Shown: positions 1 to 64,000 of the stretch, one piece after another
How positions within the stretch are numbered: the stretch's first letter is position 1
Layout of the letters: every line of letters begins with the position of its first letter
Assembly: GCF_001544355.1 (NCBI RefSeq)
Contig: NZ_BCQI01000013.1
Location: 1-64,000 of the forward strand
Length of the DNA: 64,000 nucleotides
Direction of reading: 5' to 3'
From: Alicyclobacillus acidiphilus NBRC 100859
Lineage (GTDB): Bacteria; Bacillota; Bacilli; Alicyclobacillales; Alicyclobacillaceae
Program-made: the position numbers and the translations under genes
The notes under the pieces: model-generated
The model's database searches: none
What the model was told of the DNA's origin: nothing
What the model saw: the letters and a program-made list of their open reading frames with translations, nothing else

Positions 1-996
1 TGTAAAGATATCGTATCCTCTAATTTTGACCCTTGCAGAGCATTCCTGTAATATTCCGCAGATCTCGATTTTATTAAGCTTACGTTGGTTAACTTTAAGC
101 GACCGGCACTGAATTAACCCAACTATTGCGGCTACTTTACCCACCGCGAGGCTCGTACCTGCCATGAATTCATAACCCGAATCAATGCCTGCCATGCGTG
201 CAAATCCTTGTGGAAGTGCGGGCGGGTAAGTGGTTAAACATAGATGTCTTACGTTTATCTTCCCCTCGCTCGCGTACAGAGGTCCGAAATCTCCTCCAAA
301 ACACGCGTAATACGGAACTCCTGTCCTTCGAGGAAGTGCAAGCACGTTATTGTTTTTATCTATAGGAACAACAGGTATCACCCCAGGAACATCCCCAGGG
401 AAATGGATAAGGTTATAATATTCTGGCTGTTTACTCCGGAATGTTTCTATCTGTCCGGCAGATCCAACCACTATGATACCTTTATTATTGGCCTTAGATA
501 TCAAATCCCTAAACTCAACGAATAACCCTTGACTTTCCTTTGAATAGTTCTTATAGCTACCAAGACTCAGGTTTATAATATCAACATTGTCCTCGATAGC
601 TGTCTGTAACGCCAATAAAACGGTATTCAAATCCGTACTTTGACCGTCAAACACTCGATAGGGTATTACTCCAATACCTGGGGCAAGGCCCAACATTCTT
701 CCTCGAGCACAAATCACCCCAGCCACCATTGTTCCATGCCCAATTTTATCGTAAGTACTATTATCCTGGGGTAGAAATGATCTGCCTTCGGACAAGATAT
801 TCGGTCGTAAATCCGGGTGACTATGGTCAATACCACTATCAATTAAACCGATACATACATCATGCGTGCCAGATTCTATCTTCCAAGCTAGACCACTATT
901 AGTGAGAATTTGAATATCCCAACACCACTTCTGATATAAATCGGCATATTGAAGTTCCGAATCAAATAATTCTGAATTATAACTTAACCCATCCAT
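1..996 (-). CDS. Subtilisin-like S8 serine peptidase, C-terminus cut by window edge
   Basis: 332 codons are visible from an ATG at 996 and the frame is still open at base 1. The three subtilase catalytic blocks are present: Asp53 in IDSGIDHSHPDL, His87 in IGHGTMVAG and Ser282 in MAGTSLAVG. Two features are unusual. The oxyanion-hole block reads VVGSAGQ, with Gln where subtilases have Asn, and the Ser block lacks the usual Ala-Pro. No signal peptide is visible, so the enzyme may be cytoplasmic, as some RiPP leader peptidases are (inference). It lies 22 bp behind a mini LuxR-type gene on the same strand, probably in one operon. The Shine-Dalgarno is weak (TGAGG overlapping the upstream stop). 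The region is clearly AT-richer than the rest of the window, which suggests acquired DNA. Confidence 0.85.
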   Translation of the reverse strand, partial: MDGLSYNSELFDSELQYADLYQKWCWDIQILTNSGLAWKIESGTHDVCIGLIDSGIDHSHPDLRPNILSEGRSFLPQDNSTYDKIGHGTMVAGVICARGRMLGLAPGIGVIPYRVFDGQSTDLNTVLLALQTAIEDNVDIINLSLGSYKNYSKESQGLFVEFRDLISKANNKGIIVVGSAGQIETFRSKQPEYYNLIHFPGDVPGVIPVVPIDKNNNVLALPRRTGVPYYACFGGDFGPLYASEGKINVRHLCLTTYPPALPQGFARMAGIDSGYEFMAGTSLAVGKVAAIVGLIQCRSLKVNQRKLNKIEICGILQECSARVKIRGYDIFT

Positions 997-1018
997 GTTA
1001 TAACCCAATTAGTTAACC

Positions 1019-1225
1019 TCAATCCATGTTCAGGTTTTCGTGTGCCCATATCCCGATCTCTACACGAGACGAGCAATTGCACTTTAATTTTATGTGAGCA
1101 ACTATTTCTCCAACACGTCTCCGACTTATGTTTAATTCCTTGGCAATCTCAACATCCTTCTTGCCTTGTGCAACCAATTTTGCGACGTCTATCTCGCGTG
1201 GACTTAATTGTTCTGTATGATTCAT
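1019..1225 (-). CDS. Stand-alone LuxR/GerE-type HTH protein
   Basis: A 68-residue protein that is almost only a GerE helix-turn-helix: LSPREIDVAKLVAQGKK, then EIAKELNISRRRVGEIVAHI as the recognition region. There is no receiver or ligand-binding domain, so it should act as a bare DNA-binding module. The ATG at 1225 follows GGGGTG at a reasonable distance; an ATG at 1243 would add six residues. It directly precedes the S8 peptidase and probably belongs to the same transcript. No target site could be assigned. Confidence 0.75.
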   Translation of the reverse strand: MNHTEQLSPREIDVAKLVAQGKKDVEIAKELNISRRRVGEIVAHIKLKCNCSSRVEIGIWAHENLNMD

Positions 1226-1373
1226 ATTAGGCACCCCATGCATGACACGTGGCCTAATAAGGGTTCTAATTGATTGGCCCGTGCCTTAAAGTACTTACCC
1301 ATTTAACAGCATGAACTAATATATCCTGCCCTTACAGAAAATAAAGCTTTTATATGTCCAATATACTTCCAAT

Positions 1374-1914
1374 TCAGAATACGATCAAGTCCTTGAAACC
1401 AAAAATCGGTAGAACAGAGCCGACTTGTTTCCAAATTAGCCCAAGTCTCAATATCGGGCTCTTTTGATAGGCTCCTTCATCGAAGATTCCTTCCGCGAGT
1501 TTGGACATTTTCCTCAACTTCTTCTGAAGCAATTCACGCTGTTCAACGGAGAGTCCCTGATCGCCAAGCACAAGAATGGCACTGACGACCAGACCTCGCT
1601 CCGTGTCATCCTGCACCTTTGGAATCAGTTCACGCATACTGTCAAAGACATCATCCAGGTTTCCCACGCGCATGTTTGGGCAGGAAGAGGCGCATGCGGT
1701 CGCCGGGTTCTCACCGACCAGCACACGGGTGTGCCTCGACTTCGCCCAACGCCAAGTCACCGTCAAGGTGTCTTAGAGAGACGTTCTCAACTCGATAATG
1801 TGCGGTACCGATGTTGAGTGTATCCGGCGCGTTTGTGACAATCGCGTGATAGAGCACGACCGTGCGCATCTGCACGCGATGCTCGTTGTCCAATCGCACG
1901 TCGTATTTGAAAAA
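1374..1914 (-). pseudogene. Decayed Rpn-like (PD-(D/E)XK) nuclease/transposase-type gene, split by an IS
   Basis: Read on the minus strand from the IS edge, one frame gives FFKYDVRLDNEHRVQM...VVLYHA...APDTLNIGTAHYRVENV and stops at a TGA near 1711. The next frame resumes with MRVGNLDDVFDSMRELIP, DDTERGLVVSAILVLGDQGL and EQRELLQKKLRKMSKLAEG, ending at 1374. This order resembles the C-terminal half of Rpn/YhgA-like recombination-promoting nucleases (family recognition from memory). An in-frame stop plus a frameshift shows it is dead. The codons flanking the IS join cleanly across TTTGAAAA (IFF-K-YDVR), so the element entered this gene. The N-terminal half is missing: only about 40 bp separate the IS from the thrS terminator. 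Confidence 0.6.
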
Positions 1915-1915
1915 G

Positions 1916-1939
1916 GCTCTTTTCGTATAGATTGTTGCT
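1916..1939. repeat. Left terminal inverted repeat of the IS
   Basis: 24 bases starting GCTCTTTTCG and ending TTGTTGCT, identical to the reverse complement of 3440-3463. Confidence 0.9.
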
Positions 1940-1992
1940 CTTTGGACAATAATGTATAATGTCCGACAAATCTCGTCCGAGGAGCGTTTTCA

Positions 1993-3006
1993 ATGAGTTG
2001 GAAAGACCTGTACGAAGACTTCGACGAATTGAGTCAAGGTGAAAAACTCGCCTTGTTTGAAGCCATTAAGAATACACTTTTCCCGGAACCACGGTTGAAG
2101 TTAGACAAGGTTGCCGAAGAAGTCCGTGACAGTCGGTTTAGTTCGGGTTTGGCGTGTGTCCATTGCGGGAGTACACTGGTCAAACGCAATGGAAAATATC
2201 GTTCTCGCCAAAGATACCTTTGCAGAGATTGCGGAAAGTCATTCAACGATACGACGGCAAGCCCCATTTCGGGTACACGTTACCCTGATAAGTGGCTCAA
2301 ATTTGTCGAGTGTATGCTGAACGGTCTTACCTTGTCCAAAACTGCCAAGTTGTTGGGGATTCATGTATCTACGGCGTTTTACTGGCGACACAAAGTGTTG
2401 TATGCCCTTCGCTCCCTCGGTCAAGACACCCTGAACGGGATTGTAGAATCTGACGAAACTTTTTTCTTGGAGTCTTATAAAGGTCGGAAACACATTACCT
2501 TTCGGAAACCAAGAAAGCGTGGCGGTGTAGCCCAAAAACGTGGCATTAGCAAAGAGCAAGTGTGTGTTGTGGTCGCCATCGACCGAGATGGAGATATTGT
2601 TGCACAGAACGCTGGTCGTGGTCGCATTACGGCAACGGAAATCGACGTTGTACTCGGTACACACCTTGCTCCAGGTTCCTTGCTCTGCACAGACTCTGCT
2701 CGGAATTATATTGCGTTTGCGAAGATGAAGGGACTGCATCACGAGATTATCAATGTACGTAAGGGAGTGTATGTTCGTAAAGGTATATACCACGTCCAGC
2801 ACGTCAATTCATATCACAAACGCTTGAAAAAGTGGATGGAACGGTTCCAAGGTGTTGCCACCAAGTATCTGGACAACTACCTCTTCTGGTTCCGCTACTT
2901 GGAACGATACAAAAATCTCTCGCCGTTTGAAGCAAAGCGGGCTATTCTGCGAGATATGTCAAAGCGAGCCAATGATGTAACCGTTGAATATCTACGGGTA
3001 GTCTAA
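1993..3006 (+). CDS. IS1595-family transposase
   Basis: 337 residues. The N-terminus carries a zinc ribbon (CVHCGSTLVKRNGK followed by RYLCRDCGKSF, about residues 55-85), then an HTH-like stretch (LTLSKTAKLLGIHVSTAFYW). The ISXO2-type catalytic domain follows, with Asp in ESDETFF, Asp in LLCTDSARNY and Asn/His in QHVNSYHKRLKKWM, which fits the DDN-type triad of this family. The ATG at 1993 follows GAGGAG with 8-nt spacing. It is full length with no frameshift, so it is probably functional. Confidence 0.95.
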   Translation: MSWKDLYEDFDELSQGEKLALFEAIKNTLFPEPRLKLDKVAEEVRDSRFSSGLACVHCGSTLVKRNGKYRSRQRYLCRDCGKSFNDTTASPISGTRYPDKWLKFVECMLNGLTLSKTAKLLGIHVSTAFYWRHKVLYALRSLGQDTLNGIVESDETFFLESYKGRKHITFRKPRKRGGVAQKRGISKEQVCVVVAIDRDGDIVAQNAGRGRITATEIDVVLGTHLAPGSLLCTDSARNYIAFAKMKGLHHEIINVRKGVYVRKGIYHVQHVNSYHKRLKKWMERFQGVATKYLDNYLFWFRYLERYKNLSPFEAKRAILRDMSKRANDVTVEYLRVV

Positions 3007-3086
3007 AAAACCAAATTCAGGTTATACAGTACCGAACTCTTGAGGTAGTTGTACTGTTCAGCATTCGTATCGCTGAATGCTTCTTC

Positions 3087-3368
3087 TCAATTTGATGGCA
3101 AGTCTTCGTAAATGATAGGTACTATAAACTGAGACTCAGTGAAGTCATAGCGTCGTCCCGATATTCGATTGTAAAAGTGAATTCCTCCAGGCGATTGCGT
3201 TTTTAAGATGTCACCGCCGAGTAAGTCGTTCACAACTAATGCGGTAACTCCGCATTGTCCAAGTGCAGGGTTTTCGGGAGTCCATTTTGAACTTGATTTG
3301 AGAGACCATACTTTATGCAGAACACGTTGTAAGTCCTGTGGGTTGAGCATTAAGTTAGAATGTTCCAT
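3087..3368 (-). CDS. YunG-like passenger protein inside the IS
   Basis: 93 residues starting at an ATG (3368) behind GGAGG with 7-nt spacing. Visible blocks are WTPENPALGQCGVTALVVND, SPGGIHFYN and YDFTESQF, which match the YunG family pattern (a conserved GQC...A near a GGIHFYN block). YunG proteins have no established reaction, but the Cys and His blocks recall papain-like folds (inference). The gene is convergent to the transposase and lies between it and the right inverted repeat, so it moves with the element. Passenger genes are known in some IS1595-family elements; its benefit to element or host is unknown. Confidence 0.75.
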   Translation of the reverse strand: MEHSNLMLNPQDLQRVLHKVWSLKSSSKWTPENPALGQCGVTALVVNDLLGGDILKTQSPGGIHFYNRISGRRYDFTESQFIVPIIYEDLPSN

Positions 3369-3439
3369 AATCATTCCTCCCAAAAATGTTGATACACATA
3401 TATTAACAGTAGTCAAATAGGAAAATCAGTAGGTTCATT

Positions 3440-3463
3440 AGCAACAATCTATACGAAAAGAGC
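3440..3463. repeat. Right terminal inverted repeat of the IS
   Basis: Perfect 24-bp inverse of 1916-1939, followed directly by TTTGAAAA, the apparent target duplication. Confidence 0.9.
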
Positions 3464-3502
3464 TTTGAAAAAAATCAAACGTGGGCTCGCGCTTCAATAT
3501 GT

Positions 3503-3528
3503 GGGATTGCCGGAGGTCCGGCAATCCC
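3503..3528 (-). terminator. Strong hairpin downstream of thrS
   Basis: GGGATTGCCGGA at 3503-3514 pairs perfectly with TCCGGCAATCCC at 3517-3528. No long T-run follows on either strand, so termination efficiency is uncertain, but the position just after the thrS stop fits a transcript end. Confidence 0.55.
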
Positions 3529-3604
3529 GCGGTTGCTTCACTGGCTTGGTCGACGTGGCTGATTCCGAATCCTGGCCACGTAGCGGGAAAGATGCGTAGA
3601 CCTG

Positions 3605-5551
3605 TCACGGCTGCACGAGCAACGCCTTCGAATCGACATCGTCTTGTAACCGCGCCCGGAACTGCTCAATGGTCATACTTCCTTGATCTCCCGCCTGGTA
3701 CTTGCGGACGGAGACCGTGCCCTCATCCAATTCGCGTTGTCCGACGACCAAGGTGTACGGAATCTTCTGCACCTGCGCCTCGCGGATTTTATAGCCAATT
3801 TTCTCCGGGCGGGTGTCCGCGTCGACGCGAAGTCCCGCTTCACGAAGTTTGTCGGCAACCTCCTGCGCATAAGGGGCAAAGTCACTTGAAACAGACGCCA
3901 CGACCGCCTGTACAGGAGCCAACCAGGCTGGGAAAGCGCCTTTGTACTGTTCAATCAAGAATGCCGTGAATCGCTCCATCGTCCCCACAACGCCGCGGTG
4001 AATCACGACGGGCCGATGCGTCTTGCCATCTTCTCCAACGTATTCCAAATTGAATCGATTGGGCAGATGGAAGTCCAGCTGGACCGTCGACAAGGTCTCG
4101 TCCTTGCCAAGCGCCGTCCTCACCTGCACGTCGAGTTTCGGGCCGTAGAACGCGGCCTCGCCCGGCGCTTCGACGTAATCCAGGCCAAGGTTGTCCATCG
4201 CCTGTTTGAGCATGCCCTGCGCGAGTTCCCACATCTCGTCGTTTTGAACGTACTTTTCCTTGTTCGCCGGATCGCGATAACTCAACCGATGATAATAATC
4301 CGTGATGCCAAAATCCCGATACACGCGCTCAATCAGGCGCACGACGCGTTCGAACTCGGACTGGATCTGATCCGGCCGACAGAAGATGTGCGCGTCGTTC
4401 AACGTCATCGCTCGCACGCGCTGCAGGCCCGCCAAGGCGCCTGACATCTCATAACGATGCATCATGCCGAGTTCGGCGATGCGAATCGGCAGTTCGCGGT
4501 ACGAGCGAAGCGCATTTTTATACACCATCATGTGGTGCGGACAGTTCATCGGACGCAGCACCAGCTCCTCGTTGTCCAACTGCATCGGCGGATACATGTC
4601 CTCGTGGTAATGCTCCCAGTGTCCCGAGATCTTGTACAGTTCGACGCTGGCGAGGTGTGGTGTGTAGACGTGATCGTACCCGAGCGACTCCTCCAAATCG
4701 ACGATATACCGTTCGATGGTCCGACGAATCTTCGCGCCGTTCGGCAGCCAGAGCGGAAGACCCTGACCGACTTCTGGCGAGAGCATGAAGATATCGAGCT
4801 CCTTGCCGAGTCTGCGGTGATCCCGCTCACGAGCCTCCTGCTGCAACCGGTTGTACTCATCCAAATCCGACTTCTTCGCAAACGCGACCGCGTACAAGCG
4901 CGTCAACATCTCCCGGCTCGAATCCCCTCGCCAGTACGCGCCAGCCAGGTTACCCAACTGGAACACCTTGATGCGCCCCGTCGACGGGAGATGCGGACCG
5001 CGGCAGAGATCGACAAACTCCGCTTGACGGTAAATCGTCAGCGTTGTGTCGGCCGGCAGGTCTTGAATGATCTCGACTTTGAACCGATCCCCGCGGGCCT
5101 CGAACATCGCCAAAGCCTCTTCGCGCGAAATCACCTGCCGTTCAAGCGGGTAGTCCGCGTCGATGATCTTTTGCATCTCCGCCGCAATCAGCGGCAAATC
5201 GTCCGGCGTGAAATCGTGATCGGCAAAATCGTAGTAAAATCCATGTTCGATCACGGGCCCAATCGCAAACTTGGTGCCTGGAAAGATTCGCGCCACAGCC
5301 TGTGCCATCACATGCGCGCAGGTGTGCCGCATGACGTCGACACCATCGGGATCCTTGAGCGTCAACAGTTCAACCGTCACGCCGTTCACGAGTTCCCGCG
5401 ACAAATCGACAACCTGTCCATCGGCCTTCGCGGCAACCGCTTCCTTGGCCAATCGCGGACTGATGGACGCCGCGACGTCGGCATACGTGGAACCTTCCGG
5501 GAACGTTCGGACGGAACCATCCTTCAGTAAAATCGATATCTCGTTTGACAC
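3605..5551 (-). CDS. thrS: Threonyl-tRNA synthetase
   Basis: 648 residues, normal for ThrRS. It charges tRNA-Thr with threonine in the cytoplasm. The domains run in the usual order: N-terminal TGS domain (to about 60), the editing/SAD domain with [11 protein letters not shown] and a FYYDF block, the class II catalytic core ([11 protein letters not shown] with zinc-binding Cys/His, and [20 protein letters not shown]), and a C-terminal anticodon-binding domain ([15 protein letters not shown]...LVVGQRE). Translation starts at GTG (5551), 7 nt after GAGGAGG. A T-box leader lies upstream and ytxC precedes it on the same strand, the order known from Bacillus. Confidence 0.98.
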
Positions 5552-5634
5552 ATGTATTCCTCCTCATCTGGCGGACGGCCCGGGCATCATGTCCGAAACC
5601 GGCGAAACGAACCCGTTCGCACGCCCAAAAATGG

Positions 5635-5885
5635 AAAAACGCCCTCATCCCCTATGGGACGACGACGCTTGTCTCGTGTTTCCACCCAATTTCCCCGCCC
5701 CCGGATCACAACCCCCCCGGTCTGCAGGCTCGGTACCGTAACGTGGTAAACGGTTCCCGTTTTGGCCTTTGGCCTCCCCGTGAACTGCTTGGAAAGTGGT
5801 GTCTCAAAGGAGCGGCGAAGGACACTTGCAGCCACGGTGCCCTCTCTCTTGGCGTCGCTGATTCTTTAAGCTCGTCTTTCCGCAT
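5635..5885 (-). promoter_or_regulatory. T-box riboswitch leader of thrS
   Basis: The gap of nearly 400 bp between ytxC and thrS carries the T-box parts on the minus strand. TGGGTGGAAACACG (5675-5688) is a near match to the T-box consensus. It is followed by an intrinsic terminator whose arms CGTCGTCGTCCC (5667-5656) and GGGATGAGGGCG (5651-5640) pair with one mismatch and run into TTTTT (5639-5635). Upstream lies an AGAGAG element and a folded Stem I region. An ACC triplet in TTTACCACG is a candidate threonine specifier but was not proven by folding. Uncharged tRNA-Thr should favour the antiterminator. Confidence 0.85.
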
Positions 5886-5938
5886 CGCAATCATGTCAAA
5901 TTCTCTACGTGCACACTACGACAATGCTCGGTCGTGTG

Positions 5939-6826
5939 TCAAGTCCAGTCGATCGAAGGAAAATCAAAATCCTCCTCCAAGGAACCCATTGGCGGTTGCG
6001 ATCCACGCAACCTCTCACACGCGTCGCATCGCTCACACATCCGCGCTCGTTCGGCAAAAACCCGGCGAACCGTCTCGACGAACGACGGCCACGAAGCGTC
6101 CGGATGCAGATCGTGCAGAACAATTCGACACGGCGATCGCGTGATCAAAATACTCATCGCCAGATCTTCGCTGTCGATCTCGTCCGTCTCCGATTCGATC
6201 GCCGCTTGCACAATCTGCTCATCACGAACCAGTTGCCCATGTTCGTCGGTGAGCCACACGCGATCACGGCCGCAAAACACGTGGACTTCCTGCATGATGG
6301 ACGGTTGTTCATCCAGCATGAACCTCAGCATGGCGACGGATTCTTCGTACTCCCTGTCCAATTCAAAGCGACGAAGCCGATCCGCGAACCGGTCAAACAG
6401 CACCGACACGGGTTCACGCAGGCGAAATCGCGTAAATCCGTCGATCGAAAGCGTCGTTCCAGCGCGAACCAACGACGCGATCTCTTCCCGCACAGCTTCT
6501 TCCCATTGCTCAAGCGTCTTGTCCCCCAATGGCGTTTGCTCTGTACGAATCTCGTGCAGGTAGACCAGGGACAGATATTCCAATTCGTCGCGACTCACGT
6601 GCTCGTGGCTCTTTCGAGCGCGGCGAATCAAGTTGTCGTACAACCATTCGCGGAACAGCACCGAAGTGATGCCTGCAGCCACCTGATTCACGGCCTCCTT
6701 CGGCACCTGCAGGACCAGCCGATCACCAGTGAGATCGACCAACGCGTCGACCTTCCCCATGACTACGCCCAGCCGCTCGGCAAACGTGTCGAAAGCGTGC
6801 CGAGATCGCAATTCAAAAGCGTACAA
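5939..6826 (-). CDS. ytxC: YtxC-family putative sporulation protein
   Basis: About 295 residues, the usual size for YtxC, a family found in spore formers next to thrS and of unknown biochemistry. Recognisable blocks are LVYLHEIRT, LSIDGFTRFRLR, LDEQPSIMQEVHVF, LITRSPCRIVLHDL and the C-terminal RARMCERCDACERL, a Cys-rich end that could bind metal (inference). I place the start at TTG 6826, behind GGAGAGG; an upstream GTG at 6895 is in frame but has no good ribosome site. A paralogue lies at 16507-17382. Confidence 0.85.
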   Translation of the reverse strand: MYAFELRSRHAFDTFAERLGVVMGKVDALVDLTGDRLVLQVPKEAVNQVAAGITSVLFREWLYDNLIRRARKSHEHVSRDELEYLSLVYLHEIRTEQTPLGDKTLEQWEEAVREEIASLVRAGTTLSIDGFTRFRLREPVSVLFDRFADRLRRFELDREYEESVAMLRFMLDEQPSIMQEVHVFCGRDRVWLTDEHGQLVRDEQIVQAAIESETDEIDSEDLAMSILITRSPCRIVLHDLHPDASWPSFVETVRRVFAERARMCERCDACERLRGSQPPMGSLEEDFDFPSIDWT

Positions 6827-6917
6827 GCGCACCTCTCCTGACAGCCGTTTTTTCCAAGTATCTCCTGGACACGTGTCAGTATGAGGTCTTCGCACCCGCT
6901 CTATACGTCGCGAGGCG

Positions 6918-8447
6918 TCACGAGTTGAATTCCATTCCTTTGAATCTCGCCTTGCCCAACCACAGCGCCGTTGCGATCGCGAGCACGGCCGGAATCAAAT
7001 CCCACAGCACCGTTCTTGTGACCGAAAGTGAAAGCGCAGGGACGAGATGGTGCAAAATCGTGGCTGGAATGTGCGATCTCGTCATCGGCGAGAGCATCTC
7101 GTGCGGATCGAACGCGTCGAACGAGCTAGTCTTCGCGGCAGTGCCGGCAAAGGCAGTTTTGAGATCGCCGTGAAACAGATTTTTCTGGATGACACCGAAG
7201 ATGACGATTCCAATCGTCATGCCAAGCTCGCGAATGAACGAGGTCGTCGAGCTCACGGACCCGCGCGATCGAATATCAAACTCGCCCATCGCCGCCATGC
7301 TGACGACGGAAAATGTCGGTCCAATGCCAACGCCGACAACGCCCATGTACACCATGACTTGCCACGTTGCACTCGACGGACCCAAGGTCGTCAGGAGGTA
7401 CAGCCCTCCGACGAATACGGCGCATGCCCCCAGCAGAATGTTGCGATACGATGTCCGACTCGCCAAGGCGCCGCCGACCGGCGACGTCAAGGCCGATCCC
7501 AGCATCATTGGAAGCAAATCGATACCGGCCCGAATCGCGGTTCCTCCGAGCACGCCCTGGATGTAGATGGGGATATACACCACCGCGACGATATAGGCGC
7601 TCCCCGTCAACAACCCGAGAAAATTGCTTCCTGCAAAGACGCGGTTGCGAAACATGCTGAATGACACTATCGGCTCAGCAGCACGCCTTTCGGCCAGCAC
7701 AAACAGAACGAACAGCACGCACGCCACGACGAAGCCAGCGATGATGGGAAGGGAGTCCCATGCATATTGGTTGCCGCCAAATTCGAGAGAGAACATCAGA
7801 CACACGATGGCCGGTACCAGGGTCGATATGCCGAACCAGTCGATTTGCTGCTTGCTGTGCATCTTGGACTCATGGTAGAAGAATGCTACGAGAATATACG
7901 TCACGATGCCAATCGGGACATTGATGTAGAAGACCCAACGCCAACTGAAGTGGACCGTGATGTACGAACCGAGCAGCGGCCCAAAAATGCTTGCGATACC
8001 AAACACGGCCCCAAACATGCCGGAAAATTTGCCTGCTTGTTCGCGCGGTACCACATCGAAGATGATCGTGAAGGCAATAGGCATCAACGCGCCGCCGCCA
8101 ATTCCTTGAATCGCCCGGTATAGCGCCAATTGGTCCATGTTTTGCGCCGTTCCGCAGAGTACCGACCCCAACAAGAAACAAAGCAAGCCAAATACGAAAA
8201 ATCGCTTGCGGCCGTACATATCCGACAGTTTTCCAAAAATCGGCATACCTGCCATCTCCGTCAACATGTACGCCGCCGTGATCCAGACAATCTTGTCGAG
8301 ACCGCCCAGTTTCGCAACAATCGTTCCCGTTGCGGTCGACACGACGGTGTTGTCGACAGCGCCGATAAAAATCCCCAAAAGAAGTCCCGTGACGACAAAA
8401 GCGATGCGTGTCTTCCGAACCGGTTGCTGAGAAATGATAGATGCCAT
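6918..8447 (-). CDS. 14-TM MFS drug:H+ antiporter, DHA2 (EmrB/QacA) type
   Basis: 509 residues starting at ATG 8447, behind GAGG with 6-nt spacing; a longer upstream extension has no ribosome site. The first helix carries the family motif GAVDNTVVSTATG (Asp in helix 1). Motif A is GKLSDMYGRKRFFV and motif C lies near GAVFGIASIFGPLLGSYI. Fourteen hydrophobic segments fit the DHA2 family, which exports hydrophobic or cationic drugs with proton exchange at the cell membrane. A close paralogue is at 56246-57784. No adjacent regulator is evident. Confidence 0.9.
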   Translation of the reverse strand: MASIISQQPVRKTRIAFVVTGLLLGIFIGAVDNTVVSTATGTIVAKLGGLDKIVWITAAYMLTEMAGMPIFGKLSDMYGRKRFFVFGLLCFLLGSVLCGTAQNMDQLALYRAIQGIGGGALMPIAFTIIFDVVPREQAGKFSGMFGAVFGIASIFGPLLGSYITVHFSWRWVFYINVPIGIVTYILVAFFYHESKMHSKQQIDWFGISTLVPAIVCLMFSLEFGGNQYAWDSLPIIAGFVVACVLFVLFVLAERRAAEPIVSFSMFRNRVFAGSNFLGLLTGSAYIVAVVYIPIYIQGVLGGTAIRAGIDLLPMMLGSALTSPVGGALASRTSYRNILLGACAVFVGGLYLLTTLGPSSATWQVMVYMGVVGVGIGPTFSVVSMAAMGEFDIRSRGSVSSTTSFIRELGMTIGIVIFGVIQKNLFHGDLKTAFAGTAAKTSSFDAFDPHEMLSPMTRSHIPATILHHLVPALSLSVTRTVLWDLIPAVLAIATALWLGKARFKGMEFNS

Positions 8448-8608
8448 ATCGAACCTCGTCTCCATCGTCGTTTGTCGGCTATGCGCAACCACGCATCGTG
8501 CGCGATCCCGCGTCTGAAACGCACGCCCTGCGATCATCGACCGAACCACCCAAGAAGCATTCTACTAAGTCCTGGGTATGGTGTCATCAGACCGGAGGCG
8601 TAGTTTTG

Positions 8609-9213
8609 CTACGATTGGTAGGCGGGCAGGCCAGACAGCTTGTCATATGTAACAAACGTACAATTCATCGCCAGGGCCGTTTCAATGATATACGGAAGAG
8701 CATCGACGGTCCCTGCGACATGCCCCGCGCAGTGATGGAGAACCACAGCGTTTGAACGCAAATGAGGAATGACGTTCGCGGCGACGCGAGGGCCGGGAAT
8801 CCCAGACCAATCGACCGAATCGACATCCCACAATACCGGAACCATCCCTTGGGATTCGACAACCTGCCTCACCCGTTCGTCGATATCACCGTATGGCGGT
8901 CGAAAGAAAGCCGGCAACTTGCCGATCACGTGTTCAATCGCGGACGACGTCCGCTCGAGTTCCCGTTGCACCTCGTCCGACGTCAATTTGGTCAAGTACG
9001 GATGCGTCCATGTGTGATTACCCACCACGTGCCCCGACGAAGCCATACGTTCCACCCGGTGCGGATAGATCCCCACCTGTTGGCCGATACAAAAAAAGTG
9101 GACGGCACGCCGTAGTGATGGAGAATGTCCAAGACCTGATCCGTGTACCTGTCATCCGGGCCATCATCGAATGTCAACGCAAGAATCGGAACTGCCTCCA
9201 CGTCTTTCACCAT
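8609..9213 (-). pseudogene. Polysaccharide deacetylase (NodB domain) with homopolymer frameshift
   Basis: Two overlapping frames together make one complete NodB deacetylase of about 200 residues. The first gives the catalytic block LALTFDDGPDDRYTDQVLDI and STFF. The second resumes with GQQVGIYPHRVERMASSGH, then the metal block NHTWTHP, the RPPYGD block, VLWDVDSVDW and VVLHHCAG. The break lies at a run of seven A (9091-9097 on the plus strand). Adding one base restores STFFCIGQQVG, the expected order. It may be a true pseudogene, a sequencing error, or slippage on the run. The family removes N- or O-acetyl groups from peptidoglycan or chitin-like polymers. Confidence 0.8.
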
Positions 9214-9320
9214 GATTCTTCCCCTTTCATGATACAGCTCTGGATACGCCGGGCCGGGAGCCGGGCGCAGGAGGCGGGCGAACTGTGCGCCACCACGCGA
9301 TCACGAAGGTCTCGTGAGCC

Positions 9321-9513
9321 AATAAGCGGCCGGGAGACGCTTAAGTGTGTCGAATCATCCGACCTGTGACGAATAAGCTGCCAGGAGACGCTTAAATCAC
9401 TGAAACCGTTCGATCCCGGGGGGCATGAAGGCAAATAGACGTCTCAGCGACGCTTATTTGCCGTAGATCCGGCCATTTTCACGAAATAAGCGTCTGAGGG
9501 CCGCCTATTTGCC
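9321..9513. repeat. Cluster of four REP-like imperfect palindromes
   Basis: Four related inverted-repeat units: 9321-9344 (AATAAGCGGCCGGGAGACGC plus TTAA), 9372-9395 (same with CTGCCAGG), 9430-9462 (GGCAAATAGACGTC...GACGCTTATTTGCC) and 9484-9513 (AAATAAGCGTCTGAGGGCCG...TATTTGCC). Related units occur 50 kb away at 59102-59249, in both places beside a GTGATCGCGAAGG or GATCACGAAGG tract. The whole gap 9214-9778 holds no convincing gene; beyond 9513 I see only GC-rich unannotated sequence. Confidence 0.7.
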
Positions 9514-9778
9514 CGATCGCCCTCGCCAGCCCTCGCGATCGCGCCGCCTCTCCAGCGCCACCGTAACATTGGAATGAAATTCTTCTTTCATCTCTTCAAA
9601 ACCTTTTTGTCTTTACTCTGATGAATGGTGGGGGTGTATAACGGTGTGAAAAGTGGAAATCGAGCGGGCTCTATCGTGGGATCCGATAATCTCAGCAAAA
9701 CGAACGGGGGCCGGGGCCAGTGCGACGCAGCCGAAGCAGTCCCCACACGACCCCGCTGTCGACCCCGCCCCTGCACGC

Positions 9779-10765
9779 CTACGCGTTCTCTACGTAAAAC
9801 CGGCATTCCTCTTCCCATGTCTCCGAGGGTGCCAAGAGTACAAATCCAGACACGTCATCCGGCAGACCTGTGTTGGGTGCGTTGACCATATTGGTCTGTG
9901 GTTCGGGACAGAAGAATTCACCGCCGGCGCCGTCATTCCAAATCATCCAATGGCGGTAGCGCAGTCCCACATCATACACCAGCTTGACGCCAAGCCGTCG
10001 ATCCGTAAGAACCATACGATTATGGCCCTCCACGGGACGCGCGGTGTAGTGATTGTCCATCGGCTCGAAGAACGGACTGATTCCGCCATGCGCGATCCGT
10101 TGTTCTCCCTCGTTCAAAGGCTGGAAGCGCCCCGTCGGAAGTTTTCTGTCACTCAGTTCCCAACGTTCGCCAATCGTCGCAGTGAACACGTAATCGTCCT
10201 TGTCGCTGCCCTCCGCGAATGGTACATTGAGCGCCGTGTGGAAGCCGAGCATGCAAGGCATCGGCCGATCGCTGTGGTTCACGATGCGAACCTGTTGACG
10301 AAGTCCATCCTCGGACAACGCGTACAGGACCGAGATCGAAAAAGCGTGCGGCCAATGCGCGTACATCGGATGCGATTGGTCAATATCTTGCCGGATCTCG
10401 ACAAAGGTTTCCCGACCATCTTCTCCTTGACCCACAACCGGCCATTCCGCTCTATAGAGGAAACCGTGAATGTGGTTATGCGTGGACTCCTCATTGACAG
10501 GAAGCTCGTAGCTTTGGCCAGCTGCCGTGAAACGGCCATCCTCGTAACGGTTTGGCGGAAACAAGATGGGAATCCCAAACCGAATGGGTGAGCGTTCAAA
10601 TCGCTCCATGTCCTCCAACGGTTCCCGAATGAATCGATAGTTCTTGGCGGTGTCGCGAAATGAAACGAGATTGCCGCCCTTTTCGGGCAGCAAAATCGCT
10701 TGATAATCGCCACGGGTCATGGTGAGAGCAGGCACTCCGCCATAAGTGGTTTCTACAACTGGCAT
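9779..10765 (-). CDS. Aldose 1-epimerase family protein
   Basis: 328 residues from ATG 10765. The galactose-mutarotase fold is indicated by GDYQAILLPEKGGNLVSF near the N-terminus, the phosphate/sugar block RFGIPILFPPNRYEDG, the catalytic His in STHNHIHGF, the second His in MLGFHTALNVPF, and the C-terminal WNDGAGGEFFCPEP with the acidic residue. Such enzymes interconvert alpha and beta anomers. It lies directly downstream of a sugar/H+ symporter on the same strand, so it may prepare imported xylose or another aldose for xylA (inference). Confidence 0.85.
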   Translation of the reverse strand: MPVVETTYGGVPALTMTRGDYQAILLPEKGGNLVSFRDTAKNYRFIREPLEDMERFERSPIRFGIPILFPPNRYEDGRFTAAGQSYELPVNEESTHNHIHGFLYRAEWPVVGQGEDGRETFVEIRQDIDQSHPMYAHWPHAFSISVLYALSEDGLRQQVRIVNHSDRPMPCMLGFHTALNVPFAEGSDKDDYVFTATIGERWELSDRKLPTGRFQPLNEGEQRIAHGGISPFFEPMDNHYTARPVEGHNRMVLTDRRLGVKLVYDVGLRYRHWMIWNDGAGGEFFCPEPQTNMVNAPNTGLPDDVSGFVLLAPSETWEEECRFYVENA

Positions 10766-10820
10766 CGAAACATCACACCCCTTCGGGTCTATATGCAACG
10801 CGTTCGTTGAACAGTCCGAT

Positions 10821-12164
10821 TTAGGTTTCAGAAACTCTGCTTCGGAGGTCAAACTCGATTTGCTCCAAGCTCCTGCCCTTCGTCTCGGTCACCTTGCCAA
10901 TGACGAAGATGAGCGCCAGTATTCCCATCGCGCCGTAAATGATGAACACTGTGCTAATACCGAGCGCATCCAGCATCGCGGGAAATGTCAACGAGACAAC
11001 GAGGTTCGCCGCCCAATTGGCAACCGCGCCGATGCCCATACCAACGCCGCGAATTCCCAGTGGGAAAATCTCTGACAACATGACCCAAACGACGGGACCC
11101 CAACTGATAGAGAAGAAGAAGATATAGACAGCGAGACAGATCAGCGTCAGCCAACCCGTAGCAGCGGACTTGCCAAGGGCCGCGTTCGCAATGCCCAACA
11201 CAAACAACGACAAGGACATCCCAATACTGCCGGCGACCAGGAGTGGTTTGCGACCGACGCGATCGATCAATCGAACCGCGATCAACGTCATGATCACCTG
11301 CACACTTCCGATACCGACCGTTCCAAGGATCGCGGCCGCAGAGCCAAGGCCAACTTCGGTAAACGTCGTCGGCGCATAGTAGATGACCGTGTTACAACCG
11401 ATAATTTGCTGGAACACAGCCAGACCAATGGCCAACCAGATGGCCGGACGCACCCATTTTGCTTTGACCTCTTGCCAACCGCCTTGTTCGAGTTCGTTCG
11501 TCCGCTTGATGTCACTCAGTTCCTCTTCGACGCCCTCGCCTTTGCGCAAGTGGTTGAGTACTTGGCGCGCCTCTTGTTCATTGCCATGCTTCAACAACCA
11601 ACGCGGACTTTCCGGAAGAAAGAGCATACCGATAAAAAGGATGGCGCCTGGAACAAAGGCCAGTCCCAGCATCCACCGCCACGCCTGAGACGGTGTGAAG
11701 ACATAGTTGATGATGTACGCCAGCAGAATACCGATGGTAATCATGAGCTGGTTCAAGCTGGACAATGCGCCACGAATGCGAGTCGGGGCCATTTCGGCGA
11801 GATACATCGGCACCATGGTCGAAGCAGTACCGACTGCAACGCCCAAGACAATACGGAAAAAGACCAACACACCGGTGCTCGGCGACAAAGCCGAACCGAT
11901 GGCGCCGATACAGAAAATGAGAGCTGCGGCGAGCACGACTTTCTTTCTGCCGAGTCTGTCCGTCAGCGGCCCGCTGATTGCGGAACCGATAATGGCGCCA
12001 ATGAGGATAGCGCTTACCACAATCCCCTGGCCAAAAGCCTGCAAGTGAAGCGTTTTCCGAATAAACAGAATCGCACCTGAAATGACGCCTGTGTCGTAAC
12101 CAAACAACAAGCCGCCAAGAGCGCCAAAGAAGTAAATCACCGAGTTGCTGATTCTAAGGTTCAA
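10821..12164 (-). CDS. Sugar:H+ symporter, MFS SP family (XylE/AraE type)
   Basis: 447 residues, 12 TM. The start is TTG at 12164, 8 nt after GAGGAGG. Sugar porter signatures are visible: GYDTGVISGAILF in helix 1, GPLTDRLGRKKVV (motif A), PMYLAEMAPTRIRGAL, LPESPRWL after helix 6, QQIIGCNTVIYYAP in helix 7 and RLIDRVGRKPLL. It brings aldoses in with protons at the membrane. Its place between xylA and the aldose epimerase on one strand suggests xylose or arabinose as substrate (inference). Confidence 0.9.
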   Translation of the reverse strand: MNLRISNSVIYFFGALGGLLFGYDTGVISGAILFIRKTLHLQAFGQGIVVSAILIGAIIGSAISGPLTDRLGRKKVVLAAALIFCIGAIGSALSPSTGVLVFFRIVLGVAVGTASTMVPMYLAEMAPTRIRGALSSLNQLMITIGILLAYIINYVFTPSQAWRWMLGLAFVPGAILFIGMLFLPESPRWLLKHGNEQEARQVLNHLRKGEGVEEELSDIKRTNELEQGGWQEVKAKWVRPAIWLAIGLAVFQQIIGCNTVIYYAPTTFTEVGLGSAAAILGTVGIGSVQVIMTLIAVRLIDRVGRKPLLVAGSIGMSLSLFVLGIANAALGKSAATGWLTLICLAVYIFFFSISWGPVVWVMLSEIFPLGIRGVGMGIGAVANWAANLVVSLTFPAMLDALGISTVFIIYGAMGILALIFVIGKVTETKGRSLEQIEFDLRSRVSET

Positions 12165-12525
12165 AGGGTGTTCCTCCTCACTCGAAGCACACATCAGCGT
12201 TCGCCCAAGTCATTAGGTTTTTTCCCAAACACTTGAATAGACGTTTGCAAATAAAACGCCGCAAACCCTGCGAACGCTGGTTGTGAACTTATATCTAGCA
12301 GAATCTCCGAATTTATATTTATCTGTATGTTTCTACCACGTGCCGCTGACGTCGACTCGAATGCGAGCGGCGCACGCGGACGGTATATCCGGGTATGTCC
12401 CTGTGCCAACGGCTGCACGTGTAGAGTGTTCCCTGCGATGTCTGCCCGTCATTCCAAAAAAGACTGCCCGTTCCAACGAATTTACAATGAGGCGTCCGAT
12501 CGCCGACGTGATTTCGCCAGTGACT
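12165..12525. other. Intergenic gap upstream of the sugar porter
   Basis: 361 bp without an intact gene. The part next to 12526 follows the vestigial xylB and may be further decayed kinase sequence, but no kinase motif is readable. No clear promoter was identified for the porter. Confidence 0.5.
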
Positions 12526-12642
12526 TCAATCGATTCGTACACCGTAGACAGCCAATTCATCGGGATCGGCGCCAATCAGCACGGCTTTCACACCGGACGT
12601 GCCGACGTCAATCCGGAAAAAGCCTGCTGCCTCTGATGTCAT
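12526..12642 (-). pseudogene. xylB: Vestigial xylulokinase (xylB) N-terminus
   Basis: A 38-codon ORF begins at ATG 12642, six bases after the xylA stop, where xylB is expected. It reads FRIDVGTSGVKAVLIGADPD, the first phosphate motif of FGGY sugar kinases (IGIDVGTSGVKAVLID type), and then meets TGA. No further kinase blocks are readable before the sugar porter. I infer that xylB was deleted and only its first exon-like scrap remains. Xylulose phosphorylation would need a kinase elsewhere in the genome. Confidence 0.7.
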
Positions 12643-12647
12643 CGAAA

Positions 12648-13964
12648 TCATTCCACTTCAAGCAAGTATTGATTCAACTTCGCCAACAACACTTCCTGAC
12701 GGCCAGACTTCGCCATCGAAACCGGCTTGTCGATCACGTACTCTTCCAAAGAGGCGAGGGTCGCCTTACCATCGACGATGTCTTTGCCGATACCGGTCGT
12801 GTAACTTTGGTAGCGCTCCGCGATCGCGTCTTCGAACACGCGGTCTTCCAACAGCTTGGCAGCGACCTTCAGCCCGCGAGCGAAGCTGTCCATACCAACG
12901 ATATGGGAGTAGAAGAGATCTTCCGGCGTCATCGAAGCGCGACGAACCTTGGCGTCAAAGTTCAGGCCGCCCGAGTGAAGCCCGCCGTTCAACAGAATCT
13001 CGTACATCGCCAAGGTCGTGTCGTAAAGATTCGTCGGGAACTCGTCCGTATCCCAGCCAAGCAGCGGATCGCCTTGGTTTGCGTCGACAGAACCCAGCAT
13101 GCCGTGGATCCTGCTGACACGAAGTTCATGCTGGAAGGTATGTCCTGCAAGCGTCGCATGGTTCGCTTCGATGTTGAGCTTGAACCGATCCGCCAAACCA
13201 TAGGTTTGCAAGAACGAGATAGTCGTCGCCGCGTCGAAATCGTATTGGTGCTTGGTCGGTTCTTTTGGCTTAGGCTCAATCAAGAATTGGCCTTTAAAGC
13301 CGATCTCGTCGGCATAGTCGCAAGCCATATGAAGCAGACGCGCTTGGTTGTCCAGTTCCAGCTTCATGTCGGTGTTCAACAACGTCTCGTAACCTTCGCG
13401 GCCGCCCCAGAACACGTAGCTTTCGGATCCGACCTCAAGCGCGATTTCAAGGCTCTTTTTCACCTGCGCGGCAGAGAAAGCGAATACATCCGCATCCGGC
13501 GAAGTAGCGGCACCATGCGCGAAACGAGGATTCGAAAACATGTTTTGCGTGTTCCACAGCACTTTTACACCCGAAGTTTTCATGTAGTCCTTGATCATCG
13601 ACACAATCACGTCGAGATTGCGGTTGGTTTCCCGAAGTGTGTCGGCCTCCGGAGCGATGTCGCGATCGTGGAAGCAGAAATACTGAACGCCCAATTTGTC
13701 AAAGAATTCGAAAGCGGCTTCAACGCGCTTCTTCGCAAGATCGAGACCCGTGTATCCGTCCCACGGACGAATCATGTTTGCGAGACCGAACGGATCGCTG
13801 CCAGGCAACGTGAACGTATGCCAATAGCTCACCGCAAAGCGAAGCTGCTCAGCCATCGTTTTACCCAGGACGATTTCCTCGGGATTGTAGTACTTGAATG
13901 CGAGCGCATTCGTAGACTTGTTTCCTTCGTAGCGAATTTTACTCACTTCTGGAAAATACGCCAT
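12648..13964 (-). CDS. xylA: Xylose isomerase
   Basis: 438 residues, the length of class II xylose isomerases. It converts D-xylose to D-xylulose in the cytoplasm with two divalent metals. Motifs: FAVSYWHTF near the N-terminus, [12 protein letters not shown] (catalytic His and Asp), [34 protein letters not shown] (metal Glu and Lys), [14 protein letters not shown] and [10 protein letters not shown] (metal ligands). The start is ATG 13964 behind AAAGGTG. A xylO-like palindrome sits just upstream. The next gene should be xylB, but only a remnant is present. Confidence 0.97.
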
Positions 13965-13987
13965 GTCCATCACCTTTCGGCCTATTG

Positions 13988-14002
13988 GTTTGTTCAACAA
14001 AC
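13988..14002 (-). promoter_or_regulatory. xylO-like operator and promoter of xylA
   Basis: GTTTGTTCAACAAAC is a perfect 7+7 palindrome 23 bp before the xylA start, with a further AACAAAC half site at about 14014-14020. On the minus strand TTGAAT, 17 bp and TACCAT upstream could be -35/-10, which places the palindrome at the transcription start. The half site equals the one in front of the ROK repressor gene at 28973-28999 and resembles Bacillus xylO. Confidence 0.75.
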
Positions 14003-14109
14003 TTAACTTATGGTAACAAACATAGGGACACAATTCAACGTGATCTTTCCGCTTTCGTTGGCTGAATTGGTGGATATCGTCGAAATTGAACCATAATGGA
14101 CCATAAAAA

Positions 14110-14137
14110 CCGGAAGGCCTGTTTGATAGCCTTCCGG
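14110..14137 (-). terminator. Rho-independent terminator of the 14196 MFS gene
   Basis: Minus strand: CCGGAAGGC and GCCTTCCGG form a 9-bp stem with a 10-nt loop, followed by TTTTTAT. It lies 59 bp after the transporter stop and separates it from xylA. Confidence 0.85.
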
Positions 14138-14195
14138 AAAACACCGTTCAATTTGTATGGAACGTAAACAAATGCAAAGATAGCTCCATGGACAC

Positions 14196-15617
14196 TCATC
14201 CGCGATCTTTGACCCGACTCAACGACAGCTTGTCGTTCGGAACGACGGACGTCGCCAACTCGAGTTGCTTGTTCGATGTCTCTCGGCCAAAGAACAGGAA
14301 AGGCAAACTGAAAGCGATAAGGACGATGGCAATGGCAAAGAAAATCGTTTCGTTGCTCCATACCTTCAGAAGCGTCGGAATGAAGTATGTGGTGACCACG
14401 CCACTGAGTCCCCGGGCGATCATTTCATTGATATAGACGCCGCGTCCACGCAAATCTGTTGGATATTGTTCCGCGACGCACAGTTTCGATACGGGGAAAA
14501 TACCCAATCCAAAAAACGCGGTCAAAAAGCCTGCAAGAAACACGCTCCAGGTGGCCGACGTGAAAGCGAACAACAGACAGCCGACAGTCGCCAATGCCAC
14601 ATACCAAGACAAAATGTTTTTGCGGCCATAGTGATCGGACAAATGCCCCTGGACAATCGAACCCACGCCGGCCAACAACATCATCAGCCCGGTGTAGAGG
14701 ATCGAGTTCGACGTCGCGAAGCCCCGCGCAATCAAGAGCGTCGGTCCAAACACCTGCAATACATAGAACAACAGGAGCGCCGCAGTGAGATGAAGCACCA
14801 CCATGATCGTGCGCCCCAGCAGCGGCTGGCGCAGCAGCGCGAGCACCGTATCGAGCAACGCGTGCGGCGTCGCTTCGAGCGATGCCTGAATGGCGTCGTC
14901 GTGCAGCGACTCATCGTGCGGCAGGGAGGCTTGATTTTCCAGTCGTTCAACCATGTGGCGAACGCGATCGATCTTCCCTTTCTCCAACAGGTAGCGCGGC
15001 GATTCCGGCAGGAAGAAGTAGATTGGAATCAACATCAGCAGCGGAATGCCGCCGAGCAAAAACGGAACGCGCCATGCGAAATCGGGTGAATATGCGTGCA
15101 GAGCCCACAGCGAGACGACGCTGGGTACGATGTACGCCGCGGTCAGGATCCCGTTGGCATAGCCGACACTGATGGCGCGCCGCGACCGCCCTGTGAATTC
15201 GGACAAAATCAGGTACGGCATGGGCAGTACCGCACCTTCGCCGACACCCGCCAACAGACGGATGGCAAACAAGGACCAAACATTGGCGACAAGTGCCCCA
15301 ATGATGGTGAGCACTGAAAACCACAAAATCCCAAGCAGCACAACCCTTCGTCTGCCATACCGGTCCGCGATGACGCCCGACGGGATCATCCCAATCACGA
15401 CACCCAAGGTAGACGCAATGGCCAGCAGTCCGGTTTGAGACGCAGACAACTTCCATGATTTTTCCAGTGTGGACAGAACCGGTCCAACAATACCGATATC
15501 GAACGCCTCGGCGAGCCAAACCAAAGATAGAAGCGCAATGAGAGCAACGATGCCTCGCGTGATCGGGATTCGGTCCAAACGCGTAAGTAGGTTGACTTCG
15601 GACGTATTCGTCATCAT
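14196..15617 (-). CDS. MFS transporter, metabolite/sugar:H+ symporter type
   Basis: 473 residues, about 12 TM, from ATG 15617 with AAGGAGG at 6-nt spacing. Motif A is SGVIADRYGRRRVVLL, helix 1 carries LAEAFDIGIVGPV, the central loop has FFLPESPRYLLEKGK, and the second half has GHLSDHYGRKNILSW. The PESPRYL loop is typical of the sugar-porter and aromatic-acid symporter branches of MFS. The substrate is not deducible. It precedes xylA on the same strand but is separated from it by its own terminator. Confidence 0.85.
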   Translation of the reverse strand: MMTNTSEVNLLTRLDRIPITRGIVALIALLSLVWLAEAFDIGIVGPVLSTLEKSWKLSASQTGLLAIASTLGVVIGMIPSGVIADRYGRRRVVLLGILWFSVLTIIGALVANVWSLFAIRLLAGVGEGAVLPMPYLILSEFTGRSRRAISVGYANGILTAAYIVPSVVSLWALHAYSPDFAWRVPFLLGGIPLLMLIPIYFFLPESPRYLLEKGKIDRVRHMVERLENQASLPHDESLHDDAIQASLEATPHALLDTVLALLRQPLLGRTIMVVLHLTAALLLFYVLQVFGPTLLIARGFATSNSILYTGLMMLLAGVGSIVQGHLSDHYGRKNILSWYVALATVGCLLFAFTSATWSVFLAGFLTAFFGLGIFPVSKLCVAEQYPTDLRGRGVYINEMIARGLSGVVTTYFIPTLLKVWSNETIFFAIAIVLIAFSLPFLFFGRETSNKQLELATSVVPNDKLSLSRVKDRG

Positions 15618-15665
15618 GCTTGTCCTCCTTGACAATGAACGACACACCGTACAGCCGCACATGCA

Positions 15666-16451
15666 TCAGAGTTCATGTACGGTGATTTCACTTCGCACCA
15701 AGAATCGAAAATTCACACCGCTCTGTCCGATTCCTTTCGATATGTAAAATGTCCCCTTGTCCGAATGATGCAGTCCCTGGTATACGCCAGACGCGGCGAG
15801 AGGACCCATCGGCTGAAGATAAAAGATGCCCGGCAGCGCGAATTGCTTGCCGTGAAAGTGCCCTGCAATGAGGTAGTCGTACCGGGTCCTGATGGCCAGC
15901 GTGATCGTCGGATCATGCGTAATGATTAATGTTGGTTTACCCGTTTCAACGTGTTTGAATGCCTCATCTTCATCGTGGTGACGCGTGCAATAGTCGTCGA
16001 TCCCGACGATTTGCAAGCGTTCCAGCGAGACGCTCTCGTTTCGCAGCACACGAACGCCAAAGGATTCGAGCAATTCCACAAGGGCGTGAGGGTTCTTCAG
16101 CCGATAGTCATGGTTGCCCAGGACCGCAAAGGTTGGCACATGAAACTCTTGGATCATACGGAGAAATGGAACGAGACGCAACATCGCGGCTTCAGTGTCG
16201 AGGAAGTCTCCCGTCAAACAGATAATGTCCGGCTGTTCCGAGCGGATCGCGTTGGCCAACGTCGATTTGCGTATTCGGTTTCGTTCAATATGAATGTCGC
16301 TGATTTGAACGATCTTGCAGCGCGCACCGAGTGGAACACGCATACGCTCCACTTTTAACCACTGCGTTGGCAACACACTCGACAGATAAAAACCAATGAC
16401 CGCCAGCGCCAGCCCACAAGCCACAACGCCCAAGATGGAGAAACTGGTCAC
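15666..16451 (-). CDS. Membrane-anchored metallophosphoesterase (YkuE-like)
   Basis: 261 residues with an N-terminal membrane anchor (about 5-25), then a calcineurin-type phosphoesterase domain: ISDIHIER, LTGDFLDTEA, VLGNHDY, LIITHDP and AGHFHGKQ, the full dinuclear metal set (D-x-H, GDxxD, GNHD/E, H, GHxH). The active site should lie outside the membrane, as in YkuE-type proteins. Translation starts at GTG 16451 after GAGGTG. The physiological substrate is unknown. It sits 48 bp upstream of the MFS gene on the same strand. Confidence 0.85.
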   Translation of the reverse strand: MTSFSILGVVACGLALAVIGFYLSSVLPTQWLKVERMRVPLGARCKIVQISDIHIERNRIRKSTLANAIRSEQPDIICLTGDFLDTEAAMLRLVPFLRMIQEFHVPTFAVLGNHDYRLKNPHALVELLESFGVRVLRNESVSLERLQIVGIDDYCTRHHDEDEAFKHVETGKPTLIITHDPTITLAIRTRYDYLIAGHFHGKQFALPGIFYLQPMGPLAASGVYQGLHHSDKGTFYISKGIGQSGVNFRFLVRSEITVHEL

Positions 16452-16506
16452 AACAACACCTCATGTTCCCTGGGAAATGACCGGTCATTTCGCCAATGGT
16501 TTTTTC

Positions 16507-17382
16507 TTATCTCCGTCCCCCCCATCTTACACCGTTACAGTCCTTGACGAGCTTCCATGGACAACGATCCGGACAGCGATCACAGATATGCGCCCGCCCC
16601 TCGAACAGACGCAGCACGGTTTCCGAAAAACTCGGCCACTGCGCGTCCGGGTTCAAATCATGGATGACGATGTTGCGCGGCGATCTCGTGATCAACGTCG
16701 TCATCGCGCTGTCTTCCTCGTCGACATCCGCTGAATCGTCGTCAGCTTCACTGACCAGATCAATCCAAGGATTGTCGATGACGGCGCCGTTTCGATCCGC
16801 CAAATACACGTGATCTGGCGTGCAAAACACGTGCAATTCCTCATCATAGAGCGGCTGCTTCTCCAAAATGGAACGCAGCCCCGCAACAGCGCGCTCAAAC
16901 TCCAATTCTCTCGCCTGGCGGCGAAGTTGAGCCTCCACCACTTCGCGCAATACAGATGTCAGCGGACGAAGTCGAAAATGCCCAAAACCGTCCACTGACA
17001 AGCGATGATTGACGGCAATGATGCCATACAGCGATCGCCTGCTGCGCTCCAGCCAGTTCGCGTAGCGATAACCCTCGGCGATGTCCGCCCCTCGCCGCCA
17101 CTCGTTGACAACCTTGCACACGCACGCCCTCACGTCGGCATTGGTCAGCCTCGTCGGGGCATCGGTTTGCTCCGCGATGAGTTTTTCGGGAAGCCACGAG
17201 ACAAGCAAAAATTCAGCCAGACGCTCCGCGAGGCATGCCAATTCGTCATTTGGGCAACGCACGAAGACAATCTGCTTCTCCTCATACACTTGCACGTTCG
17301 TTACGTATGGGCATGCCTTGCATTGGGTCACTAAGGCTGGGAACGCGAAACTCGACGTCAAAACCAGACTCGCCACGTTCAC
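16507..17382 (-). CDS. Second YtxC-like protein
   Basis: About 291 residues, a diverged paralogue of the protein at 5939-6826. Shared blocks are LSVDGFGHFRLRPL, LRSILEKQPLYDEELHVFC, LITRSPRNIVIHDLNPDAQW and a Cys-rich end (RAHICDRCPDRCPW). The start is most likely GTG 17382, preceded by AGAGG. The N-terminal half differs strongly between the two (here VLTSSFAFPALVTQCKAC, with two extra Cys). It stands alone, away from thrS. Its function is unknown; the spore-former distribution suggests a sporulation role (family knowledge). Confidence 0.75.
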   Translation of the reverse strand: MNVASLVLTSSFAFPALVTQCKACPYVTNVQVYEEKQIVFVRCPNDELACLAERLAEFLLVSWLPEKLIAEQTDAPTRLTNADVRACVCKVVNEWRRGADIAEGYRYANWLERSRRSLYGIIAVNHRLSVDGFGHFRLRPLTSVLREVVEAQLRRQARELEFERAVAGLRSILEKQPLYDEELHVFCTPDHVYLADRNGAVIDNPWIDLVSEADDDSADVDEEDSAMTTLITRSPRNIVIHDLNPDAQWPSFSETVLRLFEGRAHICDRCPDRCPWKLVKDCNGVRWGGRR

Positions 17383-17475
17383 CAGTCCTCTCGCGAAGAT
17401 TTGTGTTACAGACTGGTGTAGCTTACACGTTGCCACGCATGACCTGTATAGGCGTGTGCGGGAACCCGCGCAAAA

Positions 17476-17910
17476 TTACGCTCGTGCCAAGGTCGGCAGC
17501 GATGCGATGCGCGTCCACAACTCCGGCGATGCTTTTTGCAGGTTCACGGGCTGTATCACACCATGCTTCACGAACGCATGTCTGGTCGATCCGCGCGCAC
17601 TCAGACTGCCGTCTGACTTCAATACATCGTACTCGAAGTGAAGCCTTGTCCGACTGCACTCGACGAGCTTCGCGACAATCTCGATATGCTCTTCCGCGCG
17701 GAGAGGCAAGATGTATTTGCAAGCGACATCCGTGACGACAATGGTGATGCCGGTATCGTGAAATTCTCTCATGTACTGAATGCCGTGCTCCGCGAGGAAG
17801 TGCATTCGAGCAACGGAAAACCAGTCTATAAAAGACGGATGGTAGACAATACCTGCGGGATCGCATTCGCCCCACCGCACTTCAAGACGTGTCGAAACAG
17901 TTTCGGCCAT
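17476..17910 (-). CDS. Acyl-CoA thioesterase, 4-hydroxybenzoyl-CoA thioesterase (hotdog) family
   Basis: 144 residues, a single hotdog domain. The active-site block VRWGECDPAGIVYHPSFIDW contains the Asp and the Y-H pattern of the YbgC/4HBT group. It hydrolyses acyl- or aroyl-CoA thioesters in the cytoplasm. ATG 17910 lies 7 nt behind GGAGG. No catabolic partner genes are adjacent, so the substrate is open. Confidence 0.88.
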   Translation of the reverse strand: MAETVSTRLEVRWGECDPAGIVYHPSFIDWFSVARMHFLAEHGIQYMREFHDTGITIVVTDVACKYILPLRAEEHIEIVAKLVECSRTRLHFEYDVLKSDGSLSARGSTRHAFVKHGVIQPVNLQKASPELWTRIASLPTLARA

Positions 17911-17999
17911 CGTTTTTCCTCCATGGACAATGTCACCCCGGCGTGGCGGGACATGTTCCATTGTACCAAAACTCCGATGTGCCAAAACGCTGACGGCGT

Positions 18000-18377
18000 T
18001 CATTCTCCATGTGGACGCGCGTAGCCGTCCGAGGCGGCTTCCGGCTGCACAGGTTGCGCCTGCACTGTCGGTTGCACCTCCTTCGTGTCATTGGACACAC
18101 CGCCATCATGAAATGGCTGTTGTTCCTCCGACGAGGTCGTCGAAGCCGCCGAACCACTTGGCTGGGTCTTGTCGTGGGATATGAAAACCGTAACCAATGT
18201 CACGGCTGCCGCGACGACATTGGTGGCAGCGTTGATCTCCGGGTTCGTGATGACATGCCACCCGATGGCGTCGGTGGCTACCTTCGCAGCCCCAAGCAAC
18301 CCTGGAACGAGGGTCGTCAATCGCTTATTCTGCAACAACGCGAAGAGGCAAGCCCAAGCCTTCGACAGTCTCTTCAT
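18000..18377 (-). CDS. Small membrane protein of unknown function, holin-like
   Basis: 125 residues from ATG 18377 (GGAGG at 7 nt). A basic N-terminus (MKRLSKAW) is followed by two hydrophobic stretches around TLVPGLLGAAKVATDAIGW and AATNVVAAAVTLVTVFISH, then a polar Ser/Gln/Pro-rich tail. The layout (residue-short loop, Asn-Pro-Glu-Ile-Asn between the helices) recalls phiLC3-type phage holins, but no endolysin or phage gene is nearby, so this is only a resemblance. Confidence 0.6.
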   Translation of the reverse strand: MKRLSKAWACLFALLQNKRLTTLVPGLLGAAKVATDAIGWHVITNPEINAATNVVAAAVTLVTVFISHDKTQPSGSAASTTSSEEQQPFHDGGVSNDTKEVQPTVQAQPVQPEAASDGYARPHGE

Positions 18378-18526
18378 CACAATCCCTCCAAACACGCTCT
18401 TCTGAAGTACATGAATATGAAATGCGGCGTCGCGCTGTAGACAGGGACAACCTTCTCGAGTGGACAAACAGGGTGCGGATCCGGGGCAATCGGTGGCCTT
18501 GACGGATCGATGGTCGGACTTGGCCA

Positions 18527-18555
18527 TTGAGACAGAAGGCTCGCCCATCTAGAAT
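18527..18555 (+). promoter_or_regulatory. SigA-type promoter of the transglutaminase-fold gene
   Basis: TTGAGA at 18527-18532, 17-bp spacer, TAGAAT at 18550-18555; the coding start is 55 bp downstream. Confidence 0.65.
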
Positions 18556-18609
18556 AGACATGCAGGGACGAGCACGCGTTTGTACATGTCTCTAAGGAGG
18601 TCCGTCGTG

Positions 18610-19671
18610 ATGAATGCAGTCAGCCGAACTGTGGCAGCGGGGATCGCGTCATTCGCCGCGATTACAGGTTTCACCGCGTCGGGATTCGCCACGCAAGTCA
18701 CCGCAGCGACAACCAGCGCGCCGCAGGCCGTGGTCGAGCAAGACGTCGCTGCACAAAAAAATTCCTTTTCCATCCAGTCACCGTTAGCGACGGCCGAAAC
18801 GCTCGTCAATCAGGCACTTTCTCAGAATCCATATGTCCATCAATTGCTCTCCGGGGTGTCGTACCGTTCTGTGGGATCGACAACAACCGTGACCATGCAG
18901 TGGCTGCAAACGGCAGCGCAAACACACCAATTGGATCAATCCATCAAACTGGTTGAATCGACCCTGTTGACACCTGGGATGAGTGCGTACGCGAAGGAAT
19001 TGGCCATTCACGATTGGATTGTTCAACGCGTCACCTACGACACGTCCTTGACGCGTTATACACCTTACGACGCCTTTCAAGGATCGGCTGTCTGCCAAGG
19101 CATCGCGGCCCTCGCCTATCGCATGTTCTCGTTCGCGGGCATTCCAGTCCGCTTTGTACAAGGAACAGCGGATGGACAATCCCACCTGTGGAACGAAGTC
19201 GAGGTTGGGGGACACTGGTACCAACTGGACATCACCTGGGACGATCCCGTCGGCGGATCGTCGACAAAGCCAAGCTACAACTACTACAATTTGACGAACG
19301 CTCAAATGGCGGTCGATCACACGTGGAATGCCAAAGGTTTGCCCGACGCGACGACCGACTTCGCGACGGTGATCCACAATTTGGCCCCATCGACGAAGGA
19401 TCCGAGCATCCTGAAGCTTTCAAACAATGTCGAAGTCATGAGTGAGTACGAGCCAAAGGTACAATTGAACAACCTGCTCGCCGCTATGCAAAGTCACATC
19501 TCGCTCCAACAGCACCACTTTGTGCTGCAGGTCCATGCGACCCAGGCCGAAGTGCAAAGTACATTGACGCAAAGCGCTTTGGGCACACTCAGAGATTACT
19601 CCAGCCTCTCGTACAGTTGTCAGACGAGCCGTTTACCTGGTTATCAATTGTTACAGGTCGATGTCACCTGA
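18610..19671 (+). CDS. Secreted transglutaminase-like domain protein
   Basis: 353 residues. The N-terminus is a signal peptide (TVAAGIASFAAITGFTASGF). A transglutaminase/cysteine-protease core follows: YDAFQGSAVCQGIAALAYRM (catalytic Cys), RFVQGTADGQSHLWNEVEVG (His) and WYQLDITWDDPVG (Asp), the Cys-His-Asp triad. The C-terminal 100 residues resemble no domain I can name. It is probably extracellular and may cross-link or cleave proteins. The start lies behind AAGGAGG: ATG 18610, or GTG 18607. It is monocistronic with its own promoter. Confidence 0.85.
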   Translation: MNAVSRTVAAGIASFAAITGFTASGFATQVTAATTSAPQAVVEQDVAAQKNSFSIQSPLATAETLVNQALSQNPYVHQLLSGVSYRSVGSTTTVTMQWLQTAAQTHQLDQSIKLVESTLLTPGMSAYAKELAIHDWIVQRVTYDTSLTRYTPYDAFQGSAVCQGIAALAYRMFSFAGIPVRFVQGTADGQSHLWNEVEVGGHWYQLDITWDDPVGGSSTKPSYNYYNLTNAQMAVDHTWNAKGLPDATTDFATVIHNLAPSTKDPSILKLSNNVEVMSEYEPKVQLNNLLAAMQSHISLQQHHFVLQVHATQAEVQSTLTQSALGTLRDYSSLSYSCQTSRLPGYQLLQVDVT

Positions 19672-19759
19672 CACTTTTGGTAATTTGCGATCATCGCCGT
19701 ATACTGGACGTGTGACAGGTTTGTCATAGACCCAGAGAGAGAGATTGGAGGCATGTGAC

Positions 19760-20485
19760 ATGACATCCAGGTTGGCAGGTCAAAGAGCCATCATTACAGG
19801 TGCAGGCAAAGGGATTGGCCGGGTGGTCGCGGAGTCGTTCGCAAAAGTCGGCATCCATGTCGGATTGATTTCTCGAACGGAATCCGATGTGACCAGTTTG
19901 GCGGCACAACTGCAGCAGTCATACGGCGTTCGCGCTTTCGCTGCGGCGGCTGACGTGAGTGTGCGCAGCGAGATCGAACAAGCGGTAGCGGGCCTCATCA
20001 GCCAATTGGGCGGCGTCGATATCCTGATTAATAACGCCGGTACAGCCTCGTTCGGAACCGTTCTCGAGATGCCTGTCGAGCAATGGGAACGAATGATTCA
20101 AGTCAATTTGTTGGGAACGTACTACACAACCCGTGCCGCACTGCCGACCATGATTGAACAAAACAGCGGCAATATCATCAATGTCAGCTCTACGGCCGGC
20201 GAACGCGGTTCAGCAACCACATCCGCATACTCTGCATCGAAGTTCGGCGTCATGGGTTTCACGGAGTCTTTGATGCAAGAAGTTCGCAAGCATAACATAC
20301 GCGTCACTGCGCTGGCGCCCAGCACCGTGAATACCGATCTTGCCAAGCGAGTTGGACTCAAACTCGGTGATGAAGATCACCAGATGCAGCCGCAAGATGT
20401 CGCAGATTGGATTCTTTCCATTCTCGAACTGCCCCATCGGGTTGTCGTCAAGCAGGCGAGTCTGATCATGACCAATCCGCAATAA
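19760..20485 (+). CDS. Short-chain dehydrogenase, 3-oxoacyl-ACP reductase-like
   Basis: 241 residues, classical SDR. It has the nucleotide motif TGAGKGIG, ILINNAG, Ser in INVSSTAGERG and the YSASK catalytic pair. Closest in feel to FabG/YwfD/FabL-like reductases that use NAD(P)H on keto groups; the substrate is unknown. ATG 19760 follows GGAGG at 8 nt. It ends before a strong bidirectional terminator and has no operon partner. Confidence 0.88.
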   Translation: MTSRLAGQRAIITGAGKGIGRVVAESFAKVGIHVGLISRTESDVTSLAAQLQQSYGVRAFAAAADVSVRSEIEQAVAGLISQLGGVDILINNAGTASFGTVLEMPVEQWERMIQVNLLGTYYTTRAALPTMIEQNSGNIINVSSTAGERGSATTSAYSASKFGVMGFTESLMQEVRKHNIRVTALAPSTVNTDLAKRVGLKLGDEDHQMQPQDVADWILSILELPHRVVVKQASLIMTNPQ

Positions 20486-20541
20486 GTCGACCGATACGTG
20501 AAAACCACGAGATCGATCTCCAACATCGATCTCGACACCGA

Positions 20542-20581
20542 AAAGGGCCGAAGCGCCGTCATTGCGACGCTTCGGCCCTTT
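20542..20581. terminator. Bidirectional terminator
   Basis: AAAGGGCCGAAGCG (20542-20555) pairs with CGCTTCGGCCCTTT (20568-20581). It lies between the convergent SDR and lipoprotein genes and ends in T/A runs on both sides. Confidence 0.85.
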
Positions 20582-20597
20582 GTGCGTGTACCTCACC

Positions 20598-20912
20598 TCA
20601 GGACGACGTGTTGTTTTCACTCTCGCTGCTGTTGCCAAGCCCCGTCGCGTTCTCCATATCCGTGCTGTTATCTGAAGAAGAACTATTTTCTGAGGAACTG
20701 CTTTCTGAGGAACTATTGTCCGATGAGCTGTTCTCAATCGAACTGTTAGCCGTCGATTCGTTGTCAGTACTCGAGTTGTCGCCACCGCTCGTGTTCGTGC
20801 TGTTCTCGCTCCCGCCGCCCGTAAAGTTCTGCATCTCTGTTCCGGCGTCGCCGCAACCCACCAGCACAGACGACACCAATGCGACCATGGCAATGAATCG
20901 CTTCGTGTTCAT
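20598..20912 (-). CDS. Ser/Asn-rich lipoprotein
   Basis: 104 residues. It has a lipoprotein signal peptide with lipobox VLVGC about residue 20, and the mature part is low complexity: mostly Ser, Asn, Glu and Asp (ENSSSDNSSSESSSSENSS). It should be a lipid-anchored, disordered surface protein. The start ATG 20912 lies behind GTGTGGAAA, with GAGGGG further up. No partner or domain is recognised; the acidic-Ser spacer could act as a tether or buffer (inference). Confidence 0.75.
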   Translation of the reverse strand: MNTKRFIAMVALVSSVLVGCGDAGTEMQNFTGGGSENSTNTSGGDNSSTDNESTANSSIENSSSDNSSSESSSSENSSSSDNSTDMENATGLGNSSESENNTSS

Positions 20913-21110
20913 TTTCCACACACCCCTCGAGAATACGGATGGTGGATAATTTACCCTCCATATCCAAACATCATGCAATCGGGTGATCGCAAAAGGTCAT
21001 CCGTCCTCGATTGTTGTTTCTCGCATTGTCCCTTATCATTTGAAGAGCACGCATGCCTCATCGTCATACTTGTTGGTCTATTGAACTGTTTGGAAAGGTC
21101 GTCGATCCCG

Positions 21111-21875
21111 TTGCTGTCCTCATCCACCCGCAACATCTTGTTGATTGTGCTCACCATGACTTCGGGTTGCGTCGATGCTATCAGTTTCCTTGCGCTCGGC
21201 CAGGTGTTTACAGCCGCCATGACAGGCAACACCGTGCTGCTCGGCCTATCGCTCATCCACGAATCGGCGTTTTCCCCGCTTGGATACGTTTCAGCCATTC
21301 TTGGTTTTATGGCTGGAGCGGCAGCCGCAGCCAGGTTGATATGGCACCGACAAAAAGAAGTCGGCTGGACGCCCGCAGTCACCAAACTGCTCACCTTGGA
21401 ACTTGCAGCCCTCGCGGTTTTTGCGGCGCTCATTTCGATCACGCCCCGCTCGTCCCATCTTGTGCTCATCGCGCTGCTTGCGTTTGCGATGGGCGTGCAA
21501 GGTGTGGCGGCGCGACGCATCGGTGTGAACGGCATCACGACCACGGTGATCACCAGTACGCTCACAGGCCTCATGGAATCCCTCGTCTGGAGTATCAAGA
21601 CGGCACCCAAGCGCACGAGTGAGCCGCCTTCCCATGGCGGACCGTCGCCCACTGCCTCACCATCTGGCGGCGATGCTCAAAAACGGCCCTGGGGTCCCAT
21701 GTTGATGTGGTTTTCCGCGATTGTGTTCTATGGCGTAGGAGCAGCCGCCTCCGGCGAATGCGAACGTCACTTCGCTTTGCATGCTGTCTGGCTGCCCATC
21801 TGCATGGTCGCAGCCCTCATCCTGTTCGCATTCGAACGACACAAGAGCGAATCCCGGTCGCCGCAGCGCACGTGA
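21111..21875 (+). CDS. DUF1275 (YoaK-type) membrane protein
   Basis: About 254 residues with six hydrophobic segments. Family blocks: LTMTSGCVDAISFLALGQVF, AAMTGNTVLLGLSL, GFMAGAAAAARL, LLAFAMGVQGVAARR and GITTTVITSTLTGL. The function of DUF1275 proteins is not established; they look like small permeases. The start is uncertain: TTG 21111 behind AAAGG is my choice, though the frame is open back to 20973. A low-complexity Pro/Ser/Gly insert (PPSHGGPSPTASPSGG) lies before the last two helices. Confidence 0.82.
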   Translation: MLSSSTRNILLIVLTMTSGCVDAISFLALGQVFTAAMTGNTVLLGLSLIHESAFSPLGYVSAILGFMAGAAAAARLIWHRQKEVGWTPAVTKLLTLELAALAVFAALISITPRSSHLVLIALLAFAMGVQGVAARRIGVNGITTTVITSTLTGLMESLVWSIKTAPKRTSEPPSHGGPSPTASPSGGDAQKRPWGPMLMWFSAIVFYGVGAAASGECERHFALHAVWLPICMVAALILFAFERHKSESRSPQRT

Positions 21876-21918
21876 TCGACCTCACCAGGCCATCACAGAA
21901 GTAGGGCATCAAAAAGGC

Positions 21919-22053
21919 GGCCACTGCATGTATGCAGTGGCCAAATTCTATCGTTAGGGGGGTCAAGAAGAGATGCAATCGGCAATTGGCAATTGGCAAT
22001 CGACACTCTTCACTGCCTGACATCATCATAGCGTCGACAAATTGAATTTCCAT
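21919..22053 (-). other. Twin element copy A: short conserved transcript or micro-ORF ending in a terminator
   Basis: On the minus strand this begins ATGGAAATTCAAT (22053), passes CGCTATGATGAT and CAGGCAG, then TTCTTGACCCCC, and reaches the hairpin GGCCACTGCA/TGCAGTGGCC (21919-21942) before TTTTT. The same order recurs at 34531-34644. In both copies the sequence can be read as an ORF starting MEIQ and passing FLTPL. It lies in a 390-bp gap before tRNA-Leu. It may be a small RNA, a small protein or a mobile remnant. Confidence 0.5.
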
Positions 22054-22267
22054 TGAATTACACGGAATTCTGATGAACGAATGGCGAATTGGTGTGAAAA
22101 TGATTCTTCACGAACCACAAGCAACATGGTATAGTCGTTTGCGGCGGCCATTTTGCCAGATCGGCTCAGCCTGTCCACAACAGGTTGTTGCATGGGTTCT
22201 CGGATATTGACGATGTTGATTTGATGAATGGCTACAAGCGTAGTATAGTGTATGAACGATCTTGCAT

Positions 22268-22355
22268 GCCGGGGTGGCGGAATCGGCAGACGCAGCAGAC
22301 TTAAAATCTGCCGGGCCAAAAGCCCGTACGGGTTCAAGTCCCGTCCTCGGCACCA
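22268..22355 (+). tRNA. tRNA-Leu (anticodon UAA)
   Basis: 88 nt including an encoded CCA. The acceptor GCCGGGG pairs with CCTCGGC, the anticodon arm is GCAGA-CTTAAAA-TCTGC with anticodon TAA, a long variable arm (GGGCCAAAAGCCC) marks it as class II, and the T-arm is CGGGTTCAAGTCCCG. It reads UUA codons. It borders the AT-rich HicAB stretch, a common integration setting, but no repeated 3' end was found. Confidence 0.95.
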
Positions 22356-22629
22356 GATGTATCAAGGGATTTCGAGAGTTTTCTCGGAGTCCTTTTTTCT
22401 GTTTTCAGGGCATTGTCTACCGGATTTCTACCCTTCGTGTTCCGAAATATGATTACACCTACAAAGTCCGTTCCCGATTAAACGCGCGCAAATTGAGCAA
22501 TACAGGAGATCGACCCAAATGCGACATTCGAGGATTTTTGGGGTTGATATCCAGAAGTGCAGGTCAAGAGACGACACAGCTGACGTATATAATGCTGATT
22601 TCGATCTCATAACAACACATACAAAAGTA

Positions 22630-22658
22630 TTTACACATACAATTGTATGTGTTATATT
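22630..22658 (+). promoter_or_regulatory. hicAB promoter with embedded palindromic operator
   Basis: TTTACA (22630-22635), 17-bp spacer, TATATT (22653-22658). A perfect 20-bp palindrome ACACATACAATTGTATGTGT (22633-22652) fills the space between them, with another ACACATAC just upstream (about 22616). This is the layout expected for autorepression by HicB or the HicAB complex. Confidence 0.8.
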
Positions 22659-22669
22659 TGTTTCAGGAG

Positions 22670-22873
22670 GTGGGCACCGTCAAGAGTTACTCATCAAGAG
22701 AACTTATCAGCATGCTGGAAGCGAACGGCTGGGTACTCAAAGCGGTTGAGAGAAGTCATCACCAGTACATACATCCTAAAACGCGCAACAAAGTGACGGT
22801 ACCTCATCCGAAAAAAGACATCCCAGTTGGGACAGCGAGAAATATCCTAAAGCGAGCAGGGCTACTGGAGTAG
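22670..22873 (+). CDS. hicA: HicA-type mRNA interferase toxin
   Basis: About 67 residues with the HicA double-stranded-RNA-binding-like fold: VKSYSSRELISMLEANGW, the catalytic His block RSHHQYIHP and the end VTVPHPKKDIPVGTARNILK. HicA cleaves mRNA and is held inactive by HicB. The start is unclear. GTG 22670 touches the AGGAGG site, the homology start would be a GTC codon at 22679, and a TTG at 22643 lies inside the operator. hicB follows 23 bp later. Confidence 0.88.
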   Translation: MGTVKSYSSRELISMLEANGWVLKAVERSHHQYIHPKTRNKVTVPHPKKDIPVGTARNILKRAGLLE

Positions 22874-22896
22874 CTCTGCCGAAAGGTGGACTATAT

Positions 22897-23319
22897 ATGC
22901 ACGATTTGCCATCGAAGTACGTTTATCCCGCTATTTTTGATTACGCAGAGGATGGTATCTCCGTGGCGTTTCCGGACCTACCCGGTTGCTTTACGTGCGG
23001 ATCAAACGACATGGAAGCCCTGGACATGGCAAAAGAAGCGTTGGGTCTGCATCTCTGGAGTATGGAGGAGGATGGGGAGGAGATTCCGGAGCCAAGCGCG
23101 CCACTGGCCGTGCCTCATGAGGGGAATCAAATTGTGTGTCTTGTGGAGGTTTGGATGCCACCCATCCGTAGCCGGCTGACGTCGCGATCAACAAAGACGA
23201 CTGTAACACTGCCGCAGTGGCTCAAAGACAAGGCCGATGAACACCAGGTGAATTATTCTCAACTGCTTCAGAATGCGATAAAAACACACCTTGGATTGGA
23301 TGATACTCCACGGGGATAA
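22897..23319 (+). CDS. hicB: HicB-type antitoxin
   Basis: 140 residues. The N-terminal HicB fold is clear (YPAIFDYAEDGISVAFPDLP, CFTCGSNDMEALDMAKEAL, HLWSMEEDGEEIPEPS). The C-terminus carries a ribbon-helix-helix DNA-binding segment (KTTVTLPQWLKDKADEHQVN), as in the RHH class of HicB. It neutralises HicA and should repress the promoter at 22630-22658. ATG 22897 follows AAAGGTGG. Confidence 0.9.
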   Translation: MHDLPSKYVYPAIFDYAEDGISVAFPDLPGCFTCGSNDMEALDMAKEALGLHLWSMEEDGEEIPEPSAPLAVPHEGNQIVCLVEVWMPPIRSRLTSRSTKTTVTLPQWLKDKADEHQVNYSQLLQNAIKTHLGLDDTPRG

Positions 23320-23821
23320 TAGGAAAATACCGCGCTTCACACTGACTGACATCGGTGCCGCGCGGTATTCCATTCATCCCGAATTTCATACTCGATTATT
23401 CCCTGACTCAATTTTAAGAAATGAAACTTTTGATGTCCTTGTAATTTACCGAACCAACGACCGCCAAGGACCAGCGTGGTATCGCTCGGTCGCTACTTCG
23501 ATCTGTGTAGTTGATGAAGTGAAAGTAAAGCACGACTTTCGAAATGCCGATGATTTTGTGGCCTATTGCCGAAATTACAGTGTGTTTTCCGAGTCTGAAC
23601 TCCGTGATTGGTATAATGATTCAAGCAAGAGAAGCGTCTTTGCCATCAAAATGACGTATAACATCGCTCTGGCGAGACGTCTTACTCGAAAAAAGCTTAT
23701 CGAGGATATCGGGCTGGATCAACACGTCTATTGGGGGTTCATGCCCATAAGCAAGGACCAATTTAAGCGCATTGCTGAGGCAGGTGGAATTGATGAAAGT
23801 TTTATTATCTATCAGGCCTAA
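23300..23821 (+). CDS. Probable remnant of an ASCH/EVE-like C-terminal domain protein
   Basis: 173 residues starting at ATG 23300, overlapping the end of hicB. Blocks are FHTRLFPDSILRNE, VLVIYRTNDRQGPAWYRSVA, FVAYCRNYSVFSESEL and HVYWGFMPISKDQFKRI. From memory these match the C-terminal half of larger proteins (GNAT plus PUA/EVE-like), where extra residues lie between RNE and VLVIYRT. If so, this copy lacks the N-terminal enzyme domain and has an internal deletion. It may be a non-functional fragment, or a stand-alone RNA/nucleotide-binding domain. The pairing with the next gene is the family's usual order. Confidence 0.5.
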   Translation: MILHGDNRKIPRFTLTDIGAARYSIHPEFHTRLFPDSILRNETFDVLVIYRTNDRQGPAWYRSVATSICVVDEVKVKHDFRNADDFVAYCRNYSVFSESELRDWYNDSSKRSVFAIKMTYNIALARRLTRKKLIEDIGLDQHVYWGFMPISKDQFKRIAEAGGIDESFIIYQA

Positions 23822-24149
23822 TTTTTGCGGCGAGAAGAACTATGAATATCGAAGAGCGATTTTCAAGCAAGACGTCGACACTATAGTCGTTTATTCGACG
23901 AGCCCAGAAGGAAAGATCGTCGGGGAGTTTGAGGTTGAGGAGATCATCCACGATACCGTTGAAAATCTATGGAACGTAACCCGTGATTCATCAGGGACTA
24001 GTAAAGCGTTCTTCTTGCAATACTTCCACGACAAGAAGAAAGGCTATGCCATTAAGATAGGGAGGCGGCTTTTATACGAATCACCTATAGATCCAAAGAC
24101 ATCGAATTCTCAGTTTCGGGCGCCACAATCCTTTTGTTACGTGGAATAG
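23793..24149 (+). CDS. ASCH-domain-like protein
   Basis: 118 residues from ATG 23793, overlapping the previous gene. It reads KVLLSIRPNF then GEKNYEYRRAIF, VDTIVVYSTSPEGKIVGEFEV, TSKAFFLQYFHDKKKGYAIK and ends APQSFCYV, the ASCH/PUA-like order. The usual loop between RPxF and GEKxYEYRR is about five residues shorter here than in relatives I recall. Such domains bind RNA or modified nucleotides; no target is known. Translation coupling with 23300-23821 is likely. Confidence 0.6.
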   Translation: MKVLLSIRPNFCGEKNYEYRRAIFKQDVDTIVVYSTSPEGKIVGEFEVEEIIHDTVENLWNVTRDSSGTSKAFFLQYFHDKKKGYAIKIGRRLLYESPIDPKTSNSQFRAPQSFCYVE

Positions 24150-24318
24150 AAGAGGCAGTATACACCGCCTCTTCTTGTCTGTCCAAGTACCTCTGAGTTA
24201 TTTGCCCAGAGGCACGGACGACTGGCGCCTCGTCAGCCAAGCACACATTCACTGTTTAGTAACTGCTTGTTGATTGTTCATTTTCGGTCTACGTTTCCTC
24301 ACGATTTTCTCACCAAAA

Positions 24319-24347
24319 AAGGCCACGAGCGATTTGCCCGTGACCTT
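24319..24347 (-). terminator. Terminator of the first csp gene
   Basis: Minus strand: AAGGTCACGGGC pairs with GCTCGTGGCCTT, followed by TTTTTT; 19 bp after the stop. Confidence 0.8.
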
Positions 24348-24365
24348 GTCCCTATGAGGGGTTAC

Positions 24366-24560
24366 TTATGCAACGTTTGCCGCTTGCAGACCTCTCGGTC
24401 CTTCCACGATATCAAACGTAACTCGTTGGCCCTCTTCGAGCGTCTTGAAGCCGTTGCCTTGGATTGCGCTGAAATGTACGAATACATCTTCTCCGCCTTC
24501 AACTTCGATAAAACCAAAACCCTTTTCCGCATTAAACCACTTAACGATTCCTTGATTCAT
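24366..24560 (-). CDS. Cold-shock protein, CspA/CspB family
   Basis: 64 residues, one S1-like cold-shock fold with both RNA-binding motifs: KGFGFIEV (RNP1) and VFVHFSAI (RNP2). It binds single-stranded nucleic acid and acts as an RNA chaperone. ATG 24560 follows GGAGG. A leader of about 135 nt precedes it and shares its layout with the leader of the other copy at 42585-42785. Confidence 0.97.
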
Positions 24561-24732
24561 AAGAATACCTCCGCGTGCTCCCGTGAGCACTTTGATTTGT
24601 TCAACTGTTAACTTAAAAAGCCGCCCTGTCCTGCACCCATATGAGGCGCAGAAAGAACGGCTCAGTATGTTATACATTGCAGAACGCTTTTTGAACATAC
24701 ACTCATGATATCATCAAAAATCGAATTGTCAA
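24561..24732 (-). promoter_or_regulatory. Promoter and structured leader of the first csp gene
   Basis: On the minus strand TTGACA (24732-24727), 16 bp, TATCAT (24710-24705). The leader contains GAGCCGTTCTTTCTG...GCCTCATATGGGT...GGGCGGCTT and, just before the ribosome site, the hairpin GTGCTC-ACGG-GAGCAC. The same two elements occur in the leader of the 42585 gene. It may sense temperature or be a Csp autoregulatory target (inference). Confidence 0.75.
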
Positions 24733-24888
24733 CAATAAAGCACAAAATTGAAACATTATAATATCGATCAAGCTAGCTGTCAGCATGAACCGCGCACTTG
24801 ACTAGCATCGCCGCAATGTGGGGGAACTCGCCTTTTCCGTGAACCTTTTCCTTGTTCCTCGTTGGACGTCCTCTTAGCCCTAAAAAAA

Positions 24889-24910
24889 GCTGCCACATTT
24901 CTGCGGCAGC
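24889..24910 (-). terminator. Intrinsic terminator after the tiny basic ORF
   Basis: Minus strand: GCTGCC and GGCAGC arms, followed by TTTTTTT (24888-24882). Confidence 0.7.
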
Positions 24911-24945
24911 GAATGATTCTTACAGCGAATTGTTTGTTAGATCTG

Positions 24946-25032
24946 TCACCTCCGGTGACGGCGCCTTCTGACGATAATCAGAAGCCTTTGACCGGGATGA
25001 AGTACAATCACTCGCGTGCTTCCAGTGCTCAT
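24946..25032 (-). CDS. Possible 28-residue basic micropeptide
   Basis: MSTGSTRVIVLHPGQRLLII followed by VRRRRHRR. The ATG 25032 has a strong GGAGGTG site 6 nt upstream, and a good terminator lies 36 bp after the stop, so a short transcript is plausible. The C-terminal Arg run and central hydrophobic stretch suggest membrane or nucleic-acid contact. I recognise no family. It lies near YjcZ-type genes and may be a spore protein. Confidence 0.45.
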   Translation of the reverse strand: MSTGSTRVIVLHPGQRLLIIVRRRRHRR

Positions 25033-25274
25033 GTGATCACCTCCGTGCTCCATACGTATGCTTGTCATTACATCTCGCACCGGACATTCATTGATATGGA
25101 CAGCGATATCGTAGTCTAGAGCACACACATTTCCGCGCGTTCTTTATCATTCTCTCGCCTTGTCCACCTTTGTACCTGTCTCCATGACACTTCGGTGAAT
25201 ACGTTGTATCACGCCGCCTTGTGCATGGCTGTTGTTGAAACTTCCAGTCTCAATTTAGAAGGGAGGCTACACAT

Positions 25275-25373
25275 ATGGACGGATGCTTTGGTGGATATAC
25301 TCGATGGGCAGTTGTCTTCTTGATCATCTTCGTGCTGTTCATCCTCTTGGTTCCATACGGGGGTGCATATTGA
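25275..25373 (+). CDS. yjcZ: YjcZ-family tiny sporulation protein
   Basis: 32 residues: MDGCFGGYTRWAVVF, then a hydrophobic helix (LIIFVLFILLVP) and YGGAY. This is the YjcZ pattern: a very short, single-helix protein of spore formers with a Gly/Tyr-rich start and Tyr end. It should sit in a membrane; its role is not established. A GGGAGG site precedes ATG 25275. A near-identical copy is at 55737-55844. A strong hairpin follows. Confidence 0.85.
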   Translation: MDGCFGGYTRWAVVFLIIFVLFILLVPYGGAY

Positions 25374-25381
25374 CGCTACGC

Positions 25382-25408
25382 GGGCCACGGGAAAAATTCC
25401 CGTGGCCC
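25382..25408. terminator. Hairpin after the first YjcZ gene
   Basis: GGGCCACGGGAA and TTCCCGTGGCCC form a perfect 12-bp stem with a three-base gap, followed by TTAT. Confidence 0.75.
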
Positions 25409-25576
25409 TTATGAAGGACTGCAACATTTCGACAGACGCTCTTACATGTCCCAATGCTTGGTGAAACTCACCTACCTCCATTCGCGTATTTTTGAACAGC
25501 TTGGCCAAATCGCCCTACCACAGCCGATCACGGATCCATACACTGCGTACATCTCAACACGAGGGAGGTGACAGTC

Positions 25577-25867
25577 ATGGCATCCGATTATCAAACAGCT
25601 ACTCGACAAATCAGTCTCTTGGCACGTAAACTGGCGAACAATCTGACTTTCCGCAAACAGTTTGAAGATGCCGTAACCGCCCCAGCTGCCGTGCGTCGAG
25701 CCCGAGTCCGGTCTGCGCTCACGCAAAACGGCATCAACTATCCGTTTCGCATTGCCTTTAACGCGCCAAGCGCTCGCAATCCATGGGTACAGGTTTGGGC
25801 ACCTGTGATGGATCCCGCGAACAACGTGATGACGAATGTAGGATTTACGTATCGCATCCTGTCTTAA
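25577..25867 (+). CDS. Conserved-looking small protein of unknown function
   Basis: 96 residues from ATG 25577 behind GGGAGGTG. The first half is helical and basic (TATRQISLLARKLANNLTFR, FEDAV), the second half has NPWVQVWAPVMDPANNVMTN. There is no signal peptide or membrane segment. It lies among tiny spore genes, so a spore role is possible, but I recognise no family. An inverted repeat (ATAGAGAGAGG...CCTCTCTCTAT, 25878-25905) follows. Confidence 0.7.
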   Translation: MASDYQTATRQISLLARKLANNLTFRKQFEDAVTAPAAVRRARVRSALTQNGINYPFRIAFNAPSARNPWVQVWAPVMDPANNVMTNVGFTYRILS

Positions 25868-25901
25868 CGATCCGTCGATAGAGAGAGGTCGCTGCCTCTC
25901 T

Positions 25902-26204
25902 CTATCCATCTATCCATACATGTGGCCAAGCTGAATGCGCATATATTCGTCTCAATTCCTCCACCGAGGTGAGCATGTGAAAACTTACGATTTTCAAGCA
26001 TTCATCCGTGGTGAGCTTGTGCCAGCCAGAAAGCGGCACCGTCGTGTAACGACCTTTCGCAGGGCTGTGTGTCCACTTGTTGTCTTCGCGCTCGACCCCA
26101 AACTGCAGAGTTTTATGATCAGCGTCATATCCACCTAATCTCCAATGGACAGTCGAACTCGTAATTTTCAGGCCTGATACTTCGACATACTTCGCATCCC
26201 GCAT
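25902..26204 (-). CDS. Hypothetical protein, 100 residues
   Basis: Reads like a folded soluble protein: KYVEVSGLKITSSTVHWRLG, LQFGVEREDNKWTHSP, TTDECLKIVSFHMLTSVEEL. A stop lies three codons before the GTG/ATG start pair (26207/26204), and the ribosome site is weak. No family is recognised. The overlapping hairpin at its end and the lack of any partner leave its reality moderately supported. Confidence 0.45.
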   Translation of the reverse strand: MRDAKYVEVSGLKITSSTVHWRLGGYDADHKTLQFGVEREDNKWTHSPAKGRYTTVPLSGWHKLTTDECLKIVSFHMLTSVEELRRIYAHSAWPHVWIDG

Positions 26205-26297
26205 CACATATACTGGTCATCGCCAACCAGGTGGGGCAGCAAATGTGGCTGCCATGGCCGTCAGCGTAGGTGGGGCTGACGGTTTTCAGGTGAATGA

Positions 26298-26325
26298 GTG
26301 CAGCCTGTGAAGTCACAGGCTGCAC
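26298..26325. terminator. Hairpin downstream of the APC permease
   Basis: GTGCAGCCTGTGA and TCACAGGCTGCAC are perfectly complementary (13 bp) with AG between; 33 bp after the permease stop. There is no strong T-run. Confidence 0.5.
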
Positions 26326-26357
26326 TTCATTCCAGGCCCCGTCCAAGGCGAGTCGAT

Positions 26358-27743
26358 TTAATCGACTGATTCAACGGACGGCCGAGCGTACTCTTCCTTG
26401 ATCACCTTTTCGCCAAAGGGCCATTCCTTTTTGCGAGCTGACCATACCAAGAAGACAATGATTCCCAGAACCGTCCACGCAATGGCCAAACGAATCGCGG
26501 GCCAACCAGATGAGTAAAACACGTATCCCCAGCCAATAAACGCCAAAATGCTTGGCAGTGGGTACAGCCATTGACGAAATGGCCGCTTCAAGTTCGGCTG
26601 GCGTTTCCGAAGAACGGTCAAAGCGACGATTTGGCCCATGAACTGAATGACGATGGACGTTGCCATCAGCGCGTTAATGATTTGCGTCAGATTGAAGAAA
26701 CAGCAGATCGCCATGATGCAGCCCATTACCAAAAGACTCACGTGCGGGAACTTCAATTTTGGATGCAAGCGCGCAAAGGATTTAAAGAACAAACCATCTC
26801 GAGCCGCGTTGTATGGAAGTCTCGAGGCGCCGAGCAGACCTGCGTAAACGGATGCAAAACAGGTCCAAATGATCAACAGCGTGATGAGGATTGCACCAGG
26901 TTGTCCCCACACTTTTTGAATTAATTGCGTTCCGATGTCCGTGCTGTGCATGGCCGACTGCCAAGGGATATTCCCAATGATGCTGATGTTCATGCTAAGG
27001 TCAATGATGCCTACGAACAAAATGGATAACAAGATCGTCCGTGGAATGGTTCTTCCTGGATTCTTGACCTCATCCCCAAGATACGATGCCGTGTAGTACC
27101 CCATATAGTCGTAAATCGATATGAGCATCCCACTGCCAAGGCCAACGAAGAACTTGGATGGGGCAAACGCGCCCTGCGGGAACGAAAAAGCTAATTGTGC
27201 GCTGAAATGCGACGCTGCCGCAATGATGACGAGCACGACAGTCAGGATGACACCCACCCACAACACAGTGGTCAGCTTGGCGACCGAATGAATTCTCCGC
27301 CAAAGCAGGACAATGGTAATGAAGGTAATCAAAACGGCTGTCAATTTCGCTTCCAGACCCGTCATATGCGGGAAAAAGTATTGCAAATAGTCCGTCAGTC
27401 CAATGGCGCCCGTGGACATAATGAGCGGAGTGACGATGATGGTGGACCAAATAAAGAGGAATGGCATAAGTTTTCCAGTTCGGTATTGGAACGCTTCACG
27501 CAGGTATACGTACGTACCACCCTCTCCTGGCATGGCGGCACCGAGTTCGCTCCAGACCAATCCATCCAGCATCGCCAAAAGAGCGCCAATCAGCCAGCCG
27601 AAAATCGCCTGAGGGCCGCCCATCGTCGATAAAATAATCGGGATCGTGATGAACGGTCCAGCGCCCATCATCTGTGACATATTGGTTGCCGTTGCCTGGA
27701 ACAGTCCAATGCCACGTTCCAGTTTTGGTCCTTCTTGACCCAT
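26358..27743 (-). CDS. APC-superfamily amino acid permease
   Basis: 461 residues, about 12 TM. The first helix has MSQMMGAGPFITIPIILS, the unwound GxG region of APC carriers, followed by LDGLVWSELGAAMPGEGGTY (the consensus amphipathic loop), and later YTASYLGDEVKNPGRTIPRT. It imports an amino acid or related compound with protons or sodium. ATG 27743 lies behind GAGGTG, only 8 bp after the ROK regulator stop, so the two form an operon. This pairing suggests that the permease is inducible by whatever the ROK protein senses. Confidence 0.9.
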   Translation of the reverse strand: MGQEGPKLERGIGLFQATATNMSQMMGAGPFITIPIILSTMGGPQAIFGWLIGALLAMLDGLVWSELGAAMPGEGGTYVYLREAFQYRTGKLMPFLFIWSTIIVTPLIMSTGAIGLTDYLQYFFPHMTGLEAKLTAVLITFITIVLLWRRIHSVAKLTTVLWVGVILTVVLVIIAAASHFSAQLAFSFPQGAFAPSKFFVGLGSGMLISIYDYMGYYTASYLGDEVKNPGRTIPRTILLSILFVGIIDLSMNISIIGNIPWQSAMHSTDIGTQLIQKVWGQPGAILITLLIIWTCFASVYAGLLGASRLPYNAARDGLFFKSFARLHPKLKFPHVSLLVMGCIMAICCFFNLTQIINALMATSIVIQFMGQIVALTVLRKRQPNLKRPFRQWLYPLPSILAFIGWGYVFYSSGWPAIRLAIAWTVLGIIVFLVWSARKKEWPFGEKVIKEEYARPSVESVD

Positions 27744-27750
27744 AGGATGT

Positions 27751-28950
27751 TCACCTCGACTTTGAAATGGAAGAAAATGAATCATAAACCCCAGACATGA
27801 CGAAAATCGGGCAAGCTGAAGCACCGTATGCCCCAGCAAGTTCTCCTAATTTCGCCAATTTCAGATTCGTGTGAATTGGCATGATTTGTTTCAGACGCTG
27901 CTTAATTCCGTCGATCAACACTTCCCCTCTTTGGGCGACGCCGCCTCCAAGAATGATCGATGCGGGATTGACGAGCGCAATCATGTGCGCCAACGCAAAA
28001 GCCAGGTATTTTATGGTTCTGTCCATCACGTATAGACCTAATTCGTCTCCGTGACTGGCTGCCTCAAACACCGTTTCGGCCCGAATGTCGCCTGCCTGGA
28101 GTGTTGAGTTGGGGTACGACGGTAAAAGCGTCTCCGCCTGCAAGCGAATTCCTGTCCCTGATGCGAGTCTCTCGAGCGCACCAAATTGGGAGATGTCTCC
28201 CCCATTGTCTGCGAACGGATCGACCGGGACATAGCCAACCTCGCCGGCATAGCCTTCAAAGCCTCGGTGAATTCGGCCGTCGATCATGAGCGCTGCCCCA
28301 ATTCCGGTTCCAATCGACACAAATATGGTGTCTTTGTCGTCACCACCGGCGCCCATCCACTTCTCGCCGATCAGCGCCATATTGACGTCGTTGTCGATGA
28401 TGATGGGGCCGGGCAGACTCGATTCAAATGCCTCCCTCAGGTTCACGTCAACCCAATTCAACCCTGGCGCGGCCACCACTGTTCCATCGACATGATTGAC
28501 TAGACCGGGAACGCCAATTCCGGAACCGACAAACTTGTCCAGTGAAACACCAGATTCCTCTAAAAAGATTTGGGCTTCCTTGCGCAAATGCTCCACCGGA
28601 TCGAGTCCATCGCGATGAGACGGGATTTTTCGCTGCGAAATGACCGAACCGCTTAAATCGGTTACCATAAACAGCGTCTTCGTCCCGCCTATGTCCATTC
28701 CGAAGGAGTAGCGAGCCGTTGGAACAAACTCGAGGTGAACCGATGGACGTCCCCCTTTGACCGTCGAGTCCCCTTTGCCCACTTCACGAACAAATCCTTC
28801 TGTGAGAAGGTCATCGACAATATTGGAGACAACGGATCGGCTGATTCCCAACCGTTTCGCGATTTCGGCCCTCGAAATCGGTTGATTCATCCACACCTCC
28901 CGGAGCACGTTTGTCCGGTTCACATTGCGCACGACCGTCCCAATGCGCAT
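27751..28950 (-). CDS. ROK-family transcriptional repressor (XylR type)
   Basis: 399 residues: an N-terminal winged HTH (LREVWMNQPISRAEIAKRLG, RSVVSNIVDDLLTEGFV), then a ROK sugar-kinase-like domain (FGMDIGGTKTLFMVTDLSG; GSGIGVPGLV; DNDVNMALIGE; IFVSIGTGIGAALMIDG; GYAGEVGYVP; ILGGGVAQRG). The Cys-rich zinc site of many ROK proteins is absent. Its operator is probably the GTTTGTTTG/CAAACAAAC repeat in its own upstream region. A matching half site lies at xylA 15 kb away, so it is likely the xylose repressor (inference). Confidence 0.85.
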   Translation of the reverse strand: MRIGTVVRNVNRTNVLREVWMNQPISRAEIAKRLGISRSVVSNIVDDLLTEGFVREVGKGDSTVKGGRPSVHLEFVPTARYSFGMDIGGTKTLFMVTDLSGSVISQRKIPSHRDGLDPVEHLRKEAQIFLEESGVSLDKFVGSGIGVPGLVNHVDGTVVAAPGLNWVDVNLREAFESSLPGPIIIDNDVNMALIGEKWMGAGGDDKDTIFVSIGTGIGAALMIDGRIHRGFEGYAGEVGYVPVDPFADNGGDISQFGALERLASGTGIRLQAETLLPSYPNSTLQAGDIRAETVFEAASHGDELGLYVMDRTIKYLAFALAHMIALVNPASIILGGGVAQRGEVLIDGIKQRLKQIMPIHTNLKLAKLGELAGAYGASACPIFVMSGVYDSFSSISKSR

Positions 28951-28972
28951 AGACTCACATCCTTAGCACGAT

Positions 28973-28999
28973 GTTTGTTTGTTCTAGTACCAAACAAAC
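28973..28999 (-). promoter_or_regulatory. xylO-like operator of the ROK gene
   Basis: GTTTGTTTG (28973-28981) and CAAACAAAC (28991-28999), a perfect 9+9 inverted repeat with a 9-bp spacer, 23 bp upstream of the ROK start. The half site GTTTGTT is shared with the xylA operator. Confidence 0.75.
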
Positions 29000-29072
29000 G
29001 TTTTGTCGATTATAACTCGGCTTCGCGCTGTTGTAAACGCATTCACACAATACAGTTTTTGTCTAAATCGCA

Positions 29073-29975
29073 TCAACGAGTCTGTCCGTCCGTGCGAACT
29101 GCCATCTTGTCGATCACGGCGAGAAATTGCTTGAGCACCTCTGACTGATCCTCACGGCGCCATGCGACACCCATCTCCACTTGAGGCCTTTCGCCTGTGA
29201 TGGGCAAATACCGGACGTCGCGCGTGTGAACGTGCTGCGTCGATCCCGGCAAAATGCTGACGCCAATCTCCGCACCGACCAATCCGACAACCGTCTGAAC
29301 CTCTGTCACCTCAAGACGAATGGAGGGGCTCACCCCTGCTTCGTGAAAGAGAGTCACGATGCTGTCGTACAGACCGGGCCATATCGACCGCGATACCAAA
29401 ATGAGCTGCTCCCCCCGCAACTGCTTCATCGTGATCGACTTCTCCGCAGCCAAGCGGTGGGATACCGGAACGACCGCCACGCACTGATCTCGCCGAATGG
29501 TGCGAACTGTCAACGCTGGATGGGACGTCGGTGGGCGCAACACCCCTACGTCGATGGTGCCGTTGAGCAGCGCGTCAATTTGATCTGGCGTGGGCATCTC
29601 GTGCAACACGAGATCGACATCGGGGTACTGGTCCTGGTACACGCGAATGACGCTCGGCAGCACATCGTAGGTCGCAGAGCCAACGAACCCGAGAACCAGC
29701 CTGCCCATCTTACCAAGCTGCGCTTTGCGCGCCATCTGTTCCGCCTGTTGAAGCAAGGCAAACAGGCGCCTTACCTCGCCGAGATACACGCGTCCCGCGT
29801 CCGACAACTCGACACGGCGGTTGGTCCGATGAAACAGAAGCACACCGAGCTCATCCTCAAGCTGACGTATTTGCTGGCTGAGAGGCGGCTGTGTCATCCC
29901 TAGGCGCGACGCGGCGCGGCCAAAATGCAATTCTTCTGCCACCGCGATGAAGTACTCCAATTGTCGAAGTTCCAC
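29073..29975 (-). CDS. LysR-family regulator (CidR/YwbI-like by context)
   Basis: 300 residues. N-terminal winged HTH (LRQLEYFIAVAEELHFGRAA, LGMTQPPLSQQIRQLEDELG, LLFHRTNRRVELSDAG) followed by a periplasmic-binding-like effector domain. The start is likely GTG 29975 behind AGAGGGG. It is divergent from lrgAB. In Bacillus and staphylococci a LysR regulator next to cid/lrg genes controls them in response to overflow metabolites such as acetate, so the same is inferred here. Confidence 0.9.
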   Translation of the reverse strand: MELRQLEYFIAVAEELHFGRAASRLGMTQPPLSQQIRQLEDELGVLLFHRTNRRVELSDAGRVYLGEVRRLFALLQQAEQMARKAQLGKMGRLVLGFVGSATYDVLPSVIRVYQDQYPDVDLVLHEMPTPDQIDALLNGTIDVGVLRPPTSHPALTVRTIRRDQCVAVVPVSHRLAAEKSITMKQLRGEQLILVSRSIWPGLYDSIVTLFHEAGVSPSIRLEVTEVQTVVGLVGAEIGVSILPGSTQHVHTRDVRYLPITGERPQVEMGVAWRREDQSEVLKQFLAVIDKMAVRTDGQTR

Positions 29976-30084
29976 ATGGATTCCCCTCTGCAATTAATTC
30001 GTATCACGACTCAATTACACAACTTTTATATATTAGACGCACATCATGATCAAGCGTATCCTACTTAAGGAAGGAGGGTTTTCA

Positions 30085-30516
30085 TTGTTTGTGGCTATAC
30101 GATCGAAAGTGACGCACATCTTTGGGATCATCCTGCAAGTCGCGTGTTTGTTTGGACTCAGCGAGATCGGCACGTGGATATCCAAGGCGTTGGACGTGCC
30201 TGTTCCAGGAAGCATTTGGGGACTCATCATCCTGTTTCTGTTGTTGAAATTCAAAATCGTCAAGCTGGAATGGGTTTCTTCCGGAGGGGACTGGCTCATC
30301 CGCGAAATGCTGTTGTTCTTCATCCCATCTTCAGTGGGCATTCTCTCCTATGGGAACCTGATGCTGCACCAAGGCATTCAGATTGTGGTGACCATCGTCA
30401 CCAGCACGGCGCTTGTCATGCTCGTTACCGGCGCGATCGCCGAAACCGTATGGAAGTCGAGACAGCGACGAAACGTGAAGTCAAGGTACGCCAAAGAGGA
30501 GGCTTCCTCATGTTGA
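30085..30516 (+). CDS. lrgA: LrgA/CidA-family holin-like membrane protein
   Basis: 143 residues with four hydrophobic helices. Blocks: IFGIILQVACLFGLSEIG, PVPGSIWGLIILFLLL (the conserved PxPGSxxG), FFIPSSVGILSYG. Works with LrgB in murein hydrolase control or metabolite export. The start is TTG 30085, after GGAGG; ATG 30046 lies upstream with a poorer site. It overlaps lrgB by 7 bp. Confidence 0.9.
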   Translation: MFVAIRSKVTHIFGIILQVACLFGLSEIGTWISKALDVPVPGSIWGLIILFLLLKFKIVKLEWVSSGGDWLIREMLLFFIPSSVGILSYGNLMLHQGIQIVVTIVTSTALVMLVTGAIAETVWKSRQRRNVKSRYAKEEASSC

Positions 30517-31190
30517 TGTGGATGGGCCTGGTGATGACCGTGGTGTTCTACTGGGGAGGTAAAACGTTATACAAAAAAGTTCGATTTGTTTTGCTCAACC
30601 CAATGATTACGTGTCTGATCGCACTCATCGTGGTGCTGCTGTGCACACACATGTCGTACTCGACGTACTTTTCGCGGAGCAAGCTGCTGACGGACATGCT
30701 CAACCCGGCGACGGTCGCTTTGGCTATTCCGCTGTATCGCCATTTTGACGTACTGAAGCGGCACATTGCCGAATTCCTGCTCAGTTTGGCATGCGGAGCA
30801 ACGGTAGCGGTGACTTCCTCCGTCTTGCTGGCGCGCGTCATGCGCTTAAGTGGAAGCATCGCGCTTAGTGTTGCGCCGAGATCGGTCACAACGCCAATCG
30901 CCATGGATATTTCACAGACGCTTGGAGGCATCCCTGCGTTGACGGCGGTGTTCGTGATTATCACAGGATTGTCCGGCGTCATTCTCGGCCCACTGATCAT
31001 TCGCGTCTGCCGCATTCAGTCGTCCGTTGCCAAAGGCACACTGTTCGGCATGGGCTGCCATGGATTGGGTACAGCTCGCGCCTTCGAGATTGGCCAGATG
31101 GAAGGCACCTGTGCGAGCTTGTCGATGGTGACCGCGGCTTTCATCACTCTCGCGCTGGCCCCAGTATTGGTTCCACTGCTGCGCGCGTGA
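30510..31190 (+). CDS. lrgB: LrgB/CidB-family membrane protein
   Basis: 226 residues. Family blocks: YFSRSKLLTDMLNPATVALA, SVAPRSVTTPIAMDISQTLG and GMGCHGLGTARAFEIGQMEG. ATG 30510 follows GAGGAGG and overlaps the lrgA stop, so the two are translationally coupled. LrgB-type proteins act with LrgA at the membrane in programmed lysis or organic-acid transport. The divergent LysR gene is the likely regulator. Confidence 0.93.
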   Translation: MLMWMGLVMTVVFYWGGKTLYKKVRFVLLNPMITCLIALIVVLLCTHMSYSTYFSRSKLLTDMLNPATVALAIPLYRHFDVLKRHIAEFLLSLACGATVAVTSSVLLARVMRLSGSIALSVAPRSVTTPIAMDISQTLGGIPALTAVFVIITGLSGVILGPLIIRVCRIQSSVAKGTLFGMGCHGLGTARAFEIGQMEGTCASLSMVTAAFITLALAPVLVPLLRA

Positions 31191-31207
31191 ATGGTCGGCC
31201 GCGGCAT

Positions 31208-31966
31208 TCACGACAATCGCCTGTCGATCACGACGGATGAAGCGATCGTCTTTGCCGCAAATTGAAAACTGGACGCCTGCAGCGCGAGCACAGCCACCGT
31301 TATGGCATGGGCGACCGACCTTCGTTCTTCCGCCCCTGCATCAGCCAGCCCCTCGGCGAACGTGCGCGCGTGATGCGCGATGTCGGCGACGGCCAACCCT
31401 TTTGTCCGAAATTTCTCATAAACCTCCGCGTACGCAGCCAAAAAGTCCACCGGATGAATCACATCGTCGTCATCGGACCGGGGATCGTTGAAAATGAGTC
31501 CCAACATGCGTCGAATGGACTCAAAATCCAATGACGATTTCAGATCCTCGATGACAAAGATGGTCGCGACCTGTTCGACGGAATACTTCTTACCGGCCTG
31601 CGGCGTCGCGATGATATCCTTCACGTCACGCTTAATCCAGTTTTGAACCGTCGTCGTCGACAGATTCGCGTACTCCATTTGGTTTCCCAGTGCGACAATA
31701 TCGTTCATGGAGAAACCGATACTTTTCGATCTCGCCCCCTCCAAACCGATGATCTTATGCAAGATTGGCGGCAGCGTCGGAATGCCCCCTGGCATCGCGA
31801 GCGACAGGCCTGCGTCGTTTGATGAGCGGCCCGAAGCATCGCCCAATTCATTCGATCTCGATGATCGCATGGCCGACCAAACGGTCTTCACTAAGGCCAA
31901 CGCCTCAGTAACATTCATAGCCCGCAAATGAATCAGCAGCTTGGCCATTTGGTACCGAGTGAACAT
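31208..31966 (-). CDS. DUF1836 protein, probable DNA-binding regulator
   Basis: 252 residues. The central part matches DUF1836: PTLPPILHKIIGLEGARSKS, FSMNDIVALGNQMEYANLS, TTTVQNWIKRDVKDI (MerR-like HTH), KKYSVEQVATIFVIEDLKSS. The C-terminus is Ala-rich and helical. ATG 31966 lies behind AAGGGG. It converges with lrgB (17 bp apart) and diverges from the Gly/Ser-rich membrane protein at 32160, with a GTTCAT palindrome array in between. I infer that it binds that array. Confidence 0.8.
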   Translation of the reverse strand: MFTRYQMAKLLIHLRAMNVTEALALVKTVWSAMRSSRSNELGDASGRSSNDAGLSLAMPGGIPTLPPILHKIIGLEGARSKSIGFSMNDIVALGNQMEYANLSTTTVQNWIKRDVKDIIATPQAGKKYSVEQVATIFVIEDLKSSLDFESIRRMLGLIFNDPRSDDDDVIHPVDFLAAYAEVYEKFRTKGLAVADIAHHARTFAEGLADAGAEERRSVAHAITVAVLALQASSFQFAAKTIASSVVIDRRLS

Positions 31967-31985
31967 GCCATCCACCCCTTCGAAT

Positions 31986-32096
31986 AGTTCTCATGAACTC
32001 ATTATACGACCATGAACCCAACAAGCATACTGCATGTTGACACCCTTATAACAAGTTCATATAATATGTTCATAAAATAAGTTCATATGAACTTAT
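31986..32096 (+). promoter_or_regulatory. Consensus promoter overlapped by a palindrome array
   Basis: TTGACA (32037-32042), 17 bp, TATAAT (32060-32065) drive the plus strand. Around it lie repeated GTTCAT/ATGAAC units: AGTTCTCATGAACT at 31986-31999, GTTCAT at 32055 and 32069, and the perfect palindrome ATAAGTTCATATGAACTTAT at 32077-32096, just downstream of the expected start. A strong promoter that can be tightly repressed. Confidence 0.8.
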
Positions 32097-32159
32097 CAAT
32101 CCGAGCCTCCCGTTGTAAGACCATGTCACAGGGAGGCGGTAGAGGGAGAATGAATCCAG

Positions 32160-33149
32160 TTGAAACGTTTGCTTACCATCATCGTCGCAGCGGCTTTGCT
32201 GTTCAGCATGCCAAGCGTCGCGTTCGCACGCAGTTACAGCGGCGGACGAAGCTATCACTCGAGTTATTCGAGCCATAGCTTTGGCAGTTCTTCGTCAGGG
32301 CGCTCGTATTCGAGCGGCTCAACGTTCGGGCTGCCGAAAACGGGTAGTCCATCGACAGGCACCTACCGCTCGTCGACGAAGAGTTACAGCGGCGGTTCGA
32401 CGTATCGTTCGAACAAATCGACGACACGTACGACAACCACGCGGACAACGCGGTCGTCGTTTGGCGGTTCGTACGGTTACGGCGCCAGCGGGTATGGATT
32501 CTACCCTGGACATTTCGGATCGTTTGTCTCAGGATTCTTCCTCGGAAGTCTCTTTCATCCATTCGGATGGGGATTTGGCGGTCCGTATTACGGAGGCGGT
32601 CCAGGCTACTTCACATCCGGCGGCTGGGGAGGCCCTGGCTATTCACCGTTCTGGTCCGTGATTGGCATCATGGTCGATATCATCGTCCTGCTTCTGTTGA
32701 TCAAATTGATTGTCGCTATTGGCCGCACCGTGGCTCGACGGAGAAGGTCGACCTATGAAAGGCCTGGATATCGAAGGGGGCATGATCCAATGTACGATGA
32801 CGACTATATCGACGAAACGATAGAACGAACGGAAACGGTCGAGATCGTCAAAACCGTCGCGACACTCGATGAACAAGCGGTCTGCGACGCCTGCTGCGAG
32901 TATGTGGCGCGCGTTCGCCATTGCGATCCGAGCGACGTCACCGTGGACCTGCTCTATGACTACGCTGGCCGCTTCGGTGCAGACATCTGGGTTCGCGGAA
33001 CAGTCGCGCCGTCGCTGGGAGACGCTGAGTTGAGAGAGGCTGTCGCGGCGTTCGTCGCGGATCGGGAACACGTCACACGGGGCAGAGTGAGTGTGAATCT
33101 GAAATTCGAGCCTGGACTCGGCGTCCACGCAGAGGCAGAGGTTCTGTAA
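32160..33149 (+). CDS. Gly/Ser/Tyr-rich secreted membrane protein with DUF2653-like C-terminus
   Basis: 329 residues. Signal peptide (LLTIIVAAALLFSMPSVAFA), then 140 residues of Ser/Tyr/Gly repeats (GRSYHSSYSSHSFGSSSSGR, GGPYYGGGPGYF), one TM helix about 165-190, a basic stretch (RRRRSTYERPGYRRG), and a C-terminal domain of about 90 residues (DEQAVCDACCEYVARVRHCD, VDLLYDYAGRFGADIWV) that resembles DUF2653. It starts at TTG 32160. The N-terminal part should be disordered outside the cell, with the DUF2653-like part inside. It lies under the strong promoter and operator array upstream. Confidence 0.75.
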   Translation: MKRLLTIIVAAALLFSMPSVAFARSYSGGRSYHSSYSSHSFGSSSSGRSYSSGSTFGLPKTGSPSTGTYRSSTKSYSGGSTYRSNKSTTRTTTTRTTRSSFGGSYGYGASGYGFYPGHFGSFVSGFFLGSLFHPFGWGFGGPYYGGGPGYFTSGGWGGPGYSPFWSVIGIMVDIIVLLLLIKLIVAIGRTVARRRRSTYERPGYRRGHDPMYDDDYIDETIERTETVEIVKTVATLDEQAVCDACCEYVARVRHCDPSDVTVDLLYDYAGRFGADIWVRGTVAPSLGDAELREAVAAFVADREHVTRGRVSVNLKFEPGLGVHAEAEVL

Positions 33150-33182
33150 CAAGTTGTCCGATCAGGCTAAGCGAAACAAGAG

Positions 33183-33233
33183 GCCGCGTCCCCCACGGAT
33201 AGTCGACCATATCCGCCGGAACGCGGCCAATTG
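33183..33233. terminator. Terminator-like inverted repeat between convergent genes
   Basis: GGCCGCGT and ACGCGGCC arms with a 30-odd-base loop, between the 33149 stop and the 33242 esterase stop. Confidence 0.4.
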
Positions 33234-33241
33234 TACGTAGA

Positions 33242-34384
33242 CTATACCGAGACCTGTTGACTATCGGACGCTTGGCCATTTTGTTCGATGAACGACACGA
33301 TGCGCTGAACCACCGTCGGTATGCTCGGCGATGGATTGCCACCGACAGGCACGAGTTCGTGCGACGCGTGGTTGACCAGGAGCAATTGCGGGTGATCCCC
33401 TTGCGCCTGCAGCTTGTCGTACAACTCAAGGGACAGCCTCGGCGGATCGACCGGATCCTGTTTGCCTTGCACAATCAAAAATGGCGGGTCCCCGGAACGG
33501 ACGTAGCTGACCGCGCTCGCGTCGCGTATCAACTGCGGCGTCAGTACCCCGAAAGCTGGCGTAGGTCGGGAACCGAATTTTGCCAACCACTTATCTGCAT
33601 AATAACTTCTGTCCACCGGGCCGAACAGATCGACCACCGCGCGAATCGACGTATTCGAGGTATTCGTTGGATTCGACGTGCCGGAGTCGGCAATTTCACT
33701 GGATTTCGTCTTCTCCTGCATCGTCAGGCCAACCAGACTGGCCAGTGCTCCACCTGCGCTGTCACCGATCGTGGTGATGGCATTCGGATTTAGATGTAAA
33801 CTGGAAGCATGGGCCTGCAAGTATTGAACCGACGCTTTGGCATCGTCAATTTGCGAAGGCCATTTATATTTTGGGGCCAATCGATAATTGACTGAAGCAA
33901 AGGCGAATCCATCGTTTACAAGCGAACGTTCGATCTCGCTGATGATCCATTCCTTGCGGTACTTCTGGCCTTTGCGTATGACGGCGCTGCCGCTGATGAG
34001 CGATCCGCCGTGAAAGTACACGACCGTCGGCAATGCCTGCCCAGGATTGACGTGTACCGGTTCGAACAGATAGAGCGTCTCACGACATCCATCCACATCT
34101 TCATACGTCAACGTTCGCCTGCTCCCGACCAACAGCGGATTCCACACCGACGTCTGAAGCGGACTTGGCTTGGCGTATCCTTGATGGTTGCCCATCATCA
34201 ATTCTGAAACGGGCGATTGTGGATGGGACGGAGTACCGCCAACCGCCGCAAACACGGGGCCGCACGCCACGGCTCCCACAGTACAAGCGATGAACGCAGA
34301 GTACGCACTAAGACGAGTATTCGCCAGCACTTGGCGCAAACGTGAGCGCGCACGACCACGTTCAGAGATGGATCCTCGTCTCAT
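33242..34384 (-). CDS. Secreted alpha/beta hydrolase (esterase/lipase, HSL-like)
   Basis: 380 residues. N-terminal signal anchor (FIACTVGAVACGPVFAAVGG). The hydrolase domain shows the oxyanion block VVYFHGGSLISG, the nucleophile elbow TIGDSAGGALAS (Ser), Asp in KQDPVDPPRL and His in NHASHELVP. It cleaves esters, probably outside the cell. ATG 34384 lies behind AGGAGG. No pathway partner is adjacent. Confidence 0.88.
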   Translation of the reverse strand: MRRGSISERGRARSRLRQVLANTRLSAYSAFIACTVGAVACGPVFAAVGGTPSHPQSPVSELMMGNHQGYAKPSPLQTSVWNPLLVGSRRTLTYEDVDGCRETLYLFEPVHVNPGQALPTVVYFHGGSLISGSAVIRKGQKYRKEWIISEIERSLVNDGFAFASVNYRLAPKYKWPSQIDDAKASVQYLQAHASSLHLNPNAITTIGDSAGGALASLVGLTMQEKTKSSEIADSGTSNPTNTSNTSIRAVVDLFGPVDRSYYADKWLAKFGSRPTPAFGVLTPQLIRDASAVSYVRSGDPPFLIVQGKQDPVDPPRLSLELYDKLQAQGDHPQLLLVNHASHELVPVGGNPSPSIPTVVQRIVSFIEQNGQASDSQQVSV

Positions 34385-34530
34385 AGCGAGTCTCTCCTCC
34401 TGCAAATTCCCGAAGAAGGGTTTTTGATGGGTGTTTATCGTCTTCTATCACCCTGTTTGGTCCGAGACTCAGCATAGCAAGACAGCATCAAAAAATCCTC
34501 ACAATCCGTCGATGAATGGCGAAAAAAAAG

Positions 34531-34644
34531 TGACCGTTGGAAAACCAACGGTCAAAGTGTGATACACAAGGGGGTCAAGAAAAGGAATTGCAACTGGCGC
34601 AACCTGCCTGGGATCATCGTAGCGAGGAAACATTGAATTTCCAT
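34531..34644 (-). other. Twin element copy B: short conserved transcript or micro-ORF ending in a terminator
   Basis: Same order as 21919-22053. The minus strand begins ATGGAAATTCAAT (34644), passes CGCTACGATGAT, CAGGCAG, TTCTTGACCCCC and ends in the hairpin TGACCGTTGG/CCAACGGTCA (34554-34531) with TTTTTTTT (34529-34522). The ORF would be 30 residues (MEIQ...FLFLTPLCITL). AAAGGA precedes it. It fills much of the 336-bp gap between the esterase and the divergent O-antigen-ligase-like gene. Confidence 0.55.
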
Positions 34645-34720
34645 TGAATCGTTCCTTTTCTATGGATTCGCGCGCCTGATTTGATATGATCGTGGTAACC
34701 TACCAGTTAGGGGATGACGA

Positions 34721-35998
34721 ATGCTTTCTACGACGTTGGACAACCAAACGATCCAAGCCAGGCGATTCGGAGAAGGTGTGGCGAAATGGTGTTTGTTCTG
34801 CTTCTCTGCGTTCGCCGTAGTCAACTACACCTGTAATCTGTCCTATTGGCGCTTTCTCGGGCCAATCTGGGACAAACTCGTACTGGCCGTGATGGCGTAC
34901 ATCGCGCTCGTGAGGTACATTCAAGGATATCGTCCAGAGCGGTTTGCGTGGAGCAAATATGGGGGCTGGTACGTCCTGTACTGCGTCGCGCTCATGCTCG
35001 CAGGCGATCACAATCCGGTTCTCGTATTTGACGGGTTCATGATGGACGTAGAATTTATTTTATTTGGGATGCTCATGCCTTATATCGTGGACCGCGACGA
35101 TCTGCCGAAGATTTTGTACTGCGCGGTCTGTACGTCCATACTTCTCGGCATGCATGGCGTCTTCCAATATATAATGAAAGTTCCCGTACCTGCCACTTGG
35201 CTGGACGTTGGTGAATCGGTCCGGACCCGCGTCTACTCGCTGATGCAGTCCCCAGCGGAACTCGGCGCCAACATGGAGCTGGCGCTGCCCGTCCTGATTG
35301 CGTTGACCTTTGTCGACCGCCACCGCGTTCGGAAGTGGCTGTACCTCGCCGGCAGCGTATGTTGTCTGGCGACGCTGGTATTCACATTCGATCGCGGTTC
35401 TTGGCTGGGGCTTGGCTGCGCCGTGCTGATCACGTCGATTGTTTACGAACGGCGCATCCTGCCAATTCTGATCGTGTTGGCGGCCGTACTGTTTCTGGTG
35501 CCGCCGATTCACCACCGAGTCATGGATTTATTTAACGAAGTATATATTGTGAAATCCGCCCAGGGCGGTCGCATCATGCTGTGGCAACAAGCGTTTGACG
35601 TCATGGCGAAAGCTCCATTCTTTGGCGCAGGACTGGGACGCTATGGCGGAGCCATCGCCACGTCGCATACGTTCTCCTTGTATTCGGACAACTACTATGC
35701 CAAAATACTTGGCGAATCAGGGCTCGTTGGCTTGACGCTGTTTGCCGCGATGCAGGTGGCGATATTGCGCGACGTGGCCCGTGTGCTGCGAAAGGCCGCC
35801 GGCAGAACACGCCTGCTCGCCCTTGCTGGACTGACAGGCGTGATCGCGATCCTTGTTCACAGTTTTGTTGAGAACTTATTTGAGTATAGTTATACCGCAA
35901 ATCTTTACTTTTTAATGGTCGGCCTGATCCTTTTGTGGGGACGAACATTGGAAGAAGACGCCGCGGTACGGAGAGGAACTTCATCATGGTCGAGCTGA
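34721..35998 (+). CDS. O-antigen ligase/polymerase-like membrane protein (Wzy_C)
   Basis: 425 residues, about 10-11 TM. The Wzy_C-type central region (FDRGSWLGLGCAVLI, then a periplasmic loop RIMLWQQAFDVMAKAPFFGA, GLGRYGG) matches O-antigen ligase family proteins, which join glycan chains outside the membrane. It overlaps the next glycosyltransferase gene by 13 bp, so they form an operon for an exopolysaccharide or surface glycan. Confidence 0.85.
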   Translation: MLSTTLDNQTIQARRFGEGVAKWCLFCFSAFAVVNYTCNLSYWRFLGPIWDKLVLAVMAYIALVRYIQGYRPERFAWSKYGGWYVLYCVALMLAGDHNPVLVFDGFMMDVEFILFGMLMPYIVDRDDLPKILYCAVCTSILLGMHGVFQYIMKVPVPATWLDVGESVRTRVYSLMQSPAELGANMELALPVLIALTFVDRHRVRKWLYLAGSVCCLATLVFTFDRGSWLGLGCAVLITSIVYERRILPILIVLAAVLFLVPPIHHRVMDLFNEVYIVKSAQGGRIMLWQQAFDVMAKAPFFGAGLGRYGGAIATSHTFSLYSDNYYAKILGESGLVGLTLFAAMQVAILRDVARVLRKAAGRTRLLALAGLTGVIAILVHSFVENLFEYSYTANLYFLMVGLILLWGRTLEEDAAVRRGTSSWSS

Positions 35999-37239
35999 TG
36001 TATGGATTGCTGAATACAATATACGGTGCGCTGCAGCTTATCACAGGGCTTGTTGCGCTTTATCAGCTTGCTCTCTCCATCTTCGGGTTGATTCACCGAA
36101 AACGCGAGGTCCTGCTTCCGCCATCGAAACGGTTTGCGATTGTGGTGCCTGCGCACAACGAGGAACGCGTGATTGGTCCGCTCATCGACAGTTTGAAAGC
36201 ACAAGACTACCCATCGGACTTGTACGAGATTCACGTGATTGCCGATAACTGTACAGACCATACGGCGGATGTCGCCGCCATGCATGGCGCCATTGTCCAT
36301 CGGCGAACCAGCGCGGACCAGCGCGGCAAAGGCTACGCAATCGAGTGGATCATTGCGGAACTAGACAAGCTGAACGTGCAGTACGACGCGTTAACCATGT
36401 TTGACGCGGACAACCTGGTCGATCACGAATTTTTGGCAAGGATGAACGATTTGCTCTGCCGAGGCAACAAAGTGATTCAGGGGTACCTCGGTGTCAAAAA
36501 TCCGTTCGACACATGGGTCAGCGTGTCACTGGCGATTTCTTATTGGTTCGATAACCGGATGTGGCAGAACGCTCGTCAGAACCTTGGCATCTCATGCGCG
36601 CTTGGTGGAACCGGTCTGTGTATCGATCACGGAGTTCTCAAAGAGATTGGCTGGAAAGCCACCGGTTTGACAGAAGACCTCGAATTCGGCGTGCGTTGCC
36701 TCCGCAATGGCATTGTGCCTACCTGGGCGCACGACGCAAAGGTCTACGATGAAAAGCCGACCGGGTTCACAGCCTCTTTTCGGCAACGTTTGCGCTGGCA
36801 GCAAGGACACTTTCAATGTGCGAAAGAGCACTTATTCCCGTTGCTTTGGGAAGGTATCGTCGGACGCAATTTAGCGAAATTCGACATGGCTGTCTATTTG
36901 TTTCAGCCGATGCGCTCGCTCCTTCTCTTTTTGGCAGCCGCGATTTTGTTTTTGGTGCACTTTTCGCCAGCGAGCAAAGTGTCGTCCGCTCACTTCATAC
37001 CAATCATTCCAACCAACGTATGGGTAATTGTGAACGTCTTGCTGTTCGCGCAAATGCCGTTGGCATTGTTGTTGGAGCGCATCAACTGGCGCGCGTACTT
37101 TGGCCTTGCCGTCCTGCCGTTCTTCCTATGGACGTGGGGCCCCGTGACGCTGCAGGCGTACTTGACGCGCAGCAATCGCAAGTGGTACCACACGCCTCAT
37201 AAACGGGCCATTCGCCTGGACGAATTGCGCGGGCGATAA
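35986..37239 (+). CDS. Family 2 membrane glycosyltransferase
   Basis: 417 residues from ATG 35986. A TM helix comes first, then a GT-A domain with FAIVVPAHNEERVIGPLIDS, MFDADNLVDHEFL (DxD), GLTEDLEFG (ED) and RQRLRWQQGHFQ (QxxRW), the set of processive GT2 enzymes. Three or four C-terminal helices follow. It likely builds or extends a polysaccharide with the O-antigen-ligase-like neighbour. A strong terminator follows. Confidence 0.93.
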   Translation: MVELMYGLLNTIYGALQLITGLVALYQLALSIFGLIHRKREVLLPPSKRFAIVVPAHNEERVIGPLIDSLKAQDYPSDLYEIHVIADNCTDHTADVAAMHGAIVHRRTSADQRGKGYAIEWIIAELDKLNVQYDALTMFDADNLVDHEFLARMNDLLCRGNKVIQGYLGVKNPFDTWVSVSLAISYWFDNRMWQNARQNLGISCALGGTGLCIDHGVLKEIGWKATGLTEDLEFGVRCLRNGIVPTWAHDAKVYDEKPTGFTASFRQRLRWQQGHFQCAKEHLFPLLWEGIVGRNLAKFDMAVYLFQPMRSLLLFLAAAILFLVHFSPASKVSSAHFIPIIPTNVWVIVNVLLFAQMPLALLLERINWRAYFGLAVLPFFLWTWGPVTLQAYLTRSNRKWYHTPHKRAIRLDELRGR

Positions 37240-37243
37240 AGTT

Positions 37244-37294
37244 AGAGGCTCGTTCACCATCGGTCGATGTTATCGACGATGTGAACGAGCCTCT
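37244..37294. terminator. Strong bidirectional terminator
   Basis: AGAGGCTCGTTCAC and GTGAACGAGCCTCT form a 14-bp stem with a loop of about 23 bases, followed by TTTT. It ends both the GT2 operon and the convergent chemoreceptor-like gene. Confidence 0.85.
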
Positions 37295-37307
37295 TTTGCC
37301 ACTGGCA

Positions 37308-38132
37308 TCAAGAACGAACACGCGCAGCCAAATCGGTCAACTCCGTACTCACCCGCACGATCTCATCGATGGTGTCCGCAAGTGAATCCGTTCCCCGCTG
37401 TTGAACCAGGGCGTCCTCAAAGAGCGACTGGATTTTCATATCGATTTCCCGCAGCGCTTGCACGACTTTGTTGGTCGCGTCCAGCACAGTTTTGGACGAA
37501 GTTCCGGTCTGCTCTGACAGTTTCCGAACCTCGGCGGCGATCACGCGGAACGATTGTCCCGCTTCCCCTGCACGCGCCGCCTCAATGCTCGCGTTGAGAC
37601 CAATGATCCGCGTCCTTGCAGACACATCCGCAATCACGTTCGCCATATCGCCAATCAATTTGCTCGAACCCTCGATGGCGTGACTTTCTTCGGAGAGTTC
37701 CTTCGAAATGGTCGACAACGCGGTGGCCTTCTCGCGAAGCTGGTCCATGGTCGCGGACAATTGCTGAACCATGGCTGAAAGACTGACGGATGTCGAGTGC
37801 AGAATATCTCGATCACGCGTTGAAGCAAACATGCACATGGAGCCAACGACCTTGTCGTCTTCGAATAACGGGACACCCGTTCCCTGGTACGGAATGCCAC
37901 CGCTGACTTCCGGGTTGCCTACCCGCGTAACGACAACACCCTTCGTCGTCACTTCTCTGCCGATGCTGCCGTCTCGAAACGACTGCCCCGCATCAAAGGC
38001 TGGAATGAAGAAGTCGCGACCTGGAATGGAGAAAATATAACCGTTCAGATCCGTCACGACAAAATGGGCATAAGGGATCAATTGATGAAATCGAGGAGCG
38101 ACCTCAATGACTTGCTCTAGAACCATTGGCAT
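37308..38132 (-). CDS. Soluble methyl-accepting-chemotaxis-like sensor
   Basis: 274 residues without TM segments. The first 115 residues are a PAS-like sensor (HFVVTDLNGYIFSIPG, GTGVPLFEDDKVVGSMCMFA). The C-terminal half is a shortened MCP signalling coil (RTRIIGLNASIEAARAGEAG, FRVIAAEVRKLSEQT). It is too short for a full chemoreceptor, so it may serve as a cytoplasmic sensor of another output. No che genes are adjacent. Confidence 0.85.
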   Translation of the reverse strand: MPMVLEQVIEVAPRFHQLIPYAHFVVTDLNGYIFSIPGRDFFIPAFDAGQSFRDGSIGREVTTKGVVVTRVGNPEVSGGIPYQGTGVPLFEDDKVVGSMCMFASTRDRDILHSTSVSLSAMVQQLSATMDQLREKATALSTISKELSEESHAIEGSSKLIGDMANVIADVSARTRIIGLNASIEAARAGEAGQSFRVIAAEVRKLSEQTGTSSKTVLDATNKVVQALREIDMKIQSLFEDALVQQRGTDSLADTIDEIVRVSTELTDLAARVRS

Positions 38133-38332
38133 TTACACCCCACACGCGTGATTCGACTTTAGATGACCATGATTCGACTATACCAAGCCCGTTCCCTGCA
38201 TCCTGAAAATGCTCATTGAAATTCTGACAGGACTGTCACACAATGATCCTGGCAAGCGCAAGTACGGACCCGAGAAGCTCAAGTAGAGAGCAGGGGCGTG
38301 CTGTCGGGTTAATCATCGAAGGAGTGGCTGGG

Positions 38333-39127
38333 ATGACGGAGATACAGCTAAAAGGGACAAAGGCACTCGTAACCGGGGCGTCAAGCGGCTTGGGACTCGC
38401 GATGGCGGAGGCGTTGCTCGACAGAGGCGCGTCCGTCGTGTTGACGTCGAGATCGAAATCCAAGTTGCAGCCCATCGTGCAGCGATATCGTGCGAGTGGA
38501 CTGGACGCATATGGATTGGCGCTCGATGTGCGCGACATCGATTCGATTGACGCCACAGTCCAGTGGGTCAAGCGGGAGTGGGGAAAGCTTGACGTGCTGG
38601 TGAACAACGCGGGTATCGGCATGCGCACCGTGAATCCGAAATTCATGTTCGAACCGCAGCCGTTCTTTGAAGTGTCGCCAGAGGGGTTTCGCGATGTGAT
38701 CGACACGAACTTAACGGGTTACTTCCTGGTCTCACGCGCGTTCACACCGTTGTTCGTCGAGCAGAAATCCGGGAAAATCATCAATATCTCCATCAATCGT
38801 GAAACCATGGTCCGCAAGGGCTTTGTACCCTATGGTCCCTCTCGGGCCGCAACCGACTCCCTGTCCTATATCATGGCAGAGGACTTGCGTCCGTATGGCG
38901 TCACGGTCAACATTTTGCTCCCGGGCGGAGCCACCGAGACAGGGATGCTTCCCGAAGAATACAAAGATACATGGAAATCGATCCCGGGTCTTCTCAAACC
39001 CGACATTATGGCGCAACCCATCGTGTTTTTGGCGTCGCATTTGTCTGACAACCTCACGGGCGAACGAATTGTGGCGCGCGAATTCGCGGAGTGGATGAGC
39101 GAAAGAGGTATCAAACCGTTCGATTGA
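38333..39127 (+). CDS. Short-chain dehydrogenase with Lys-to-Arg change in the active site
   Basis: 264 residues from ATG 38333 behind AAGGAG. SDR signs: TGASSGLG, VLVNNAGIG, Ser in INISINRETM, and the Tyr block YGPSRAATDSL. The usual Lys of YxxxK is Arg here. Substitution of this Lys normally harms catalysis, so activity may be altered or lost. The closest-looking group is gluconate 5-dehydrogenase-like SDRs. An inverted repeat of GGCCGGA follows. Confidence 0.85.
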   Translation: MTEIQLKGTKALVTGASSGLGLAMAEALLDRGASVVLTSRSKSKLQPIVQRYRASGLDAYGLALDVRDIDSIDATVQWVKREWGKLDVLVNNAGIGMRTVNPKFMFEPQPFFEVSPEGFRDVIDTNLTGYFLVSRAFTPLFVEQKSGKIINISINRETMVRKGFVPYGPSRAATDSLSYIMAEDLRPYGVTVNILLPGGATETGMLPEEYKDTWKSIPGLLKPDIMAQPIVFLASHLSDNLTGERIVAREFAEWMSERGIKPFD

Positions 39128-39205
39128 GCGGGTGATTCAGGCGGAGAAGCATTGGGAAAGGCCGGACATCGCTCATCGATTCCGGCCCTTGTTTCGCAAG
39201 TATGT

Positions 39206-39784
39206 TCAGTTGCTTTGGCGCACTCGCGCCTGCGCAGATTCACCGTCGTGGAGGGCCGTCAACAACTTCTCGAGCTGCATCAACTTGCCTTCGATCCGGT
39301 GCAAGTGACTCTGCATATCGTCGATTTCCTGCTCCGCCTTGTAGTTGATGGCGAAATCGATGATTGACTCATGTTTGTCTCGTGCGGCCTGCCGGTTCTG
39401 GCTCATCATGATGATGGGCGCTTGAAATGCCGCAATGAAGGATAGACAAAGATTCAATAGAATAAACGGCGGCTTGTCAAAATGGAAAGGATGAGTGATG
39501 CTTAAGGAATTCCACAGGATCCAAAATCCCAACACCGCTCCGAAGATGCAAAGAAACATCCAACTTCCGCCGAACGCAGCGATTTTGTCAGCCAGTTTGT
39601 CCGACCAACTTGTCTTCTTGTCGTATTCTTCGTCGACCTGCGTGAGAATCTTCGACTCGTACAAACGCACAAGTCGATCAATCCGGCGCGCGTCATCCTC
39701 GTTGAGAGGAATCTCGAACCCTTCAATCGTCGCATTTTCCTCACGGAGTTCATTTGGCAAGACGTAATAGTTGCGCTTTCCCAT
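39206..39784 (-). CDS. DUF1003 membrane protein
   Basis: 192 residues. Blocks: DKLADKIAAFGGSWMFLCIF, FHFDKPPFILLNLCLSFIAA, FQAPIIMMSQNRQAARDKH, typical of DUF1003 (two TM helices and a conserved PPFxxLNL...QAPxIxMSQNR motif). A C-terminal coiled coil (QSHLHRIEGKLMQLEKLL) follows. The function is unknown. The start is ATG 39784; a TTG three codons earlier is possible. Confidence 0.88.
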   Translation of the reverse strand: MGKRNYYVLPNELREENATIEGFEIPLNEDDARRIDRLVRLYESKILTQVDEEYDKKTSWSDKLADKIAAFGGSWMFLCIFGAVLGFWILWNSLSITHPFHFDKPPFILLNLCLSFIAAFQAPIIMMSQNRQAARDKHESIIDFAINYKAEQEIDDMQSHLHRIEGKLMQLEKLLTALHDGESAQARVRQSN

Positions 39785-40111
39785 GTTCAACACTCCCTCT
39801 TTCCGGGGAATTGAACATCAAAAGCGTACCCATTTACATCGCGCTCAGCCTCCGCAAAACGCGAACATACGCATGGATGAACAATTCCCCGTTTGTTCGT
39901 TCAGGACCTGGAGACATACTGTCCAAGTGCTCATCCCCTTCTGCGCATATCACGCACATCTATAGTATTCGCTCAATCGCAAGGCGGCAAGCCCTTTTTC
40001 AATTTGTCGACGCGGGCCGCGCGAATCGCAGGCCCTCCTGCAGTGCATAGCGGGATCGAGAAAGGAAAATCCTGTAGACAGTTTGAAGTGCAGAGCTCAA
40101 CAGAGGAATGA
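39785..40111. other. Intergenic gap between divergent DUF1003 and DUF421 genes
   Basis: 327 bp; no gene, RNA or clear promoter seen. GAGG just before 40112 is the ribosome site of the DUF421 gene. Confidence 0.5.
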
Positions 40112-40663
40112 ATGAAGAAGATGGCAATCCATTGGTTGACAGTCGCGCTCACCACCGTCATCACATTTACCATATTGCTCGCGTTGGTCAGGTGGATTGG
40201 CGAAACACAAATCAGTCAGGCAACCTATTTTAATTGGGTAGCCGGGGCTTGCATGGGCAACATCGCGGCCAACATGATTACGTCCGAAGGCGCGTCAGGG
40301 GTGATTACGGGTGCGATCCAGTTGTTCTTTTTCTCTTGTATCACCATTTTGGCGTCGACGCTTTCGCTGAAAAGTCGATGGTTTCGTCGGGTCGCGAGCG
40401 GTGAGCCCGTGATTTTGATCCATCGCGGCGAATACAACTTGAAGCACATGAAGAAAAGCAAGATCGATCTCGATCTTCTCCGACAACTGCTCCGCGAACA
40501 GGGGTATTTCGACTATCGGCAAATCGAGTACGCCATTCTGGAGCCAACCGGTAGTCTCAGTGTCTTGCCGATGCCCGATGCGGTGAACAAAAGTGAAACG
40601 TCCACGGCGCAAACCAAAAACCCGCAGACGGCACAGCGCGAAGAACTAAATCATACTCACTGA
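40112..40663 (+). CDS. DUF421 (YetF/YrbG-type) membrane protein
   Basis: 183 residues with three TM helices (about 5-28, 45-60, 65-85), then a cytoplasmic domain: EPVILIHRGEYNLKHMKKSK, DLDLLRQLLREQGYFD and YAILEPTGSLSVLP. These match the DUF421 domain, found in YetF-like proteins of spore formers. Function not established. Confidence 0.9.
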   Translation: MKKMAIHWLTVALTTVITFTILLALVRWIGETQISQATYFNWVAGACMGNIAANMITSEGASGVITGAIQLFFFSCITILASTLSLKSRWFRRVASGEPVILIHRGEYNLKHMKKSKIDLDLLRQLLREQGYFDYRQIEYAILEPTGSLSVLPMPDAVNKSETSTAQTKNPQTAQREELNHTH

Positions 40664-40692
40664 CACTTGTTCCTTGGCCCGTGAACATAGCC

Positions 40693-41505
40693 CTAAATCC
40701 GATAAAAAATCGCCTTTCGGAAGATGAGCGTGATCATGGCCACAGCCAACAATACAACCAACATCAAGCCTGCCAAACTGCCATTCGTGTGCGGTGAGGA
40801 TATCCAGGTGATCCACAAGTCGTAACCGCTGTGAATCGCCATCGTCAGTACGATGCGTCCAGTGATGATGGTGAACAATGCGAGTACTGCTCCGAGAAGG
40901 CTGAACAGCAGCCAAGCGCGGACCAGATGACTTTGAAATTCAAAAATATGCCCAGCTCCAAAGGCGAGAGAGCTCATCACAAATCCTGTGGCAAACGCGG
41001 CGGTTCGAGTGGATCGAAGGTGCCACTTGGAATGAAGCAAGCGACGCAGCACCACGATGACCGTACCCACCATGCTCCAACGCCACAATTCTTCAAGTCC
41101 TGCGACCACAGCCACCAAATAATCCGCGATGGATGGATTCGAGGACACATTGGACTCATTGAACTGCAAAAACATCCCCGTGACGGCGCTGAATAGTTGC
41201 AAAAAGCCAATCGCCGCCAGAGGAAAAGCGATGTACAGATACAGGCTCCACGCCACTCGCGCGATTCCAGATAATCGCCCTGACCGCAGTGGATCGTCGG
41301 GCCGAAATAAAGTCCGACGGAAATGAGGCAACAGCACGATCAACGAACCTATGCTGAGCAATATGTACAAAAGGCCCAGCCAGATCGCTCCAACGCCGTT
41401 GTCGAGATTCGCCAGCGTTGAGAAAACAGCGAATACAACCATATAAACGATTTGCCATGTGCGCAGTCCTCGACCCACACTCTCGGCCAAACGCGACCAT
41501 CTCAT
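40693..41505 (-). CDS. CPBP-family intramembrane metalloprotease-like protein
   Basis: 270 residues, about eight hydrophobic helices. Abi/CPBP motifs are present: VVAGLEELWRW (EExxxR), FGAGHIFEF (FxxxH) and MAIHSGYDLWI (HxxxD-like). Members process CAAX-like proteins or bacteriocins; the target is unknown. No bacteriocin gene is adjacent. Confidence 0.8.
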   Translation of the reverse strand: MRWSRLAESVGRGLRTWQIVYMVVFAVFSTLANLDNGVGAIWLGLLYILLSIGSLIVLLPHFRRTLFRPDDPLRSGRLSGIARVAWSLYLYIAFPLAAIGFLQLFSAVTGMFLQFNESNVSSNPSIADYLVAVVAGLEELWRWSMVGTVIVVLRRLLHSKWHLRSTRTAAFATGFVMSSLAFGAGHIFEFQSHLVRAWLLFSLLGAVLALFTIITGRIVLTMAIHSGYDLWITWISSPHTNGSLAGLMLVVLLAVAMITLIFRKAIFYRI

Positions 41506-41523
41506 AGATGCCTCCGAACATAA

Positions 41524-41549
41524 TCGGCTATCCCTTCGTGAGGGATAGC
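41524..41549 (-). terminator. Hairpin downstream of the CoA-binding gene
   Basis: GGCTATCCC and GGGATAGCC arms, in the 87-bp gap after the 41593 stop and before the CPBP start. T-run is weak. Confidence 0.45.
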
Positions 41550-41592
41550 CAGTGTCGTTTTCTGTAGTGTAGCATACGCGTCGAATCGAACG

Positions 41593-42015
41593 TTATTGTT
41601 CCTTCGCCGACAGCAGCCTGCGATGTTCGCGTTCAAAGTTGCGATTCTTGACGACGTGAACGCCGGCGGCTTCAGCTCGTTGATCGATGGCGTGATCGTG
41701 AGCTCCCGATTCGAACCAAAGCACCTTGGCTCCCGCCTGGATCGCGTCGTCGGCAATTTGTTCCACATTTTTGACGTGATCGGGCACATTGACGATATCG
41801 ACCGGACCATCGATCTCGGCCAGTGACGATACCGCCGGATGTCCAAGCACCGTGTCGCCGGTACGATTGACCGGGATCACCTGGTATCCTTGAGATTGCT
41901 GATATGCTGCCGTACGATACGCCTTCGTGCCTGGATTCGGGGTGACACCGACTGATGCAATGATATGCGCGTCGCTCAGCCAATTGGCCAGCGAATCGTC
42001 GGATACGTGCGGCAT
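41593..42015 (-). CDS. CoA-binding-domain protein (YccU-like)
   Basis: 140 residues, a single Rossmann CoA-binding domain: HIIASVGVTPNPGTKAYRTA, YQVIPVNRTGDTVLGHPAVS, VDIVNVPDHVKNVEQIADDA and KVLWFESGAHD. The C-terminus (FEREHRRL) fits the usual end of the family. The first glycines follow the SVGVTPNP pattern. Ligand specificity and role are unknown. A GTG-started DUF1540 gene lies 13 bp upstream and may share its transcript. Confidence 0.88.
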   Translation of the reverse strand: MPHVSDDSLANWLSDAHIIASVGVTPNPGTKAYRTAAYQQSQGYQVIPVNRTGDTVLGHPAVSSLAEIDGPVDIVNVPDHVKNVEQIADDAIQAGAKVLWFESGAHDHAIDQRAEAAGVHVVKNRNFEREHRRLLSAKEQ

Positions 42016-42028
42016 ACGAAAACCTCCC

Positions 42029-42241
42029 TCAGCGTGGGCGAAATGTGTGGCAGCAGGTGTTCCGAGGCGTTGTCGCTGCGTCGGTCCGCTCCAGATCCAC
42101 CGCGATCTCGTTCGCGATCTCTTCGGTAAACCGGGAATTGGCCTGATCGTCCACTGTCACCATGATGGCTGGCGCTGTACACGTGTTATGGTTCTTCCAA
42201 AAGTAGCAGTTTGACACGCTGCATTTGACGTCGACACCCAC
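42029..42241 (-). CDS. DUF1540 small Cys-rich protein
   Basis: 70 residues starting GTG 42241, 7 nt after AAAGGAGG. It has the DUF1540 pattern VKCSVSNCYFWKNHNTCTA with Cys repeated, and ends TCCHTF. Four or more Cys suggest a metal-binding mini-domain. Found in many spore formers; function unknown. Confidence 0.85.
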   Translation of the reverse strand: MGVDVKCSVSNCYFWKNHNTCTAPAIMVTVDDQANSRFTEEIANEIAVDLERTDAATTPRNTCCHTFRPR

Positions 42242-42415
42242 GTGATCGCCTCCTTTAGACTGATCTGCGACTATGCGCGCACATCGACGCGCCGCGAACG
42301 TAAACGCGCGTTCGTGCCATTAGTGTCCTCCGCAATCCGCAGCCCATCCTGGCAATTGCTTCGGAAGTTGGACACAAGATTCCACGTCCGATTCCACGTC
42401 GCGGCAAAAAAATTG

Positions 42416-42584
42416 TTGACTTCCCGATTACCCGGATATATGATGTAGGCAAATACCCATTTGCATGATCATATGTATGATGCATGAGCCGTTCCTTTCT
42501 GGCCTCAATGGGTCAGAGTTGGAACGGCTTTATACATGCAAATGAATTTGGTAAGTGCTGAAAGAGCACCATGGAGGAATTGGA
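42416..42584 (+). promoter_or_regulatory. Promoter and structured leader of the second csp gene
   Basis: TTGACT (42416-42421), 17 bp, TATGAT (42439-42444). The leader of about 135 nt contains GAGCCGTTCC...GGAACGGCTT and, just before GGAGG, the hairpin GTGCT-GAAAG-AGCAC. The first csp gene at 24366 has the same architecture. The stretch 42242-42415 upstream has no gene or recognisable site. Confidence 0.8.
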
Positions 42585-42785
42585 ATGCAAGAAGGTATCG
42601 TTAAGTGGTTCAACTCCGAAAAAGGCTTTGGTTTCATCCAGATTGAAGGCGGCGACGATGTGTTCGTCCACTTCAGCGCAATCCAAGGCAACGGTTTCAA
42701 GACACTCGACGAAGGACAACGCGTAACGTTTGACATCGTAGAAGGCCCGAAGGGTCCACAAGCTGCAAACGTTGTTAAATACTAA
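42585..42785 (+). CDS. Cold-shock protein, CspA/CspB family
   Basis: 66 residues: [20 protein letters not shown] (RNP1) and [15 protein letters not shown] (RNP2). Differs from the copy at 24366-24560 in about a dozen positions. An RNA chaperone for single-stranded RNA. ATG 42585 follows GGAGG at 8 nt. A strong terminator follows. Confidence 0.97.
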
Positions 42786-42800
42786 TCCCTAAATATGAAG

Positions 42801-42831
42801 AGCCCATGTTCTAAGAACATGGGCTTTTTTT
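42801..42831 (+). terminator. Terminator of the second csp gene
   Basis: AGCCCATGTTC and GAACATGGGCT with TAA between, then TTTTTTT. Confidence 0.9.
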
Positions 42832-42869
42832 GATCGCCGAATGGGCCAGATGGTTGGAACTCATTCCCG

Positions 42870-43055
42870 TCACTTGCCGGAAATGAGAGGAAGATCGCGA
42901 ACACTTTGTTCCATTGGCGACTGACACATTGGACAGGTAGGCTCCGACGCAAAAGAAAAGTCCTTTCTCATCCAAACATTGCAGTCGCCGTTGGTGCATA
43001 CCCAAATATCGGTGGCGACTTCTGGAATCACTTCTTCGTTGCGTTTCCCGAACAT
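42870..43055 (-). CDS. YdjO-like cold-inducible small zinc-ribbon-like protein
   Basis: 61 residues: FGKRNEEVIPEVATDIWVCT, GDCNVWMRKDFSF and EPTCPMCQSPM, the order of YdjO-type proteins, with four Cys (CTNGDC, CPMC) likely to bind zinc. YdjO is described as cold inducible in Bacillus, and here it lies right after a csp gene, convergent to it. ATG 43055 lies behind AGAGGGG. Confidence 0.8.
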   Translation of the reverse strand: MFGKRNEEVIPEVATDIWVCTNGDCNVWMRKDFSFASEPTCPMCQSPMEQSVRDLPLISGK

Positions 43056-43247
43056 CTGCATTTCCCCTCTCGGCAATCATCGTCCGCGCATGATGGCATG
43101 GCACTCACAAGTTCGATAAACAAACGACTTCCCCCAATTGAGAAGTCGCAAAGAATCGTGTTTTGAATGGATACCATCATCATACCACAAACGGGCCGAA
43201 CAGGAAAGTCCATACAGGCCACCTGACGAGCATTTTGAACTGTTCCA

Positions 43248-44303
43248 TCAGCCCCAGATGAACTCCACTTGCCAGCCGCCTGAACCGCCGCTGCCGGAGG
43301 GCATGCCGTATGATTGTTGACCAAATCCGCCCCAGCTTCCACCTGGGAAGATGTGATGACCATGACGGTATGGATAACCTGGCCATCCTTGTCCCCAACT
43401 TCCGCCGCCTTGTCCCAACGACGGAATCGTGGTATCGGTCGACGTCGTGGTGGTCGTGGAGAACGATTCACCGTCCGAATTCAGTGATGACGGCGCGATA
43501 ATCACATTGCCGAAATTGTCCACCAACGCAATAGGCTGTACTTCGTTGCTCGACGCGTTGATTGGATTGCCGTTGACGGTGGCGTTGGTGAAGTTGACCG
43601 TACCAGCGTCGGCCAACGGATACAAATCGTTGTTGCCATCTGATGGATCTTCACTGATCCACTCCGCCGAAGTGCCAATCGCCGACGCGTATGTAGAGTT
43701 CAGCGACACGGTCACTGTCTTCGACTCAGTCGTGCCAGACGGCGTCGTCACGTTGACCACGAGATTCCAGTTCGTTCCGCTTCCCTTCGAAATACTTGCG
43801 GATATGGTCGAGCCGACCGGCACCGACATAATGTTGGTAGCTGCTGCCGGAAGCTTCTCCCAGAAAATCTCGGCGTCTTCCTGTCCGTTCGTCATTTGTT
43901 CAGTGGTACCCATTTGCAGCAGGTCTTGATTTGTTACACCGCCGAGGCCAATCCACTGTGCGGCGACCGATCCGTCGTCACCCGTCACATTCGGAACAAC
44001 CCAGCTGCCAGTTACACTCGTGTACGGATTCGATTGCGAAGATGGTGTCGCGATATATCCACCCCAGTTCGCCGATCCCTGGGTATCGCTCGGGATCGAA
44101 ATCGAGTCCGAAGTATCACTGGCGGCCGTCGTGTTAAAGCGCCCAGCATACAGACGACCCGGATCGTTTGATGCCACCGACGCCGCCTTGGTTCCTTGCT
44201 GCTCCGCCGCGGAGGATGTCCATATCCATGATGAGCTCACCCCAATCGCGCCTACGGCCGCAAGGCATCCAATGAATGGTATGTGTCGTTTTCGAAGACG
44301 CAT
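43248..44303 (-). CDS. Secreted G1-family peptidase (eqolisin)
   Basis: 351 residues with a signal peptide (FIGCLAAVGAIGVSSSWIWT). The mature part matches the glutamic peptidases: SANWGGYIATPSS, YTSVTGSWVVPNVTG, AAQWIGLGG (Gln) and GTSAEWISEDPSDG (Glu, the catalytic dyad with Gln). The C-terminus adds a Gly/Ser/Trp-rich tail (GQGGGSWGQGWPGYPYRHGH). Eqolisins work at acid pH, so this is an extracellular acid protease that suits an acidophile. A TTG or GTG start is not needed; ATG 44303 is used. Confidence 0.85.
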   Translation of the reverse strand: MRLRKRHIPFIGCLAAVGAIGVSSSWIWTSSAAEQQGTKAASVASNDPGRLYAGRFNTTAASDTSDSISIPSDTQGSANWGGYIATPSSQSNPYTSVTGSWVVPNVTGDDGSVAAQWIGLGGVTNQDLLQMGTTEQMTNGQEDAEIFWEKLPAAATNIMSVPVGSTISASISKGSGTNWNLVVNVTTPSGTTESKTVTVSLNSTYASAIGTSAEWISEDPSDGNNDLYPLADAGTVNFTNATVNGNPINASSNEVQPIALVDNFGNVIIAPSSLNSDGESFSTTTTTSTDTTIPSLGQGGGSWGQGWPGYPYRHGHHIFPGGSWGGFGQQSYGMPSGSGGSGGWQVEFIWG

Positions 44304-44524
44304 GGATGACGCACTCCTTTTTCTCGATACTATTTACATAGTCATTGTAGAGCGATTTCCTTGAAAAAAGCTAAAAAATACAAGATTGCCGGGGGGCACG
44401 GGCGCGTAACGGTCAAAACTTCCCTGTGCGCCCCCGATCACGGAGGCTGGCAGCTGACACGGGTTACGCAGATTTATCGTATCTCCTGTATAATCAGAGA
44501 GTCAGTGGTTTCAGGAGGTAGGAT

Positions 44525-44938
44525 ATGCGGAAACACACAACCATGATCGGCGTGGCCATCATACTGCTTCTCACAAGCGGCTGCTCGACGCCGTGGATCG
44601 AATCGAAGGATGAAGCTTCGAGCCGCAGCCAGTTGCACACGCTCTCGGAACAGGTTCAGCGTACGGTAACCGCCATGTTGCAAACAAACGGCGGATCGGA
44701 CACGTCCCGTGCCCGCGAACTGCGGCAAGAATCCCGAGCGCTCGATCAGACTCAGATCACGGCCCCGCAAGGAAGCGTCGAGGAGGCAACCTATGCCGAT
44801 GCTTGCGCGCTGGTCGATCTCGAGCAGTCGGTCGTTTCCGATCATCAGCGGGGTGTTTCGGTGCCAAACACGGTGACGAGCCAGTTGTCCGCCTACCTGA
44901 AGAAGCTGCAAAGAAATCTTCGCGTCTACCCCAAATGA
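44525..44938 (+). CDS. Small lipoprotein of unknown function
   Basis: 137 residues. The lipobox LTSGC follows a hydrophobic stretch (TTMIGVAIILLLTSGC). The mature part is polar and helical, without a known domain. ATG 44525 lies behind AGGAGG. It probably sits on the outer face of the membrane. The next gene starts 72 bp downstream. Confidence 0.8.
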   Translation: MRKHTTMIGVAIILLLTSGCSTPWIESKDEASSRSQLHTLSEQVQRTVTAMLQTNGGSDTSRARELRQESRALDQTQITAPQGSVEEATYADACALVDLEQSVVSDHQRGVSVPNTVTSQLSAYLKKLQRNLRVYPK

Positions 44939-45009
44939 GATCAGGGCGTCACGGGCGATCAACCAGGTGTCTGATGGTCTCGCACACAGGTTTCGAGGAG
45001 GAACGAACC

Positions 45010-45942
45010 ATGAAATATCGGAATCTGAAACAAAGCGGCTTAAAAGTATCTGAAATTACGTTTGGCTGTTGGGAACTCGGTGGTGGACAATGGGAAAAAG
45101 AAAGCGATGAGACCAACATCGAAGCCATCCAGACCGCATTTGAGTTAGGGATCAATTCGTTTGACACCGCTGAGGGCTATGGTCAGGGACACTCCGAAGA
45201 AATTGTAGGAATCGCCCTGGAAGGAAAGCGTAAAGACGTCGTGATCGCGACGAAAGTCTCACCGAACCACCTTCGAAAGGACGACATTCAGCGTTCCGTC
45301 GAACAGAGCCTTCGCCGCTTGCGGACAGACTACATAGACATCTATTATGTCCACTGGCCAAATCAAGAGATTCCGTTGGAAGAGACCATGGATACGTTTC
45401 GAAAGCTTCGGGAAGAGGGCATCATCAAGGCAGTCGCTGTCTCGAACTTCTCCAGGGAACAACTGGAGCAAGCGATGTCGGTCACCTATGTGGACGCCAT
45501 TCAACCGGAGTACAGCCTGCTCGACCGAAGGATTGAGAAAGCCGTTCTCCCCTATTGTGCCGATCACGACATCGCAGTGCTCACCTACAGCTCGGTCGCG
45601 AAAGGTATCCTGACGGGAGCGTACCATTTCGGCGGCAAAAAACTCAAAGACGACGATTTCCGCCAAGGTCGCCGACTGTTCCTTCCGGATCACCTGGAGA
45701 AAGAAACGGAGCTTGTGAAATTGGTGAAGGACATCGCGGATGCGCACGGTGTGACGCCGTCCGAGATCGCCATCGCCTGGCTGCTGCACCAAGAGGGCGT
45801 AACGTCTGCCATCGTCGGAACGCAAAACGCCGACCACCTGAAAGCGAACGTTCGGGCGGTTGAAGTCGCGTTGACCGATGATCAACTGGCACAGTTGAGT
45901 CAGACGAGCGAGCGAGTGATCGCCGCGATCGACGGGAAATGA
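45010..45942 (+). CDS. Aldo/keto reductase
   Basis: 310 residues, TIM-barrel AKR. The catalytic tetrad is visible: Asp52 and Tyr57 in DTAEGYG, Lys82 in IATKVSP, His115 in YYVHWP. NADP-binding C-terminal blocks follow (YSSVAKGILTG, GTQNADHLKANV). It reduces aldehydes or ketones with NADPH. ATG 45010 lies behind GAGGAGG. Physiological substrate unknown. Confidence 0.93.
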   Translation: MKYRNLKQSGLKVSEITFGCWELGGGQWEKESDETNIEAIQTAFELGINSFDTAEGYGQGHSEEIVGIALEGKRKDVVIATKVSPNHLRKDDIQRSVEQSLRRLRTDYIDIYYVHWPNQEIPLEETMDTFRKLREEGIIKAVAVSNFSREQLEQAMSVTYVDAIQPEYSLLDRRIEKAVLPYCADHDIAVLTYSSVAKGILTGAYHFGGKKLKDDDFRQGRRLFLPDHLEKETELVKLVKDIADAHGVTPSEIAIAWLLHQEGVTSAIVGTQNADHLKANVRAVEVALTDDQLAQLSQTSERVIAAIDGK

Positions 45943-45959
45943 ACCACGCCAAATTCCGT

Positions 45960-45977
45960 GCCGGGCGAAAGCCCGGC
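45960..45977. terminator. GC-rich hairpin after the aldo/keto reductase
   Basis: GCCGGGC-GAAA-GCCCGGC, a 7-bp stem with a stable GAAA loop, between convergent genes. No T-run. Confidence 0.4.
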
Positions 45978-46003
45978 GACGGAACAGGACGCTGGCTGAC
46001 AGA

Positions 46004-46726
46004 TTACTTGCTTTCCAAGGCTTGCGAGTGCCCATAGGAAATCTCGGGCGACTGACCCGGTTTTGCCCACCGGACAGCGTTGGAAATGACCTGCTGAACG
46101 TTGCTGTCGTGATAGGTTGGGTAAGTCTCGTGACCGGGACGAAAGTAAAAAATCTTTCCTTTTCCCCGTGTGTACGTGCAGCCGCTGCGAAACACGTCGC
46201 CTCCAGAAAACCATGACACGAACACAATCTCGTCTGGCGTGGGTATATCAAAGTGTTCGCCGTACGTTTCTTCTTGCGGAAGCTCGAAGTAGGCTGGAAG
46301 ACCTTCCGCGATAGGATGGGCCGGGTTGACCACCCAAAGGCGCTCCTTTTCATCCTCTTCCCGCCAGCGCAGATCGCAGGATGTTCCCATCAAGCGTTTG
46401 AACACTTTTGAGAAGTGTCCCGAATGCAGGACAATGAGACCCATGCCTTGCCAGACGCGCTTGACGACGCGTTCGACCACTTCGTCTTGGACCTCGTGGT
46501 GCGCCTTGTGGCCCCACCAAATCAAAACGTCCGTATCATTGAGAACGTCGTCCGTCAAACCATGCGACGGTTCATCCAATGTCGCTGTTCTCGTGACGAA
46601 GCCGCGCCCTTTGAGCGCGTCGCTCAAGGCCTGGTGAATACCGTTTGGATAGACAGACGCGATATGCTCGTTTTCTCGTTCATGCCGAAATTCGTTCCAA
46701 ATCGTGACCTTCGTAACTTCTCCCAT
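46004..46726 (-). CDS. ThuA-domain protein
   Basis: 240 residues. ThuA-like glutamine-amidotransferase fold: [74 protein letters not shown]. Members are linked to trehalose or disaccharide use, but the reaction is not settled. ATG 46726 lies behind GAGGTG. No trehalose genes are nearby. Confidence 0.87.
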
Positions 46727-46826
46727 AAGTACACCTCATTCTTGAAACAGGATGTGATTTCAGGCCCCTTGAAACATTCGTCCAGAGACCATGACACGAG
46801 AAGATTGACCACTCAGAGCAAGCGGA

Positions 46827-47228
46827 TTAAAACAGGCGGAACAAATCGTCTACCAAATCCTCGCCAATCGCAAAACCTGCGCCCATTTCAGCGGATTGAA
46901 CGATTGTGTCCCAGAATCCCCCGCGCTGGCCGCCCATTGGCTGCTGGTATTGCCTAGGATACCGCTGTTGAAACTGATCATACTGCGGATGCGTTTGTTC
47001 GAGATGATCGATATAATTTACGGCATTCTGGATCAGCCCCGCCGTCTCCTGATTCAAACCTCGAACCGATAGCGCGATTTCCTTCAATGCGAAGATCAAA
47101 TCTTGCTTGTCCGCACTGTCGATATTCATGGCCTGAATTCGCTGGGCAGCCTGCTGAAGTTGTTGGACAATCGCCGCATTATGCTGTTGAATCGTGTTTG
47201 CCTGTCTCCCCATCTGCTCGAAGTTCAT
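46827..47228 (-). CDS. Gln-rich helical protein of unknown function
   Basis: 133 residues. The first 90 are helical and Gln-rich (TIQQHNAAIVQQLQQAAQRI, IFALKEIALSVRGLNQETAG), then a Tyr/Gln/Pro/Gly stretch (YDQFQQRYPRQYQQPMGGQR) and a short amphipathic end. No signal peptide. Looks like a spore or coat component, but I do not recognise a family. ATG 47228 follows GGAGAG. Confidence 0.65.
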   Translation of the reverse strand: MNFEQMGRQANTIQQHNAAIVQQLQQAAQRIQAMNIDSADKQDLIFALKEIALSVRGLNQETAGLIQNAVNYIDHLEQTHPQYDQFQQRYPRQYQQPMGGQRGGFWDTIVQSAEMGAGFAIGEDLVDDLFRLF

Positions 47229-47408
47229 CAGCGTCTCTCCTTCCTTGTCCTGTGTAGTGGCACTATAACGATACTACCTAAAATGCACGTTGAAAAGAAA
47301 GCGCCTTCCTGAACGATCTGAGAACATTGGCCAAAATTCTGGCGAGATATAGACATTTGTGTCATGATTCATAGTGTGGAAGTTTGCATACATGAAGAGG
47401 GGTTCGCT

Positions 47409-47729
47409 ATGATTACGTTTCTGATTGGATTGATTGGCGGTCTGATTGGGATTATCCAGACCCTCATCAATATGGTGTACAAGCAAAATTACTACCTCGG
47501 CTATACTTGGCACAGTTACGGTGCCCTTGCGGCGTCCGTGGTCGGTTTGTATTTCGCCTTCTTGACGCGCAAGCGCCCGCGTATCGCCGGGATCGGCATG
47601 TACGTGTGCGGGATTGTGGGGCTCATTAGCGCCTCTTATTCGTACTTCCCCGCCGGCATTGCCTTCATTCTCGCTGGTTCCATTGCCTATTTCATCGAGA
47701 GCAGACGAACGGAAGACGCAGACGACTGA
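47409..47729 (+). CDS. Small DUF4064-like membrane protein
   Basis: 106 residues with four hydrophobic helices (FLIGLIGGLIGIIQTLI; YGALAASVVGLYFAFL; IAGIGMYVCGIVGLIS; AGIAFILAGSIAYFI). The Gly-rich pattern and RKRPRIAG loop fit DUF4064-type proteins. ATG 47409 follows GAGGGG. Function unknown. The short gene at 47806 follows. Confidence 0.7.
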   Translation: MITFLIGLIGGLIGIIQTLINMVYKQNYYLGYTWHSYGALAASVVGLYFAFLTRKRPRIAGIGMYVCGIVGLISASYSYFPAGIAFILAGSIAYFIESRRTEDADD

Positions 47730-47805
47730 ACTGTCCATCGAAAGGGATTTGCGGTAAGGTAATGATATTCCACGAAGGTTCTCGAACATGAAAGGGGAGC
47801 GTTGC

Positions 47806-48006
47806 ATGAGCGGCGTACGTTATGTCATCAGCGTCATCGTATACGAAGACGGGCATCGCGACGTGATTTGGGATTCGTCAGTCGCGGATGAGGACTGTTA
47901 TACCCAGTTGAAGCAAGTTACCCAGGACATGGAGAACGCGTTTGGCATTACCCCTCCCACTCCGCCCAATCCGCCAAAGGGTCCCAAAATTACGCGTCTG
48001 AAATAG
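47806..48006 (+). CDS. Hypothetical small protein with Pro-rich tail
   Basis: 66 residues: VRYVISVIVYEDGHRDVIWD, ADEDCYTQLKQVTQDMENAF, then TPPTPPNPPKGPK. ATG 47806 lies behind GAAAGGGG. It looks like a small alpha/beta domain with a Pro tail. Not recognised. Confidence 0.6.
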   Translation: MSGVRYVISVIVYEDGHRDVIWDSSVADEDCYTQLKQVTQDMENAFGITPPTPPNPPKGPKITRLK

Positions 48007-48062
48007 AGTTCAAAGGACCAACGGCTCATAGGTCCCGTGCCTTCAGCGTCCGCGCGGCGCAG

Positions 48063-49196
48063 TTACCACGCGGACACGAGAGGCTTGACGGCCGCGTCCG
48101 AGCCAGTTTCCAGAACGCGCTGATAGATGGCGTGGGTCAACAAGTAGGCAAGGGTCGATTCTGCCCCGCGGTTGATGTTCAGCCCCATCTCGGTGAGGGC
48201 GTCGGCGCAGCTGCCGTCCGCCGGATCGGCCAATGGCAAATGGGCGTCATTAGCGCCGGAGAACCAATCGACCGCGAGTTGAACGATGTTCCGGTACTCG
48301 TCTTTGCGTGTGACGCTCCAGCCTTCGCTCGCGGCCAAGCCAATGGTCATCACCTCGAGCGGCTGTTGATCCCACATGCTGGTTTGGACGTGATCCGCCC
48401 ACCCGCGGTTGCCGATTGGGCGAAGCCATCCGCCTGGAGCGGTCATCTTGTGCACCAGAAATGCCATGGTTTCTTCCGCGATCTCGAGCGCGCGAGGCCA
48501 TTTCAGAGCCCGATGGGCGTGAAAGAGCGCCCATGGCAAGACGCCGTTGTCGTAGGTCATTTGCGGCTCAAACCAGCGCCAGTCGGATGCGCGATTGCTA
48601 TCGTAAAGGGCGCACAGTTGTTCTGCCCAGCGAACGGCGCGAGGGCGAATCTCGCACCGCAGCCACGTTCGCCAGTCATCATCCGATTCAGCGCCGTTCT
48701 CTCCGGCCTCAAGCCAATGAATGAGCAGGCAGCTTGCGGCCAAGGCATGGGCGATACCGCGAGCATAACGAAGCTTGTCGGATGCCCTGAACGCGTCGCG
48801 GCAAATGGCGCGGTAACACATCAGCCTGTCGTTGTCGAGCGGCGAGATGGACGAGACCGCAAGTGCCCACAGCGTTCGACCAAGGCAATCGTCCGAAGGT
48901 GTTTCCGATTCAAGCGTTCGATCATACGCGACGTTGTTGTGGAAGTCGCCCGACTCCCGCTGAACCCACATCAGGAAACTGAAATAGATATCCGCCAGTT
49001 CGACGAGTTCGCCTGCGGCCTCCGTATCGCGAGTCCGCTGCGCGTACCGCAGCCACTCCATGCACAACCAGAGCGCCCGCGCGTTGTCGTCTGTCGAGTA
49101 TCCTTCCTTGCGCCGAGGAATTTTGCCAAAGCAATGTTCCAGCAGCCCTGTATTGTCGGTCAACTTGCGAAGATGGCGGAGGCTAACGGGTAACAA
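48063..49196 (-). CDS. Alpha/alpha-barrel (six-hairpin glycosidase-like) protein of the glycan operon
   Basis: 377 residues from a likely TTG 49196, 9 nt behind AGGGGG, overlapping the GT4 gene by 14 bp. Repeated hydrophobic/aromatic helices and blocks (GYSTDDNARALWLCMEWLRY, WRWFEPQMTYDNGVLPWALF, GADHVQTSMWDQQPLEVM-like) fit the (alpha/alpha)6 fold of glycoside hydrolases that act on mannose-type or other sugars. It lies in the operon after nucleotidyltransferase and GT4, so a role in the same glycan is likely. Confidence 0.7.
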   Translation of the reverse strand: MLPVSLRHLRKLTDNTGLLEHCFGKIPRRKEGYSTDDNARALWLCMEWLRYAQRTRDTEAAGELVELADIYFSFLMWVQRESGDFHNNVAYDRTLESETPSDDCLGRTLWALAVSSISPLDNDRLMCYRAICRDAFRASDKLRYARGIAHALAASCLLIHWLEAGENGAESDDDWRTWLRCEIRPRAVRWAEQLCALYDSNRASDWRWFEPQMTYDNGVLPWALFHAHRALKWPRALEIAEETMAFLVHKMTAPGGWLRPIGNRGWADHVQTSMWDQQPLEVMTIGLAASEGWSVTRKDEYRNIVQLAVDWFSGANDAHLPLADPADGSCADALTEMGLNINRGAESTLAYLLTHAIYQRVLETGSDAAVKPLVSAW

Positions 49197-50367
49197 GCGA
49201 TAACGCCCCCTGCTCCGTTCCCCGACGCGCTTGAACAACCTCATGGAACAACCGAATATGCTCCGAGCCCACGTGGTTCCAATGCATTTGCTTGCCGATC
49301 TCGACAATGCGCCGCTCGCAGGCTTCTCGTTTGTCTTCGTCCGTCAGCATTTCGACAATCCGTTTCGCCCACAGCGCTGAGTCGCCGTAAGGAATCAACA
49401 ATTCGGGCAGGTCTGCGAGCAGATCCTGAGCATACACGTACGGTGTGGTCAACACAGGCCGGCCAGCACCAACCGCGTACGCCAAGGTGCCGCTTGTGAT
49501 CTGCTGCATGCCCGGATACGGAGTGATATAGAGATCGCACGCTGAGATGAGATCGATCAAATCGGTCTCGGTTAGGTAGCGGTTGATGAATTGCACATGC
49601 CCCGCCAGTTGTTTCTCTTCAATCCGTTGACGCAGATGATTTCGGTACGCCTCTCCATCTCGCTTCAACACTTCTGGATGGGTTTGGCCCGCGATCACGT
49701 ACAAGAGTTCAGGCACGTCGTTGACTGCGGACGCCAGGGCGTCGAACATGGACTCAATGCCCTTGCCGGGCCCCAGCAACCCGAACGTCAAGATGACCTT
49801 CCGATTGCTCCAGCCAAGCCTGTCTCGCAACAGCGACTTTGGTTTATTGGACGAGCCAGGCGTTCCGTGCGGGATGTAGCGGATTTGTTCAGGCTTGACC
49901 TGGTAGGTTCTCTCCAAGTATTGAACCGCTCTTTGACTCATGACCGTGACGCGCTCGCTTCGCTTGACGAGTTCGTGCTGGATGTCGCGATAGACGTCAT
50001 CAGGCTGTTCGAACACCGTATGAAACGTCGTGACGATCGGTTTACGCAGAGTCCGGACAAACTCCAACACGTATTCGCCTGCCGTACCGCCGAAAATTCC
50101 GAACTCGTGCTGCAGCGAGACCACGTCGATGTCGCTGTCGTTGACTCGCTCCGCCATTCTCCGATACTCTGTTCGCTCGTCGCGCTGCAGTCGCCATATG
50201 AAAGAATCGTACAGGTGCGGTTCGTCCCGACCGACCATCGCGATGACTTGGTCTTCTATCCCAGTCGATCGCGCAGCCTGACGAACGCCTTGCCGCAAGT
50301 GGTGGGTATACGTCGCAAGCCCGCACCGTTTTGGGACATATGTGCTTAGGTAAGCCACCTTGATCAT
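49183..50367 (-). CDS. Family 4 glycosyltransferase
   Basis: 394 residues, GT-B fold. N-terminal domain: YLSTYVPKRCGLATYTHHLR, VVSLQHEFGIFGG, VTTFHTVF. C-terminal nucleotide-sugar domain: ILTFGLLGPGKGIESMFDAL, DLYITPYPGMQQITSGTLAY and AVGAGRPVLTTPYVYA. A retaining transferase, probably mannosyl- or glucosyl-. Starts with ATG overlapping the end of the nucleotidyltransferase (ATGA). Confidence 0.9.
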   Translation of the reverse strand: MIKVAYLSTYVPKRCGLATYTHHLRQGVRQAARSTGIEDQVIAMVGRDEPHLYDSFIWRLQRDERTEYRRMAERVNDSDIDVVSLQHEFGIFGGTAGEYVLEFVRTLRKPIVTTFHTVFEQPDDVYRDIQHELVKRSERVTVMSQRAVQYLERTYQVKPEQIRYIPHGTPGSSNKPKSLLRDRLGWSNRKVILTFGLLGPGKGIESMFDALASAVNDVPELLYVIAGQTHPEVLKRDGEAYRNHLRQRIEEKQLAGHVQFINRYLTETDLIDLISACDLYITPYPGMQQITSGTLAYAVGAGRPVLTTPYVYAQDLLADLPELLIPYGDSALWAKRIVEMLTDEDKREACERRIVEIGKQMHWNHVGSEHIRLFHEVVQARRGTEQGALSLVTR

Positions 50368-51425
50368 CGCTGCATCACCGGCTCTCGCTCATTCGCCGTC
50401 TCCTGTTCCCGCACAGCTGCCGATGGGGCAGGACGGCAGGCTTGTGTGACAAACGTCCGGCCGACGACCGCGTCAGAGACGAGTTCCTCCGATCCAACGG
50501 TCGCACCTGGCCAAACGATCGAACGGGACACGCTGGCCCCCGCCCGTACAACGGCGTGATCGCCAAGGGAGACGTACGGGCCAACCGTGCAGCCACTTTG
50601 GACCACGGCGCCTTCGCCGATCACGACTGGCGGGATAATCGTTGCTCCAGGATGTACACGGGCCTCCTTGCCCATCCACACCCCTTCCCGCGTCATTCGA
50701 TAAGACATGTGCACCGGCGCGCGTTTCGCGAAAATATCGTCGTGAAGTTGCATGTATCGATCGACGGTGCCCATGTCCAACCAATAACCGTCGACGGGCA
50801 TTCCGTAGACGCCGACACAATGGTCGATGAGGGCAGGGAAGGTTTCTCGTTCAATCGACGTCTCGCGATTCTTCGGGATCCAATCCAGTACGGACGTTTC
50901 CATCACATAGATGCCAGCGTTGATATGGTTCGACGGCGCCTCTTCGCGCTTCGGCTTCTCGACAAAGCGCAGAATCTCGCCCTGTTTGGTCAATTCCACG
51001 ACGCCGTAGTGCGATGGATCGTTCACTTCCGTCAACCCAATCGTCACAAGGCCGCCATGACGTTCGTGAAACTCTAACAATGGCGCGACATTGACCAAAT
51101 GAACGATATCCGCATTGAATACAAGGAATCGTCCATCCAATAGATGCTCCGCATTCTTGATTGCGCCAGCGGTCCCTAGCAGAGACTGCTCGTACGCGTA
51201 TTCGATATGGACGCCAAGCGCTTGGCCGTCTTGAAAGTAGGATTGGATTTTGTCCGCGTGGGTTTTCACTGCCAGAACAAATTCGCGGATGCCTTGGTCT
51301 CTGAGGTGAACCATGAGATGTTCCAACCAAGGTCGATTGCAAACGGGAGTCAATGGTTTTGGAAGTTCTTCGGTCAACGGGCGCAGCCGCGTCCCAAGCC
51401 CACCAGCTAACAATAACGCCTTCAT
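50364..51425 (-). CDS. Sugar-1-phosphate nucleotidyltransferase (mannose-1-P guanylyltransferase-like)
   Basis: 353 residues. The N-terminal pyrophosphorylase motif is LLLAGGLGTRLRPLTEELPK, then LFLVFNAD-type and INAGIYVMETSVLDWIPKNR blocks; the C-terminal 100 residues form a left-handed beta helix (VHPGATIIPPVVIGEGAVVQ). It makes an NDP-sugar (GDP-mannose or NDP-glucose) for the transferase downstream. First gene of the operon; the promoter is at 51587-51616. Confidence 0.88.
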   Translation of the reverse strand: MKALLLAGGLGTRLRPLTEELPKPLTPVCNRPWLEHLMVHLRDQGIREFVLAVKTHADKIQSYFQDGQALGVHIEYAYEQSLLGTAGAIKNAEHLLDGRFLVFNADIVHLVNVAPLLEFHERHGGLVTIGLTEVNDPSHYGVVELTKQGEILRFVEKPKREEAPSNHINAGIYVMETSVLDWIPKNRETSIERETFPALIDHCVGVYGMPVDGYWLDMGTVDRYMQLHDDIFAKRAPVHMSYRMTREGVWMGKEARVHPGATIIPPVVIGEGAVVQSGCTVGPYVSLGDHAVVRAGASVSRSIVWPGATVGSEELVSDAVVGRTFVTQACRPAPSAAVREQETANEREPVMQR

Positions 51426-51586
51426 TTCTCATCCCCCATTGGTCGAGTGTGTTAAACAGGAGCCAATAGAAAACGTTCCATGAAAGTTTGACGATCGTCC
51501 TCGAGCCCATCATACGCCGCGGCTTGTCTGGCCACCCAAGGCAGGATCATCCTTATTATTAGCACTCCATCGATGTGGCTGCTAAA

Positions 51587-51616
51587 ATTATATATAAACG
51601 TCGGGCTTGATTTCAA
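51587..51616 (-). promoter_or_regulatory. Promoter of the glycan operon
   Basis: On the minus strand TTGAAA (51616-51611), 18 bp, TATAAT (51592-51587), about 160 bp before the first start. The gap 51426-51825 also holds a 10+10 inverted repeat, CAAGACGAAC (51656-51665) and GTTCGTCTTG (51670-51679), of unknown role, and TTGACA at about 51757 in front of the MFS gene. Confidence 0.65.
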
Positions 51617-51825
51617 GCTCGCAGCAAATCCCGATTGACCAGAGCAGACCGAAAACAAGACGAACATACGTTCGTCTTGTATCGCCCGCAAACTACAGTT
51701 TCCCGTCCTCAATTTTCATATTATTAGTTTAAATGAAGAAAAAATATAAGTCTATTCTTGACAAACGAATTCATTTATGATAGCGGGACCGCGCGGAAAT
51801 TTTCAAAGGAGGAACAGAAGGCCCT

Positions 51826-53052
51826 ATGGTCAAGTATCCGCTGTTATCCAGGGCGCTCGCCCGGTCCCAATTCCGCTGGTTTTACTTTGGCCGCACCATT
51901 TCCTTGTTCGGCAGCGCCATGACGCCTGTCGCACTCGCATTCGCCGTCCTGCAATCCCCAGGCGGACAACATCTCTTGGGATTCGTGCTGGCCGCCGAAA
52001 TTCTTCCTCACTTAGCCATGCTGCTGATTGGCGGAAGCCTGGCGGATCGGTACCGTCGCGACAAGTTGATTCAATTGTCCAATATTGGCTCCGGCGCGAC
52101 ACAGGCCGGCGTCGCCGCGGTGGTACTGCTCCACGACAATCCACTGTGGATATTCCCGTTTGCCATCGCCAACGGCGTTCTCGGCGCTCTGACTTCGCCG
52201 GCGATGCGAGGCATCGTCCCAGAACTGGTCGATCCGGCGAATATCAAGCAGGCGAATTCGCTTCTCTCCGCATCGCGCAGCGCCGCCAAGATCGTTGGAC
52301 CGAGCGTCGCGGGTGTCCTCGTGGCGACGGTCGGCGGAGGCTGGGGGATCGCTTTGGACGCCGCGAGCTTCTTCATCGCTTCGGCGTGCATGTCGCCGGT
52401 TCGCATTCCTGCTGCGCCTATCGCGCCGCGCACCTCTCTCGTCGCCGAGATGCGCGAAGGGTGGTCGTACTTCCGCCAACGGAAGTGGATTTGGTCCATC
52501 ACGGTGACGTTCACCGTGTTGAACCTGATCCAGATGGGCGTCTGGCAAGTCCTTGGACCGATCATCGCCGCGAAAACGTTCGGTTCCGCCGGGTGGGGAC
52601 TGGCACTCGGGATGAAATCGGTCGGTCTGCTCTTGGCGAGCCTCGTTGTACTCCGGTTGCCCATACGGCGCCCCCTGTGCGCTTCCGTGCTTGGAATGGC
52701 CCCCAACGGCATACCGATGATTGCGCTCGGGCAAAGTTCCCTGTTACTCTATTTGCTAGGTTCATCGTTCGTCGCCGGATTGGGCCAGACCTTCGCCGGG
52801 ATCGGATGGGACACGTCACTGCAGAAAGCCGTTCCTCGCGATAAGTTGTCGCGCGTCATGGCCATTGACGAATTCGGATCGTATATCGCGATCCCCGTCG
52901 GCGAGATGCTGGCGACGCCGTTGGCCGGCGCGTTCGGGTACAGCGCAATCGCCACCATCGGCGGCATCGCATTTATCGTCGTGTCGCTGCTTCCGCTGGC
53001 ACAACGACAAGTACGGAGCACGACGATGGAACAAATCGATGTACTGGGCTGA
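51826..53052 (+). CDS. MFS exporter (enterobactin-exporter-like, MFS_3)
   Basis: 408 residues, about 12 TM. WFYFGRTISLFGSAM-type start and GGSLADRYRRDKLIQLSNIG (motif A) fit the MFS_3 branch of exporters. The helix-4 block (GVLGALTSPAMRGIVPELVD) and IKQANSLLSASRSAAKIVGP are characteristic. ATG 51826 follows AGGAGGAACAGAAGGCCCT. Substrate unknown. It precedes the DMT transporter gene, 39 bp apart, on the same strand. Confidence 0.88.
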   Translation: MVKYPLLSRALARSQFRWFYFGRTISLFGSAMTPVALAFAVLQSPGGQHLLGFVLAAEILPHLAMLLIGGSLADRYRRDKLIQLSNIGSGATQAGVAAVVLLHDNPLWIFPFAIANGVLGALTSPAMRGIVPELVDPANIKQANSLLSASRSAAKIVGPSVAGVLVATVGGGWGIALDAASFFIASACMSPVRIPAAPIAPRTSLVAEMREGWSYFRQRKWIWSITVTFTVLNLIQMGVWQVLGPIIAAKTFGSAGWGLALGMKSVGLLLASLVVLRLPIRRPLCASVLGMAPNGIPMIALGQSSLLLYLLGSSFVAGLGQTFAGIGWDTSLQKAVPRDKLSRVMAIDEFGSYIAIPVGEMLATPLAGAFGYSAIATIGGIAFIVVSLLPLAQRQVRSTTMEQIDVLG

Positions 53053-53091
53053 ACACGATGCTTCCCTGGTGAACGGCTTGGAGGATTGGGC

Positions 53092-54075
53092 ATGAAGGCT
53101 ATCGTATACGGACTGCTGGCGTCGTTCTTTTTCGCCGTGACATTCGTTTTGAACAAGTGGATGAGCGATGCCGGCGGCAACTGGATGTGGAGCGCCTCGT
53201 TACGCTACATATTCATGCTGCCCATGTTGCTCATCATCGTCCTCCTGCGAAACAATTTCATGCACCTCATCCGTGAAATGCGCCGACATCCGTGGCGGTG
53301 GGCATGGTGGAGTTTCGTCGGATTCGGCCTGTTCTACGCCCCGCTGTGCTTTGCGGCGAAATACAGTCCAGCTTGGTTGGTTGCCGGCACTTGGCAGTTC
53401 ACGATCGTCGCTGGCTCTCTCCTCTCCCCTTTGTTCCACGAGATCATCCAGACCGAAGTCGGGATCGTCAAGACAAGACACAAATTGCCGATGCGAAGCA
53501 TCGGCATGTCGCTTGTCATTTTGACAGGCATCATCATCATGGAATGGTCGCAATCGACGCAAGTGTCCTTACGGGACACGGTGCTGGGGATCGTTCCAAT
53601 CGTGATCGCCGCCTTCGCCTATCCTTTGGGGAACCGAAAAATGATGGAGCTTTGCGAGGGAAAACTGGATGCATATCAGAGGACATTGGGCATGACCATC
53701 AGCAGCTTGCCGTTGTGGATTGCCCTATCACTGTACCAGTTGTGCACACACGGATGGCCAAGCGCCGGGCAATCCTTGCAGACACTCATCGTCTCCATCT
53801 TTTCCGGTGTGATTGCGACGGTTCTCTTCTTTACAGCGACAGATATCGCCCGGACCCGACTTCATGTGCTGTCCGCTGTCGAAGCCACCCAATCTGGGGA
53901 AGTCGTGTTTACGTTAATCGGAGAGTTGTTGCTCATCTCGGGAACGACAATTTCTTATGCCGGAATGATTGGCCTCATCCTTGTGGTGGCGGGCATGGTT
54001 TTACACAGCCTGGTTTCGACTCGAGAGGGCCACAAACCCTCGAAGCCTTCACCTCCCTCCGTCACGATGGGCTGA
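53092..54075 (+). CDS. Putative multidrug DMT-type transporter (EmrE_put family)
   Basis: 327 residues, about 10 TM. ASFFFAVTFVLNKWMSDAGG, WRWAWWSFVGFGLFYAPLCF, LVAGTWQFTIVAGSLLSPLF and NRKMMELCEGKLDAYQRTLG match the PF13536-type multidrug resistance efflux proteins. ATG 53092 follows GGAGG. Likely co-transcribed with the MFS gene upstream. Confidence 0.85.
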   Translation: MKAIVYGLLASFFFAVTFVLNKWMSDAGGNWMWSASLRYIFMLPMLLIIVLLRNNFMHLIREMRRHPWRWAWWSFVGFGLFYAPLCFAAKYSPAWLVAGTWQFTIVAGSLLSPLFHEIIQTEVGIVKTRHKLPMRSIGMSLVILTGIIIMEWSQSTQVSLRDTVLGIVPIVIAAFAYPLGNRKMMELCEGKLDAYQRTLGMTISSLPLWIALSLYQLCTHGWPSAGQSLQTLIVSIFSGVIATVLFFTATDIARTRLHVLSAVEATQSGEVVFTLIGELLLISGTTISYAGMIGLILVVAGMVLHSLVSTREGHKPSKPSPPSVTMG

Positions 54076-54123
54076 GGCGCAATCAGCACCGTAACTTGCC
54101 GGTTTCTTCATTCAGCTTTGAAA

Positions 54124-55020
54124 CTAAGCGGCAGTCGTCTCGCGCAGGCCCAGCAAATCGATTCTTCTGCAGCCGAACATGAACAGCGCAAGCACGACGC
54201 AGCGAACCATGATGGTGAGGATAGACCACCACAAGAAATATGAATCCGGGTACGCGTGCCCCCAAAAGATTGGGTTGTCTGTAAGATGCCACAACGCTGT
54301 TTGAACCGTATCGCGCAGGATGGGCCAGACGGTCAGCACAATCGACAGAATCCACGGAACAAGGCTCACCGCGCGATTGCGAGTCCACAAATAGAGCGCG
54401 AGACACACAATCAGCAGAAGGACATATCCGACGAATTCCGAAGCACCGAACGGTGCGAGAATGGGCCAACTGGCAAAGACCATCGTATGGAGTGAATATT
54501 GATGCGTCAGTTTGCCAAGAAACCACACAAGGACAAATGGAGCCAGCGACGCAAACACGGCGGCGCGATCAACAGATTTCCTCGTATAAACCAACATGAA
54601 GAACACGACCGCTAGACCGACGAACAGTTGCGCATGAGCCGCCGCAGGGTTGTCGTTCCACCAGAGCACCCACTTGGGCGTCGGGATTTGCTGCGTCGTT
54701 CCCGGGATTACGTCATGCCATCTCATGTTCGCAAACAAAGAGACGCCGAATACGACAAGACACGCGATGGACAACGAGACAAACCAATACGGCGGAACGC
54801 CGTACGTTTCTCGAACGATCCGGCGTCGAACTTCGCGTACAGTCCCAAACGCGGCCATGGCTTTGGCAATCGCTTCGTCTTCCGTCAATCCACGATTCTC
54901 CGCCGAGGTCTTTGCCTCGACGAGGTGGCTCAACATCTCTTCCTTCCACGCCCGCTTCTCTCGCTTCGACAGGTACGTATGCCTAAGAATCTGTGAAACG
55001 TAATCATCCAATCTGGTCAC
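54124..55020 (-). CDS. Membrane protein with permease-prefix domain, partner of PadR
   Basis: 298 residues from GTG 55020, overlapping the PadR stop (GTGA). The N-terminus is a helical prefix domain (DDYVSQILRHTYLSKREKRA, MLSHLVEAKTSAENRGLTED, AIAKAMAAFGTVREV), then about seven TM helices. This PadR-plus-prefix arrangement is common in Bacillales, often for envelope stress or antimicrobial response (family knowledge). Confidence 0.75.
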   Translation of the reverse strand: MTRLDDYVSQILRHTYLSKREKRAWKEEMLSHLVEAKTSAENRGLTEDEAIAKAMAAFGTVREVRRRIVRETYGVPPYWFVSLSIACLVVFGVSLFANMRWHDVIPGTTQQIPTPKWVLWWNDNPAAAHAQLFVGLAVVFFMLVYTRKSVDRAAVFASLAPFVLVWFLGKLTHQYSLHTMVFASWPILAPFGASEFVGYVLLLIVCLALYLWTRNRAVSLVPWILSIVLTVWPILRDTVQTALWHLTDNPIFWGHAYPDSYFLWWSILTIMVRCVVLALFMFGCRRIDLLGLRETTAA

Positions 55021-55352
55021 TGCGTTGCCGCCTTTCCCAAAAACGTCGAGAGCAATTGCTGTTCTTCCGTCCATTCGCGTTGAATTTTCAACAAGCGGCT
55101 TTTCCCGCTCTCCGTCAGTGAGTAATAGCGGCGCCGCGGTCCCGAATCCTTGTCCGTTCCCCAGTAGCCGGAGATCAACTGTTCAGCTTCCAGGCGCCTG
55201 AGCGCTGGGTAGAGTGACCCCTCTTTCAAACTTAGCGATCCCTGCGTTCGCTCTTTCACCTCCTGAACAATGGCGTAACCATAGGAATCACCTTGCGCCA
55301 AAACGGATAGCAAGATCCCGTCCAAATAGCCGCGAAGCCGTTCCATTCGCAT
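55017..55352 (-). CDS. PadR-family transcriptional regulator
   Basis: 111 residues, winged HTH: LDGILLSVLAQGDSYGYAIV, LSLKEGSLYPALRRLEAEQL and GPRRRYYSLTESGKSRLLK. It probably represses its own operon through the TATATACATA/TATGTATATA repeat just upstream. ATG 55352 is used; an in-frame ATG lies two codons later. Confidence 0.9.
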   Translation of the reverse strand: MRMERLRGYLDGILLSVLAQGDSYGYAIVQEVKERTQGSLSLKEGSLYPALRRLEAEQLISGYWGTDKDSGPRRRYYSLTESGKSRLLKIQREWTEEQQLLSTFLGKAATQ

Positions 55353-55368
55353 CTCTACAACACCGCCT

Positions 55369-55395
55369 TATATACATAGATTATATATGTATATA
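55369..55395 (-). promoter_or_regulatory. PadR-type operator
   Basis: TATATACATA (55369-55378) and TATGTATATA (55386-55395) form a perfect 10+10 repeat with a 7-bp spacer, 17 bp upstream of the PadR start. The ATAC/GTAT core is typical of PadR targets. Confidence 0.75.
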
Positions 55396-55524
55396 GTATA
55401 CGACGGCATGTAGCGTAGCAAGCCAATAGGTTTCGACTTGTCCGATTTCCGCGAATCTCGTGGTGCATCCGTTCAATCACGCCGATCCGAGCTGTCATTT
55501 AGTGTACCAAAGGAGGGATAAACC

Positions 55525-55593
55525 ATGGTGAATGCTGTACAACGCTTTCACGGATCGTTGACGGCCGGACAAACAGCCGTCGTCAAATGTTGA
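55525..55593 (+). CDS. Possible 22-residue micropeptide
   Basis: MVNAVQRFHGSLTAGQTAVV then KC, with a strong AAAGGAGGG site before ATG 55525. The translated sequence is short and has no known family. It lies upstream of the second YjcZ gene, in the region with other tiny spore genes. Confidence 0.35.
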   Translation: MVNAVQRFHGSLTAGQTAVVKC

Positions 55594-55736
55594 TGAGTTG
55601 ATGTCCATCCGACCGCGATGCAACCCAACCGTTCGCGCCGCAGCTTCATGGGACACCGCATACGGTATACGAGCCGATTCAAAGCGTGATCGCATTCCAT
55701 ATCTTAGAACATGAAACTCGAGAGGAGGTAAGAGCA

Positions 55737-55844
55737 ATGGACGGATGCTTCGGAGCATACACCCGTTGGGCTGTTGTGTTTTTGATCATCTTCGTCCTGT
55801 TCTTCTTGTTGGTTCCTGGATATGGCGCAGGGACTGCGTATTAA
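55737..55844 (+). CDS. yjcZ: YjcZ-family tiny sporulation protein (second copy)
   Basis: 35 residues: MDGCFGAYTRWAVVF, hydrophobic LIIFVLFFLLVP, then GYGAGTAY. Nearly identical to the 32-residue protein at 25275, differing by one Gly-to-Ala and an altered tail. AGGAGG precedes ATG 55737. Expected in the forespore or spore membrane. Confidence 0.85.
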   Translation: MDGCFGAYTRWAVVFLIIFVLFFLLVPGYGAGTAY

Positions 55845-55973
55845 AGGGATTCCTGACTTGCCAACGGAACCGGCTGACCATGTGACATGGCTCTCGACTC
55901 GTGCAGTACGCTGAAACCGATCGCTCGTTGGAACCACAAAATGATGCCATCAAGATGAGGGAGGGGAAGGAAA

Positions 55974-56168
55974 GTGCAAAAGTGCCCGCCGATTGTGTGT
56001 GATCCGATTTATCAATTTGAAGATTGCTTTGTGTACCGCGAGCAACCCATTGTCCAGCCTGTTATCAAAGTTCGCAGGCATATCGTCGTGAACGTGCCAA
56101 GATACTACACGCAGCCCCAGGCGAGAGACGTCGTGATCGACCCAGGCTGCCCCGGCGGACGATGCTAA
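55974..56168 (+). CDS. Small protein, possibly CotD-like spore coat
   Basis: 64 residues from GTG 55974 behind GAGGGGAAGGAAA. CPPIVCDPIYQFEDCFVYRE, VQPVIKVRRHIVVNVPRYYT, then a Cys-rich end (PGCPGGRC). The His/Pro-Val spacing recalls CotD-type coat proteins, but similarity is weak. Next to YjcZ, a sporulation setting. Confidence 0.5.
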   Translation: MQKCPPIVCDPIYQFEDCFVYREQPIVQPVIKVRRHIVVNVPRYYTQPQARDVVIDPGCPGGRC

Positions 56169-56245
56169 ATCTGCTCATGTGCAGATTGAACCCTGCACCA
56201 AGAGGGCCACAGAACCCAATCTGGCGGCCCTCTTGTCCGGCGTTC

Positions 56246-57784
56246 CTAACTTGCCTCGCCGACACTGTCTTCAGTCCGTTCCGGCTTGCGAAATCGTGCG
56301 TTACCCATCCAGAATACCAGCACCATCGAAAGCGTCGCTGGCACCAGATCCCACGCCATCGTGTGCGTCACCGACAGAGATAGAGCATGAACCAGTTTGG
56401 CGAGAATCGCCCCAGGAATTTGGGCCCGAGTCTGCGGCAGCAGAATCGCCCGAGGATCCATCTTTGCAAACCCTGACGAAACCGCGCTCATGCCCGCAAA
56501 TTGCGCCTTCAGTTGCTGCTGAAACACGTTCTTCTGCAGGACGCCCAAGACGACGATTCCGATGGTCATCCCAAGCTCACGGATAAACGAGTTCGTGGAG
56601 CTGGCAGCACCCCTGTAACGCGCGTCAAACTCGCTCATCGCCGCCATTCCTCCAACCGAAAACGACGGGCCAATTCCCAGTCCGACGACGGCCATGTACG
56701 ACATCACCTGCAGCGTGCCGCTCGCGGGAGTCAACGTCGTCAACAGGTAAATGCCAACACTGAACACAAGACAGGCTGGGAACAAAATCGCGCGATACGA
56801 CAGTCGATTGGCCAGTTGGCCGCCAATGGGCGCCGTGATGGACGAACCCAGCATCATGGGAAGCAACTCAAGCCCCGCGTTCACAGCCGAACCGCCGCGA
56901 ACACCCTGGACGTAAATTGGAATATAGACCACTGCCACCACGAATGCGGCGCCCGTCATCACGCCGACGAAATTGCTCCCCGCAAACGCTCGATTCCGAA
57001 ACATCGAGAAGGACACGATGGGCTCCTTCGCCCTCGCTTCCGCGATGAGAAAGCCGACGAACAACAGAGCTGCGACGATAAACCCACCAATGATTTGAAC
57101 GGAATCCCACGCGTATTGATTACCGCCAAACTCCAGGGAAAACGTTAGACAGACGATAGCGGGAACCAGCGTCACAACGCCCCACCAATCGACCATCTGC
57201 TGGACGTGGCGCTTCGATTCGTGATAGAAGAAGCCGACCAAAATCAACGTCACAATGCCAGCCGGTACATTGATGTAGAATACCCACCGCCAGCTCAGGT
57301 GCTCCGTAATGTACGATCCGAGCAACGGACCCACAATACTCGACACACCGAACACGGCGCCAAACATGCCAGAGAATTTCCCCATTTGTTCAGGCGGTAC
57401 CACGTCGAAGATGATCGTGAAGGCGATTGGCATCAACGCGCCGCCGCCAACGCCCTGGATCGCCCGGTAGAGTGCCAATTGATCCATGTTCTGAGCCGTC
57501 CCGCATAAAATCGAGCCCAATAAAAATACGGCGATGCCAAACACGTAGAATCGCTTGCGGCCGTACATATCGGAGAGCTTTCCGAAGATTGGCATACCTG
57601 ACATTTCCGTCATCAGATAGCCCGCGGTAATCCACAGAATCTTATCGATCCCGCCCAAATGCGCGACGATATTTCCCGTCGCCGTTGAGACAACGGTATT
57701 ATCCATGGCCGATACGAAAATCCCCAGCAAGAGTCCCGTGATCACGAGCCCAAGTTCCATCCTCTTTGATTTCAACGACGCCAT
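56246..57784 (-). CDS. 14-TM MFS drug:H+ antiporter, DHA2 type (second copy)
   Basis: 512 residues. Very similar throughout to the protein at 6918-8447: same helix-1 block SAMDNTVVSTATGNI, motif A GKLSDMYGRKRFYV and GGGALMPIAFTIIFDVVPPE. It exports drugs with protons. The start ATG 57784 abuts the GGAGG site, so TTG 57775 is possible. No regulator adjoins it; PadR is 2 kb away. A gene duplication. Confidence 0.9.
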   Translation of the reverse strand: MASLKSKRMELGLVITGLLLGIFVSAMDNTVVSTATGNIVAHLGGIDKILWITAGYLMTEMSGMPIFGKLSDMYGRKRFYVFGIAVFLLGSILCGTAQNMDQLALYRAIQGVGGGALMPIAFTIIFDVVPPEQMGKFSGMFGAVFGVSSIVGPLLGSYITEHLSWRWVFYINVPAGIVTLILVGFFYHESKRHVQQMVDWWGVVTLVPAIVCLTFSLEFGGNQYAWDSVQIIGGFIVAALLFVGFLIAEARAKEPIVSFSMFRNRAFAGSNFVGVMTGAAFVVAVVYIPIYVQGVRGGSAVNAGLELLPMMLGSSITAPIGGQLANRLSYRAILFPACLVFSVGIYLLTTLTPASGTLQVMSYMAVVGLGIGPSFSVGGMAAMSEFDARYRGAASSTNSFIRELGMTIGIVVLGVLQKNVFQQQLKAQFAGMSAVSSGFAKMDPRAILLPQTRAQIPGAILAKLVHALSLSVTHTMAWDLVPATLSMVLVFWMGNARFRKPERTEDSVGEAS

Positions 57785-57805
57785 CCCCCTCCATCGACAT
57801 CATGT

Positions 57806-58549
57806 TCACTCTTGCAGAGTGCACCATCCAAATGAAACGACCGTAACATCGTGCAGCTTCGCTCCATAACCTTTGAGGATGGCGTACGTCAATTTGTCCA
57901 TCACCGCGCCATCAAATATGGCCTTCTTGACATTGGTCTTGAACGATACGTTGGTCAATGTCGCATTGCGAAATGTCGTTCCTTTCAATCCAGTGTTGTT
58001 GAAAACTGTGCCATTCAAGTTCATGCCGTCAAATGAAACCGAGGAGAGGTCGGAATGGCCAAAATCCGTACCGTCCAGCTTACTGCCCTGAAAACTTGCC
58101 CCCTTTAAGTTGGAAGCCATGAACTTTGCCTGGCTGAGGTTGGCGCGATCGAACTTCACATTCTCCAAATTGCTGCATTTGAACGTGCTGCCGGATAGGT
58201 CTGAATCACTGAAATCTGAACCCCTCAAGTTCGAGTAGTTGAACTTGCCGTCGTGCACTGCGATGGACCGGAAATCCGATTTCTCCAAATTGCTCCTGGA
58301 CAGATCCATGCTCACAGCCTGCTGCAACTGTCTCGAGTTCTCACTGATGTCCTGAATCAGTTCGGATAGATCTCCAATGGAGTCGACCGTCATCTGAAAA
58401 GCCGTCTCATCGTCGTACCCCTGGGATTGCATATCCCGCATCTTGTCCCGTAAATTTTGGTACAGTTCTTCCTTTAACTCGTCCATGGACTTCAGTTCTC
58501 CATACGATGAAAACATTTGATCAAGGTAGCGCTGCAGCATGCCTTCCAT
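57806..58549 (-). CDS. Pentapeptide-repeat protein with prefix domain, PadR partner
   Basis: 247 residues. The N-terminal 90 residues are the same helical prefix type as in 54124-55020 (LKEELYQNLRDKMRDMQSQG, AFQMTVDSIGDLSELIQD). Then about 22 pentapeptides of the A/S-N/D-L-x-x form (SDLSGSTFKCSNLENVKFDR), which form a right-handed beta helix. The PadR gene starts 16 bp after it on the minus strand (upstream), so they form a module. Function unknown. Confidence 0.85.
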   Translation of the reverse strand: MEGMLQRYLDQMFSSYGELKSMDELKEELYQNLRDKMRDMQSQGYDDETAFQMTVDSIGDLSELIQDISENSRQLQQAVSMDLSRSNLEKSDFRSIAVHDGKFNYSNLRGSDFSDSDLSGSTFKCSNLENVKFDRANLSQAKFMASNLKGASFQGSKLDGTDFGHSDLSSVSFDGMNLNGTVFNNTGLKGTTFRNATLTNVSFKTNVKKAIFDGAVMDKLTYAILKGYGAKLHDVTVVSFGWCTLQE

Positions 58550-58564
58550 GTCTGTATCTCCCTT

Positions 58565-58888
58565 TCACATCAGATTGTCTAAGATCCGCTTTACCTTCTC
58601 CCAGTTCTGCTTGTTCTCGGCGTACGTTCTTCTGCCTTTGTCCGTAATACGGTAGTATTTTCGCCGCCCTCCTTGGGTCTCATCGCCCCAGTAGGACGCG
58701 ATATTCTGCTCTTGCTCCAAACGCTTCAAGGAAGAATACATGGTTGCTTCCTTCAACTCATACTCCTCCCCTGAACCGGCCGACACCAATTTCGATATTT
58801 CGTAACCGTATTTGTCACCACTCAACAACAATTTCAAGATGATGGTATCGATGTATCCCCTAATCATGTCAGAGGGGATGGTCGCCAT
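58565..58888 (-). CDS. PadR-family transcriptional regulator (second)
   Basis: 107 residues, winged HTH: IDTIILKLLLSGDKYGYEIS, YELKEATMYSSLKRLEQEQN, GRRKYYRITDKGRRTYAENK. ATG 58888 follows GAGGTG. Precedes the pentapeptide-repeat gene as an operon. Promoter at 58910-58938. Confidence 0.92.
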   Translation of the reverse strand: MATIPSDMIRGYIDTIILKLLLSGDKYGYEISKLVSAGSGEEYELKEATMYSSLKRLEQEQNIASYWGDETQGGRRKYYRITDKGRRTYAENKQNWEKVKRILDNLM

Positions 58889-58909
58889 GTGTATCACCTC
58901 TTCGATTAC

Positions 58910-58938
58910 ACAATATAACGAATTACTATGTGTGTCAA
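58910..58938 (-). promoter_or_regulatory. Promoter of the second PadR operon
   Basis: On the minus strand TTGACA (58938-58933), 17 bp, TATTGT (58915-58910), 22 bp before the PadR start. Confidence 0.75.
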
Positions 58939-59038
58939 TGTAATATGACAACATTGGCATATGCGATATTGACACAAACAAGCGCGGGATCGAAAGGACG
59001 ACTGGTCTGGAGTGGAGTTGCGGAGCCACGGTGGCGGG

Positions 59039-59249
59039 GGTGGCAGCGTGATCGCGAAGGGTGGCAGCGTGATCGCGAAGGGTGGCAGGACGGCGGGCGA
59101 AGGGGCAAATAGGCGGCCCAAGGACGCTTATTTGCCCCCATTGCCCCCGGAATGGCGCGGTTTCGGGCACATAAACGTCTCTGAGCCGCTTATTCCCCGC
59201 CAGTCGGCCGATTCGACACACTTAAGCGGCCTACGGGGGCTTATTTGCC
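59039..59249. repeat. Tandem 21-bp repeats and second REP-like palindrome cluster
   Basis: GGTGGCAGCGTGATCGCGAA(G) occurs twice in tandem at 59039-59080 with a partial third. Then palindromes: 59102-59138 (GGGGCAAATAGGCGGCC...GGACGCTTATTTGCCCC), 59165-59198 and 59221-59249 (CTTAAGCGGCC...GGCTTATTTGCC). They share sequence with the cluster at 9321-9513. The gap 58889-59335 has no other gene. Confidence 0.7.
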
Positions 59250-59335
59250 GAGTGTCCACCGTCGCCCGGAATCGCGCGGCGGCGTGATCGCGAAGGGTGG
59301 CTTATGTGCCGGGCGGCCTGGCCCCCATCAGAACG

Positions 59336-60493
59336 TCATGGCTCGAAACGTGCCTTTGTATATCCCTGCCCTGTGGATTCATCATCGTCGCCAATCGGGA
59401 CTTCGATCCGGAAAGTGGTCAGTTCGTCGTCCGATTCACATCGGATGATCCCGCCATGCTCGTGAATAATGTTGCGACAGACATACAAGCCGATACCAGT
59501 ACCCAATGCTTTACTTGAAACAAAAGGCTCGAAAATCGTCGATATCATTTCCTTCGGGATCGGCGGTCCACTATTGGAAATTTGGATCATCAACTGATTG
59601 CCTGCGCGATATCCCTTGATGATCCGCTTTACCGGGGATGCCGACAACGCGTCTAGCGAATTCATAATGATGTTGATCAAAACCTGCCGAAATTCATCTC
59701 GATAACCAAGGAGATAAAGCGAATCGTCGATCTCCCGTTCTATACTCACATTGGTACTCACGATCATGGGATAAAGGAACTCCAGAGTTTCGTCAAAGAG
59801 GTGCCCAATCCGAAATGTCTCTCTTTCTTTCCTATCGACGCCCTTCTTCGATATCAGTAAAAATTGTGTAATCCTAAACTTCAATTGCTCTAATTCTTTG
59901 GTCAAGATATCGATGTATTCAAGAGAAGGGTACTTGCTTTGCAGAAGCTGAACGAAGCCAATCACAGATGTCAGAGGATTTCGAAACTCATGAACAAAGC
60001 TTGAAGACATTTGTCCAAGCAGTGTCAACTTATCCTTGTGGGTCTGTTCAATAAACGAAGATTGCTCCGATATCTGTTGATTTTTGAGTTCTGTGTAATG
60101 GAGAACTGCGAAGTACAAAAACCGATCGAACAAAGCGTTGATTGTGTGAATGATGGGCGTAAGTTCGCGGATCGTGAACCCCGTCTCAACCAGGCAATCG
60201 AGAATTTCGCTTCTGCCAATCGTAACATTGTAAACAAACTCGCCGATATTCACATTCGCTTCAAGACGCTCAGCCGACACTCTTTGCGCGAACTGCAAAA
60301 TTCTTGCGTCGTTGATTTGTCTTCCGGACAAGTACGCAATCACCACATCAAGCATACGAGTTCCATTCACGATGATGTGGTCCTTGAAACGGTCATTTGA
60401 GTCAATCATGACTTGACTCATCCAACTTTCAAGCAGATATTGACGCTTCGCGTCTAGATAATGTGCAACTTGCTTGGCGACCGCACTATCCAC
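59336..60493 (-). CDS. Sensor histidine kinase with HisK_N-like input domain
   Basis: 385 residues from a likely GTG 60493 behind GGAGGA. No TM helices. The N-terminal half is helical (AVAKQVAHYLDAKRQYLLES, RMLDVVIAYLSGRQIND), like the HisK_N domain. The kinase part has the H-box FVHEFRNPLTSVIGF, N-box LINIIMNSLDAL, G-boxes GTGIGLYVCRNIIHEHGG. It autophosphorylates on His; its response regulator is not adjacent. The divergent gene is LuxR-type without receiver. Confidence 0.88.
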   Translation of the reverse strand: MDSAVAKQVAHYLDAKRQYLLESWMSQVMIDSNDRFKDHIIVNGTRMLDVVIAYLSGRQINDARILQFAQRVSAERLEANVNIGEFVYNVTIGRSEILDCLVETGFTIRELTPIIHTINALFDRFLYFAVLHYTELKNQQISEQSSFIEQTHKDKLTLLGQMSSSFVHEFRNPLTSVIGFVQLLQSKYPSLEYIDILTKELEQLKFRITQFLLISKKGVDRKERETFRIGHLFDETLEFLYPMIVSTNVSIEREIDDSLYLLGYRDEFRQVLINIIMNSLDALSASPVKRIIKGYRAGNQLMIQISNSGPPIPKEMISTIFEPFVSSKALGTGIGLYVCRNIIHEHGGIIRCESDDELTTFRIEVPIGDDDESTGQGYTKARFEP

Positions 60494-60777
60494 GATCATT
60501 CCTCCAGCAACCAAGTCGACCTTCTTGTGGAAACAAAACATGAATCAAAATATTCCAAATACCATCCAAGCTAAAATGTATACAGATGAAGAGCAAAATT
60601 GCACTGGTAAATCAATCCATGATAGGCTCCCCGATTCGTTTCAGACGGCATTCAGATAGGTTGTGTAGGTTATACCTATCATCGCTGGACCATGAACGTC
60701 GTATGGTGTACATACATGGTATGCAACCCACAAACGAAGCGATCTGATGCGACTGGCTAATGCCTGGAGGAATGTAG

Positions 60778-61236
60778 ATGCCCGACGATGATGCAGAACG
60801 CGCATCCCAAGGACCAAGTCAAAAAGTTCAACTCATCCTCCAATTTGTGGTGGAAAACGAAAGCGAATCGATCAAAAAAGAGATTATCGTCGATATCAGC
60901 CCCACGATCGAAGAGCAGATGCAAGATCAGAATCCTTTTCGAATCATTAACACGTTGACAGCGGCAGTTCTCAAAGTCTTCAGTGCGACGTCATCTTCCG
61001 ATGAAGCGTCGGTGTCCGAACCTGTAGTGCACGAACCGAAGAAAGTCGACAGCTCCATGGCCTTCACCCCTCGCGAACTGGAGGTGCTCCACTATTTGCT
61101 TACCGGAGCGACCAACCAGGAAATCGCGCAGTCGATGGGAATATCATCAAACACGGTCAAATTCCACATCAAAAATGTCTTCCGTAAGCTGCATGTCAAA
61201 AACCGCGTGGAACTGGTCGGCAAGTTCACACATTGA
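60778..61236 (+). CDS. LuxR-type HTH regulator without receiver domain
   Basis: 152 residues. The C-terminus is a GerE HTH (FTPRELEVLHYLLTGATNQE, IAQSMGISSNTVKFHIKNVF, RKLHVKNRVELVG). The N-terminal 90 residues (VQLILQFVVENESESIKKEI) have no receiver features and may bind a ligand or a partner. ATG 60778 follows GGAGG. It is divergent from the histidine kinase, so a functional link is possible but needs an unusual mechanism. Confidence 0.85.
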   Translation: MPDDDAERASQGPSQKVQLILQFVVENESESIKKEIIVDISPTIEEQMQDQNPFRIINTLTAAVLKVFSATSSSDEASVSEPVVHEPKKVDSSMAFTPRELEVLHYLLTGATNQEIAQSMGISSNTVKFHIKNVFRKLHVKNRVELVGKFTH

Positions 61237-61355
61237 TTGAAATCGGGTCACAGGTTATCCACAATACCTACCCAGGTGGAGAGTTATCGCAGCCATCCCC
61301 GAGGTCTACCCTGAAAGTGTAGGAAATGACCTTTACACGAAGGGGCTGGATAAAG

Positions 61356-61628
61356 ATGAGCGCACCTCTCTATATGTATTTCATCGTTTTCGCGAAGCTC
61401 TTCATTCTGGGACTGGCGTTAATCGGCGGCGTTCCTTTGCTCGAACGACGCGTCGAGAAGCAAGAGGAAGAAATGGGTGGAGTGACGCGTATCGTCAAAA
61501 AAGGATCGTGGCGCTACGTGGAGTACGTGGGTACAGATCACCACGAGCCGACCAATCAGCCAATACATGTCGATCAGCAACCGGCACAAACTTTTGCTCG
61601 TCAACTGCCTAAGGTAGAATACCATTGA
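61356..61628 (+). CDS. Small single-pass membrane protein
   Basis: 90 residues from ATG 61356 behind GAAGGGG. One TM helix (YFIVFAKLFILGLALIGGVP), then a charged cytoplasmic or exterior tail (LERRVEKQEEEMGGVTRIVK). Not recognised. It precedes the Mo-enzyme gene by about 47 bp on the same strand and may anchor it (inference). Confidence 0.7.
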   Translation: MSAPLYMYFIVFAKLFILGLALIGGVPLLERRVEKQEEEMGGVTRIVKKGSWRYVEYVGTDHHEPTNQPIHVDQQPAQTFARQLPKVEYH

Positions 61629-61675
61629 CGCATTGAGTGCAGTTGAACGTTGATGATATCGCGAGGCGTATCTAC

Positions 61676-62245
61676 ATGTCGAAAACACGCGGCGCACTGC
61701 CACCTGGACAAGTTCAAACGAACAAGTTCCCAGCGATTCATACCGGGCCGATCCCCACCGTCGATCTCCATTCGTGGCGTTTTCGCATCTTTGGAATGGT
61801 GGACCAAGAAAAATCCCTGACTTGGGATGAACTGATTCAACTGCCCCGGTACGACACAACAAGCGACGCTCATTGTGTCACCACTTGGACATACGCCGAC
61901 AATCACTGGGAAGGCGTTGCATTTCACACTGTGATGTCGATCGTCGACGTTCTTCCTGAAGCCAATTTCGCACTCGTTCACGCTGAAAACGGATATTCAG
62001 TCAGCCTGAACATCGATGATTTATTGCGCGAAGGTGTTATGCTCGCTTTCAAACACAACGGCGAGACTCTGTCGCCAGAGCATGGCTTTCCTGTCCGTCT
62101 CATTGTTCCGCACCTGTATTTCTGGAAAAGCGCGAAATGGGTAACGGGCGTCGAATTCTTGGCCGAGTACAAGCCGGGTTTTTGGGAACAACGCGGATAC
62201 CATCCGCATGGGGATCCGTGGTCGCAGCAACGCTATCGCGAATGA
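61676..62245 (+). CDS. Sulfite-oxidase-fold molybdopterin oxidoreductase (YuiH-like)
   Basis: 189 residues, only the Mo-binding domain. It has the Cys that ligates Mo in DAHCVTTWTYADNHWEG, the blocks FRIFGMVDQEKSLTWDELIQ and PEHGFPVRLIVPHLYFWKSA. No dimerisation domain, no haem domain and no Tat signal, so it is a minimal cytoplasmic member. Substrate unknown. ATG 61676 is used; an upstream TTG at 61637 is in frame. Confidence 0.88.
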   Translation: MSKTRGALPPGQVQTNKFPAIHTGPIPTVDLHSWRFRIFGMVDQEKSLTWDELIQLPRYDTTSDAHCVTTWTYADNHWEGVAFHTVMSIVDVLPEANFALVHAENGYSVSLNIDDLLREGVMLAFKHNGETLSPEHGFPVRLIVPHLYFWKSAKWVTGVEFLAEYKPGFWEQRGYHPHGDPWSQQRYRE

Positions 62246-62320
62246 ACTGCTCGCGCGGCGTAACCGACCCATCCACCTCGATCATCCAGGTCCAACCTAC
62301 GTGAGGCCAGATGCCTTCAT

Positions 62321-63286
62321 CTAGATGTCCTTCACGCAGCGAAAGCCAATATTTCCCGTGCTGCTGTCCGGAGTATTGGAACTGCGTGCCGCCACGCGAT
62401 ATCGATTGCAATATGAGTGATGGCACAGATGGGATCCGCCCTTCGTCACTCTCGCGACGCCGTGATCGGGCCCTGTCGGATTCTCCCTAGGCCCATGGAC
62501 GTGAAATGTTGCGCTAAACCAGTCGGCGCACCATTCCCATACGTTTCCGCAGACGTTGTACAGCCCATAGCCATTGGGCTGGAACGATTTTGCGGGCGCT
62601 GTTCCAAGGTACCCATCCGATCCGTCGTTCGTTTGAGGAAACTCACCTTGCCAAATGTTGCACATATGCTCTCCGTTTGGCGTCAATTCGTTTCCCCAGG
62701 CAAACTTCCGCCGCTCCAGTCCGCCCCTGGCGGCGTATTCCCATTCCGCTTCTGTCGGCAGCCGCTTGCCTGCCCAGTTGCAATAGGCCATCGCGTCATT
62801 CCAGGATACGTGAACCACTGGATGGTCCATTCGATTCGCGATGTCGGAGTCCGGCCCGTCTGGATGCCGCCAATCTGCTCCGTCCACGCGCCACCACCAA
62901 GGAGCATTCTGAACGACTTGGCTCACGCGCTTTGACACCCCGGATGAGACAAACTGATAGAACACGAACGACCATCCGAACCGTTCCGCCTCCGTTTGAT
63001 AGCCCGTGTCCTCGACAAACTGCAGAAATTCGCGATTTGTCACGGCGCATGCATCGATATAAAACGACTTCACAGCGACTTTCCGAACAGGCCCCTCCCC
63101 ATCCCTCGGGAAGCCTTCTCCATCCTCCGCGCCCATCCAAAACTCACCGGATGGAATGAGAACCATGCCTTCGTAATGATCGTCGATCCGCTGAGATGAA
63201 CGCGGAATCGGGGCTCGCGCCACAGGTTCATTTGTCTCGACCAAATACGGCTTGCCTGGCATACAGCAAGGGCACTGATTTTCCAC
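62321..63286 (-). CDS. Formylglycine-generating-enzyme-like protein (SUMF1 family)
   Basis: 321 residues. FGE-sulfatase fold: VLIPSGEFWMGAEDGEGFPR, VSWNDAMAYCNWAGKRLPTE, EWEYAARGG, YGLYNVCGNVWEWCADWF and the C-terminal VTKGGSHLCHHSYCNRYRVA. The two Cys in HLCHHSYC match the copper-binding catalytic Cys pair of true FGE, which oxidises Cys to formylglycine in sulfatases. No sulfatase is in the window, so the substrate lies elsewhere. Convergent to the Mo-enzyme gene. Confidence 0.88.
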   Translation of the reverse strand: MENQCPCCMPGKPYLVETNEPVARAPIPRSSQRIDDHYEGMVLIPSGEFWMGAEDGEGFPRDGEGPVRKVAVKSFYIDACAVTNREFLQFVEDTGYQTEAERFGWSFVFYQFVSSGVSKRVSQVVQNAPWWWRVDGADWRHPDGPDSDIANRMDHPVVHVSWNDAMAYCNWAGKRLPTEAEWEYAARGGLERRKFAWGNELTPNGEHMCNIWQGEFPQTNDGSDGYLGTAPAKSFQPNGYGLYNVCGNVWEWCADWFSATFHVHGPRENPTGPDHGVARVTKGGSHLCHHSYCNRYRVAARSSNTPDSSTGNIGFRCVKDI

Positions 63287-63337
63287 AGTAACACTCCTCT
63301 CTGCTCCACACAGGGCAATTGTAAAAATTCGCTTACT

Positions 63338-63940
63338 TTACGTCCCACTGAACGCCTTCAGCCAAACGGGCAGAGTGTGTTCCCCGTGCAACATGTCCAA
63401 GCTGTTATCACGGTTGATCACCAAGGTCGGATAGGTGTATGGAACATACTTGGACTGATTGGGATCGAGCAAATAATAGACTTGAAACGACTTCAAGTGA
63501 AATGCCTGCAACTCCTGCTGCTCGAGGTGAACAGCCTCGTTCAACGTGGTACCCGGCTTAAATCCCATACTGACGATCAGCGGTTTTTGCACCAACTTGC
63601 TCCAGTTCCGGTTCAACAGGACAAGTGTCCGCTGGCAATGTGGACACCAATACGCCTCGAACAACAAAGGATCCTTCGACGCGTCGAGGGTTATTTTGCG
63701 CCCCGACGCGTCGTATACGGCGACGTGATCGTAGATCGCCGGATTCGCTTGCGTTGGATCAAATGTGGAAACAGGCTGAACCCTGTCCAACGTGAGTTCA
63801 TTTCGAAACGGAAGATTGGCCGAACTGGAAGTTCGGGCAACCCCCACCAATTCGGAAACGGATCGCCATCCAAGAACAATGAAGCCTACCGCCAGCACGA
63901 CGACGAATCCAACCGTACGTATACGGTACCCGGTGCGCAT
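63338..63940 (-). CDS. Membrane-anchored thioredoxin-fold protein (CPHC)
   Basis: 200 residues. An N-terminal TM helix (TVGFVVVLAVGFIVLGW), then a thioredoxin-like domain with FEAYWCPHCQRTLVLLN. The CPHC active site suggests oxidative disulfide exchange outside the cell, DsbA- or VKOR-associated (inference). cis-Pro block YTYPTLVINRD follows. ATG 63940 lies behind AAGGAG. The region 63950-64000 has no complete feature. Confidence 0.85.
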   Translation of the reverse strand: MRTGYRIRTVGFVVVLAVGFIVLGWRSVSELVGVARTSSSANLPFRNELTLDRVQPVSTFDPTQANPAIYDHVAVYDASGRKITLDASKDPLLFEAYWCPHCQRTLVLLNRNWSKLVQKPLIVSMGFKPGTTLNEAVHLEQQELQAFHLKSFQVYYLLDPNQSKYVPYTYPTLVINRDNSLDMLHGEHTLPVWLKAFSGT

Positions 63941-64000
63941 ATACGCCACTCCTTACACGCCGCATGGCCCCTTGATTGGGGCACAATCATCGGACTCTGC

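Follow-up and report, generated by a model that had tools for sequence, protein, structure and literature searches.

Copies A and B, two short elements lying on one strand 12.6 kb apart in the 64,000-nucleotide stretch of Alicyclobacillus acidiphilus NBRC 100859 analysed here (the window), are very likely small RNA (sRNA) genes. On the whole reading, which we consider probable, they are paralogous stand-alone genes for trans-acting sRNAs that are under two-component control and block translation initiation; most likely they are members of a large and apparently unnamed family present in many Gram-positive bacteria. A promoter repeat with its spacing, recurrence in relatives, a core predicted to be mostly unpaired and a covarying terminator emerge directly from the computations. 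The features of both copies are listed in Table 1.

Table 1. Features of copies A and B in the window.
Copy	Feature	Position	Strand	Remarks
A	Direct repeat TTCAAT-GGAAA-TTCAAT	22041..22057	-	11-bp period, over -35; predicted OmpR-family response-regulator operator
A	-10 box TATGAT	22025..22030	-	exactly 10 nt past repeat; putative transcription start near 22018
A	Predicted sRNA, ~108 nt	21911..22018	-	next gene behind convergent (DUF1275)
A	Predicted 5' hairpin GAAGAG..CTCTTC, inverted GATTGCC/CAATTGC repeats	21967..22011	-	
A	TTCTTGACCCCC, putative C-rich anti-Shine-Dalgarno stretch	21958..21969	-	
A	Intrinsic terminator stem-loop	21918..21943	-	T-run 21911-21915
B	Direct repeat TTCAAT-GGAAA-TTCAAT	34632..34648	-	
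B	-10 box TACGAT	34616..34621	-	10 nt past repeat; putative transcription start near 34609
B	Predicted sRNA, ~88 nt including terminator and T-run	34522..34609	-	
B	TTCTTGACCCCC, putative C-rich anti-Shine-Dalgarno stretch	34570..34581	-	mostly unpaired by prediction
B	Intrinsic terminator stem-loop	34531..34554	-	T-run 34522-34529

Position and similarity of the two copies

A sequence check of the window found both copies on the minus strand, exactly where the earlier note had described two look-alike elements. They share an ungapped 46-nt block of 85% identity (22013-22058 in A, 34604-34649 in B), a likeness that exceeds chance: with copy A as a blastn query against the window, copy B was recovered at E = 2.3e-9. 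Read along the minus strand, both comprise ATTCAATGGAAATTCAAT, CGCTA-GATGAT, CAGGCAG and TTCTTGACCCCC, followed by hairpins and T-runs, and TTCTTGACCCCC has only two zero-mismatch sites in the window, one in each copy. Copy A is flanked by a divergent tRNA-Leu gene on one side and by a convergent DUF1275 gene behind it, and copy B by a divergent O-antigen ligase gene and by a co-directional alpha/beta hydrolase gene starting 115 nt downstream. Elsewhere, within the interval 22680-23319 of the window, a HicB-like antitoxin gene occupies 22897-23319 on the plus strand, preceded by a small frame that resembles HicA by eye.

Allowing up to three mismatches, a 45-nt A/B pattern has two sites in the 3.86-Mb genome of the strain, namely A and B, and is absent from the genomes of 40 relatives; an exact pattern including TCTTGACCCC found B alone among 15 genomes. 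A degraded mobile or repeat element present twice, one of the options of the earlier note, would account for two similar copies at this distance on the same strand, but it is highly improbable, because there are only two close copies and, with B as the query, no plasmid matched and the phage matches (nine records) were short and weak (E 0.4). Neither several near-identical copies nor a mobile-element context was found for A and B, their likeness is limited to the promoter, core and terminator region, and diverged copies in other contexts retain the architecture.

Promoter architecture

The common start that the earlier note ascribed to the two copies exists, but it is ATTCAATGGAAATTCAAT, with an ATG that lies upstream of the -10 box. 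The sequence ATGGAAATTCAAT sits within the TTCAAT-N5-TTCAAT direct repeat, upstream of the predicted -10 box, so that its ATG should not be transcribed; the RNAs should begin near CAGGCAG. A micro-protein (MEIQ...FLTPL), also proposed in that note, would make use of the open frame running from ATGGAAATTCAAT in both copies (78 aa in A, 30 aa in B), and a frame of 22 residues that closes with FLTP exists in one relative (L165). Yet an ATG is found at this place in only 7 of 33 TT-type promoters (described below), once with an immediate stop, MEI occurs in A and B only, and the frames differ in length, whereas conservation centres on promoter, core and terminator. Since the ATG is part of the promoter repeat and is not conserved, we rejected the micro-protein as scarcely credible.

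PhoB-type class II promoters carry a repeat over the -35 region and leave 10 nt to the -10 box. By analogy, the layout of A and B appears to be that of promoters activated by OmpR/PhoB-type response regulators, and control of the two copies by a response regulator is likely. A phosphorylated OmpR-family regulator would bind TTCAAT-N5-TTCAAT over a poor -35 (the best hexamer of A is TGGAAA) and, once bound, would activate the promoter with its -10 box 10 nt further on. In the genome of the strain, TTCAAT-N5-TTCAAT-N10-TANNAT occurs without mismatch in A and B only, while up to two mismatches give nine matches, against two in a reversed control. These nine are A, B, a third copy (copy C) and six more that were assessed by ORF listing, one of which (contig C19) later appeared as a weak model match (E 0.37).

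Core and terminator of the predicted RNAs

The RNAs would comprise, in order, a 5' hairpin, a UUGACCCCC stretch and a terminator; that of copy A folds with a z-score of -5.0, and both predicted RNAs carry UUCUUGACCCCC, antisense to Shine-Dalgarno sequences. Hairpins and T-runs end both copies, as the earlier note had observed, and its suggestion of selection on the terminator is borne out. The stems of A and B are unlike in sequence and both pair, and the terminator stem covaries: across six members, 58 of 59 cells are paired (98.3%) and 7 of 10 pairs are altered on both sides, a pairing and covariation reached by none of 500 shuffles, slid versions giving 29-58%.

Among the distinct family sequences, CCCCC is present in 95 of 100 and GACCCCC in 69 of 100. 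In the 80 of these in which a pattern found both the box and the C-run, the CCCC core has a mean unpaired probability of 0.92, against 0.53 for other G/C positions before the terminator, and is predicted to be unpaired above 0.8 in 68; for the core of copy A, the prediction is that its two leading C are mostly paired (unpaired 0.24 and 0.25) and the next three unpaired. In 67 of 100 family members a C-run has a CAT at most 14 nt to its 5' side, where shuffling predicts 26.6, a contrast inflated by relatedness among members. Copy A has a CAT within 14 nt of its core, and copy B has none near it. The complement of the core, AAAGGGGGUCAAAUG in many TG-type members, amounts to a Shine-Dalgarno sequence plus a start codon.

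The C-run would thus pair with the Shine-Dalgarno sequences of target mRNAs and, in many members, the neighbouring CAU would pair with the start codon, a pairing that would block the initiation of translation. Anti-Shine-Dalgarno pairing by A and B has the better than even odds of a working assumption, and because the C-run with CAT is the pattern seen in the streptococcal csRNAs (discussed below), a translation block is the likeliest mode. That the sRNAs titrate a protein and do not pair with mRNA is improbable: a nearly invariant core would also suit a protein-binding site, and the target search gave no clear enrichment, but a C-run with CAU in many members is what is expected of RNAs directed, as the csRNAs are, against translation initiation regions. 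This search for AGGGGGTCA near ATG in seven genomes was crude: of its 39 matches, 14 were antisense of the sRNAs themselves (author's count) and were removed, leaving 25 against 20 in the control. The candidate targets, all named by eye, include purA, which came up in two genomes (L108, L134), and a few genes seen once each.

Family members and distribution

With a model built from A and B (R1), copy C was detected in the same genome (C7:16772-16894, E 0.02), three relatives yielded further copies (E 2.8e-6, 0.007 and 0.19), and a match in genome G007 (E 0.5) has the repeat and the -10 box without a terminator. The six copies all possess the repeat, the 10-nt gap, a TANNNT box, UUGACCCCC and a terminator opening GGCC (GACC in B). 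R1 had a poor automatic structure, and the terminator stem was used for the covariance models R2 and R3; the E-values of all three models are rough. R2 matched 36 of 40 genomes of the taxonomic family at E <=0.5. R3 was built from 72 R2 matches, the sources L006, L057, L061, L075, L079 and L085 being left out, as were four further rows by a tighter E-value, and its members are therefore partly chosen by promoter likeness.

With R3, 57 of 59 genomes of the order were matched at E <=0.01 (45 of 45 of those of good quality), with up to nine matches per genome. A class sample yielded 110 of 250 genomes at E <=0.001, 22 of them from the same order, and a phylum sample 18 of 199 at E <=1e-4, 12 of which lie outside the class; on inspection, two of these 12 matches (L213, L214) proved to have retained the repeat, the core and the terminator. 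Searching with a DNA pattern of the TG-type core gave 23 stretches from named genomes, of which 17 are titled Alicyclobacillus, two Alicyclobacillaceae, three Bacillota and one is labelled Lachnospiraceae. Diverged copies are thus common in relatives, as a covariance-model search proposed in the earlier note now shows; the absence of further copies from related genomes, named there among the refuting outcomes, did not occur, and a small RNA family, one of its three options, is strongly supported.

Further copies in the genome of the strain lie at C7:16767-16894 (copy C, a strong match), C15:18142-18272 (E 0.02 with R2, 3.2e-12 with R3), C25:19821-19936 and C19:17522-17639, the last two being weak. 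Copy C is located 114 nt upstream of a co-directional gene with globin and NAD-binding domains, flavohaemoglobin-like. Such spacing (115 nt at B, 114 nt at C) would accord with a cis-acting leader or attenuator, in which the downstream gene has the RNA as its 5' leader and the terminator is regulated, and TG-type copies are often followed within ~200 nt by the start of a co-directional NUDIX gene. We hold a leader to be unlikely, if less so than titration: the gene behind the terminator is convergent at A, L022, L024, L027 and L060, and TT-type copies have differing downstream genes. In several Alicyclobacillus genomes, a tandem pair of two different sRNA types, one of them with two C-runs, is found behind an Nramp-like transporter gene (L082, L084, L087, L088, L045, L036, L070, L028).

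Promoter classes and gene neighbourhoods

After merging, 103 rows gave 95 distinct promoters and 100 distinct sequences. The arrangement half-site-N5-half-site-N10-TANNNT stands at a fixed place in 79 of the 95 distinct-promoter members, a count that is partly selected because the models contained the promoter, and in 72 of the 100 by a stricter pattern. The other 16 members are without a box in the fixed register, in several of which it is shifted, and L144, L146 and L150 among them have a box with no -10 box 10 nt on. The half-sites vary jointly, as in TTCAAG/TTCAAG of copy C and TGCAAC/TGCAAC of L022. Among the 79 promoters, 33 were listed as TT-type (TTCAAN), a list that includes L072, a register slip of the TG-type, and the divergent L050; the 46 others, with the divergent L163 among them, are nearly all TG-type (TGTAAY).

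The WalR (YycF) box is given as TGTWAH-N5-TGTWAH in PMC4168254. Within two mismatches, 45 of the 46 promoters on the TG list fit this box (two exactly, 36 with one mismatch, seven with two, and the remaining one has six), whereas 32 of the 33 on the TT list depart from it at four places or more; A and B, with half-sites TTCAAT, do not fit it. The common descent of the two types rests on short shared stretches, and their origin could be partly convergent.

NUDIX and RapZ genes are found downstream of TG-type genes at many loci of Alicyclobacillaceae (clusters of 23 and 25 loci). For the TG-type copy of the strain itself (L086), this neighbourhood was checked by Pfam; the preceding gene there is not trxB but encodes a TPR-repeat protein. 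Four loci from other families (L143, L145, L151, L215) are located between a pyridine nucleotide-disulphide oxidoreductase gene, which we take by eye to be trxB, and a NUDIX-like gene, confirmed by Pfam for L143. In another class, the L213 element stops ~90 nt short of a regulator gene, for which YycF is the top NCBIfam model (317 bits, below the cut-off of 340; the counterpart in the genome of the strain, L176, scores 322 bits).

To our knowledge, few trans-acting sRNAs are common to several Gram-positive genera. Given matches in 57 of the 59 order genomes and in numerous other Bacilli, a family united by its promoter layout and seed would fill the place of a broad regulator so far missed, and the WalR-like box of the TG-type suggests an RNA branch of the essential WalKR system. 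More tentatively, at somewhat less than even chances, an ancient WalR-controlled sRNA gene beside trxB, NUDIX-rapZ or walR may have been copied repeatedly and, in Alicyclobacillales, passed to a TTCAAN two-component system. Each genome would thereby have gained several sibling sRNAs that silence messages by masking Shine-Dalgarno sequence and start codon; such an unnamed RNA arm of envelope signalling would rank with the trans-acting sRNA families most widely spread among Gram-positive bacteria.

Relation to known small RNAs

The closest parallel is offered by the csRNAs, sRNAs of streptococci controlled by CiaRH, as described in PMC3091779: the CiaR box TTTAAG-N5-TTTAAG, placed over the -35, always keeps its third T, second A and final G, 10 nt separate the repeat from the -10 box, a terminator follows within 250 nt, and an unpaired stretch is complementary to the Shine-Dalgarno sequence, with an anti-start-codon CAU beside it in 53 of 61. 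Like A and B, the csRNAs have an N5 direct repeat, 10 nt to the -10 box, a terminator and several similar copies per genome, and an unpaired stretch complementary to the Shine-Dalgarno sequence is predicted in the A/B family too (in A only in part); both copies also have their terminator within 250 nt. They differ in the box (TTTAAG against TTCAAT), in the seed, which is UUGACCCCC in the A/B family, and in their hosts (PMC3091779). Because the CiaR box is absent (TTCAAT twice in A and B; TTCAAG in copy C, still with C for the third T), we did not file A and B as csRNAs; by analogy, they would be sibling sRNA genes of a csRNA-like kind. The statement of the earlier note that no known family is recognised therefore holds for Rfam at threshold and not for the layout, which is that of the csRNAs.

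Other systems also have traits in common with the A/B family. The Listeria sRNAs LhrC1-5, Rli22 and Rli33-1, of which LhrC1-5 are under LisR, are likewise multi-copy, and LhrC-type CU-rich regions bind a Shine-Dalgarno region (PMC5880928). The LhrC/rli22 model of Rfam had no match in the window and none in the A/B loci up to E 5, and among 29 loci it touches one far member, L145 (27.6 bits, cut-off 80). RoxS/RsaE, dependent on ResD/SrrA, has C-rich regions, two with CCCCUUUGUU, that pair with ribosome binding sites; C-rich pairing regions, response-regulator control and conservation between genera would be common to it and the A/B family, whereas its ResD-like site lies near -65 and not over the -35, and its C-rich regions are several (PMC4409812). 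Rfam scans of the window and the 29 loci returned no row for RsaE/RoxS and no sRNA family at threshold; sub-threshold rows comprise suhB on B (22.7 bits, cut-off 41) and on L045, RsaF on copy C (25.5 bits, cut-off 60), isrK near L028 and a betaproteobacterial sRNA at L055.

By position alone, the TG-type loci L143, L145, L151 and L215 can be likened to uncharacterised RNAs seen by RNA-seq in Bacillus, which share their gene neighbourhood: in B. amyloliquefaciens, the gap between yvcI and trxB holds an RNA described as a potential homolog of an sRNA of B. subtilis (PMC4634765), and in B. licheniformis an independent transcript of 52 nt was placed between trxB and yvcI (PMC3871023). With these RNAs on record, the TG-type has probably already been seen as an orphan transcript. 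A literature search that covered few subscription papers found no description of the family, its promoter layout, its TT-type members or its spread.

Candidate regulators and regulon members

A box matrix for TTCAAN, built from 21 TT-type promoters, was applied to the 17 PF00486 loci of the genome of the strain. It gave no convincing box there, the best score being 9.8 against at least 23.5 in the training set, and identification of the regulator through autoregulation was dropped on these scores. One loose match to the box lies 200 nt upstream of L173. A Pho box was likewise set aside for A and B, as none of 15 PstS-like loci of relatives has the TTCAAT repeat by the pattern used. Three of these loci (L097, L098, L099) carry TTTACA-N5-TTTACA upstream, which fits the Pho box, and the presence, 1.2 kb from relative D, of a PstS-like gene that scores under the family cut-off was taken as chance.

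Within the window, TTTTAG-N5-TTCAAG-N10-TACAAT occurs on the minus strand at 44344-44376, closely preceding a Peptidase_A4 (acid protease) gene at 43248-44303. This box scores 16.5, whereas 10 block-shuffled windows reach 14.8 at most, and the gene is a possible, if weak, candidate for a protein-coding member of the A/B regulon.
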